Source: a virus
Virus record (IMG/VR): IMGVR_UViG_3300025313_000070
Coordinates: 1 to 36,852 of that record
Length of the DNA stretch: 36,852 nt
Direction: 5' to 3' (one strand)
Each line of letters starts with the position of its first letter. Positions within the stretch are counted from its first letter, which is position 1. Under the pieces are notes generated by a model that was given only the letters and a program-made list of their open reading frames with translations, searched no databases and was not told where the DNA came from. Shown piece by piece: positions 1 to 36,852 of the stretch. The translations under genes and the position numbers were made by a program.

Positions 1-405
1 TTCAAACCTACGGTTTCGCTGCCAGATCATCTGAAGAATGATCCCAACTGGCGCTATCACTGGCTTGTGGATCGACCCGGCCGTGTTTCACAAAAAACAC
101 GGCATGACGATTGGGACTTTGTCGAGGACGCCGAGACTGAAAGCGACGCGCGCAATACCGGGCCAGGTTCCCGCATCGAGCGTCACGCGGGCGTAGATCA
201 ATTTGGCAATCCGCTGCGTGCCTATCTGGTGCGCAAGCGCAAGGACTACGACGAAGAGGACAAGCGCGAGCACCAAGCCGCGCTGGATGAACGCATGTCC
301 GCCATCAGGGGCGGCCAGGTTACCAACGCGAAGGGCGAGGTTGTCACGCAGGACGGCTTCTATACGCCCGCGGGCGGTATCCGGATCACCGAAAACAAAG
401 CGTAA
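1..405 (+). CDS. Phage structural-module protein, 5' truncated
   Basis: The reading frame is open from the first base, so this is the 3' end of a gene cut by the window edge; 134 residues are visible. A GTG at 67 is only an internal codon. The product is hydrophilic and highly charged, with a KRKDYDEEDKREH stretch, and has no membrane segment or motif I recognise. It lies directly before the decoration-like and capsid genes, where phages often encode small head-assembly or linker proteins. A head-associated role is an inference from position only. Confidence 0.6.
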   Translation, partial: FKPTVSLPDHLKNDPNWRYHWLVDRPGRVSQKTRHDDWDFVEDAETESDARNTGPGSRIERHAGVDQFGNPLRAYLVRKRKDYDEEDKREHQAALDERMSAIRGGQVTNAKGEVVTQDGFYTPAGGIRITENKA

Positions 406-455
406 CTGGCTGGCCACGCGGCTGCGCCATCCTCGCAATCTGGAGACTTTCTCAC

Positions 456-1052
456 ATGGCAAATGCTGATACCCCGCGTGGCCTCTGGCCTCGGCGGTAC
501 TTGAATGGCGCGCCGTGGAACGGGCAGGCCAACCGCTATTATGTTCCGTCTACGGATAGCACCGCAATCTATCTCGGCGGACTAGTGAAACCCGCTGGCT
601 CGGCTGATACTCGGGGCGTGATGTCGGTCACAGGCAACGTCTCGACTGGCAACGCGGTTGTTGGCGTTGTGGTGGGGGTCGAACCTCTTGGTGGCGCCGG
701 CGGCGTCGGCCGCGATGCGACCATCTACCGGGCGGCTTCTACGGAACGCTATCTGCTCGTCGCCGACGATCCGAACCTTCTGTTCGCAGTTCAGGACGAC
801 GCTGCGGCCGTTCCTACAGCCAGCATCGTCGGCAATGCCGCGGACCTCACCGCTTTTACATCCGGTTCGACGACTAGCGGTAAATCGTCCATCGAAATTT
901 CGATGGCGACAGTAACGGCGTCAGGCGACGGAACTGAGGACGTAATTATTGTTGGCCTCGACGACACCCCGGACAATGACATTGGCAACAACGCGGACTG
1001 GATTGTTCGGCTGAACAATCACTTCTACGTCGATGCCTCAGCCGGTGCATAA
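456..1052 (+). CDS. Probable head decoration/structural protein
   Basis: 198 residues starting MANADTPRGLWPRRYLNGAPWNGQ in overall pattern, followed by a glycine/valine/threonine-rich body (GNAVVGVVVGVEPLGG) typical of small beta-rich capsid-associated proteins. A GGAG lies about 10 nt before the ATG. It sits 11 bp upstream of the major capsid gene. Proteins with this N-terminal pattern commonly precede gpT-like capsid genes in alphaproteobacterial phages. Decoration or head-stabilising function is inferred from position and composition; there is no catalytic motif. Confidence 0.6.
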   Translation: MANADTPRGLWPRRYLNGAPWNGQANRYYVPSTDSTAIYLGGLVKPAGSADTRGVMSVTGNVSTGNAVVGVVVGVEPLGGAGGVGRDATIYRAASTERYLLVADDPNLLFAVQDDAAAVPTASIVGNAADLTAFTSGSTTSGKSSIEISMATVTASGDGTEDVIIVGLDDTPDNDIGNNADWIVRLNNHFYVDASAGA

Positions 1053-1063
1053 GGAGAACACAA

Positions 1064-1972
1064 ATGACCGTTATTAGCACTGGCAACCATCCCAAGGCAC
1101 TTTGGGAGGGGATGCGCCGTTGGTGGGGCCGCGAATACGACAAACATCCGAAATTCCACACGGCAATGTTTGAGGTTATTGGCTCCAAGAAGGCGTATGA
1201 AGAGGATGCCGAGGTGACCGGCTTCGGCCTGGCGCCTGTGAAAACCCAGGGCGGATCGATCTCGTTCGACTCTGAGACCCAGGGCACGGTGACGAAATAT
1301 ACGCACGTCGCCTATGCACTGGGCTGGATCGCCACCTTTGAGGAGCAGCAGGACTGCCTGTATGAGGTCGTCGGGCGCCGCCGCACCACCGCGCTGGCGT
1401 TCTCGATGGAGACCACACGGCAGATTGTCGCTTCCAACTTCTTCAATCGCGGGTTCAATAGTTTGTACACGTACGGAGACGCTAAAGAAGCGTTTGCGAC
1501 GGATCATCCGACCGTGGACGGCACGCAGTCCAACGAACTCAATCCGTCTGCGGACTTCTCCGAAGCCACGCTTGAAGATCTTCTGATCCAGGTGATGAAC
1601 GCGAAGAACAGTCGCGGACTCAATATCGTGTTGCGGCCGAATGATCTGGTCATTCCGACCGCGCTGGCGTTTGAGGCAACCAGAGTGCTTAAGTCGGAAT
1701 ACCAAAACGACACCGCGAATAATGCCGTGAATGCTATCCGCACGATGGGACTGCTTGGCAAGGCGCCGATTGTGAACCCTTATCTGACCGACTCCGACGC
1801 GTATTTCGTAAAAACCAACTGCCCCAACGGGGCAATATTCATGAATCGCCAGGAAATGATGTTCGACCAGGACAACGACTTCAACACGAAGAATGCCAAG
1901 GCTGCGTCCTACATGCGCTTTAGCGTTGGCCACACGGACTTCCGCGGTTATTACGCTTCCGCGGGCATCTAA
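1064..1972 (+). CDS. Major capsid protein (Mu gpT-like, HK97-fold)
   Basis: 302 residues with an AAGGAG ribosome site 7-8 nt before the ATG. It resembles the Mu gpT-like major head subunit family: an N-terminal helix region (ALWEGMRRWWGREYDKHP), a conserved YEEDAEVTGFGLAPVK block, a T-rich strand region (SFDSETQGTVTKYTHV), and a central LGRRR/ALA helical segment. The length suits HK97-fold capsid proteins without a long N-terminal scaffolding delta domain. It would form the icosahedral shell. It is followed by a strong hairpin (1977-2014) that may terminate or stabilise this highly expressed message. Confidence 0.85.
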   Translation: MTVISTGNHPKALWEGMRRWWGREYDKHPKFHTAMFEVIGSKKAYEEDAEVTGFGLAPVKTQGGSISFDSETQGTVTKYTHVAYALGWIATFEEQQDCLYEVVGRRRTTALAFSMETTRQIVASNFFNRGFNSLYTYGDAKEAFATDHPTVDGTQSNELNPSADFSEATLEDLLIQVMNAKNSRGLNIVLRPNDLVIPTALAFEATRVLKSEYQNDTANNAVNAIRTMGLLGKAPIVNPYLTDSDAYFVKTNCPNGAIFMNRQEMMFDQDNDFNTKNAKAASYMRFSVGHTDFRGYYASAGI

Positions 1973-1976
1973 CCCA

Positions 1977-2014
1977 CGTTGTGTATTGGATTTAAGCAAA
2001 ACTCATACACAACG
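1977..2014. terminator. Hairpin after the capsid gene
   Basis: A perfect 10-bp inverted repeat, CGTTGTGTAT at 1977-1986 and ATACACAACG at 2005-2014, with an 18-nt loop, starts 5 bp after the capsid stop. There is no long T tract, so it may be a weak terminator or an mRNA-stabilising hairpin. The remaining bases to 2119 show no gene. Confidence 0.5.
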
Positions 2015-2119
2015 CCGTTTGACGACGGACAACCATCCACAATCTGCAACAGGCGCACGGTAGAGGGACCCGTCATTCCCTAGCCGTCTCCGCTGCCGTG
2101 CGCGTTTCTGGAGACTATC

Positions 2120-3109
2120 ATGACGACTTTCGGCGATATGGCCTTTGCAATGGGCGGCGTGCCGCTGCTGCCGTCCATTCCGTTTGGCCGCGCATCCAAG
2201 GCATTTTTCTGCGCGCCTGGAACAGATTCCGGGGGCTCTGACGGCAACCGGGGCACCAACGTCAAGCAGCCGCTGGCCACGCTATCCAAGGCGCAGACGC
2301 TGGCGACGGCTGATCACAACGACACCGTGTTCATGATCGCGAGTTCCAACACCGCGGCGAATACCACGGATTATCAGTCCTCTGCCCTGGCGTGGGCGAA
2401 GGACGGCGTGCACCTCATCGGCGTCAACTCCGGCAACCAGGTCGCGCAGCGCTCCCGCATTGCCCAGCTCTCCACCGCCACCAACGTCGATGACCTGTTT
2501 ACGGTCAGCGCTGACAACTGCCTGATTGCCAACATCCACGTGTTTCACGGCGTCGATGATGCCACCTCCAAGGGCGCGGTGCTGGTAAGCGGCCAGCGCA
2601 ACCATTTTGTCAATTGCCACTTCGCCGGCATTGGCCATGACACAATGGACACCGCCGACAATTACAGCCTCAAGTTGACCGGCAGTGAGAACCTCTTTGA
2701 AAACTGCGTGATTGGGCTCGACACGATCGCCCGCGGCACGGCAGCCACCTACGAAATGGTGCTGTCCGGCGGTGCAACGCGCAACACCTTCCGCAACTGC
2801 ATCATCCTCTCCTATGCTGAGGCGGCTGGGATGTCGTTTGTCAACATTCCGGCCACGGGCATCGACCGCTGGGTGTTGTTCGAAAACTGCTGGTTTATCA
2901 ACCCGATTCAGTCGGCGGCTACCACAATGACTGAGGCGTTTGCGGTAGCGACCGGTACCTCTCCGAACGGTCTCGTCATGCTGCGCAATTGTACGCTGAT
3001 CGGCGCGACCGATTGGGAAGCCGCGACGGTGTCCGGCCGCGTCTACATCGATGGCGCCGCGCCGACCGCCGCGACCTCTGGCTTGGCCGTGGCTGTGGCC
3101 GCGTCTTGA
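2120..3109 (+). CDS. Right-handed beta-helix-type virion protein
   Basis: 329 residues; GGAG lies about 9 nt before the ATG. The middle (roughly residues 120-290) shows the periodic short-strand pattern of parallel beta-helix proteins, with repeated 'NCxF' turns: LIANIHVFHG, FVNCHFAGIG, LFENCVIGLD, TFRNCIILSY, LFENCWFINP and LRNCTLIG. The N-terminus (KAFFCAPGTDSGGSDGNRGT) resembles segments that lead into pectate-lyase-like folds, e.g. a 'D.N.GT' motif. It lies among head genes rather than with the tail fibre, so a head or neck spike or decoration is plausible. Enzymatic activity on polysaccharide cannot be judged from the sequence. Confidence 0.6.
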   Translation: MTTFGDMAFAMGGVPLLPSIPFGRASKAFFCAPGTDSGGSDGNRGTNVKQPLATLSKAQTLATADHNDTVFMIASSNTAANTTDYQSSALAWAKDGVHLIGVNSGNQVAQRSRIAQLSTATNVDDLFTVSADNCLIANIHVFHGVDDATSKGAVLVSGQRNHFVNCHFAGIGHDTMDTADNYSLKLTGSENLFENCVIGLDTIARGTAATYEMVLSGGATRNTFRNCIILSYAEAAGMSFVNIPATGIDRWVLFENCWFINPIQSAATTMTEAFAVATGTSPNGLVMLRNCTLIGATDWEAATVSGRVYIDGAAPTAATSGLAVAVAAS

Positions 3110-3110
3110 T

Positions 3111-3296
3111 ATGGGCAAGCCTCCGAAAAAATGGATTAAGGGCGCCATCAAGAAGCCGGGCACCCTCCGCAAGTCGCTCGGCGCCAAGCCGGGCAAGAAC
3201 ATTCCCGCGGCGAAGCTCGCCGCGGCCGCAGGCAAAGGCGGCCTACTCGGCCAGCGCGCCAGGCTCGCGCAGACTCTCAAGAAACTCGGCAAATAG
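3111..3296 (+). CDS. Small basic virion protein
   Basis: 61 residues, very rich in Lys, Arg, Ala and Gly (MGKPPKKWIKGAIKKPGTL followed by GRKLAAAAGKGG-type segments). The ATG lies one base after the previous stop, indicating translational coupling. Similar short basic proteins occur beside structural genes of many phages, often with a KKPGxLRxxLG pattern as here. Nucleic-acid binding in the virion is likely from the charge but not shown. A longer in-frame reading from 3051 exists but overlaps the upstream gene and lacks a ribosome site. Confidence 0.65.
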   Translation: MGKPPKKWIKGAIKKPGTLRKSLGAKPGKNIPAAKLAAAAGKGGLLGQRARLAQTLKKLGK

Positions 3297-3305
3297 GTGG
3301 CTAAA

Positions 3306-3854
3306 ATGGCTCTTTCATCCGGTAAATACGTTTCGGAAGTCGCGGCTGGCCGCGTCTTTATTGGCTCCACTGCTGCTGCTGGTACGGCATTTCCGATCTC
3401 CACCGGCACGGCCGTAACGTTCGGCATCTGGAACACTGATCCCGGCAAATACGCAATTCCGCTATGGTTCAAGGGCGGTTACACCTCCGGCACAATCGCG
3501 CTAGGGTCTCTGGGTTTTGCGAACCAGAACGTTGGCTATGCAATTGGGACGGCAGCCCCATTGTCGGCATTCAACGACGGCACCCCGAAGAATGCGCTTC
3601 TTGGGGGCGGCAACGCTTCCAGTATGAGGTTCTGCCCTGCTGGTACAACGACACTGACGGCAGGCGGTACCGCGGCGATGTTCTCTGGGCACAGCATTGA
3701 GTTCGCTACCGCTGGAAACGGCATTTTCGGCTGGAACCTGGATTTTGAAGGCTCAATCATCATTCCACCGGGCCAACTGTTCTTTGTCTGCTCATCGATC
3801 GCGCAGACCGCGCTGTTCTCAATGTCAATTGCGTGGGCGGAAGTGCCATTCTGA
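3306..3854 (+). CDS. Phage structural protein, paralogue A
   Basis: 182 residues. I chose the ATG at 3306 because AGGTGG sits 8 nt upstream; a GTG at 3297 is possible. The opening pattern SGKYVSEVAAGRVFIGSTAAAGT recurs almost unchanged in the next gene (SGKYAAEVAAGRVFIGSTTAAGT). The two genes also share a GxISAF/PLSAF, 'NAxLGxGxASxMRF' and C-terminal 'SxSIAWAE' framework, so they are tandem paralogues. The body is Gly/Thr/Ala-rich and probably beta-structured. Function is unknown; the position suggests a head or neck surface protein. Confidence 0.6.
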   Translation: MALSSGKYVSEVAAGRVFIGSTAAAGTAFPISTGTAVTFGIWNTDPGKYAIPLWFKGGYTSGTIALGSLGFANQNVGYAIGTAAPLSAFNDGTPKNALLGGGNASSMRFCPAGTTTLTAGGTAAMFSGHSIEFATAGNGIFGWNLDFEGSIIIPPGQLFFVCSSIAQTALFSMSIAWAEVPF

Positions 3855-3866
3855 GCGTGACCCACT

Positions 3867-4406
3867 ATGGGCATTTCTGCCGGAAAATATGCCGCTGAGG
3901 TTGCCGCTGGCCGCGTCTTCATCGGCTCCACGACTGCCGCTGGTACCACCTTGCCAGAATTTAATGGCACAGCGCAAAAATTCGGGCTTTGGAATCCCGT
4001 TGGTTCCAACAAGCTGGCGGTTTTGCTGCATATCCACATGGCCTTAACTTCTGCCTCTGTCGGGCAGCACACTGATGCATTTGCGTTATCTGTCCTACAC
4101 AACGTTGGGGCTCAAGTGGCGTCTGGAGGGCCAATCAGCGCCTTCACGGCTACTGCATCGCAGAACGCCTATTTGGGGCACGGTCAGGCAAGCGCGATGC
4201 GATTCACGCTTTCTGCAACAACTACCGCGCCAGCGTTCCTGAAATCATTGGGTTTTGGGCACATCCAGAGCACGGCATATCTTGGAAATTATGATTTTGA
4301 TGGAACTGTTATAGTGCCTCCAGGTGTCTATATCGGTACTGGCAAGTCGCAAACCGACTCAGAGACATATCAAATCTCGCTCGTTTGGGCTGAATTCGAA
4401 CTGTAG
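3867..4406 (+). CDS. Phage structural protein, paralogue B
   Basis: 179 residues, 12 bp after paralogue A. It shares the SGKY-EVAAGRVFIGST N-terminus, the PISAF..NAYLGHGQASAMRF middle and the C-terminal ISLVWAEFEL with its neighbour, while the interior is diverged. This is an old tandem duplication rather than a recent copy. Two versions of one surface protein may allow mixed decoration or host-range variation; that is inference. No catalytic motif is visible. Confidence 0.6.
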   Translation: MGISAGKYAAEVAAGRVFIGSTTAAGTTLPEFNGTAQKFGLWNPVGSNKLAVLLHIHMALTSASVGQHTDAFALSVLHNVGAQVASGGPISAFTATASQNAYLGHGQASAMRFTLSATTTAPAFLKSLGFGHIQSTAYLGNYDFDGTVIVPPGVYIGTGKSQTDSETYQISLVWAEFEL

Positions 4407-4417
4407 TCTGGAGCAAC

Positions 4418-4798
4418 ATGGATACCACGATTCAAATCGTCCACACTGGCGAGCGTAATGCTATCGTCCATTTGACCGGCAGAGCAACGGATGCGGTTCA
4501 GGAAAGCGATGTCGTCAAGGTTGACATTTCTGAACTGCTGCCGCCTGCGCGTCGTGTGGCGCTGCGCAAGATCGAATATGCCGTCAGCGGAGGGCAAGTC
4601 ACGCTTGCCTGGGGGGCTGATTCTTCGGTGCCGTTCGCCGAGCTGGAAGGGCAAGAAGATCTGTGCTTTGAGCGCGCGTTGCTGCAGAATAGTGCCGAAA
4701 GCGGCACTGGTGTCACCGGCGACATTGTGTTGACTACGCGCGGCTTCGACATCGGCAGTACGTATACGATCACGCTGCATATGATCAAGAAATCCTGA
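4418..4798 (+). CDS. Small phage structural protein
   Basis: 126 residues; GGAGC lies 7 nt before the ATG. The sequence alternates polar and hydrophobic residues (IQIVHTGERNAIVHLTG; GSTYTITLHMIKKS), which suggests a beta-sandwich. There is no membrane segment or enzyme motif. It ends the run of small structural genes and is followed by two strong hairpins. The family is not recognised; a structural role is inferred from context. Confidence 0.55.
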   Translation: MDTTIQIVHTGERNAIVHLTGRATDAVQESDVVKVDISELLPPARRVALRKIEYAVSGGQVTLAWGADSSVPFAELEGQEDLCFERALLQNSAESGTGVTGDIVLTTRGFDIGSTYTITLHMIKKS

Positions 4799-4858
4799 CG
4801 CGCCCTCCCACGTACCGCGTCAGGTTCGGGATGCCGTTATTGACCCTGCGGCATCCCG
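4794..4858. terminator. Two tandem perfect hairpins
   Basis: First hairpin: CCTGACGCG at 4794-4802 pairs with CGCGTCAGG at 4816-4824. Second hairpin: CGGGATGCCG at 4827-4836 pairs with CGGCATCCCG at 4849-4858. Both stems are perfect and lie back to back in the 86-bp gap after the structural gene whose stop is inside the first stem. Neither is followed by a T tract, so they may act as processing or stability elements separating the head and tail parts of the late transcript. Confidence 0.55.
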
Positions 4859-4884
4859 CCGCTTTCGTTCATTGAGGTAATCTC

Positions 4885-5130
4885 ATGGCCATCCGTAACA
4901 CGTGGCGCGCGGGCGACTGGCTTTATAAGTGCCAGCGCTGCGGCTTCACGCATTACGCCAGCGACATCCAACTTGAGTGGACCGGTCTTCGCGTGTGCCG
5001 GCGTTGCTGGGAGCCGCGGCACCCGCAGGACTTCGTGCGCGGCGTGCGCGATGACCAAAATGTACCGTTCGCCAATAATCCAGACGATGTCTTCCTCTCC
5101 GCCAATGAAGTGACGGCTGACGATCTCTAA
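4885..5130 (+). CDS. Small zinc-ribbon phage protein
   Basis: 81 residues with two CxxC pairs (Cys16/Cys19 in YKCQRCG, Cys38/Cys41 in VCRRCWEP), the arrangement of a treble-clef or zinc-ribbon domain. Similar small proteins (a TWRAGDWL start and a 'CRRCWE.RHPQDF' core) occur next to tail-accessory genes in phages. The stop overlaps the start of the gp4-like gene by one base. The role is unknown, possibly virion assembly. Confidence 0.65.
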   Translation: MAIRNTWRAGDWLYKCQRCGFTHYASDIQLEWTGLRVCRRCWEPRHPQDFVRGVRDDQNVPFANNPDDVFLSANEVTADDL

Positions 5131-5813
5131 TGGCTCTCTCCAATTCCTACGATTTTTCACTGACAGCCCGTCAGGTGATCGTTTATGCGCTGCAGAAACT
5201 CAACGTGCTCGCCCTGACGCAGGCGCTCGACGCCGACGAAGCGGCCGCCGCGCTGCAGGAGCTGAACTTGATGCTCAAGACGTGGCAGCGGCGAGGGCCG
5301 TTCCTCTGGAAGCGTGTCGAGGGCAGCGTATCGCTCGTTGCGGCGACAGCGTCCTACGATCTCGCCGCGACGCTCAATCCGCTGCGCATCATGTCGATCC
5401 GCTATCGCGACACCAGCAGCAATGATCTCCCCATGCGGTTGTTCACACGGCAAGAATACTTCGATTTGCCAAGCAAGACCTCCACCGGCACGCCCACGCA
5501 ATATTATTTCGATCCGCAGCGCGGCGCTCCTACGCTATATGTGTGGCCGGTCAAGGCGACGGTAACGACCGAGACGTTCAAGGTCACGTATCATAAGCGC
5601 ACGGATGATCTGGACGACCTCGCCAACGATATCGACATCCCGCAGGAGGAGCTGGAGACAATTGGTTATGGTTTAGCCGCGCGGCTGCTCGACTCCTACG
5701 GCATTGAGGGTGAGGTGGCCAATCGCATCCTCATGCGTGCCGAGCAGCTTGGCGACGAGGCGCAAGACTTCGAGCGTGAGCCAGTTACGCGCTTTGTGCC
5801 GGGGCGCTCATGA
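5130..5813 (+). CDS. Tail accessory factor, P22 gp4-like
   Basis: 227 residues. The N-terminal part (SLTARQVIVYALQKLNVLALTQALDADEAAAALQELN region) is a helical connector typical of P22 gp4-like head-completion proteins. A conserved LKTWQRRGPFLWKR segment follows, then a beta region ending near the QEELETIGYGLAARL helix. In P22, gp4 forms the ring that joins portal to tail. It overlaps the following gp10-like gene by 4 bp (ATGA), matching P22 order. The assignment rests on pattern and synteny. Confidence 0.75.
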   Translation: MALSNSYDFSLTARQVIVYALQKLNVLALTQALDADEAAAALQELNLMLKTWQRRGPFLWKRVEGSVSLVAATASYDLAATLNPLRIMSIRYRDTSSNDLPMRLFTRQEYFDLPSKTSTGTPTQYYFDPQRGAPTLYVWPVKATVTTETFKVTYHKRTDDLDDLANDIDIPQEELETIGYGLAARLLDSYGIEGEVANRILMRAEQLGDEAQDFEREPVTRFVPGRS

Positions 5814-7264
5814 GCACGCCTATACCGCTGGTACTGCCCTCGGCGACCGTTCGGGGCCGCAGTGGCCAGGTGGCTGGCGCGCGGCTGATCAACGGCTACA
5901 CCGAGATCAATGGCGAGAGCGGGAAAACACCGTTCACCCTCTATGGTGCGCCAGGCCTGACCCGATGGGACACGGCAGGAACAACGTATGCTGGTGCCGA
6001 GCGCGGCCTGATCGAGCTATCCGACGCCGAGTTGATTGCGTTTCTGGGCAACCAGGTGGCGTCATTCGACGGTTCTGGAACCACTACACTGATTGGGTCG
6101 CTGAGCGGCTCCGGCCGGGTGTTTCTCGCAAGAAACCGCGCGACGACACCACAGATTGGTATCGTGACCTCTGACGGACAGTACTATGTGCTGAGCTCAT
6201 CGACGATCACACTGAATGCGGATACCGATCTTCCGGCTCCGAACAGCATCGACTATCTGAAGGGTAGAATGTTGTTCGGCATCTCTACCGGGCAGGTGTA
6301 TTGCTCTGATTTTGAAGATGCGACATCAATCAACGCGCTCGCGTTCGACAACATGAATTCGAGCGCGGACCGCCTTGTTCGCGTATTCGTGAACGCCGGA
6401 TTTTTCTACGCGTTTGGCACGAAAAGCCTGGAAATCTGGCAACCGGATACCTCCCTTGCCGGACAGCCGTTTCCGTTCTCCGCGGTACAGCAGGATATCG
6501 AACTCGGGCTGACTGGGCCGCATACGGTGGCCAAATTCGAAAAGGCGCTGATCTGGGTCGATCACAACAACATCGTCCGCTATGGCAGGGACGGCGCCGC
6601 TGAGCGTGCCTCAAATCATGCCGTGGAGCGGGCGATTGCCGGTCTCACGGACGCGCAGCGCGCGACTATGGTTGGCTCCGTGCACAGTTTCCAGGGGCAC
6701 GAGATCTACACGCTGAAGGGGGCCAATTTTACCTATTGCCTCGATGTGGCGACAGCCAGAAAGACAGGGCTAGAAAATGCGTGGTTCGAACGGCAGTCCT
6801 ATGGGGATGACCATTGGATTGCCAATTATGCAATACAGTTCTCCGGAAAGTACATCGTCGGAAACGAGAGCAACGGCAAGCTGTATTACATTAACGCTGA
6901 CAGCTACACTGAGGATGGCACAGAACTTGTGCTTGAGGCACACTGCCCGCATTCCCACAAGTTCCCCAACCGGCTTCTCGTCGATGGCGTGGAGGTTGAC
7001 ATTGTTTCCGGGGTGGGACTCAACAGTACCACGGAGAGCGATGCCAATCCGGTACTTATGATTGATTTTTCTGACGACGGCGGCGCTACCTTCCAGTGCG
7101 AGCGCACGCAGTCGATTGGACGGCTAGGCGAGCGCGATCAGACGATACGCCTGAACAGGTGGGGGCGCTGCACCAAAAAGGGGCGTATCTGGCGGTTTCG
7201 GGCGTCTGCGGCTGTGCTTAAAGGCATCACCCAAGCCTATGTGCATGCGAGAGCCACGCGCTGA
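5810..7264 (+). CDS. Packaged-DNA stabilisation protein, P22 gp10-like
   Basis: 484 residues, close to the 472 of P22 gp10. The N-terminus (RLINGYTEINGESGKTPFTLYGAPGL) is the typical opening of the Phage_stabilise family. It is followed by repeated beta segments of propeller character (VFLARN, YYVLSSSTI, MLFGISTGQVYCSDF, FFYAFGTKSLEIWQPD). In P22 gp10 closes the tail hub after DNA packaging. It overlaps both neighbours by a few bases, consistent with coupled expression of the tail hub. Confidence 0.78.
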   Translation: MSTPIPLVLPSATVRGRSGQVAGARLINGYTEINGESGKTPFTLYGAPGLTRWDTAGTTYAGAERGLIELSDAELIAFLGNQVASFDGSGTTTLIGSLSGSGRVFLARNRATTPQIGIVTSDGQYYVLSSSTITLNADTDLPAPNSIDYLKGRMLFGISTGQVYCSDFEDATSINALAFDNMNSSADRLVRVFVNAGFFYAFGTKSLEIWQPDTSLAGQPFPFSAVQQDIELGLTGPHTVAKFEKALIWVDHNNIVRYGRDGAAERASNHAVERAIAGLTDAQRATMVGSVHSFQGHEIYTLKGANFTYCLDVATARKTGLENAWFERQSYGDDHWIANYAIQFSGKYIVGNESNGKLYYINADSYTEDGTELVLEAHCPHSHKFPNRLLVDGVEVDIVSGVGLNSTTESDANPVLMIDFSDDGGATFQCERTQSIGRLGERDQTIRLNRWGRCTKKGRIWRFRASAAVLKGITQAYVHARATR

Positions 7265-8094
7265 TGGCCATCAAACTGCCAACAGCCGACTTGTTAATCG
7301 TCAATCCATCGACGGGACGGATAAATCTCGAATGGTATGCTGCACTAAAGCAGCTTGCCAACAGCACAGACTCTCATGATCCCATTGATTTGTTAGAGAC
7401 TCTCGGTTTTGCCGGCAACGATCCGTTCACGAAAATTCTGCTTCATTTTGATGGAACAGACGCCTCGACAACAGTCACTGACACCAATGCCGGCGGTTCC
7501 GACCACACCTGGACCGCAGCGGGAAACGCGCAGATTGACACAGCGGAAAGTAAATTTGGTGGCGCAAGCGGGCTTTTTGACGGCACAGGAGATTATGTCT
7601 CGACGCCAGACCACGCTGATTTTACACTAGGTAGTAGTGATTTTACAGTTGATGTGTGGTTCAACTGCACGAAAGCAGCGGGATCATTCGCAAACATAAT
7701 AGGGCAAAATGATAATGTGGCCGCAAATAGTTCTTTTTTTATTGTCAGAAACACGATTAACGTCATAACATTTAGAGTTAGCAATGGCTCATCGTTTGCT
7801 ATTGTTACGGGTACTACTGTATTTACTGATTCCGTCAACACAGGGTGGCATCATCTAGCATGTGTTAGAACATCAAACATATTAAGGATGTTTATAGACG
7901 GCGTGCAAGAGGGAGGAAATATTTCTTTTTCCGGCTCAGTTCCCGATTCAGCACTTGTTTTTGGTGTAGGCTCTAACGGCGGTACTACTGCCAATCTATG
8001 GACCGGGTGGATAGATGAGTTTCGACTATCGGTCGGCATTGCACGCTGGACGGCCAACTTTACACCGCCTACCGCAGCCTACGGCCCGAAGTGA
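7264..8094 (+). CDS. LamG/concanavalin-like domain protein, possible tail needle or fibre
   Basis: 276 residues. The first ~45 residues (PTADLLIVNPSTGRINLEWYAAL) form a short anchor seen in phage fibre-type proteins. Residues ~55-265 match the LamG_3 pattern: a LLHFDGTDASTTVTD opening, 'FGGASGLFDGTGDYVSTPD', 'FTVDVWF', 'WHHLACVR', 'LRMFIDGVQEG' and 'WIDEFRLSVGIARW'. Such domains bind carbohydrate. In P22 order this slot holds the gp26 tail needle, so a needle or adhesin role is possible. The coding stretch around 7650-7960 is more AT-rich than its neighbours, which could reflect acquisition of the lectin domain. Confidence 0.7.
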   Translation: MAIKLPTADLLIVNPSTGRINLEWYAALKQLANSTDSHDPIDLLETLGFAGNDPFTKILLHFDGTDASTTVTDTNAGGSDHTWTAAGNAQIDTAESKFGGASGLFDGTGDYVSTPDHADFTLGSSDFTVDVWFNCTKAAGSFANIIGQNDNVAANSSFFIVRNTINVITFRVSNGSSFAIVTGTTVFTDSVNTGWHHLACVRTSNILRMFIDGVQEGGNISFSGSVPDSALVFGVGSNGGTTANLWTGWIDEFRLSVGIARWTANFTPPTAAYGPK

Positions 8095-8100
8095 AATCTG

Positions 8101-8538
8101 ATGATCCGCGCAGCAACGCTCGCAGACGTGCCGCAACTTGTCGAGCTCGGCGTGCGGTTCATGCTCGAAAGCGGCTATGCCCGGCATTTGAGCATTGATC
8201 GCCATGCCCAGGCGCAACTTGCAACGGATCTCATCCAAGCCGCCCACGGCGTTTTGCTGGTCTATGAGCGGGCCGGAAAGATTGTCGGCATGCTGGGCGC
8301 CATTGCGACACATCATCCGCATTCCGGTGACAGCGTGATGAGCGAGTTGTTTTGGTACGTCGCGCCCGATGCCCGCGGCGCGGGCGTACGCCTGCTGCAG
8401 GAAGCCGAACATTGGGCGATCAGCCGGGGTATTACGAAATCGCTTGTGGTGGCTCCTGAGGGGGCGCCGGTCGGATCGTTGTATATCCGCATGGGCTATA
8501 GGCCACTGGAAACTCAGTACATCAAGGATCTGCTGTAA
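8101..8538 (+). CDS. GNAT-family acetyltransferase-like protein
   Basis: 145 residues with the GNAT order: N-terminal RAATLADVPQLVELG strand/helix, a VLLVYERAGKIVGMLG strand pair, SELFWYVAPDARGAGV (the acetyl-CoA-binding Q/RxxGxG/A loop appears degenerate as ARGAG), and a C-terminal SLYIRMGYRPLETQYIK motif. GNAT-like genes are frequent in this position among phage tail modules, where they may have a structural or virion-modifying role. The substrate is unknown. It begins 6 bp after the LamG gene and overlaps the next gene by one base. Confidence 0.72.
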   Translation: MIRAATLADVPQLVELGVRFMLESGYARHLSIDRHAQAQLATDLIQAAHGVLLVYERAGKIVGMLGAIATHHPHSGDSVMSELFWYVAPDARGAGVRLLQEAEHWAISRGITKSLVVAPEGAPVGSLYIRMGYRPLETQYIKDLL

Positions 8539-9206
8539 TGATTGGAACGACGGCTGCCATCATCGGCGCTGCGGCGATCGGGGCTGGCTCGCAGATCTAT
8601 GGCGCATCACAGGCGGCAAAGGGTCAGAAAAAGGCGGCTGCCGCCGTTGCAGCGCAACAGCAACGCAACGAAGAACTGCTGTCGCCGTACATGCAGGCAG
8701 GCACTGGGGCGCTGTCAAAATATCAGCAGGCTATTGGCCTCGGCACACCGGAAGAGCAGCAGGCATTCTATTCGAATTTCCAGAGCGATCCGGGCTGGCT
8801 CGCCGCGCAGCAGGCCGGGCTTGGGGCGGTGAACGACAAGTATGCGCTCACCGGCTCCAGCGGCGGCAATGTCCGCGCCGCGCTCTACGACTATGGCCAG
8901 CGCAATATGCTCGACGCCTACAACAAGCGCCTCGCCCAGATTGGCGGCCTGGTGGATACCGGGCGCACGGCTGCTACGTCACTGACCGGCACGGGTACGC
9001 AGTCAGCGGCCACCCAGGCCGGATTGCTCTCGCAGGCTGGCCTGACGATGGGGCAGGGCATTACTGGGGCCGGAAATGCTCTCACTGGCGGCCTGTCTAA
9101 TCTCGCAAATTACAATATGTGGCAGCAAGGGTATGGTGCTGGCACGGGCATGCTCGGGGCTGGCAACGTGGCCAGCGGCGCCAACTATGCGGGGAGGTTC
9201 CTCTGA
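8538..9206 (+). CDS. DNA ejection protein, P22 gp7-like by position
   Basis: 222 residues, close to P22 gp7 (229). The N-terminus is a hydrophobic Ala/Gly/Ile segment (TAAIIGAAAIGAGSQI) followed by a charged Gln/Lys/Arg helix, then long Gly/Ala/Gln stretches (AGTGALSKYQQAIG, GLLSQAGLTMGQGITGAG). This is the usual composition of small membrane-active ejection proteins that leave the capsid with the DNA. Family assignment is based on composition, length and synteny. It overlaps the next start by one base. Confidence 0.62.
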   Translation: MIGTTAAIIGAAAIGAGSQIYGASQAAKGQKKAAAAVAAQQQRNEELLSPYMQAGTGALSKYQQAIGLGTPEEQQAFYSNFQSDPGWLAAQQAGLGAVNDKYALTGSSGGNVRAALYDYGQRNMLDAYNKRLAQIGGLVDTGRTAATSLTGTGTQSAATQAGLLSQAGLTMGQGITGAGNALTGGLSNLANYNMWQQGYGAGTGMLGAGNVASGANYAGRFL

Positions 9207-10228
9207 TGCCTGGGTTGCTGCAGCCTTACATTCCTGACGCGTCGGATTGGTTGAGCTCCGCAACCAAGGGCTATGAGCTGGGCAACACCCAGCGCGAACG
9301 GAATGTGTTGCTTGAGGCGGGACGGGCTGCCGCTGGCGGCAACATGCCGATGGCGCGGAAGGCACTGTACGCCGGTGGCAACTTCGCCCAGGCGAGGGCG
9401 ATCGATGCGCATTCGGCGTCGCTGGCTGCTCAGACACGGGCGGCATCGAACGATCAGCTCGCGCGTGCCCTCAAGGTACAGGGAGCGCTGTCCGATGTCG
9501 CCCACAGTATCAACACGCCTGAGGAGTTTGAGGCGGCAAAAGCGACGCTTGGCAAGGCCGGGCTGGACGTGGGCAAATACAACTTTGCCGATCTTCCCGC
9601 CTTGAGAGCGCAGGCGCTGGATGTCAAAACGCGGCTTGAGCTGGCGTTGAAGGAAAAGATTGCGTCAGGAAAAACTAACCAGGAACTAGGCGAATACGAA
9701 CAGAAACTGCGAAAAGAGTACTCGTCCCTTTCATCTGATGCGCGAGCGATTGAAGATTCTCTAGGCCGCGTGAAAACGGGATCAAAACTAAACACTGGTG
9801 CTGGTGATATAGCCGTTGTCTACGGTTACATGAAAATGCTTGATCCAACATCAGTGGTCCGCGAAGGTGAATATGCAACTGCGGAAAGCGCCGCGGGGGT
9901 GCCGCAGCAGATAGTTGCCATCTATAATAAAATCCTTAGCGGCCAGCGTTTGACTGCTCAACAGCGTGATCAGTTCATCGGTGCTGCTGATGCTCTCGCC
10001 ATTGAAAAGCGGGAAAGGCAGGGAAAAGTTCAGCAACAATTTGAGACTATTGCCCGCGAAACTGGCGCAGAACCTCGGCGCGTGATCCTTGGTACAAAGG
10101 CTGATAGTCAATCAGTGGGTGGGCGGACTGGTGGGCCTGCTGTGATCCGGACCGAACAGGAATTTATGGCTCTACCCTCTGGAACGGAATTCATCGCGCC
10201 TGATGGCACTACGAGGGTTAAACCCTGA
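9206..10228 (+). CDS. DNA ejection protein, P22 gp20-like by position
   Basis: 340 residues. I start at the ATG at 9206, which overlaps the previous TGA and has GGGGAGG 8-14 nt upstream; a longer reading from 9119 would run through the previous gene. The product is mostly helical and charged, with Ala-rich repeats around residues 25-100 and coiled-coil-like stretches near 140-200 (KEKIASGKTNQELGEYEQKL). There is no catalytic motif. Its place between the gp7-like gene and the large 792-residue protein matches the P22 ejection cluster. Confidence 0.6.
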   Translation: MPGLLQPYIPDASDWLSSATKGYELGNTQRERNVLLEAGRAAAGGNMPMARKALYAGGNFAQARAIDAHSASLAAQTRAASNDQLARALKVQGALSDVAHSINTPEEFEAAKATLGKAGLDVGKYNFADLPALRAQALDVKTRLELALKEKIASGKTNQELGEYEQKLRKEYSSLSSDARAIEDSLGRVKTGSKLNTGAGDIAVVYGYMKMLDPTSVVREGEYATAESAAGVPQQIVAIYNKILSGQRLTAQQRDQFIGAADALAIEKRERQGKVQQQFETIARETGAEPRRVILGTKADSQSVGGRTGGPAVIRTEQEFMALPSGTEFIAPDGTTRVKP

Positions 10229-12606
10229 TGGCAAATTGGTGGGACAACGCCCCTGTTTCTGGCGGTGATAGAAATGCTGGCCAGTGGTGGGCAGCCGCGC
10301 CTCTTGTTCAGCAAAAAACCTTTGAACGCAACGAAGATGAACAACTTTATCGAGATATGCTCAGGGAAAATCTCGGAAAAAATCGGCCTTTGATTGATAT
10401 TGGTTCGGAAGGTCTTCGCCAGCATACAGACGAAGAGATACGAAATATAACTATTGAGCGAGTGCAGTCGCAACGCGCAAGAGAAGCAGAGGAAAAAGCA
10501 TTCAGAAAATCTCGCACGCCACTACGTCGCGCTAGTGAAACGGCTGATTTTATTCTATCCGCGCCCGTACGCGCTTTGACGAAAGGTAAGTATGGGATTG
10601 CAGACGTCTACGGGTTGTTCGACCCTGAAGCCGGAGCGGAGGCAAGGCAACAGGAAGCCAATTTTGTACGGGCTAATCAGGGCTGGCTGGAGCCGGTAGC
10701 ACAGGCAGGCGAGGCAAGCCTGGGGATTCCTGTCCTGGGGAGCATGGGTGCTGTTCCAGGACAAATGCTGCGATCGATGCGCGGTGCTGTCACGCAAGCG
10801 CTGCCTCGGCAAGCCCCAAGGGCCACTGTTCCTGCCGCCACCGCGGCACAAGCTTATGGTCCGGCAGAGCGCATCATTGATCGCGCGGCGTTCCAGGCCG
10901 AGGGTATCCCTGAGTTCCCTCCAGCCTTTGCCTCAAAGGGGACGGCACGCTTCGCACGTACCATCGAAGAAACCCCCTTGGTTGGCGGCACTGTGCGAGT
11001 GCCGAAGAACGAAGTGGAAATGGCGATGGCCGCCCGCCAGCAAGCCATTGCGCAACAGGCCGGGGCGGCAGGCAGCGCGGAAGATGTGGGATTGATCGCC
11101 CAGCGTGGGCTAGGAAGATTCCGGGGCGCACAGTTGCAGAATTTGGAGCGCCAGGAAGTTGCTGCATTGAGGCTACCAACCGACCGGCCACAGCAGAGGC
11201 GCGCCGGTTATGTTACCGTTGACCGTCCATCGCAACTCAGTACTGCGAACATGACTGAGGCGGAGCTTCATGCAGCTGCTCGCGCAGAGGTCAATCTGCC
11301 CGGCTCAACGCGTGCGCGCGTCGAAGATTTATCCCCCGCCGAAGTGCAGCGCATTGTTGACTTACCAGCGCGAGACACTAGCTTTGCAACCAAAGCATCC
11401 GCGCTATATCGGCAAGCCGATGACGCCCTCCCCCCAATCCCACGTATCGACAGAAGTGCGAATCCCGGTCAGGTGGCAACACGAAACTCCGGAACCGCGG
11501 TGCGAGGAATGCTCGCGCAGGAAGGGGCCGCGGAGATTTCAGGGGGTGTGCTGGAAGGGCGGTTTGGGAATCTGGTTCGGGACTTAGCCAATCCGCAACG
11601 TAATTTTACTCTGTCGTCTCTTCGCGCGGCACGCACTGAGATTGGTCGCGCATTGTCTTCATTCGGCGACTTCGATACGCGGCTTGACCGCACACAGCTA
11701 AAACAGCTTTATGCCGCGTTGTCCGAAGACTATCAGCAAGGGCTCGTTGCTATTGCTGCTCGTGCGCGGCGTAACTCTAGGTTAGCACCTACGGCATCGA
11801 ACTATGTTTCCCCGGCATTGGCAGACGCGGCGGATCGTGCATTGTACCGCTATCGTGTTGCCGACCGCTACTATCGTGCCGGCATCGAGCGCATGGACCG
11901 CTTCATGCAGGTGCTGGGGGCTGACACCTTGGAGCAGGCATCCCGCCGAATTGGCCAATACCTGAGAGAGAACACGCAGAATATTCGCGCCTTGGAGAGT
12001 GTCGCTTCGTCTCTACGGCCTGAAGAATGGCGATCCGTGCTTGGCCATGTCATCGAGGGGCTCGGCCGCTTGACGCCCGGTGCGCGTGAGGCAGAGAGGA
12101 TTTTCAGCTTTGAGCGCTTCGCAACCGACTGGAACAAGATCAGTCAGAATCCCCGCACCATCGCTTTATTCCGCCGCGGACTTGGGAATGAGGTCGTTAC
12201 CTCGCTTCAAAATCTTGGCCGCATTGCCGAGCGCATGAAGCGCTACGAGACGACGAGGAACTATTCGGGCAGTGGCTATGTTGCTCTGGGGGGGGCGGGG
12301 CTTGCATCGGTATTCTCGCCTCAGACACTTCCTTTGGTCGTGCTGGGCATGGCTGGTACTGGCGTCGCTGGCAAGATACTTACGAGCCGCTCATTTGCAG
12401 GCTGGGTCAACAGCCTCAATCGTGCCCAGTTGCGGGTAGGCTCTTCGGTGGCGGCAACAAGTGCCGCGATGCTTCCTCATATCCGCCGACTGGGACAGAT
12501 TGCAACCAGATCCGCTGATCCTGAAGTTGCCGCGGTGCTTCAGGGGGCCGCGGTGCTCCTTGATCGGCAGTTGCGCGAGGTTGAGAGCTATCAGAGTCCC
12601 AGATGA
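10228..12606 (+). CDS. Large ejection/internal virion protein
   Basis: 792 residues, the largest product in the window. The N-terminus (MANWWDNAPVSGGDRNAGQWW, tryptophan-rich) is typical of large phage ejection or internal virion proteins. Long helical and coiled-coil-prone stretches follow. Near the C-terminus are two hydrophobic segments (SGYVALGGAGLASVFSPQTLPL and VVLGMAGTGVAGKI region) that could insert into the host envelope. By order it corresponds to P22 gp16. I see no clear lysozyme or transglycosylase active site. The 3' end is overlapped on the other strand by a possible membrane-protein gene. Confidence 0.65.
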   Translation: MANWWDNAPVSGGDRNAGQWWAAAPLVQQKTFERNEDEQLYRDMLRENLGKNRPLIDIGSEGLRQHTDEEIRNITIERVQSQRAREAEEKAFRKSRTPLRRASETADFILSAPVRALTKGKYGIADVYGLFDPEAGAEARQQEANFVRANQGWLEPVAQAGEASLGIPVLGSMGAVPGQMLRSMRGAVTQALPRQAPRATVPAATAAQAYGPAERIIDRAAFQAEGIPEFPPAFASKGTARFARTIEETPLVGGTVRVPKNEVEMAMAARQQAIAQQAGAAGSAEDVGLIAQRGLGRFRGAQLQNLERQEVAALRLPTDRPQQRRAGYVTVDRPSQLSTANMTEAELHAAARAEVNLPGSTRARVEDLSPAEVQRIVDLPARDTSFATKASALYRQADDALPPIPRIDRSANPGQVATRNSGTAVRGMLAQEGAAEISGGVLEGRFGNLVRDLANPQRNFTLSSLRAARTEIGRALSSFGDFDTRLDRTQLKQLYAALSEDYQQGLVAIAARARRNSRLAPTASNYVSPALADAADRALYRYRVADRYYRAGIERMDRFMQVLGADTLEQASRRIGQYLRENTQNIRALESVASSLRPEEWRSVLGHVIEGLGRLTPGAREAERIFSFERFATDWNKISQNPRTIALFRRGLGNEVVTSLQNLGRIAERMKRYETTRNYSGSGYVALGGAGLASVFSPQTLPLVVLGMAGTGVAGKILTSRSFAGWVNSLNRAQLRVGSSVAATSAAMLPHIRRLGQIATRSADPEVAAVLQGAAVLLDRQLREVESYQSPR

Positions 12607-12802
12607 TCCACATCACGACGACCATCGTCACCCAGATGACCAGGAAGAGGGCGTCACGATACGGATGTCCCTTGATGCAGTGCCACACTGGAACAACAAG
12701 GGGGGACGTGAAAGCGCCGACAACAACGACAATCGTGGCCATCACGACTCCGCTTACATAGAAATTGCCAAGGGCAATAAAAAAGGAAGCCAGGAGTTTC
12801 AT
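12416..12802 (-). CDS. Possible small membrane protein, cargo gene
   Basis: 128 residues from the ATG at 12802; an ATG at 12742 with GGAG upstream is an alternative start. The first ~65 residues hold two strongly hydrophobic segments (FVSGVVMATIVVVVGAFTSPLVV-like, and ALFLVIWVTMVVVMWIIW). These coincide exactly with the gap between rightward genes, while the Pro/Gln-rich tail runs antisense to the end of the ejection gene. Opposite orientation within the late operon suggests a separately expressed 'moron', possibly a superinfection-exclusion or holin-like factor. Function is not established. Confidence 0.45.
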   Translation of the reverse strand: MKLLASFFIALGNFYVSGVVMATIVVVVGAFTSPLVVPVWHCIKGHPYRDALFLVIWVTMVVVMWIIWDSDSSQPRATADQGAPRPPEAPRQLQDQRIWLQSVPVGGYEEASRHLLPPPKSLPATGHD

Positions 12803-13189
12803 GGCCCCACTATAGGGGACCGCGCAACACAGTTGGTCCCCGATAAGTGGTACACATCGTGTCACATTTTGTACCTTTGTAGGTACAGATCAATGATCAA
12901 ACCGGCGATCGCCGAGCCAGCGTAACAGGCCGAAAGCCAGCCATCAATTAGCGCCGCTGCAACAGCGCCAACTGCGGAGACGTGGAGTTCTGTAGGCATT
13001 ACTTTATGAGGACGTGTATCGCCAGCCAAAACGGACCACTTAGGCAGTAATCAACCGACAGAATTCCTGAAATTATTACAGAATTTTCAATAAATTCGCG
13101 GCGAATAGCTGATTTCAGCATGGCGTTCTCCTTTGTGTAAGTCGCCAATATAGCATGATGCTGCCCGACTGTCATTAGCGGAGTCACTT
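12607..13189. other. Gap between rightward late genes
   Basis: This 583-bp stretch has no convincing rightward gene. It holds the two leftward small genes (12416-12802 and 12999-13121). Between 12803 and 12998 I see no gene, clear promoter or terminator. Confidence 0.5.
12999..13121 (-). CDS. Forty-residue peptide gene with strong ribosome site
   Basis: A 40-residue reading frame starts at 13121 with the near-ideal sequence AAGGAGAACGCCATG. The peptide has a charged N-terminus (LKSAIRREFIEN) and a hydrophobic remainder (SVIISGILSVDYCLSGPFWLAIHVLI), so it may insert in the membrane. The same 15-base start context occurs at the glycosyltransferase gene (17784), which also faces left. No family is recognised. 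Confidence 0.5.
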   Translation of the reverse strand: MLKSAIRREFIENSVIISGILSVDYCLSGPFWLAIHVLIK

Positions 13190-14734
13190 ATGGACCCAGA
13201 ACTGAAAGCGCGGCTCCGTGGCTTGTCGCCAGGCAGCCGTGAATACCAAGCCGCGATCGATGCGTACAATCGCGAGAAGGCGGCGCAGCGCGAGCGCGAA
13301 GTGGGGCTCCGCCAGCAGGAGGAGGAACAGCGCGCGGCGCGCGAAGAACGGCGGCTAACGGCCGAACGCGGGAGAGCGGCCGCTACAGCCCGAGAGGCTG
13401 AAGAGCGGCAGAACCGCGAGCGCATTGCCAGAGAAGAGGCGGAGCGCCAGACCGCTATGGTGACGGCGGCGTCAACGGGCGGCGGCCTGGCTGCTGGTGT
13501 GACCGGCGGATATCTGGCCGACAAATATGTGACGCCGCGGTATCGGGGCGAGATGGGCGCCAGAGCTGCGCAAATCCGCGAGCTGGCAGGAACCGCGCGC
13601 GGGATCAATCCGGCATCACCGGGGGCACGGGCTGCTTATGGCGATGTTGTGTCGGCCGCCGAGCGCGGTAACCTGCTCAGGCGCCCGATCCCTTGGGGAA
13701 CTGGCCTTATGGCTGGCGGGCTGGCTGGCATGGGTGCCTACTCGACATTCGGCCGGGCGCCAGAGGCACGCAGCGACATCGAGCGGGCGCTATGGACCGG
13801 CACCGGGTACGGCGAGCTCGGCGCCGCCACGAAGCTCGCAGCGGGCTCTGTCAACCGCTACCGCAATCCAGGCGTGGCATATCCGGCAACGGATGTCGCG
13901 GCGATAGAGGGCGCACGCCGCATCGCCGCTGGCGGCGAGATGGGACCGCTCCCAGGCTCCGGCGCCGATCCGCAAGCCAGTGCGGCGGCGGCGAGGGCCG
14001 CTCGGCAAACTACGCTCATGGGGGCAACAGGCGATGCGCTGAAAGAGCAGGCGCGTAAGCTCAAACTGCCGGTGTCTGGCACCAAAGCGGCTCTGGCAGC
14101 CCGTATTCTCGATCACGAAGACGCGCTCGCCCGCGGTGAAACACCGGCAGTTAAGGCGCGCCGCTTGCCACGCGCGACGAAAACATTGCTACCTTTGTTG
14201 GCTGGCGGCCTTGCCTACGATGCGGCGACATCGGGCGCTGAGGCTGCGGAGATGACACCCGGCGAGCGGCGTTCGCGTGGACTGCTGACAGGCGGAATTG
14301 CGGCGGGCACGACGGCAGGTATTCCCTATGCCCTCGAAAAGGCGGGGGCTGGCGCAGTGCTGCCCAGTCTCGGCGTGGCCGCGATGCCGGAAATGATTTC
14401 TGAAATGACGGACTATTCCCCCGGCGAACTTGCTCAAGCGCGGAACGTGCTGGCTCGCTATCTGCCATCACCGCTGCGTGGTGGAGCGGTGGAAGAGGCG
14501 TATCAGATGGCGCAGGTTCCGGAGCGCGGCGAACGTCCGCGCATGCCGCTTGGCCGTGCCGCGATGCTGGAGATTCCGGGCAACATTCCAGAGGGCGCCG
14601 CGGCCAGGGCAGACCAGCAAGCCGGCTTCGATGCCGCCGTGTCCCGCCTGCTCGCTGTCATCGACGAGCACAACGCCACGCTCGCACCTCCTCAAGGGCG
14701 CAATCCAGCCATCCAATATGAGCTCGGCCAATGA
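13190..14734 (+). CDS. SAP-domain, coiled-coil virion protein
   Basis: 514 residues. Residues ~10-90 form a highly charged coiled coil (Glu/Arg/Gln heptads, e.g. REREVGLRQQEEEQRAAREERR-type). A Gly/Ala-rich hydrophobic segment follows (ASTGGGLAAGVTGGYLA), then further glycine-rich helices. Residues ~283-312 match a SAP DNA-binding helix-turn-helix: LKEQARKLKLPVSGTKAALAAR, with the characteristic L..L.V.GtK..L..R spacing. Additional hydrophobic Gly/Ala stretches near 340-400 could cross a membrane. I infer an ejection or internal protein that touches DNA. It overlaps the tail-fibre gene by 4 bp. Confidence 0.6.
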   Translation: MDPELKARLRGLSPGSREYQAAIDAYNREKAAQREREVGLRQQEEEQRAAREERRLTAERGRAAATAREAEERQNRERIAREEAERQTAMVTAASTGGGLAAGVTGGYLADKYVTPRYRGEMGARAAQIRELAGTARGINPASPGARAAYGDVVSAAERGNLLRRPIPWGTGLMAGGLAGMGAYSTFGRAPEARSDIERALWTGTGYGELGAATKLAAGSVNRYRNPGVAYPATDVAAIEGARRIAAGGEMGPLPGSGADPQASAAAARAARQTTLMGATGDALKEQARKLKLPVSGTKAALAARILDHEDALARGETPAVKARRLPRATKTLLPLLAGGLAYDAATSGAEAAEMTPGERRSRGLLTGGIAAGTTAGIPYALEKAGAGAVLPSLGVAAMPEMISEMTDYSPGELAQARNVLARYLPSPLRGGAVEEAYQMAQVPERGERPRMPLGRAAMLEIPGNIPEGAAARADQQAGFDAAVSRLLAVIDEHNATLAPPQGRNPAIQYELGQ

Positions 14735-15822
14735 CAACAGCGCTTTCGTTTCTTTCAGGCCGCCAGATTACCAACGACAGCGGTACGGTACAGGCTGGCG
14801 CCAAGCTCTACACCTATCGGGAAGGCACGACCACGGCGCTGACCGTCTGGACTGACGATGCGGCAAGCGTTGCGCACGCCAATCCGATCGTGTGCGACGC
14901 GGGCGGCTTCGTGCCCCTGATCTATGTCGATGACACCTTTGACTATAAGGTGGTGATCAAAACCAGCGCTGACGTGACGCTGAAGACCTACGATAACATT
15001 CCGGCGCCCGACCCAGCATCGACGACGGGCTATTTTCCCACGCTGCTGACGTGGGTCACGAAGACCAGCGCTCAGTCCCCTATAGCGCTTACCGCAGCGG
15101 ATGCGGGCAACGCCTATGAGGCGGACACGACGAGCGGTAATGTCGAATTCGATTTGCCTGCGGCGGCATCGATCGGCAACGGCAAGGGATTCACGTTTAA
15201 GAAACTGATCGCCGCCAACTCGATGATTATTGATCCGAGCGGCAGCGAGACGACCGACGATAGTTCGACATCAATCACGATCACGACTCGGTATGAGACG
15301 ATTCAGATCATCTCGAACGGCGCCGAGTGGTACATCACAACCCGTTATTTCGATACCATTGTAGCAGCGCGTCTACCAGCGGCGTCAGACACGGCTTCTG
15401 GTATCCAGGAAAATGCCGTGCAGTCGGAAATGGAGACCGGCACGTCAACAACGTTGACGGTGACGCCCGGTCGGCAGCATTTTCATCCCGCGCATCCTAA
15501 GTGTTTTGCGTCGGTCTCTGTCTCGGGTGGCGTTCCTACACTGCAAGCATCGTACAATATTACAGGTGTTACGGATACTGCCCAGGGTCAGCTAGAAGTC
15601 ACAATTGCCACTGACTTCAGCTCATCTAACTGGGCATGTTTGGCGAGTATCGAGAGCAACGGTATAAATCCCGCCGACGATGCGGGCGCCGTGGGTTGCT
15701 TCAGTTACTCTAAAACGGCTGGTAGTGTGAATCTTATCGCTGAGGATGGTGACGCTGACGGGGGTGGCGGAGATTTGCTTGACCCTGTATCATGGAGCAT
15801 GGCAGGTCTGGGGGACATTTAG
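14731..15822 (+). CDS. Tail fibre/tailspike-like protein
   Basis: 363 residues. The N-terminal ~90 residues carry the pattern of podoviral head-binding or fibre-anchor domains: QAGAKLYTYREGTTTALTVWTD, 'HANPIVCDAGGFVPLIYVDD', 'YKVVIKTSADVTLKTYDNI'. The rest is Thr/Ser-rich beta-structure, probably trimeric, with an EDGDADGGGGDLLDP loop close to the end. It would recognise the host surface. The downstream gene overlaps the stop by one base (TAGTG), so the two are probably co-translated. No depolymerase active site is evident. Confidence 0.72.
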   Translation: MTTALSFLSGRQITNDSGTVQAGAKLYTYREGTTTALTVWTDDAASVAHANPIVCDAGGFVPLIYVDDTFDYKVVIKTSADVTLKTYDNIPAPDPASTTGYFPTLLTWVTKTSAQSPIALTAADAGNAYEADTTSGNVEFDLPAAASIGNGKGFTFKKLIAANSMIIDPSGSETTDDSSTSITITTRYETIQIISNGAEWYITTRYFDTIVAARLPAASDTASGIQENAVQSEMETGTSTTLTVTPGRQHFHPAHPKCFASVSVSGGVPTLQASYNITGVTDTAQGQLEVTIATDFSSSNWACLASIESNGINPADDAGAVGCFSYSKTAGSVNLIAEDGDADGGGGDLLDPVSWSMAGLGDI

Positions 15823-16364
15823 TGAGAAAATGCATTTTTTATACTCGTTTTGATGGCGGGGTATCTATTTATTACCCAGCCGATGAATGTCTATTGACTA
15901 TGAAAAACGGCGGTTGGTGGGATCAATATCCTAAGCGTGTGAGTCTTGCCCAAGTATCCCGGCAAGTTGAACGCGGTATTCCTCATTGGGCGGCGCAACG
16001 GTTTTTCGACGCACTGGGTGATGGTGGGTTGGATGAGCATGAGGCACTGACCGTTCTGCGCGACCGAGATTGCAGTTATCTGGGCACTGCGCATGAGATT
16101 GTAGGCGTAGCAGGGATTCCCCGAGACCGCTGGTTCCGCGATGCATGGCGCCGGTCTCACAACGGCGGGCCTATTTACATCGATATGCCAGCAGCGCGCC
16201 GCATCCAGTTCGCGCGCCTTCGTCATCATGCAAGCAGCGCGGGAGCTGATCTACAACTTGGACGCTGGAAGGAGCGCATCAAACGCGCTGAGACGCCGGA
16301 AACTCTTCGGACTCTCTGGCCTTCCGATAGACGGTTACCTTCGCACGCCCCACCCGTCGCTTGA
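15822..16364 (+). CDS. Conserved-type phage protein after the tail fibre
   Basis: 180 residues if started at the GTG overlapping the fibre stop; an ATG at 15792 within the fibre gene is possible. The middle (VAGIPRDRWFRDAWRRSHNGGPIYIDMPAARRIQ) has the look of a conserved motif seen beside phage tail genes. A fibre chaperone or assembly role is possible but unproven. The last ~86 bp overlap the convergent leftward gene at 16279-16755. The final 30 residues look poorly conserved. Confidence 0.55.
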   Translation: MRKCIFYTRFDGGVSIYYPADECLLTMKNGGWWDQYPKRVSLAQVSRQVERGIPHWAAQRFFDALGDGGLDEHEALTVLRDRDCSYLGTAHEIVGVAGIPRDRWFRDAWRRSHNGGPIYIDMPAARRIQFARLRHHASSAGADLQLGRWKERIKRAETPETLRTLWPSDRRLPSHAPPVA

Positions 16365-16755
16365 TCAGTCCCGCACTCTTGAGCCATCGGGCCAGCATCA
16401 CGTCAGAGACCGGCTCTGCATCGATGGCGGCGAGCCACTGCGTGAAATGTTCCCGCAACGTCGCAAATTCATGATCCCCGTCCGCAAGTGCGTCCACGAA
16501 GCGCACGAACACCGCTGCTGGTACGTCCACGCCTGATGGACGACGCTTGCGTGTTCCGGCCGGACTGCGTATCGGATGCGTCTCTGCCTCGCCGCTTGCT
16601 GAGCGCGGCTTGCGGCGTGCCGGGGGCGCTGCAGGGACGTGCTTTTCCCATCCTGCGGCGTGATCCTGGCCAACCCAGTTCACGGCGATCTTGAGCGCGT
16701 CCGGAAATCCATACACAGCTTGCGGCGCGATAGTTAGAGGGATAGTATCTAACAC
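16279..16755 (-). CDS. Winged-helix-like DNA-binding protein
   Basis: 158 residues starting with GTG at 16755, preceded by AAGGAA 9 nt upstream. The N-terminal half is Pro/Arg/Ala-rich with a basic RKRRPSG stretch. The C-terminal ~55 residues (FTQWLAAIDAEPVSDVMLARWLKSAGL, then KRRVGRAKVTVYRKA) resemble the small winged helix found at the ends of phage primase or helicase proteins. It faces left, opposite to the tail genes, and converges with the gene at 15822-16364. It may be a cargo regulator; the function is not known. Confidence 0.55.
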   Translation of the reverse strand: MLDTIPLTIAPQAVYGFPDALKIAVNWVGQDHAAGWEKHVPAAPPARRKPRSASGEAETHPIRSPAGTRKRRPSGVDVPAAVFVRFVDALADGDHEFATLREHFTQWLAAIDAEPVSDVMLARWLKSAGLIKRRVGRAKVTVYRKARESEEFPASQRV

Positions 16756-16793
16756 GATTGCAGTTCCTTGTTAGCTAAGGGATTGCCTCAAGA

Positions 16794-16825
16794 GGGCCGG
16801 GCGCTGCCGACAGCGTTCCCGGCCC
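16794..16825. terminator. Strong hairpin between leftward cargo genes
   Basis: GGGCCGGG (16794-16801) pairs with CCCGGCCC (16818-16825), enclosing CGCTG/CAGCG with a CCGA tetraloop and a TT bulge. It begins 5 bp after the leftward glycosyltransferase stop, where a terminator is expected, but there is no long T tract on either side. Confidence 0.55.
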
Positions 16826-16830
16826 CATTG

Positions 16831-17784
16831 TTAATGTCCAACCGTATGCAAATAGGGGCGCGGCAGCGCGCCAAGCAATGCTGCGCCGCGGCCGATAGCC
16901 TTGGCGATCTTCTTGCCACCAGAAAGCATACGCCGCTTGAATAGTGTCATCCCGCCCGCCAGGAAAAGCGGGGCAGCCACTATTTCGAGAAGTCCGACAG
17001 GGGAAATAACGAGCGATCCGAGAAATGCACGTAGAGCCGCGCCGGTCCCGCCGATTTTTTTCGCTTTCCGGCCGCTATTTGCGCCAGAGCATATTTCCCG
17101 GTACATCTGGGCGAAAAAAGTTTGACGCTCCGGATGACGACGCTCGTGCGTAAGTGCATTGTTTGTATAGATGATTTTAAAACCCATAGCGGTGGCGCGG
17201 GCGAAGAAATCAACATCTTCGCCGCTGCCCAGACCAATCGCTTCATCGAAACGAATGCCAGCCTGGACGATTTTAGTAGAAAATCTAACATTGCATGTGG
17301 AGGCTGCATAACGAATTGCCCCCTCGCGTTTCGATTTCTTGCGCTTTGGGATTGCCCAAAAATCTCCGGAGGGGGATTCGATAAATTCGCGACGCCCTTG
17401 TAAAACCGCCGTGTCAAGATATTCCGGCGCCATTAAATTGGCGAGCCAATCTTGCTCGGCTATTTCGTCGTCATCAATGAAGGCGATCCAATCCGCACAC
17501 ATTGATGTCGCCGTATCGAGCACCGCGTTCCGTGCGCACGCAATGCCACGCCTGGGTTCGTGCACGTAGTAAAGCGGTATCGGGCTGATGTTTACGAATT
17601 CATCGACGATCGTGTCGGCAGCTGGCACCGGCTCGTTATCGACCACGACGATTGCTGCTGAAATGTTCGACGGGATCAGTTGTTGTGTCAAACTGTCCAA
17701 ACAATCCCTGAGCATTTGGGGGCGCTTATGCGTGCAGACACCGACAAGTACAATCTGTCCGTTCATAGGAGTAATGGCGTTCAT
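16831..17784 (-). CDS. Family 2 glycosyltransferase
   Basis: 317 residues from the ATG at 17784, chosen for its AAGGAGAACGCC ribosome site. Domains: an N-terminal GT-A Rossmann core (IVLVGVCTHKRPQMLRDCLDSL, VVVDNEP, RGIACARNAVLD), an Asp-rich metal/nucleotide-sugar motif FIDDDE at residues ~102-107, and 'GSGEDVDFFARA' as the acceptor-side ED motif. The C-terminal ~60 residues hold hydrophobic helices (LVISPVGLLEIVAAPLFLAGG) that probably attach it to the membrane. It probably adds sugar to a lipid-linked or surface glycan. Phage-borne enzymes of this kind often alter host O-antigen and block superinfection, which is inference here. Confidence 0.82.
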   Translation of the reverse strand: MNAITPMNGQIVLVGVCTHKRPQMLRDCLDSLTQQLIPSNISAAIVVVDNEPVPAADTIVDEFVNISPIPLYYVHEPRRGIACARNAVLDTATSMCADWIAFIDDDEIAEQDWLANLMAPEYLDTAVLQGRREFIESPSGDFWAIPKRKKSKREGAIRYAASTCNVRFSTKIVQAGIRFDEAIGLGSGEDVDFFARATAMGFKIIYTNNALTHERRHPERQTFFAQMYREICSGANSGRKAKKIGGTGAALRAFLGSLVISPVGLLEIVAAPLFLAGGMTLFKRRMLSGGKKIAKAIGRGAALLGALPRPYLHTVGH

Positions 17785-17839
17785 GGCGTTCTCCTTCAAG
17801 AAAGACTTTGAGTTTACTTTCGCTGTCGCCTGAGCGTCA

Positions 17840-18970
17840 ATGAGCGGACGGCTTGCCTCTGGAAAAACACCTGTGACGAATTTTACCAATTTCGAGGGCG
17901 TGAGAAGCGGCTACGCCAACCTCTGGGCTGCGATGCGCATCCGGCCGGAGCGTTTGGCCACGGCGCGGGCAATCTCGGCGGGGATCGCCAAGGACCGGCC
18001 GCGTTATGAGGCTGTGGCGAGCCAGACAGGCGTGCCGTGGCACTGGATTGCCATTGTGCATCATCTGGAAAGCGGGCGAAATTTCGCCACGCACCTTCAC
18101 AACGGCGACAGCCTGAGGCGGCGCACGGTGCAGGTGCCCAGCGGACGCCCGCAGGCCGGATCACCGCCGTTCACCTGGGAAGAAAGCGCCATCGATGCGC
18201 TGCAGCTCAAGGGGCTGCATCGGGAAACCGACTGGTCAATCCCCAAGCAGCTCTGGCAGTTCGAGCGCTACAACGGCTTTGGCTACGTCCAAAAGAAAAT
18301 CAATAGTCCGTATGTCTGGAGCTTCTCAAGCCTGTACAGTCATGGCAAATACGTCGCCGATGGGCGCTACTCCGCCTCCGCAATCTCGCAGCAATGCGGC
18401 GCCGCGGTCATTCTCAAATGTCTGCTGGACGCGGGCCACCTCAATCAGGAGATTCCAAGCATGTCCGAATTGAAGCCGTTCTTAGACATCATCAGCGTCG
18501 TCGCGCCCACGGTTGCTACCGCGATCGGTGGTCCAGCCGCGGGCCTAGCTGTCCGGGCACTTGCCGAGGCGCTTGACACTGACGCGACAGCTGGCGCCGT
18601 GGCCACCAAGTTGGACGGCTTTTCTCAGATTGTCGCCGCGCTCAGGGACGCCGAGGCCGAATTTTCCGGCATCGATGCTGCGCCGGTGGTCAAAGCCGAT
18701 CCTGAAGCACCGGCACCAGCGCCGATAAGCCCGAACGGCGTGCTCGTCGATGCGGAGGCATCCGTTGCTAAAACTTTGGTCGCAGCCGCGCTGTTTGTCA
18801 TTGCTTCGGTGTTTGTCAAAGACGCCGCGGCTGCACATTCGATCGCCGACGCGCTCACTCCGATCGCTGTCAGCGTGATCTCTACATTCGGTGGCGTTAC
18901 AATGACCTGGCTGCTACACCGATCTGTGTCCAATGCCAATGCCAACACCATCACAGTGCTGAAAAAATAA
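17840..18970 (+). CDS. Endolysin fused to a 3TM-holin-like domain
   Basis: 376 residues. Residues ~15-200 match a phage peptidoglycan hydrolase pattern: IRPERLATARAISAGI, YEAVASQTGVPWHWIAIVHHLESG (likely catalytic Glu in HHLESG), FATHLHNGD, 'PPFTWEESAIDAL', 'QFERYNGFGY' and 'SPYVWSFSSLY'. From residue 208 (MSELKPFLDI) onward the product resembles 3TM-type phage holins: GGPAAGLAVRALAEAL, an amphipathic charged linker, then two membrane helices (VAKTLVAAALFVIASVFV and ALTPIAVSVISTFGGVTMTWLL). The two parts are in frame without a stop. No signal peptide is seen. Its start lies 55 bp from the divergent glycosyltransferase. Confidence 0.78.
   Translation: MSGRLASGKTPVTNFTNFEGVRSGYANLWAAMRIRPERLATARAISAGIAKDRPRYEAVASQTGVPWHWIAIVHHLESGRNFATHLHNGDSLRRRTVQVPSGRPQAGSPPFTWEESAIDALQLKGLHRETDWSIPKQLWQFERYNGFGYVQKKINSPYVWSFSSLYSHGKYVADGRYSASAISQQCGAAVILKCLLDAGHLNQEIPSMSELKPFLDIISVVAPTVATAIGGPAAGLAVRALAEALDTDATAGAVATKLDGFSQIVAALRDAEAEFSGIDAAPVVKADPEAPAPAPISPNGVLVDAEASVAKTLVAAALFVIASVFVKDAAAAHSIADALTPIAVSVISTFGGVTMTWLLHRSVSNANANTITVLKK
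18447..18463 (+). promoter_or_regulatory. Internal ribosome site for a separate holin product
   Basis: AGGAG at 18447-18451 lies 9 nt before an in-frame ATG at 18461, exactly at the boundary between the hydrolase and the holin-like part of the fused gene. A 169-residue holin could therefore be made in addition to the full-length fusion. The boundary of homology and the start coincide, which supports use of this site. Confidence 0.6.
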
Positions 18971-18987
18971 ACGAGACGCTGCATCAT

Positions 18988-20043
18988 CGCCACCACCCGC
19001 GCCCGGGGGAACCACACTCCGCGCTTTATCAAGCCAATCCTCAATTCGCCACTCCACCCGCGCCCGGGGGAACCCGCTTTACACGATTCCCATGCACGAC
19101 GAATAGCCGCCACCCCACCCGCGCCCGGGGGAACCTCAGGCGCGGGGCGGGAAAGTGCATCAATGTAACGCCACCCCACCCGCGCCCGGGAGAATCCGCG
19201 CCGCTTTTATACCCGATGATCGCATCGACCGCCACCCCACCCGCGCCCGGGGGAACCTTGAGGCCGCTCCCTCGATCATGGACGACGAACCGCCACCCCA
19301 CCCGCGCCCGGGGGAACCTTTTCGGCGAGACCGCAGGACCGGGCGAGCTACCGCCACCCCACCCGCGCCCGGGGGAACCCTCTCCTCAGCTTCCTCGTAA
19401 AGTGCTTCAGGGCGCCACCCCACCCGCGCCCGGGGGAACCTTTTTCCTGGCGAAGTTCGACCAGTTCGCGAACCGCCACCCCACCCGCGCCCGGGGGAAC
19501 CACAGCCAGTTCGCCCCAGGCGTCCGCTACGCGCCGCCACCCCACCCGCGCCCGGGGGAACCCACGCCTCGTCCTCAGGCACGGCTCCAGAGTGACGCCA
19601 CCCCACCCGCGCCCGGGGGAACCTTGGGCACCGACTGGGCGCTGATTGGCAGCCGTCGCCACCCCACCCGCGCCCGGGGGAACCCAGCTTTCAAGCGAGG
19701 TGCGTCCTCAAAGGCGACGCCACCCCACCCGCGCCCGGGGGAACCGATCCCAGGTACAGCAAGCTGCGTTGGCATATCCGCCACCCCACCCGCGCCCGGG
19801 GGAACCAACTCAAGAGCCTGACCGGCGAGCTGGGCAAGCCGCCACCCCACCCGCGCCCGGGGGAACCAATCACCATATGGCGCGCAACGACACCAGCCAC
19901 CGCCACCCCACCCGGGGGAACCCGCGTCCGGTCTCGGCCTTCCCATCGTGATGACGCCACCGCCACCCCACCCGGGGGAACCCCTTTTCCCACCTGTCTT
20001 ACTAGGCACGACCCACGCCACCGCCACCCCACCCGGGGGAACC
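18988..20043 (-). CRISPR. CRISPR array, 18 repeats and 17 spacers
   Basis: On the minus strand the 28-nt repeat starts GGTTCCCCCGGGCGCGGG and ends TGGGGTGGCG. Most spacers are 33 nt, giving a 61-bp period as in type I-E arrays. Plus-strand repeat starts are 18988, 19047, then every 61 bp to 19901, followed by 19955 and 20016 if counted as 28-mers. The end near 18988 is decayed: repeat 1 lacks two C, repeat 2 has C to T, and the fourth repeat (19169) has two changes. The leader is therefore on the cas2 side and transcription is leftward. The last three repeats (19901-19922, 19955-19982, 20016-20043) lack six central bases. None of the spacers obviously matches this window by eye. Confidence 0.97.
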
Positions 20044-20318
20044 TCTAGGGGCTAACTCCCTGAGGCGCAACAGCTTTACTCATTTCAAAGAGCAGGTTCA
20101 CCGAGGCACGTGTGGGTTTTCCGCCTTCAAAACCCTGGTCTTGTCGCAACCCCGAGGGGCCTCCCGTCAACCAGGGAATCCAGTGCCGCTGCCTACCTGG
20201 AAAGGTGGTAGGACTTACAGCGGCAGCCACGCTGACTTGCATCGGCATGACCGGCTTAACGTCCGATCTTTGTATTTTGGCTAAACCGTAGATCGCCGAA
20301 GCGATAGCTGTGTATCTA
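20044..20318 (-). ncRNA. Leader and candidate tracrRNA
   Basis: Between cas2 and the array lie several perfect stems. Stem 1: TGCCGCTG/CAGCGGCA (20184-20191/20218-20225) enclosing CCTACC/GGTAGG (20192-20197/20207-20212). Stem 2: CCCTGGT/ACCAGGG (20133-20139/20170-20176) enclosing CCC/GGG with a 4-nt loop. Stem 3: GGGTTTT/AAAACCC (20114-20120/20129-20135), competing with stem 2 for three bases. At 20095-20122 the minus strand is a partial anti-repeat: against the canonical repeat 19 of 28 positions are complementary and two more are G-U. Anti-repeat at the 3' side after hairpins matches tracrRNA layout in tracr-dependent Cas12 systems. No clear promoter is seen. Confidence 0.5.
20292..20305 (-). 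terminator. UUCG-capped hairpin after cas2
   Basis: Read leftward, ATCGC-TTCG-GCGAT forms a 5-bp stem closed by a C(UUCG)G tetraloop, an extra-stable RNA motif, 14 nt after the cas2 stop. The loop has this form only on the minus strand, supporting leftward RNA. There is no U tract, so it may protect the cas mRNA end or mark processing rather than terminate. Confidence 0.5.
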
Positions 20319-20621
20319 TTATTTCTCGATGCGCGTCAACAGAAAACCATCAACATCGCAAAATTGTTTTACCGTATCACCAAGAACGCGCGAGCCTATG
20401 TTGCCGCTGGCGGCTTTATCGCGCCAAATCATAATGATAGTGCCACGATTCAATGTCTGATACCAATGTGTTATGACTTCCCATATTCTATCACGCGCAT
20501 CACGATTTAGTTGTGGGCTCACATAAATACCAGCAGAAATTTCAATCATTGCTGACCGAAGAAAACCGCGATAGCGCGGTTCAACATCCCGCGTGACAAT
20601 TAATGTCAGAGCGTGGCTCAT
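20319..20621 (-). CDS. cas2: CRISPR adaptation protein Cas2, type I-E-like
   Basis: 100 residues. The pattern LTLIVTRDVEPRYRGFLRSAMIEISAGIYVS aligns with the start of E. coli-type Cas2 ([28 protein letters not shown]), followed by RIWEVITHWYQ and a GTIIMIW strand. It is the dimeric partner that bridges two Cas1 dimers in the spacer integrase. Its ATG overlaps the cas1 stop by 4 bp, so both are translated together. It ends 275 bp from the array. This is the I-E lineage of Cas2, not the ferredoxin-like Cas2 usual for most Cas12 systems. Confidence 0.9.
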   Translation of the reverse strand: MSHALTLIVTRDVEPRYRGFLRSAMIEISAGIYVSPQLNRDARDRIWEVITHWYQTLNRGTIIMIWRDKAASGNIGSRVLGDTVKQFCDVDGFLLTRIEK

Positions 20622-21472
20622 GACTCTACAATCAGAAGTTTTATGCGCTCAATCATCGCAGAGATTAGGTTGTTATCCTCAAACGCGGCTGCAGCTCGTC
20701 GCCTGACAGTCCTTTCAAGGCTCTGCACTTCAGATGCCTCTTTCACGGCACCGAACGCAATGCGCAGCGTGATCGTATCGCGATAAAGATCTGCGACATC
20801 TAAGATAAACGCTTGTGATGAATCTTCGTGAACAAAGCCGAGCTGAGGAATTGCCGCAGTTGCCATCACCGCGATGGCCGCAGCCGCTCTAACCGCGCTA
20901 GAGGCGTGATTGATCGCTTGATTGGGAAGATCAGCGCTGCCTGGATTGCCGCGATCATAGTGCCGACCCTGCCAGTCTATGGAGAACTCCTCAGCGATCT
21001 TGCGGTATGACTCCTTTACGCGCGCCCCCTCTATGCCGCGCAGCACTGCGATATCTCGATGAGGTAAAATCTCACCGAGCCGAAATGCGTACATCTGCCG
21101 AGCGATGGCAAGACGAGACGAAGCCTTGGCCCAAAGTTCAGCTTGCTTACGCGCAAGGGCTGACGTCGCTGTCATCAGTGGCGGCGCGGTGTACAACCTT
21201 ACGCCGCCCTCACCAATAGCGGCGAGTGCTGTACCGTGATTGGCAAGGAGGCGAAGCGCGTCGTGCGTGACGCTCGATCCCGGCCCCAGCAACACGATGC
21301 TAATGGCTTGATGCGGGATTTCGTATTCGCCGGCCTGTAAAGCGCCGCCCGCTGTCATAAAGCGCAGGCAACCATCCGCAACATCAAGTCGCCCGCGATC
21401 CAGCAGAACGAGACCATGACGCGCTGAGTAGGGAATACGGACCTTATCGAGCCCCAAGCGCCCACTAAGCAT
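20618..21472 (-). CDS. cas1: CRISPR integrase Cas1, type I-E-like
   Basis: 284 residues from the ATG at 21472, which has GAGG about 7 nt upstream; a GTG at 21484 would add four residues. The order follows E. coli Cas1: an N-terminal beta domain (SISIVLLGPGSSVTHDALRLL-type, IGEGGVRLY), then the helical catalytic domain. Metal ligands are retained: Glu148 in RGIEGARV, His215 in GFVHEDSS and Asp225/Asp228 in LDVADLYR. The Glu-His and His-Asp spacings of 67 and 13 match E. coli (E141, H208, D221). It should be an active spacer integrase. It overlaps the effector gene by 8 bp, forming one operon. Confidence 0.93.
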   Translation of the reverse strand: MLSGRLGLDKVRIPYSARHGLVLLDRGRLDVADGCLRFMTAGGALQAGEYEIPHQAISIVLLGPGSSVTHDALRLLANHGTALAAIGEGGVRLYTAPPLMTATSALARKQAELWAKASSRLAIARQMYAFRLGEILPHRDIAVLRGIEGARVKESYRKIAEEFSIDWQGRHYDRGNPGSADLPNQAINHASSAVRAAAAIAVMATAAIPQLGFVHEDSSQAFILDVADLYRDTITLRIAFGAVKEASEVQSLERTVRRRAAAAFEDNNLISAMIERIKLLIVES

Positions 21473-23600
21473 TGTGCGCCTCACGATGCTTACGCAGCCG
21501 TTTCTCCGCGTTACGCGCCGCGTTGCGATTACGCGGAAGCACAGCGTCGCAGTCGGTACCGTCTGGCAAAACGCCGATACAGCGTAATAGACGTCTCCCG
21601 TCCTTCATCTGCGGATTCTTCGTTCCGCAACGTGAACATTCTTGAACTTCTGGTTCCAATCTATCTGCGATAAGAACGCTTCCTGGGCCTCGGAGATCGT
21701 TATATTTGTATTCCAGGAACTGCCGTCCCCTGGCCATAGCTACATGGCGCAGTAGCTTGCGTACCGGTTTTAGATTGCGAGGCTTCTTTGCTGCTCCATT
21801 ATCTTCTTTCTTTGCCTCGTTTTTCTTACTCTCGATTTGTTTTTCTTTCTGCTTTTGACGGCGCATCATCGGCGCCACGCTCATTTTTTGAACACTCACC
21901 GCATCAAATTTATGAACGATTTCATTCGTCACACGATGCAAAAATCCGTCACGGCGATCCCTCTCGATCGCCTCGCAGGCTGCCAGCCTGGCAGCGGATT
22001 TATAAAACAGTTTCGATCTCCTCACGCGCGGCCGCTTAAGCGGTTTCAGCGCGTTTGGATCGTGCCCCTTCTCCAATTTTCCAAGCCGCAGCCGCTCTTT
22101 GCGTGCTTTTAGCTTTTTCTCCTTTTCCTTCTGCGCTTCCAGTGCCCTGGAATTTTGTTTGCCTGCGACCAAGTGCACCGCAGTCAATTTCTTGTCGGCT
22201 GGTGGCATGGGGTATTCTTTTGTCTGCCCCCTATTATCATAGGTCGTGAAAACGATGCTCGCGGCGATTTTCACACCCGCTGTACGCCCTGTCTTGGGTA
22301 ACAGTGTAGGCTGCGGGCGTTCCCACTGACACGAGAGATACCACCGATCGCCCTGGCGCCAGATACGCCCTCCGAGCAAACCAAGCTGTGCGCCGATCAC
22401 GAGTCCCGGTTTTAGATTGCGCTCCAGTAGCTCCGCAACGAGCTGACGGGGAATTTCGCAACGCATCGAGCCGCAACCGTTTGGCAACTGCACGCGACCC
22501 GCGGCGACATCGAAAAACATGGTCGTGTTAGGAAAATACACGCTACCGGCGGCATAGGCCTGTTTTTTGAATTTCGGAAATCCGGTCTTCCTGGCGGACT
22601 CGTCGCCAGCGGCGGCCTTCGCGCGCTCTTTGAGCATAGTCTGCAGCGCTTTGACGAGGTCTTTCACCACAGTCTGAGCAGCGTGGCTCGGCAGATCCCC
22701 AATCCACTCAGTACGCGGTTCTGCTTTCAGGCGCGCCATGATCATCGCAAGTTCGTGTTCCCATATGAACAGTCGCGGTCCGGGACAATGATTGGCCGCC
22801 TCTTCGACGATTTTGCAATCGCAGGTTCCACCGTGCGCAATGAGCCAGGCGAGGATATCCTCAGCGCGTCCTGCGAGCTCATGTTTCTCGAAATATGCGA
22901 CCGTGCGCGCGTGCGTGTGGTCGCATTCTTTTTGTTTGAGGCCTCCTCGCAGTGCCCCGAAGAGGTCAAGCAGGATCGCCTGGTCAACAGGCAGGTCGTC
23001 TGCGGGCGCAGCGCGTTTGATTTTTGTCAGCAGCTCGGCGGTAGGCGGCGCCGGGCAATATTTGGCCGCCGTGCTGATTGCTGTGCAATCACACTCGCCC
23101 TTAAAATCCTTAAGCCAGGCGATGATATCTGCTGTCCTGGCTCCGTGTCCGGTCTCATCCAACCATGCGCGCGTCAGTGCATAGGGTTGGTTGACGTTGC
23201 ATTTGCACTTAGCGCCTTTATCCAGGGTATGGCGCAATGCATCGAACAGCCCGAGCAGAATTTTCCGATCCCCTGGAAACCGTTCTCTGGGGGGGTGTTT
23301 TACCGTGCCGTCTCGTTTGAGTACAAATGACCCGTCCTTCTTGCACTTTCCGTGCTGATAGACAATGAGGGCCTTAGCGTGGTTTTCCTCGACAACGCGC
23401 GCCCAGATCGACCGCCAGCCGAGCTTTGAGCGCGTGTTTTTCGCACCGTACGCGGCGGTCTCCAGATTGAGGAGCAGGTTCCATAGGCTGATGCAGCGTC
23501 GCCGCCACATGTCCATCAGCGTCACTTGCCGGTCGGTCGGATAAATTCGCATCTTGGTGCCGCGTAGCACCACGTCATCTTTCTTCTCTCGCTTCGCCAT
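21465..23600 (-). CDS. TnpB/Cas12-like effector with degenerate RuvC
   Basis: 711 residues; AAAGGG precedes the ATG. The N-terminus (TKMRIYPTDRQVTLMDMWRRRCISLWNLLLN) is the TnpB/Cas12 wedge-type opening. Two Cys-rich copies follow at ~114-184 and ~209-274. Residues ~340-435 resemble the TnpB beta-barrel part (FPKFKKQ, FPNTTMFFDVAAGRVQLP). RuvC-I is at ~442-457 (GVKIAASIVFTTYDNRG), with Lys444 where Asp is expected. RuvC-II is at ~565-578 (FDAVSVQKMSVAPM), with Gln571 for Glu. A zinc ribbon uses Cys655, Cys658, Cys674 and Cys684. RuvC-III is at 689-698 (PRNRNAARNA), with Asn691 for Asp. This predicts RNA-guided DNA binding without cleavage. Cas12m is a possible relative, but the subtype is not assignable by eye. 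Confidence 0.85.
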   Translation of the reverse strand: MAKREKKDDVVLRGTKMRIYPTDRQVTLMDMWRRRCISLWNLLLNLETAAYGAKNTRSKLGWRSIWARVVEENHAKALIVYQHGKCKKDGSFVLKRDGTVKHPPRERFPGDRKILLGLFDALRHTLDKGAKCKCNVNQPYALTRAWLDETGHGARTADIIAWLKDFKGECDCTAISTAAKYCPAPPTAELLTKIKRAAPADDLPVDQAILLDLFGALRGGLKQKECDHTHARTVAYFEKHELAGRAEDILAWLIAHGGTCDCKIVEEAANHCPGPRLFIWEHELAMIMARLKAEPRTEWIGDLPSHAAQTVVKDLVKALQTMLKERAKAAAGDESARKTGFPKFKKQAYAAGSVYFPNTTMFFDVAAGRVQLPNGCGSMRCEIPRQLVAELLERNLKPGLVIGAQLGLLGGRIWRQGDRWYLSCQWERPQPTLLPKTGRTAGVKIAASIVFTTYDNRGQTKEYPMPPADKKLTAVHLVAGKQNSRALEAQKEKEKKLKARKERLRLGKLEKGHDPNALKPLKRPRVRRSKLFYKSAARLAACEAIERDRRDGFLHRVTNEIVHKFDAVSVQKMSVAPMMRRQKQKEKQIESKKNEAKKEDNGAAKKPRNLKPVRKLLRHVAMARGRQFLEYKYNDLRGPGSVLIADRLEPEVQECSRCGTKNPQMKDGRRLLRCIGVLPDGTDCDAVLPRNRNAARNAEKRLRKHREAHNA

Positions 23601-23619
23601 CGTTGACCCTTTTTAAAGT

Positions 23620-23695
23620 GGCCGCCGGAGAGATTGGAAACTCCGGCGGCCTTGGATGCGCTGGGCTGCATTTGAGGGGGAGCGGGCGCATCCAA
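23620..23695. promoter_or_regulatory. Two perfect hairpins in the effector leader
   Basis: GGCCGCCGGAG (23620-23630) pairs with CTCCGGCGGCC (23641-23651), and directly beside it TTGGATGCGC (23652-23661) pairs with GCGCATCCAA (23686-23695). Together they fill nearly all of the 101-bp gap upstream of the effector start. The proximal one could end the upstream transcript, control effector translation or be a binding site. There is only a short TTT after the first stem in the leftward direction. Confidence 0.6.
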
Positions 23696-23701
23696 TGCTT
23701 G

Positions 23702-24247
23702 TCACTTTAGACATGAGCCGTCGCTGATCGATCCCAAAATGTCAGAGAAAAATGAGAAGGCTGCATTATCCAGAATTGTTGGTGCGAGAACCGATCTCTT
23801 CCCATCCGGGAAGGTTACAATCTTGCCAAATTGATAAATTGAATTTTTGTGGATGTCGAAAGCGCCCACCATGAGGGCATTAATTCTATCTGGTCTTTCG
23901 CTCGGTCTTTTAGCTGTAGCCACGAGCTCATCAGCGGAACTATTCGTTGGCAACGAATTCTTGATAATCCACGACTCTGCGAAAAAAACGTATCGAATAC
24001 ACTTCGTTTCTTTCAACTTCGTTTTTGCTGCGTGCAATAGCAGCAACCTTTCAGCAAGCCTACGCCACGGCATGACGATTGTAACGATACCTTGGCGTTC
24101 TGAAAAACCTATCACTAAAGGTGAAAATTGTCTGACGCTTATCCCCACAGCAGAATTGACAACATGCTTCCACTGATCGTCAAGAAATGTTCTCAGCTCA
24201 ATTTCTGCTTGCCTGCCTGCCGGGAGATCATCTGAAAACGAAGGCAT
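23702..24247 (-). CDS. Unknown protein upstream of the effector
   Basis: 181 residues; the ATG at 24247 is preceded by TTAAGG. It has no recognised domain. The sequence is soluble and mixed alpha/beta in look: QAEIELRTFLDDQWKHVVNSAVGISVRQF, a hydrophobic strand region GIVTIVMPWRRLAERLLLLHAAK, RYVFFAESW, and 'NALMVGAFDIHKNSIYQFGKIVTFPDGKRSVLAP'. It faces the same way as the cas genes and lies 101 bp ahead of the effector, so it may be a cassette partner (accessory, regulator or anti-CRISPR-like) or simply a neighbouring cargo gene. Its base composition is more AT-rich than the cas genes. Confidence 0.6.
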   Translation of the reverse strand: MPSFSDDLPAGRQAEIELRTFLDDQWKHVVNSAVGISVRQFSPLVIGFSERQGIVTIVMPWRRLAERLLLLHAAKTKLKETKCIRYVFFAESWIIKNSLPTNSSADELVATAKRPSERPDRINALMVGAFDIHKNSIYQFGKIVTFPDGKRSVLAPTILDNAAFSFFSDILGSISDGSCLK

Positions 24248-24284
24248 TGCTTTGCCTTAACAAAAAGAGGGGGGAGAGGATAAA

Positions 24285-24400
24285 GGGGGCTTTCTCCCCC
24301 CGAAGTTCAGCAAGCTGCGTCAGCGTCCGGCAGTGGCGTCATGGGCCACTGCCGTTCGCCGACCCCGCAAACATCATCGAAGGACCAGAAACGATGATGT
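24285..24400. repeat. Cluster of three perfect inverted repeats
   Basis: GGGGG/CCCCC at 24285-24289/24296-24300; CGGCAGTGG/CCACTGCCG at 24328-24336/24346-24354; ACATCATCG/CGATGATGT at 24371-24379/24392-24400. The first, read leftward, is followed by TTTA and could be a terminator ahead of the 181-residue gene. The others may be protein-binding sites in the attachment region. The gap 24248-24634 contains no gene I can support. Confidence 0.55.
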
Positions 24401-24430
24401 GGGATTAAAACACCAGACAAAAGTCACGGC

Positions 24431-24647
24431 AAGCGAGATTTTTAGTGTTGTCAAATAAACTCTACGTTCTGCGCCTGTTCGCTATATGTCTCTATTGATT
24501 TGACAACACGAATTGAGCGGAATCAATACCTTAATACACTTGCCCTCTCCCCTCGTGGGAGAGGGTATTTTCTTTATGTTTATGTTTTTCCACGATATTT
24601 GCATTTTGTGTTGTCAAATTACTGGAGTGTGTTGTCAAATCTCGCTT
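24431..24647. repeat. Four GTGTTGTCAAAT sites, candidate attP arm region
   Basis: The 12-mer GTGTTGTCAAAT occurs at 24445-24456, 24608-24619 and 24629-24640 and inverted at 24498-24509. The last two are 21 bp apart, two helical turns. The block is bounded by a 9-bp inverted repeat, AAGCGAGAT (24431-24439) and ATCTCGCTT (24639-24647). It lies just beyond the integrase and excisionase genes, where phage attP sites with integrase arm-binding motifs are usual. The core crossover site is not identified. Confidence 0.6.
24543..24576 (+). terminator. Rho-independent terminator
   Basis: CCCTCTCCC (24543-24551) and GGGAGAGGG (24557-24565) form a perfect 9-bp stem with a CTCGT loop, followed by TATTTTCTTT. 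Similar CCCTCTCCC/GGGAGAGGG elements are frequent terminators in Rhizobiales genomes, so it may have come with chromosomal DNA at an attachment site. Confidence 0.75.
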
Positions 24648-24907
24648 TGTTCCGGGCTATCTTTGAGTTCTTTTTCATCGCTTGATCCGCGATCGTGATC
24701 CCAGACAGCAACGCCACCTGTGACCTCAATGTCCGCCCACTTCAGACGGATAAAAGCATCACCCTGGAATGGTATGTGTGTGTAGCCCGTGACGCCCCAC
24801 CGCTTCAATCCAGTAACGATGACGAGCGATGGCCCCCATTCACATGTTTCCGGGTTCGCCTGAACGATAGAGCCAATATTTATTTTCTGCCGGTCTTCGG
24901 ATTTCAT
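24635..24907 (-). CDS. Small phage protein after the integrase
   Basis: 90 residues. Its ATG overlaps the integrase stop by 4 bp. The core (GSIVQANPETCEWGPSLVIV, WGVTGYTHIPFQGDAFIRLKWADIEVTGG) resembles a small protein commonly found in early operons of phages, with a conserved CEWGP...G.A.IRL.W motif. The C-terminus is acidic and its 3' end runs into the repeat block at 24629-24640. The function is unknown. Confidence 0.65.
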   Translation of the reverse strand: MKSEDRQKINIGSIVQANPETCEWGPSLVIVTGLKRWGVTGYTHIPFQGDAFIRLKWADIEVTGGVAVWDHDRGSSDEKELKDSPEQSEI

Positions 24908-25977
24908 CGCTTGCTCCCAAATTTGATAATCTTCCCGCCGCCCTCGCGCTTGTCACGCGAGCTCCGGGCCACACGTTGCTTGTCGATGTGCTTAGTGTAG
25001 CTCTGTATCTGCCCCACGGATATCCCGATATCCGCAGATATCTCTCCATCGCTGGACCCGGCCAGCCGTCTGTCGCAGATCGCCGTAGCGCGCAGCCCGT
25101 GAATTGTCAGCTTCAGACCAGCAAGGGCCGGTTGCGCCCGCCGCCAGCGGTTCCAATGGCTGCGTAGTGCCATCTCGGTGAATTCTGCGTTCTGCGCTGT
25201 CATAAGCAGACGGCCGCTCGGATGGACTGACCACTGGCGGATAGTCGCTATCTCTTCCCGGAGCAGCGGCACAAAATGCGGCTTGTCCCGCAATTTGCTG
25301 ATGCGCAGATGCACGCCATCATGCGCGACATTGGCAATTGTCATCCGGACGAGGTCAGCCTCGCGCTGCCCGGTGGCCCGGCCGAGGAATGCCATTCGCT
25401 GTAGCGCCTCTGGGGCATTCGCTTGCACGTAGCCGTATGCGTCGTCCGGCCAGGGATGCGTGCCGTCCGTCTTAGCCTTCAGATTGTCTACGTCAGCGGC
25501 GGGGTTTTCTTTATTCTTGCGATAGCCACGCTTGATTCCCCACTTAAAAAGCGTGTCCAGCACCTGCAGGAATTTATTCGCAGAGTGCGGCCGTAACGCC
25601 ATCGCGTCGCGCATTTGGTAAATGTGATGCTCGCCCATGTCAGCGACCAGCATTGCCGCTGCAACGTCCAGCAGGCGAGCGAAATTGTAGGAGTAGTTTC
25701 GCTGGGTAGCCGGCCGCAGGTCTGCCCATTCGGGACTGGCCCTGTATTCGCGGATCAGCGCCGCAAAAGTGCCGCCATCGTGTGTTGGCATATGCATCGC
25801 GGCATGCAGGCGCCTGTGAAACTCCGGGTCGGTAGGATCTTTGCCGAGAGCGACACGCTCGCCCGCTTTGCCCGTCCCGCGTTTCGGCGCGTAGTAGTAG
25901 TATCGGATGCCCCTTTTGTTGGTTGCGTAGTACACCCCCTCAGGGAGATTCCGTCCTTCGGTGCGACGTCTGCCCAT
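24904..25977 (-). CDS. int: Tyrosine site-specific integrase
   Basis: 357 residues; AAGGGGG precedes the ATG by about 6 nt. An N-terminal arm-binding domain (GVYYATNKRGIRYYYYAPKRG) is followed by a SAM-like core-binding domain (~66-155) and the catalytic domain. Visible catalytic residues are Arg205 (GQREADL), Lys228, His293-Arg296 (IHGLRATA) and Tyr327 (QSYTKH); the usual second His before the Tyr appears to be Ile or Ser. It would recombine phage attP with host attB. The next gene upstream is an excisionase-like protein overlapping by 38 bp. Confidence 0.92.
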   Translation of the reverse strand: MGRRRTEGRNLPEGVYYATNKRGIRYYYYAPKRGTGKAGERVALGKDPTDPEFHRRLHAAMHMPTHDGGTFAALIREYRASPEWADLRPATQRNYSYNFARLLDVAAAMLVADMGEHHIYQMRDAMALRPHSANKFLQVLDTLFKWGIKRGYRKNKENPAADVDNLKAKTDGTHPWPDDAYGYVQANAPEALQRMAFLGRATGQREADLVRMTIANVAHDGVHLRISKLRDKPHFVPLLREEIATIRQWSVHPSGRLLMTAQNAEFTEMALRSHWNRWRRAQPALAGLKLTIHGLRATAICDRRLAGSSDGEISADIGISVGQIQSYTKHIDKQRVARSSRDKREGGGKIIKFGSKR

Positions 25978-26452
25978 AACGCCCCCTTAGTGCCTCGATG
26001 TTAAAAGTGGTATCGACTGCTGGAACCTGTGACCCTGCACGGCGGGAGATCCATTCGTCTACTTCCGTCCAGCGCCAACGGGGCGTTGTCCCCGAAATCC
26101 CCAGGCGGTACGGTTTAGGTAGGACTCCTGCCTTGACCCAGTCGTCCCATGTCCGCGGACAGATATCGAGACGCTGCGCCCCAGTCTCGCGTGAGACATA
26201 GAGCGCGTTGTTCCTCTCCTCGATGTTAAAAGTGGTATCGACTGCTGGAACCTGTGACCCTGCACGGCGGGAGATCCATTCGTCTACTTCCGTCCAGCGC
26301 CAACGGGGCGTTGTCCCCGAAATCCCCAGGCGGTACGGTTTAGGTAGGATTCCTGCCTTGACCCAGTCGTCCCATGTCCGCGGACAGATATCGAGACGCT
26401 GCGCCCCAGTCTCGCGTGAGACATAGAGCGCGTTGTTCCTCTCCGATCTCAT
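25940..26452 (-). CDS. Excisionase-like protein with duplicated DNA-binding unit
   Basis: 170 residues from the ATG at 26452. It consists of two 75-residue copies in tandem, identical except for one Ile/Val difference. Each copy contains an AlpA/MerR-type helix-turn-helix (YVSRETGAQRLDICPRTWDDWVKAG), a wing with a proline turn (LPKPYRLGISGTTPRWRW) and a TEVDEWISRRAG helix. A single copy would have the size of a normal small excisionase or AlpA protein. It sits between early genes and the integrase, typical for directionality factors. The duplication is in frame and very recent. Confidence 0.8.
   Translation of the reverse strand: MRSERNNALYVSRETGAQRLDICPRTWDDWVKAGILPKPYRLGISGTTPRWRWTEVDEWISRRAGSQVPAVDTTFNIEERNNALYVSRETGAQRLDICPRTWDDWVKAGVLPKPYRLGISGTTPRWRWTEVDEWISRRAGSQVPAVDTTFNIEALRGRYGQTSHRRTESP
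25996..26443. repeat. 225-bp in-frame tandem duplication
   Basis: 25996-26220 is repeated at 26221-26443 with one base difference (aggactcc versus aggattcc). The unit is 75 codons, so the reading frame is kept. Near identity shows that the event is recent, or that the copies are kept alike by recombination or, less interestingly, an assembly artefact. Confidence 0.95.
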
Positions 26453-26616
26453 TGCGGGCACACCTCAATGGCTGCCGCCGCATTGTGCCCTGACGTTGCT
26501 GGGCGGTAGATTGCGGCGTATGCTGCAGAGACAAGCGCGCGGAAACCTTGGCTGACGTGCACCATCTCTGGCCAGTGCTTGTTCTCGTATTCCGCGCGCT
26601 CGCCACGATCGAGCAT
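26449..26616 (-). CDS. Small early-operon protein
   Basis: 55 residues starting MLDRGERAEYENKHWPEMVH; the stop overlaps the excisionase-like start (ATGA), so it is coupled to it. It has a charged N-terminal half and an Ala-rich helix (FRALVSAAYAAIYRPA). No family is recognised. The ribosome site is weak (GGGG directly before ATG), which suggests translation by coupling from the small frame just upstream. Confidence 0.5.
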   Translation of the reverse strand: MLDRGERAEYENKHWPEMVHVSQGFRALVSAAYAAIYRPATSGHNAAAAIEVCPQ

Positions 26617-26625
26617 CCCCGTTAG

Positions 26626-26688
26626 CTAAAGCGGCGAACATAGGTCGGCCGTGCCGTCGCCGACCACTTTGCGAATAAGTGCGCTCAT
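26626..26688 (-). CDS. Twenty-codon frame with strong ribosome site
   Basis: ATG at 26688 with AAGGAG 8 nt upstream encodes MSALIRKVVGDGTADLCSPL and stops at 26626. It overlaps the previous stop by 4 bp and ends 9 bp before the next start. It may be a leader peptide or the stub of a decayed gene that couples translation through the operon. Confidence 0.4.
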   Translation of the reverse strand: MSALIRKVVGDGTADLCSPL

Positions 26689-27116
26689 GCTGCGGTCTCC
26701 TTTTGCTTCTTGGATGACTTGGTGTGGCCATCTGCCGCAGGTGCCAGGGTGACCGAACCCTCACCACGAACGTTAGCAATGGCTTCCTCTAACCTTGCGT
26801 CTACGGCAGCCAATTGCTTATCAAAGGTGTCGTGGCGTATATGCCTCTGCGCTGTTTCCAGCGTCACCGGCAAGCCAACCGCCGTCCGGTAACTGTCGAG
26901 CTCAAGTTCAAACTGCAGCTGCTCGGCCTGGTATTCGCTGCCGTTCAGCAGCTCCTTGACGCACTGGGCGAGCGCCTTCTCGTTGAAGCCGTCGCTCTTG
27001 TCCTCCAGCTTTAGGGCCTTGAGATCCTCCTGCAGGTCACCGATCTGGGTGAGTAGATTGACCCTGCGTTCAGCCCGGCGTTTTAGTTCAGAAACATTCG
27101 GGGTAATGGACATCAT
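26685..27116 (-). CDS. Coiled-coil protein, GapR/DUF2312-like
   Basis: 143 residues. The first half is helical with heptads (VSELKRRAERRVNLLTQIGDLQEDLKAL) followed by GFNEKALAQCVKELL, which resembles the 'G.d.KAL..iv.L' segment of GapR/DUF2312 proteins. GapR binds overtwisted AT-rich DNA in alphaproteobacteria. The second half is unlike GapR and ends in a Lys-rich tail (TKSSKKQKETAA). It overlaps the RuvC gene by 4 bp. The family link is tentative. Confidence 0.45.
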   Translation of the reverse strand: MMSITPNVSELKRRAERRVNLLTQIGDLQEDLKALKLEDKSDGFNEKALAQCVKELLNGSEYQAEQLQFELELDSYRTAVGLPVTLETAQRHIRHDTFDKQLAAVDARLEEAIANVRGEGSVTLAPAADGHTKSSKKQKETAA

Positions 27117-27568
27117 GCGCACTCTTTTGTTGCAAACATCAATAGTGCCAGTGCATCGGCGTCATTGTCGTCCTGGGGGGCGAAGCCCTTGGCTTCCATC
27201 GCGGCGATGATTGCCGCCTTGCCAGCATTCCCTTTGCCCGTGGCATGGCGCTTGATGGTGCCAACAGGCACGCCCTGGTAGGGGATGTTGCGCTTTTCCG
27301 CCCATGCCGTCAGAGCGGCCAGGAAGCCGCCGTAGAGATGCGCCGCGTCTACGCCTTTATGGCCGCGCACCTCTTCGAAATAGATGGCGTGGATCGGACC
27401 AGCTGTAGCCTGCAGCTCGTCAAGCCATTTCCGAAACCGCAACCAGCGCATGCCGCCGCCCTCGAAACGGCCAGTGCGGAATTCCTGTACACCGTGCTGA
27501 ATATCGTCAGCGCCGTAATACAGCGCCCAGCCGCACTTCGTGCCAAGATCGAGGGCGAGGACGGTCAT
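27113..27568 (-). CDS. ruvC: RuvC-like Holliday junction resolvase
   Basis: 151 residues, typical for phage or bacterial RuvC. It has the RNase H-like fold with acidic residues Asp7 (LALDLGTKCGWAL), Glu65/Glu66 (IYFEEVRGH) and the terminal Asp cluster near 133-138 (QDDNDADALALL). 'GTIKRHATGKGNAGKAAI' is a conserved RuvC loop. It would resolve recombination intermediates or process concatemers for packaging. It sits with RecT and exonuclease in one operon and overlaps both neighbours by 4 bp. Confidence 0.85.
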   Translation of the reverse strand: MTVLALDLGTKCGWALYYGADDIQHGVQEFRTGRFEGGGMRWLRFRKWLDELQATAGPIHAIYFEEVRGHKGVDAAHLYGGFLAALTAWAEKRNIPYQGVPVGTIKRHATGKGNAGKAAIIAAMEAKGFAPQDDNDADALALLMFATKECA

Positions 27569-28812
27569 ACGCCAAACCCCGCGCCAGCTTGGTGCAGCTC
27601 GTCAGAGAAATCCTCAGCGGCCGGCCGGGCTGCCTCGTCGTAGCCCTGACACCAGGCGTTCTTCTCGGCGCGCTTGCTCTTGTAGTGGAACCCGTCTGGA
27701 AGGATGCGCGGCAGGCCAGCGAGAGCTGCATTCCGCCCGTTCCTGCGCGCTGTGGCGACAGGGTCAGAAACGGTGCCAGCCTCGATTTGGGCGATCTCGG
27801 CCGGCACCGTCCCGACAGCAGGAGAAACAACCGCCGACGCCATGACAGCGGCGGACTCCTGTTGCGCCGCAGGGGACGCGAAACCGTGCCCCTGTATTGC
27901 GGTGGAGTCTTCCGTTGGCTCGGCGTCGTTGTCAAGCGCTTCACAGTCGCGATCCGAGTTTTTCGCGGCCGAGTGATCTTCGGCATCTACGGTCGCAAAA
28001 TTATCCAGCGTGGCTTGTATGCTGCGCGGGCTTTCCGCGGCCTTGACGAGGCGCGGAGCAGGCTGAGGATCAATATTGTCAGCGACATTTTCGATCGTCA
28101 TGGCATCGGACAGTTCCGGCGATTGCGGCACGCGCTTCAACAAGCGGCGAATGACCGTTTTTTTGGCCATCTCCCCCTCGTCGGTCGCCCAAGGGGTGCT
28201 CTTGATCTTGCCCGCCGTAAACGCCTGCCAGGCGTCCGATTTGTTACGGATGGCGTGGATCTGATCAATCGTCATCGGCTCAAAATCAGTTTCGCCAGTC
28301 GCGTAATGGACGACCGCGTAATACCCGATGACCGGGCCGCGATCGCCGTACAGATCCGGCCTATGAACGAGGCGCTTATCCAGGCCCAGCTCGCACTCAA
28401 CGTGATCGTTGGCGCATACTTCATGCGCGTAGATTTTCTTGATTTCGCCCGATTGGCGCGCCAGTTTGATCAGGCCGCGATACCCGACGCGCAGCTGGGG
28501 TTCCTCCCTCTTGGCCTTGGCATTCCAGACAGGAACGACGTAAGCTTCACCAAGCTGGGGATCGAGCAACAGGCCAAGTGCGGCAGCTTTCGACACCTCG
28601 CGGTAGACAAACCGAGGATCATATCTGAGCATCTCCGGCCGCTGCATGAGAAGATTGACGAGGTTTCGCTTAAACCGGTCCGGCCGGATGTGGCTGGGCA
28701 GTGCCCGCCACAACTCGGCCTCGCGGCTGTCATCGCCAATCACCTGAATGGCGTAGATCTCCACCGGAGTCAGCTGGCGGGTGGTCGCCACGGCTTGGCT
28801 TGACAGGCTCAT
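27565..28812 (-). CDS. recT: RecT-family single-strand annealing protein
   Basis: 415 residues from the ATG at 28812 (AAGGAG about 6 nt upstream). Residues ~30-250 match RecT: PDRFKRNLVNLLMQRPEMLRYDPRFVYREVSKAAALGLLLDPQLGEAYVVPVWN in pattern, 'QLRVGYRGLIKLARQSGEIK', and 'MAKKTVIRRLLKRVPQS'. An acidic, low-complexity linker follows. The last ~55 residues (ARRNGRNAALAGLPRI ... AWCQGYDEA) resemble ribosome-modulation-factor/CrpP-like small domains. It pairs with the exonuclease encoded just upstream for homologous recombination of phage DNA. Confidence 0.88.
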   Translation of the reverse strand: MSLSSQAVATTRQLTPVEIYAIQVIGDDSREAELWRALPSHIRPDRFKRNLVNLLMQRPEMLRYDPRFVYREVSKAAALGLLLDPQLGEAYVVPVWNAKAKREEPQLRVGYRGLIKLARQSGEIKKIYAHEVCANDHVECELGLDKRLVHRPDLYGDRGPVIGYYAVVHYATGETDFEPMTIDQIHAIRNKSDAWQAFTAGKIKSTPWATDEGEMAKKTVIRRLLKRVPQSPELSDAMTIENVADNIDPQPAPRLVKAAESPRSIQATLDNFATVDAEDHSAAKNSDRDCEALDNDAEPTEDSTAIQGHGFASPAAQQESAAVMASAVVSPAVGTVPAEIAQIEAGTVSDPVATARRNGRNAALAGLPRILPDGFHYKSKRAEKNAWCQGYDEAARPAAEDFSDELHQAGAGFGV

Positions 28813-28823
28813 TTCTGGTCTCC

Positions 28824-29774
28824 TTAATGTGTCCGGCAGATAGTCAGGCGGCGATACGTCTTCGGCCCGACCGTATAGCCGTGGGTCGCAATGGTCGGCG
28901 CCTTGATTATCCAGCCTGGCAGACAAGCCTTGCCCGCATGGCCAAGCTTGGCAAATATCTCTGTCTTCACAGCTTTCATCGCCGCATCATCGGCCTTCGT
29001 GCGTGTCTGCAGCTCGTCGTATTCGGCAAGAAGCGTCTGCATGCGGTTGTCCGCACTGAGATCGAGTGTCTCGCCGTTGGCATTTGGGTAAAGCGCCCTC
29101 ACGACGTCGTTATCCCGCGCGTAATTCGGTGTGGGGGCAACGCCGCCGGCGGCATCTGTCCAGAATTTGGCAACTGCCGCAATAAGGCGGCCTTCTGCCG
29201 CCGTATGCCGGTCGAACTCACAAATGCGGAGCGGTAGGGTGTTGCCATCGATGAGCATCGCCCCAATCGCCCCCCAGCTCACATCTTCAAGCATCTGCTC
29301 TGTGAGCGTCTGCAATTGAATCCATAGCGGCGGGAATGCCTCGTGCTCCCAATCCGAGATCTTGGAGACCCCCCAATGTGCCATCTGCGCAGGCATCGGG
29401 CCGCAGGTTTTCGTTTGCAGGACGCCCCGGCCTCGCCGGGGGCACTCGACGATAAAGTCTGGCGTGGCGCCGATGCGGGCGCCGCGATCACTGAGATAGT
29501 GAGTGGCTTTCGTGATGCGCCAATCGGGCCGGGCCTCGGCAACGGCCTGCGCAACTCCGCCCTCAAGGATACGGCCGCGCCGCAATACCCCTTCATCCGG
29601 CCCGTGACCTTTCGTCAGTCCCGTTTTGTTGGTGTACAGCTCGAACGCCGTCAGATACGGATGGTCTCCGAATAGTGCACCGACCTCACTGGCGTTCACG
29701 TTCCCTTCGCGCAGCCTCAGCCACGCGGCGCGCCCCTCGGGGCCTTCTTCCACCTGGTGCCGTTCAATCGTCAT
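28824..29774 (-). CDS. YqaJ-type recombination exonuclease
   Basis: 316 residues. N-terminal WLRLREGNVNASEVGALFGDHPYLT resembles the YqaJ/lambda-exonuclease entry helix, and 'GRILEGGVAQAVAEA' and 'GATPDFIVECPRRGRGVLQTKTCG' the active-site region. Asp in TPDF and Lys in QTK are seen, but Gln replaces the Glu of the usual E-x-K. 'PPLWIQLQTLTEQML' is the following helix. It would produce 3' single strands for the RecT protein. Whether the Gln reduces activity is uncertain because related phage proteins may also carry it. Confidence 0.8.
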   Translation of the reverse strand: MTIERHQVEEGPEGRAAWLRLREGNVNASEVGALFGDHPYLTAFELYTNKTGLTKGHGPDEGVLRRGRILEGGVAQAVAEARPDWRITKATHYLSDRGARIGATPDFIVECPRRGRGVLQTKTCGPMPAQMAHWGVSKISDWEHEAFPPLWIQLQTLTEQMLEDVSWGAIGAMLIDGNTLPLRICEFDRHTAAEGRLIAAVAKFWTDAAGGVAPTPNYARDNDVVRALYPNANGETLDLSADNRMQTLLAEYDELQTRTKADDAAMKAVKTEIFAKLGHAGKACLPGWIIKAPTIATHGYTVGPKTYRRLTICRTH

Positions 29775-29943
29775 GGCGATCCCCCGTCAGCAGAGAGTTC
29801 ATGAGGGTGAATACGGCGCAACAAATCGCAATTGACGAGCGCTCCGAAATGCCCACCTTGCGGATAGTCAGAGACAGCTCGTAGCTGTCAGTAATCAGAC
29901 ATCTGACACGTGTTTCGATGTCATTCAGAAGGATATCATTCAT
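29764..29943 (-). CDS. Small early protein
   Basis: 59 residues from the ATG at 29943, preceded by AAGGATCACGCC. The sequence MNDILLNDIETRVRCLITD is a charged helix, followed by a more hydrophobic C-terminal part (SSIAICCAVFTLMNSLL). It overlaps the exonuclease start by 11 bp. No family is recognised. Confidence 0.5.
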   Translation of the reverse strand: MNDILLNDIETRVRCLITDSYELSLTIRKVGISERSSIAICCAVFTLMNSLLTGDRHDD

Positions 29944-30020
29944 GGCGTGATCCTTGAGAGTTGGGGGGGGCACATCTGGTAGATGATGTCCAGATGTGCC
30001 CGCGTACCGGCTGTCTGGGG

Positions 30021-30293
30021 CTAGCCGGCGACAACTTTCCTGATGGCATCCCACCACAAAGCGAGGGTGATGACTGTGGCCGCAATCCCCAGACTTGCAC
30101 CAGCCACGGCCCAAGCCACAAAAAGACTTGAACTAAATTCTGCGGTCCGCGCCCGCATGCGCGTGTACAAAATCCAGACCGACACGCGGACAGCGCACCA
30201 GAGGAGATAGAGCGCGCCGCGTATCGGCCGGAACGAGTTCCCACCACCACAATCAGCGGGAGTATGTTCTGTTGGGTGGCGGGAACTCATCAA
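30021..30293 (-). CDS. Small two-helix membrane protein
   Basis: 90 residues. Two hydrophobic segments, ALYLLWCAVRVSVWILY (~27-44) and LFVAWAVAGASLGIAATVITLAL (~57-80), predict an inner-membrane protein with both ends on one side. It overlaps the upstream gene by 4 bp. Early phage membrane proteins can exclude superinfecting phages; that is a possibility only. Another ATG lies one codon downstream. Confidence 0.6.
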   Translation of the reverse strand: MMSSRHPTEHTPADCGGGNSFRPIRGALYLLWCAVRVSVWILYTRMRARTAEFSSSLFVAWAVAGASLGIAATVITLALWWDAIRKVVAG

Positions 30294-30622
30294 GCGGCCT
30301 CGTAAAACATCAGCTCGGCGGTATTGTTGTCAGACTGGTACAATTCGTCACCGTAATGCCGCAGCAAGAACGCCCGCGCATTATCGCGAGACACATCCTG
30401 TAGTGCCCTCGGAGCGCCAAAGGTGCGCATCCGGATTTCTGCGATGTCGCCATCCCAGTCCATGCCGGCGCCGACGTCGGGCTCTGGTGCATAAAAGGCG
30501 GTGGGTGCAAAAATGACTTCGAGCTCACACCAGCACTCGTGGCCGTCTCCAACCTCTTCGGCGAGGAAAAATGTGAGGTGGCCGTCTGGCCCGCGATAGT
30601 AAGCTGTCTCAACGGAAAACAT
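30290..30622 (-). CDS. First gene of leftward early operon
   Basis: 110 residues, acidic (VGDGHECWCELEVIF, DVGAGMDWDGDIAEIRM). No family is recognised. It starts in the recurrent ACGCCATG-like context (ATACGCCATG). It lies about 120 bp downstream of the predicted leftward promoter, with a hairpin between. Early acidic proteins of this size are often inhibitors of host functions, but nothing here shows that. Confidence 0.6.
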   Translation of the reverse strand: MFSVETAYYRGPDGHLTFFLAEEVGDGHECWCELEVIFAPTAFYAPEPDVGAGMDWDGDIAEIRMRTFGAPRALQDVSRDNARAFLLRHYGDELYQSDNNTAELMFYEAA

Positions 30623-30656
30623 GGCGTATTTCCCATAAGGTTAATGATGCCGGAAA

Positions 30657-30686
30657 AGGAGAGGGCCGGTTATCGGCGGCCCTCCT
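30657..30686 (-). terminator. Hairpin between repressor and leftward operon
   Basis: AGGA and GGGCCG (30657-30660 and 30663-30668) pair with CGGCCC-like and TCCT on the other side (30677-30686), with a 2-nt bulge. Read leftward it is followed by TTTTCC, so it may attenuate or terminate transcripts coming from the repressor gene or the leftward promoter. Confidence 0.5.
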
Positions 30687-30708
30687 AAGTCCGGTGAGGG
30701 GCACTCAT

Positions 30709-30726
30709 CGTGTACGGGTGTACACG
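30709..30726. promoter_or_regulatory. Palindrome in the leftward control region
   Basis: CGTGTAC (30709-30715) and GTACACG (30720-30726) form a perfect 7-bp palindrome with a GGGT centre, about 15 bp downstream of the predicted leftward -10. It is unlike the TACTAT-type operators nearby, so it may bind another regulator. Confidence 0.45.
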
Positions 30727-30740
30727 CTGCGTGTGACATC

Positions 30741-30770
30741 ATTAAACGGGATTGGTACTATGAGTGTCAA
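30741..30770 (-). promoter_or_regulatory. Leftward early promoter with operator
   Basis: Read leftward: TTGACA (30770-30765), an 18-bp spacer, TTTAAT (30746-30741). The spacer contains CTCATAGTAC, one arm of a perfect 10-bp inverted repeat whose other arm is at 30782-30791. The same motif recurs next to the repressor start, so repressor binding would block this promoter. It would drive the recombination/integration operon. Confidence 0.65.
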
Positions 30771-30791
30771 GTGGTTTTTGGCTCATAGTAC
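30755..30791. promoter_or_regulatory. Inverted-repeat operator at leftward promoter
   Basis: GTACTATGAG (30755-30764) and CTCATAGTAC (30782-30791) are a perfect inverted repeat with 17 bp between. One half lies inside the promoter spacer. A GCACTATGAG copy occurs at 31608-31617. Confidence 0.65.
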
Positions 30792-30805
30792 GCGCCTTTT
30801 GGAAC

Positions 30806-31558
30806 TTAGAGTTCCGTCCATGCGTACCGTATACGCCATGTCGCGAGACATAGCTTGCGCTCTCGCTTCGATGCGACTTCCAAATCCGCAAAATTGGGAT
30901 TGGCGGCGATCAGCCGGAATGGCTTGCCAGCCGAAAACGGCAGAGCACTCTGAAAACAGCGTGCCATAGGTCTCGCGATCCCCTCCCAAAGCACTAGAGC
31001 GAGATTTCCGGGATTGACTGGTGCAACGCGATCGACAATGAGATACGTATTTGGACGTAATTGGACGTCACATTTGGTTCCCAGCATAGATGCGTCATCT
31101 GCTGGTACTTGATAAACGAATGCATCATCACTAATAGCAGCGCCGAATTCACTGGGGATCGGCATCGTCTGACTGTGCATATCTAGCCTGCTGTCAACGG
31201 CAGGGGGATTTTTTGCTAGTTGTGTTGCCGTCAGAACAACAATATGCCTGACCGTCTCATTATGGGAAGGGGGTGCCTCAACATCTCTGGTTAATTGGTT
31301 AAATTTGCTCGCTTTTCCGCTCCTCTCGCCACCGTAAAGCAGCCGTTCAACGGTCGTATTCATGGCGCGGGCATAGATGGCCAGCGTTTCTGGTGTCGGG
31401 ACTCGCGTGCCTCGCTCGTGCGCGCGTAACGTATGAGGGCTGAGCCCAGTCAGCCGGCACAGCACCTCTACGGCCGTTTTTCGCGAAGGAAACGTGCGTT
31501 CCCTCGCGGCAACGAGCCGCTTCGCTAGATCATCTTTTGAGAACGTTTGATGGGTCAT
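30806..31558 (-). CDS. CI-type phage repressor
   Basis: 250 residues from the ATG at 31558, chosen because the family-like sequence starts here; there is no clear ribosome site. Residues ~8-70 form an XRE helix-turn-helix (AVEVLCRLTGLSPHTLRAHERGTRVPTPETLAIYARAM). The C-terminal part (~140-235) resembles S24/LexA-like domains: Ser157 in the DASM motif, 'TYLIVDRVAPVNPGNLALVLWEG' and 'FRLIAANPNF'. Ala199 occupies the region where the catalytic Lys is expected. It likely maintains lysogeny by binding the TACTAT-type sites on both sides of its gene. Confidence 0.8.
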   Translation of the reverse strand: MTHQTFSKDDLAKRLVAARERTFPSRKTAVEVLCRLTGLSPHTLRAHERGTRVPTPETLAIYARAMNTTVERLLYGGERSGKASKFNQLTRDVEAPPSHNETVRHIVVLTATQLAKNPPAVDSRLDMHSQTMPIPSEFGAAISDDAFVYQVPADDASMLGTKCDVQLRPNTYLIVDRVAPVNPGNLALVLWEGIARPMARCFQSALPFSAGKPFRLIAANPNFADLEVASKRERKLCLATWRIRYAWTEL

Positions 31559-31564
31559 GGAACT

Positions 31565-31617
31565 AATAGTACTCGCAATTAGCATACTATTGGTATTGAC
31601 GCAATTGGCACTATGAG
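31565..31617. promoter_or_regulatory. Operator cluster between divergent early genes
   Basis: AATAGTA (31565-31571) and TACTATT (31585-31591) form a 7-bp inverted repeat with 13 bp between, and GCACTATGAG (31608-31617) repeats the leftward operator motif. Three half-sites in the 73-bp gap between repressor and Cro-like gene are typical of a lambdoid-style switch. I cannot assign -35/-10 boxes with confidence. Confidence 0.6.
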
Positions 31618-31631
31618 TGCACATTCCCGGG

Positions 31632-31931
31632 ATGGAACCTTTTGTGACGCACGCCGAGCTGTGCGCGATCTGGCCAAGTGACAACGACCTGGCTGCCGAT
31701 CTCCGTATAGCCGAAATCACTGAAAAAACAGTTGCTCAATGGCGCCGGCGAAACTTCATTCCGCCGTGGTGGTGGCCGGAGTTCGTTGCAGCTCTGGAGC
31801 GGGTTCATGGTGTGCGAATCACGTTTCATCAGATGACGATGGCGACGAGGTTCCGTGCGGCGGAGTTTCGGGCGCGGCATCGAGCTCGTCGGAATGCGCG
31901 CCGCACGGAAGGGGTTGAAACCGATGCGTGA
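31632..31931 (+). CDS. Cro-like regulator
   Basis: 99 residues from the ATG at 31632; a GTG at 31617 would add five residues. The sequence (AELCAIWPSDNDLAADLRIAEITEKTVAQWRRRNFIPPWWWPEFVAALERV) has the layout of small phage HTH proteins that act as Cro: a divergent helix-turn-helix ending in an IP.WW motif. The Arg-rich C-terminus (RFRAAEFRARHRARRNARR) could bind nucleic acid. It is divergent to the repressor gene and is the first gene of the rightward early operon. Confidence 0.65.
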   Translation: MEPFVTHAELCAIWPSDNDLAADLRIAEITEKTVAQWRRRNFIPPWWWPEFVAALERVHGVRITFHQMTMATRFRAAEFRARHRARRNARRTEGVETDA

Positions 31932-32211
31932 ACGAACATGCAAAAATTGCGGCGCATATGCGCAAGGGCAATTCATGAGGATGCACGACGGCGTGTGCAG
32001 AGCTAATCCTCCGGTGCTGATCTGTGTCGGCATGGCCCAACCGCAGAGCATCGTGCCTACGGGGATGCATGCGCAAGTCCCTGTCGTGCAAAGCTGTTTC
32101 CCGCCCGTCGGCGAGGATTGGTGGTGTTGCATCTGGCGGCCGCGTGGAAGCGAGCAGACGGTTGATGAGCACAAAGGCGCGACAGATGCTGACAAGAACG
32201 CCGAAGTCTGA
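31924..32211 (+). CDS. Small zinc-ribbon-like phage protein
   Basis: 95 residues from the ATG at 31924, overlapping the Cro-like gene by 8 bp. It starts with a CKNC pair (Cys6, Cys9), has CRANPP in the middle and FPPVGEDWWCCIW near the end, a pattern shared by short phage proteins of unknown function with four or more cysteines. The 3' end overlaps the next gene by 47 bp in another frame. Confidence 0.6.
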   Translation: MRERTCKNCGAYAQGQFMRMHDGVCRANPPVLICVGMAQPQSIVPTGMHAQVPVVQSCFPPVGEDWWCCIWRPRGSEQTVDEHKGATDADKNAEV

Positions 32212-32908
32212 TGTCCACAATACACCACGACGCTGCATTGAGTGTGGGGAGGTAAAGGCGCCCTCCGAATTCCGGTGGATCAAACGTCAATCGAAAGCCA
32301 AGTGCCCGAGACCCGGCTTTCCGGGCGGATCATATCTATCCCGCTGCTCAGTGTGCGAGCGCAAGCTTTTGCGCCAGCGACGGCAAGGCGTGGTGGTTCA
32401 GAGGAAGAAGCAACAACGGCAAAATGCCATATGCTCAGCCGAGAGGATTGCATCCGTGCGCGCGTGCCTGACCGCTGGCATGACGAGGCAGCGGGCCGAA
32501 CAGGAAACAGGACTGACATGCAGTCAGCTGCACTACTGCCGCTCGCGGTATCTCCCCGAACTGCCGCCGTTTGCTCTGCCTGAGCACGACAAGAAATCAA
32601 GGCACTTGTCGGCGATAACCGTCATGCGGGCTGACGGGCTCAGTCTCTCACAGATCGCACACAGGCTGGGGCTCAGTGTTGCCGGAGTGAAAAATGTTTG
32701 CCGCCGATACAAGATCAAAGGGGCTCGCGCCGGTGAGGGCGCCCGGTGGAGTGTTGCGCGGCAACGCCGCATGGCCGCATTATCAAGCCAGGGCATGAGC
32801 GCCAAGCGGATTGCCGCGTATCTTGGCGAGTCTGTCGATGCTGTCGCCAGCGCGATGCGGCGCTTCGGCCTCTTTGCTAATCCTCAACGTCAGCGGGTGG
32901 ATGAATGA
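32165..32908 (+). CDS. Zinc-finger and multi-HTH regulator
   Basis: 247 residues from the ATG at 32165 (an ATG at 32186 is an alternative). The N-terminal CIEC...CSVC ribbon (C24, C27, then a second pair) is followed by a basic linker and three HTH-like units: GMTRQRAEQETGLTCSQLHY, GLSLSQIAHRLGLSVAGVKNV and GMSAKRIAAYLGESVDAVASAM. The repeated HTHs are of the sigma-region/GcrA-like 'S..qIA..LG.s...V' kind. It is likely a transcription regulator of the early operon and is coupled to the GcrA gene by a 4-bp overlap. Confidence 0.6.
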   Translation: MSTKARQMLTRTPKSDVHNTPRRCIECGEVKAPSEFRWIKRQSKAKCPRPGFPGGSYLSRCSVCERKLLRQRRQGVVVQRKKQQRQNAICSAERIASVRACLTAGMTRQRAEQETGLTCSQLHYCRSRYLPELPPFALPEHDKKSRHLSAITVMRADGLSLSQIAHRLGLSVAGVKNVCRRYKIKGARAGEGARWSVARQRRMAALSSQGMSAKRIAAYLGESVDAVASAMRRFGLFANPQRQRVDE

Positions 32909-33420
32909 TCACAGACACGTGGTCTGCGCGGATGGTCGCAAATCTGACGCAACTATGGGCCGAGGGGTACAGCGCATCGATGATCGGCGAGCGGCTCGGC
33001 ATCTCGCGCAATGCGGTCATTGGCAAGGTTCATCGCCTCAGGCTGCCGAAGCCAAGTGTGAAAGTGCCTCATGTATCGCAAAAACGGGTGCTGGTACCCC
33101 GGCAGGCGGTTTCTGCCGCATCTCCGCCACCGCCTAAAGAAAAGCCGCGCGAGGTGCCGCCACAGGTGCGTGTGTTACCCGTTGTTCCAGTAGTTGCCGT
33201 GCCCGCTATCATTCCTCGTCCGGTGAGCGCTATTCCTGGCAGCCAACTGGTGACGCTGCAGAAGCGCACGAGCGATCAGTGCCGCTGGCCAGTGAACGAG
33301 GGATCGCCATATCTCTATTGCGGTGCTCCTCGGGTCCCAGGGAAATCCTATTGCGCGCATCATCAGCGCATGCTGTTAAGGCCACCGAAACACCTGCCCG
33401 TGAAGGTGGGGGCGAGATGA
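32905..33420 (+). CDS. gcrA: GcrA-family cell cycle regulator
   Basis: 171 residues. The N-terminal W-HTH (TWSARMVANLTQLWAEGYSASMIGERLG, ISRNAVIGKVHRLRL) is the GcrA DNA-binding domain, followed by a Pro/Val-rich linker and a C-terminal zinc-like domain with CRWP, YCGAP and SYCAHH. In Caulobacter GcrA works with sigma70 at GANTC-methylated promoters. Being phage-encoded, it may redirect host transcription or time the phage programme to the cell cycle. It overlaps the SSB gene by 4 bp. Confidence 0.85.
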   Translation: MITDTWSARMVANLTQLWAEGYSASMIGERLGISRNAVIGKVHRLRLPKPSVKVPHVSQKRVLVPRQAVSAASPPPPKEKPREVPPQVRVLPVVPVVAVPAIIPRPVSAIPGSQLVTLQKRTSDQCRWPVNEGSPYLYCGAPRVPGKSYCAHHQRMLLRPPKHLPVKVGAR

Positions 33421-33827
33421 GGGGGATCGAAGCGGCATTTACCGGTACTATTGGCCGCGACGCGCAACTGCGGACGGCTAAATCTGGCCGCGAGTGGCTT
33501 AGTTTTTCAGTGGCCGTTGGCGATGAGCCAGATCAGCAATGGGTGCAGGTCGCGGCATTCTTCGGGCATATTAGCGATTTGGCGTCTCAACTCACTGTCG
33601 GTACACAGGTTTACGCCGAAGGCAAAATAAAGCTGCGGAGCTGGGAAGGGCCAGACGGGCCACACACCGGCCTTAGCGTCATTGCCTCGGTGATCCAACC
33701 GCTTGGTCTGATCGGCCGCAAGCGGCCCAAAAAAGCCCGTTCGGGGGGCACGGCCGCGGCGTCCACTGTCCGAACCCAATCTGATGTAAATGCGCCGTTG
33801 CCGTTCGACGATCCAATTCCTTTTTAG
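33417..33827 (+). CDS. ssb: Single-stranded DNA-binding protein
   Basis: 136 residues from the ATG overlapping the GcrA stop. OB-fold pattern: IEAAFTGTIGRDAQLRTAKSGREWLSFSVAVGD, 'QWVQVAAFFG', 'VYAEGKIKLRSWEGPDG'. The acidic tip PFDDPIPF is the hallmark that recruits replication partners. It is shorter than typical bacterial SSB (about 175 residues) because its linker is short. It lies directly before the helicase gene. Confidence 0.88.
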   Translation: MRGIEAAFTGTIGRDAQLRTAKSGREWLSFSVAVGDEPDQQWVQVAAFFGHISDLASQLTVGTQVYAEGKIKLRSWEGPDGPHTGLSVIASVIQPLGLIGRKRPKKARSGGTAAASTVRTQSDVNAPLPFDDPIPF

Positions 33828-33838
33828 AGTGACCGCAG

Positions 33839-35566
33839 ATGGCGACAGAACTCGCAACAACTGCGGGTATCGATATCGAGCAGGCGCTTTTAGGCGCCAT
33901 CTTTCTTAACAACGAAGCCTATCAATACGTATCCACGTTTCTGGAGCCGCGGCACTTTCTTGACCCGCTTCATGCGCGCATTTTTGACGCGGCGGCGTCG
34001 CTGATCCGTAATGGGCAACGTGCTGATCCTTTCACCCTCAAACGCTACTTTGAGGATGATGAGCCAATCCGCACGCAATGGGGGTCGGTTGCAGTTGTGC
34101 AATATATCGGGCGGTTACTGGCCAATGCAGCAACCGCTGTAAATGCGACATTCTACGCGCGCACAATCGTCGAATATGCGGCCCGCCGCGAAGTGCAGAT
34201 GCTCATGGCAGGCATTGATTTTGCGCGCGGTGACCTCGGCACACTCTCGGCCGGCATCGAGCGCGCCGCAGAAGTCATTCGCGCGGCATCCGGAGCCAAA
34301 GCAATCACGCCGCGACGATTTGGGTTTCCTGACCCGAAAAGCATCGCTCCGCGTCCTGTCATCATGGGCGGCCATTATATACGCCGCTACGTCAGCGCCA
34401 CCATAGCACCAGGCGGTGTCGGTAAGTCGGCACTGGTGTCGGTGGAGGCACTAGCTCTTGTCAGCGGCCGCCGTCTTCTTGGCAGCGCGCCACGCGCGCC
34501 CAAAAAAGTGTGGTACCTGGGCGAGGACGATCAAGAGGAGTTGGAGCGCCGGTTTGCAGCTGTAATGAGATATTATGGCATATGTGCAGATGATTGCGGA
34601 GATCGTTTGTTTGTACAGAGTTTTCGCGAAAGCAAAATTATTGTCGCTGAGCAGCAAAACGGCGGAACGGTAATAAACGTTCGTGATATTGATGCTGTCG
34701 TGTCGTCGATTAAATCGTTTTCAATTGATGTAATTATTATTGACCCTCTTGTAAAAACACACCGTGTCCCGGAAAATGATAACTCTGCGATGGAAACTAC
34801 TTACGGTGCATGGGTTGAAATCGCCGAGCGGGGAAATTGCGCAGTTGAGCTGGTTGTACACAGTCGCAAAGCAAGCGGCGGACAGGCAAAGACCGTTGAA
34901 GACGCGCGTGGCGCCTCCTCGCAGCTGGGCGCTGTACGTCATGCCCGTTTGATCGTCCGAATGACAAAGGAGGAGGCCGAACCGCTCGGTATCGAGCCAG
35001 AGCAGGCCGGGCTACATATCCGCATCGGTGACACCAAGGCCAACATGGCCCCCCCTCCGAGCGATATCCACTGGCTGAAGCTGGCGAGCGTGTGCCTTGA
35101 AAACGGGCTGGATGACGACACCGCCGACACCACGAAAGCGGACCAGGTGCAGGTGGTGACGGAGTTCAGGGCGCCGGCAACGTTCGATGGTGTCGCATGG
35201 CATGACATTGACACACTGATGCGGGCGCTGAAAGCCCAGCCGCGCCGGCAGAGCGAACAGGCAGCAGATTGGGCAGGACATCTGGTAGGCGAGATGCTTG
35301 GCATTGACACCTCCACCAAAGGAGGACGGTCAAGAGTCAAGGCAATGCTTAGGGCGTGGCGTGAAAGTGGTGCTCTCAAGGTGGAGCGGCGTTTGGATGA
35401 GACACACCACGAACGACCATTTTTGACACTCGGCACATGGGCATTCGGACGGAATGAACGAGTGGTCGCGACCGATAATACCGACACCACCGACACCTAC
35501 CGACACCACGTTACCGACACTGTCGCAAATGCCACCAAAACGTCACCGACACCACCACCCTTATAG
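33839..35566 (+). CDS. Replicative helicase: DnaB N-domain plus RepA-like ATPase
   Basis: 575 residues. Residues ~10-110 match the DnaB N-terminal domain (EQALLGAIFLNNEAYQYVSTFLEPRHFLDPLHARIF). The AAA_25/RepA-like ATPase follows, with Walker A APGGVGKSA at ~190-198, ED-rich strand YLGEDDQEEL and Walker B VIIIDPL at ~298-304. Residues ~440-520 look like a winged helix that might bind DNA. The C-terminal tail is Thr/Asp-rich because it is encoded by iterons. It probably both recognises the phage origin and unwinds DNA, as a fused initiator-helicase. Confidence 0.8.
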   Translation: MATELATTAGIDIEQALLGAIFLNNEAYQYVSTFLEPRHFLDPLHARIFDAAASLIRNGQRADPFTLKRYFEDDEPIRTQWGSVAVVQYIGRLLANAATAVNATFYARTIVEYAARREVQMLMAGIDFARGDLGTLSAGIERAAEVIRAASGAKAITPRRFGFPDPKSIAPRPVIMGGHYIRRYVSATIAPGGVGKSALVSVEALALVSGRRLLGSAPRAPKKVWYLGEDDQEELERRFAAVMRYYGICADDCGDRLFVQSFRESKIIVAEQQNGGTVINVRDIDAVVSSIKSFSIDVIIIDPLVKTHRVPENDNSAMETTYGAWVEIAERGNCAVELVVHSRKASGGQAKTVEDARGASSQLGAVRHARLIVRMTKEEAEPLGIEPEQAGLHIRIGDTKANMAPPPSDIHWLKLASVCLENGLDDDTADTTKADQVQVVTEFRAPATFDGVAWHDIDTLMRALKAQPRRQSEQAADWAGHLVGEMLGIDTSTKGGRSRVKAMLRAWRESGALKVERRLDETHHERPFLTLGTWAFGRNERVVATDNTDTTDTYRHHVTDTVANATKTSPTPPPL

Positions 35567-35630
35567 GGGTGTGGGGTGTCGTGTCGGTGGTGGCGTGGGG
35601 GTGCTGAAACAGACAGAATTCACCGACACC
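35480..35630. repeat. ACCGACAC iterons, candidate replication origin
   Basis: ACCGACACC or ACCGACAC occurs at 35480, 35489, 35499, 35513, 35545 and 35622, and inverted (GTGTCGGT) at 35581-35588. Most are inside the 3' end of the helicase gene. Around 35545-35590 the flanks form a larger GC-rich inverted repeat with an AT centre (TTATAG). Iterons in or beside an initiator gene mark origins in several phages such as lambda. Confidence 0.65.
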
Positions 35631-35642
35631 TGGAGAAGTGTC

Positions 35643-36188
35643 ATGAAAGCAGAAAAATACCCGCATGTGAGAACGAACATTGCAACACCGCTTGCCCCCG
35701 TCTGGCGCCGGCGGATCACACTGCCGCTGACGCCGCGAGCCGTGCGATTGGAGATGATCGAGGCGGGAGACATCCACCTGACGCCGCTCGATAGGATGCT
35801 GGACGACGCCCAGGCCGACGCGCTGGAGCAATATGCGGTGATGGAGGCCGCGCTATGCGGGAACGCCAGGGCGCAGGACTATGCCGGCGATCGGGTGCGG
35901 GGGACCAGGCTGGGCATGGCGCCACTGCCTGACAGGCTGTTTCAACCGTTGCGTTGGCATGCAGAGCTGAAGCGGTGGCTGACAGCGGCCGAGCTGAACA
36001 TTTTGGCTCAGTTCTGCTTGCAGCAGTGGCGCGATGAGCGTGCGCTGTCGGATGCTCAGCTCGGGATCATGCTCGCCCCCTCGTACAAAAACAAGGCTGT
36101 GGCCTGGCGGGATCGGTTGGTCAAGGTGGCGTCGCGGTTAGTGGCGCTGCAGCGGTCAATTCCGCGCAGCAAGCGGAAGTGGTTGTAA
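35643..36188 (+). CDS. Early phage protein of unknown function
   Basis: 181 residues; I start at the ATG at 35643 because GGAG lies about 8 nt upstream, while a longer frame from 35454 overlaps the helicase gene in the iteron region. Sequence features are a basic N-terminal part (RRRITLPLTPRAVRLEM), an acidic helix (DDAQADALEQYAVMEAALCGNARAQDYAGDR), and a C-terminal basic end (RSIPRSKRKWL). Part of the C-terminal half (LSDAQLGIMLAPSYKNKAVAWRDRLVKVASRL) could be an HTH. No family is assigned. Confidence 0.55.
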   Translation: MKAEKYPHVRTNIATPLAPVWRRRITLPLTPRAVRLEMIEAGDIHLTPLDRMLDDAQADALEQYAVMEAALCGNARAQDYAGDRVRGTRLGMAPLPDRLFQPLRWHAELKRWLTAAELNILAQFCLQQWRDERALSDAQLGIMLAPSYKNKAVAWRDRLVKVASRLVALQRSIPRSKRKWL

Positions 36189-36306
36189 ATTACTCAGAGC
36201 AGGTTACCACAGGTTGCAAAGAAAAAAATCGGCGAACGCGCTCACGAGTGCAGATCCCAAAACCCCACGCTATGCCCGCAACGCGTCAGCCAAGCGCAAA
36301 ATACGT

Positions 36307-36335
36307 TTGACGTAAGTTCTTTGTGGGGGTATGAT
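36307..36335 (+). promoter_or_regulatory. Sigma70-type rightward promoter
   Basis: TTGACG (36307-36312), a 17-bp spacer and TATGAT (36330-36335). It lies in the 223-bp gap before the XRE gene, so it probably starts a separate transcript. The rest of 36189-36306 shows no gene. Confidence 0.75.
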
Positions 36336-36411
36336 CCGAGGATCGAAAACGCTGGGATAGACGTGATTGATTTAATCGAGCTGGCCGCTCGTATGCATTT
36401 GAAAGGAAGAC

Positions 36412-36672
36412 GTGGTGGCAACCGGAGTTGAAGCGATGGGGGCGGCTATGCGGCGTCTGCGTCAAGCGCAGGGCCTTACTATGCGCCAAGTAGCGGATGC
36501 CTGCGGCTGCACATCCGATGTCAACCTGTCACGGGCTGAGACCGGCCAGCAATGGCTACCCGCGGACACGCTGTTTGCTGTCGGCGCGGTGCTCGGCTAT
36601 GAGCGCCGGTCGGATTGGCTAGTGGCGCTTGCTGAGGAGCTGCGGGCGATGGACAGAGGAGATGAGAAATGA
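36412..36672 (+). CDS. XRE-family HTH regulator
   Basis: 86 residues starting GTG at 36412 (or 36415), with AAGGAAG just upstream. The HTH (MRRLRQAQGLTMRQVADACGCTSDVNLSRAETGQQWLPADTLFAVGAVLG) is a typical Cro/CI-type fold. The C-terminus is short and acidic. It has its own promoter and is coupled to the next small gene by a 4-bp overlap. It may time late or replication genes. Confidence 0.75.
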   Translation: MVATGVEAMGAAMRRLRQAQGLTMRQVADACGCTSDVNLSRAETGQQWLPADTLFAVGAVLGYERRSDWLVALAEELRAMDRGDEK

Positions 36673-36842
36673 AAAAAATCCAGTATCAAGCGTTGCGCTG
36701 TAATTGCGGTGACACGGGGTGCAGTGACTGGCATGTTTCAGGCGTTGCGGATGTGCATGGCGTTAGCTTCACGCGGGCACAAGCGGAAGCGGTTGCCGCG
36801 TTGCTCAATGAGATGGAGAGCTGCCCTTTGGATGGCGGTTGA
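36669..36842 (+). CDS. Small cysteine-containing phage protein
   Basis: 57 residues starting MKKIQYQALRCNCGDTGCSDW. The CNC...GC cluster suggests a metal-binding turn. The remainder (VHGVSFTRAQAEAVAALLNEME) resembles a short helix. The start overlaps the XRE gene (ATGA). The family is unknown. Confidence 0.6.
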   Translation: MKKIQYQALRCNCGDTGCSDWHVSGVADVHGVSFTRAQAEAVAALLNEMESCPLDGG

Positions 36843-36852
36843 AAAAAGAGAT

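Follow-up and report, generated by a model that had tools for sequence, protein, structure and literature searches.

The window, that is, the whole stretch of DNA analysed here, is the virus record IMGVR_UViG_3300025313_000070, 36,852 nt (36.9 kb) in length. It carries head/connector, RecT and DnaB-like genes, which fit a tailed phage. A CRISPR array, its leader and the genes encoding Cas2e, Cas1e and a TnpB-like effector all lie on the minus strand. The array (18988–20043) comprises 18 repeats and 17 spacers and is read downwards from its leader end at 20043. The leader (20044–20318) adjoins the first repeat, near which the leader motifs CTTTG and TAGA/AGA are kept in related phages. It is followed by Cas2e (100 aa, 20319–20621; TIGR01873, E=2.5e-23, 82 bits against a cut-off of 33.15) and Cas1e (288 aa, 20618–21484; TIGR03638, E=4.4e-86, 288.4 bits against a cut-off of 215.6), the latter having relatives in phages at 73–78% identity. 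Both proteins pass the curated cut-offs of the I-E families, hence the adaptation module is of type I-E, and the array itself shows type I-E adaptation features, with a 28-nt repeat and a 61-nt unit. Genes of Cascade and Cas3 were absent from the proteins scanned around cas1, which represent a part of the ORFs of the 37-kb record. Elsewhere in the window, an excisionase-like HTH gene (25940–26461) contains a perfect 225-bp tandem duplication (25993–26442), either an in-frame domain duplication or an assembly artefact.

The effector gene (21465–23600, minus strand) encodes a TnpB-like type V protein of 711 aa with a DUF2695 segment at residues 218–265, a segment found also in the related phage locus L014. 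A single TnpB-derived effector adjoining the array is a type V feature, here with a profile match below the cut-off: NF040570 yields E=5.7e-24 and 85 of the 100 bits of its curated threshold, and the matches to the TnpB/Cas12 models are below their cut-offs too. The best Foldseek matches, obtained with a low-confidence model (pLDDT 53), are TnpB, Cas12f and Cas12m. The RuvC positions D/E/D are occupied by K/Q/N. The RuvC-I motif is GVKI, assigned by motif only, and in the comparison with TnpB the RuvC-II Glu aligns with Gln and the RuvC-III Asp with Asn, so that an intact D-E-D triad was not observed. Seven relatives of the effector were found in IMG/VR records, and those retaining the RuvC region have K/Q/N or close variants; none was seen beside the 80 bacterial Cas1e loci fetched. 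Given these residues, the effector is probably a nuclease-dead, DNA-binding protein. If so, these phages have joined an integrase of type I-E to a type V effector that is nuclease-dead and would act by binding, like Cas12m. The latter (type V-M) and other TnpB-derived effectors that do not cleave DNA are likewise compact and have altered RuvC residues, whereas the present family differs in the K/Q/N combination, in the DUF2695 segment of some members, and in having its own Cas1e–Cas2e; typical V-U systems lack acquisition genes (PMC11013384).

The normal 28-nt repeat (R28) reads, on the minus strand, GGTTCCCCCGGGCGCGGGTGGGGTGGCG. Exactly three units, all of them leader-proximal, contain instead a 22-nt shortened core (R22), GGTTCCCCCGGGTGGGGTGGCG. 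Counted from the leader, the unit lengths are 61, 60, 55 and then 61 nt all the way; where one old degenerate repeat seemed to give units of 60 and 62 nt, the search pattern had shifted the register. Beyond the change, seen from the leader, the first intact 28-nt repeat occupies 19840–19867. It is adjoined by the spacer 19868–19900, whose first five bases (19896–19900) are GTGGC, and then by the oldest shortened repeat (19901–19922, 22 nt), so that R22 here continues directly into the spacer, GTGGCTGGTG..., beginning with GTGGCT. Next come the second spacer (19923–19954), of 32 nt if the repeat before it is counted as 28 nt, or of 33 nt including the first G, and the second repeat (19955–19982, 28 nt), formed by the R22 core at 19961–19982, GTGGC at 19956–19960 and G at 19955. 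The youngest spacer (19983–20015, 33 nt) and the youngest repeat (20016–20043, 28 nt; core at 20022–20043, GTGGCG at 20016–20021) complete the series. In the two younger repeats R22 is thus followed by GTGGCG and then by differing, unrelated spacers. As GTGGCG is also the terminal hexamer of the normal repeat, these repeats end in a perfect tandem hexamer, GTGGCGGTGGCG.

An earlier note on this DNA is thereby confirmed base for base, coordinates included; it had described three leader-proximal repeats lacking six central bases, the oldest being 22 nt long and followed by a spacer starting with GTGGC, and the two younger ones restored to 28 nt by GTGGC plus G, with no mention of the identity of GTGGCG to the terminal hexamer. 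The array contains a second indel, in the terminal repeat (18988–19013), which is 26 nt long and has lost two of four G near its end; it lies at the dead end of the array and is not inherited.

The six-base deletion has five equivalent placements, starting at repeat position 9, 10, 11, 12 or 13, and removes one arm of the direct repeat CGGGCG|CGGG. Such a 6-nt deletion between two CGGG copies is what slippage would be expected to leave. Since 55 = 61 – 6, a single deletion of this size in a normal unit suffices to explain the oldest short unit. Spacers enter an array at its leader end, hence age increases with distance from the leader, and of the three short repeats the one at 19901–19922 is the oldest. 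The repeat at 19840–19867 is intact, and therefore the deletion does not predate the uptake of the spacer 19868–19900: as we infer from the order of units, it arose either in the course of that acquisition, for instance when the gaps were filled, or at some time between it and the following one. In either case the phage array gained at least two spacers after the deletion, as the earlier note had it.

The probability that a spacer starts with GTGGC by chance is about 0.0013 as calculated from the spacer composition and 0.0014 as counted in 2,469 bacterial spacers, and that of two new spacers independently doing so is about 2e-6. The older spacer was thus the source of the five bases. The earlier note's claim that five bases of the adjoining spacer became part of the new repeat accounts for the 22-nt core, for the units of 55, 60 and 61 nt and for the presence of GTGGC in all three units; moreover, a deletion followed by two acquisitions is the only account that covers the core, the unit lengths, GTGGC and the T-to-G change described below with one indel. 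A search of viral contigs, phages, plasmids and related phage records yielded no protospacers for the three leader-proximal spacers or for any other spacer of the array, and thus none that would confirm GTGGC as part of the older protospacer.

In the deleted repeat, a perfect 14-nt copy of the native repeat end is present at position 22, and it was passed over; at position 27, the site actually used, only 6 nt agree with the native end. As the better sequence match was left unused, the distance from the leader side seems to have decided the cut: with six nucleotides deleted, the second integration still took place at 27 nt, where 28 is usual. We infer that the enzyme inserting spacers measures distance and does not read the repeat end. 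The first 12 bases of the repeat are unaltered by the deletion and the remainder is shifted; judging by the sequence, the anchor of the ruler must lie within these 12 bases or at the leader junction. Goren and colleagues are said to have found, with engineered E. coli repeats, that the repeat size in type I-E is set by the distance from motifs inside the repeat, there reportedly being two molecular rulers that place the second cut 16 and 8 bp from their anchors. The cut observed here at 27–28 is 15–16 bp downstream of position 12 and would fit the longer, 16-bp ruler, whereas the 8-bp anchor would predict a cut at 22. A ruler also appears to be the normal state of affairs, as the unit length hardly varies: only 28 of 2,495 bacterial units deviate from 61 nt.

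The best overall explanation, to which we assign a probability of roughly 0.8, is a deletion followed by spacer capture at a distance set by the ruler. The proposed course of events is as follows. Slippage between the CGGG direct repeats would have removed 6 bp from the repeat then closest to the leader, no earlier than the acquisition of the spacer 19868–19900, and the resulting 22-nt repeat would have served as the integration site for the next spacer. Cas1e–Cas2e would have made its normal attack at the leader–repeat junction and the second attack at the measured 27 bp, a point five bases into the older spacer. Filling of the gaps would then have given the new repeat a copy of the 22-nt core together with GTGGC, the G at position 28 being supplied by the incoming DNA, and a second acquisition would have copied the rebuilt 28-nt repeat or, again, 27 nt plus G.

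The captured GTGGC coincides, in register, with positions 23–27 of the native repeat, a coincidence of about 1 in 750. This match is the main limit of the earlier note's argument, as the sequence may have helped at the cut. Either it was luck that the older spacer restored the native bases, or acquisition went on solely thanks to the suitable end that this spacer happened to provide at the measured distance; both readings include the ruler, and a single case does not separate them. The second one, a variant of the preferred explanation in which distance and sequence act jointly and the crippled repeat kept acquiring only because GTGGC had been restored, is given somewhat less than an even chance. 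It would account for the 1-in-750 coincidence, the case being observed because it survived, and it agrees with the lowered efficiency of repeat-length mutants and with type V-A, where both a ruler and a sequence are required; against it stands that this is a single case. In Francisella novicida type V-A, Cas1–Cas2 is found beside Cas12 and uses a ruler plus the sequence of the repeat end (PMC13034035). This is a different system, in which changes of the repeat length drastically lowered full-site integration (PMC13034035).

If the second cut were set mainly by sequence, with the integrase recognising the native end GTGGC resupplied by the older spacer, the extension would be no footprint of a ruler. 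The in-register identity speaks for it, but the longer native end ignored at position 22 speaks against, and we consider it improbable.

Position 28 is T in the template but G in the first repeat to be rebuilt, whose unit measures 60 nt; the copy hence comprised 27 nt, and the G would have arrived with the new spacer. The earlier note's proposal of a duplicated fixed length is therefore borne out as to the ruler, to within one base, but the first copy made after the deletion was 27 nt rather than 28. Its further proposal, that the last base came from the incoming spacer, would apply to the first event by virtue of the T-to-G change and the 60-nt unit, while in the second event either 28 nt or 27 nt plus G were copied.

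We also considered that acquisition might normally duplicate 27 nt and add a PAM-derived G. This mode fits the T-to-G change, but position 28 is G in 137 of 137 phage repeats (the window, L010–L016 and L125, the oldest short repeat being left aside), one apparent C there being the same register effect of the search pattern. In the bacterial relatives (L025–L104), with repeats of 28 nt, the 29th base is C in 88% of cases, which points to a PAM-derived base with 12% of exceptions; in the phage arrays position 29 is nearly free, with no fixed base. At the bacterial rate of 12%, zero exceptions out of 137 at phage position 28 would have a probability of about 4e-8. Thus we prefer, as likelier though not proven, the view that position 28 belongs to the duplicated repeat and the usual length is 28. 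On that view the first post-deletion event fell one base short, which counts against the best overall explanation; were G always spacer-derived, the ruler would be 27 throughout.

The tandem hexamer at the end of the younger repeats could also be produced by compensating changes within the repeat, a 6-nt deletion and a tandem duplication of the terminal GTGGCG, with no involvement of the spacer. Three indels are then needed, one of them removing exactly 6 further nt from the older spacer to yield the 55-nt unit and T at position 28; moreover, the only strongly altered bacterial repeats, five of 2,484, are all terminal. Hence this account is very unlikely. Still less probable is that the leader-proximal part recombined in from a phage with an altered repeat, the 55-nt unit being the junction: recombination between arrays is possible in general, with nothing specific to suggest it here, but a pattern search of viral contigs found neither the normal nor the shortened repeat, and the altered repeat is this array's own repeat minus six bases. 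Least credible of all is an assembly artefact in a repetitive region of a single assembled virus record that also contains the 225-bp tandem duplication, as three units share the deletion, have three unique spacers and form a consistent series of lengths.

A comparison with relatives, which the earlier note had called for, revealed no similar case in eight related phage arrays. These are the seven loci L010–L016, with Cas1 73–78% identical, and L125; all have 28-nt repeats of very different sequence and 61-nt units (one of 60). Nor did we find a similar case among 2,484 bacterial type I-E repeats, a sample of roughly 70 arrays beside one Cas1e clade, in which clearly odd units are not trailed by changed repeats on the leader side. 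Candidates rejected on these grounds were units of 51, 63, 67 and 69 nt, after which no altered repeats follow. In the phage array L024, a 55-nt unit is due to a plain 6-nt loss at the spacer–repeat border and is not inherited.

The cut at 27–28 with the first 12 bases intact resembles the Goren type I-E rulers in fitting a 16-bp distance, but those repeats were engineered in E. coli, whereas here the deletion is natural, inherited and in a phage, and displaces the region of the 8-bp anchor. A laboratory precedent is provided by repeat mutants of the S. thermophilus type II-A system with deletions downstream of the ruler element (Kim et al. 2019, PMC6895254); one base was involved there, compared with five bases here, taken up by a type I-E integrase and followed by further acquisition. 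The ruler principle was thus already known from laboratory mutants, and a natural, inherited five-base case in a phage, none being described in the literature searched, appears new to us.

The array may be regarded as a natural experiment on the Cas1–Cas2 ruler, carried out in a phage and not by strain engineering: after a loss of bases, a repeat can regain its length with bases taken from spacer DNA and stay functional in acquisition. This suggests a possible mode of repeat sequence change, with a searchable signature of one short unit followed by extended repeats on the leader side. It seems doubtful that repeats generally change in sequence, at constant length, by capturing spacer bases after indels; if they do, this array would show such a change halfway, and the strong divergence of the 28-nt repeats of its relatives would be due partly to the same process.

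The repeats of L010–L016 and L125 are now far removed in sequence from the usual type I-E repeat and diverge strongly among relatives, the leader end (AGA) and the first GG being kept throughout. In L013 (2591–3139) two spacers each occur twice in the array, one pair as adjacent copies, suggesting internal duplication. L125 (7981–8546) has the effector and a 12-repeat array; its cas1 is cut after about 20 codons and cas2 is missing, so that, as read from the sequence, acquisition has been lost with nearly all of cas1 and with cas2, and the array has been kept.
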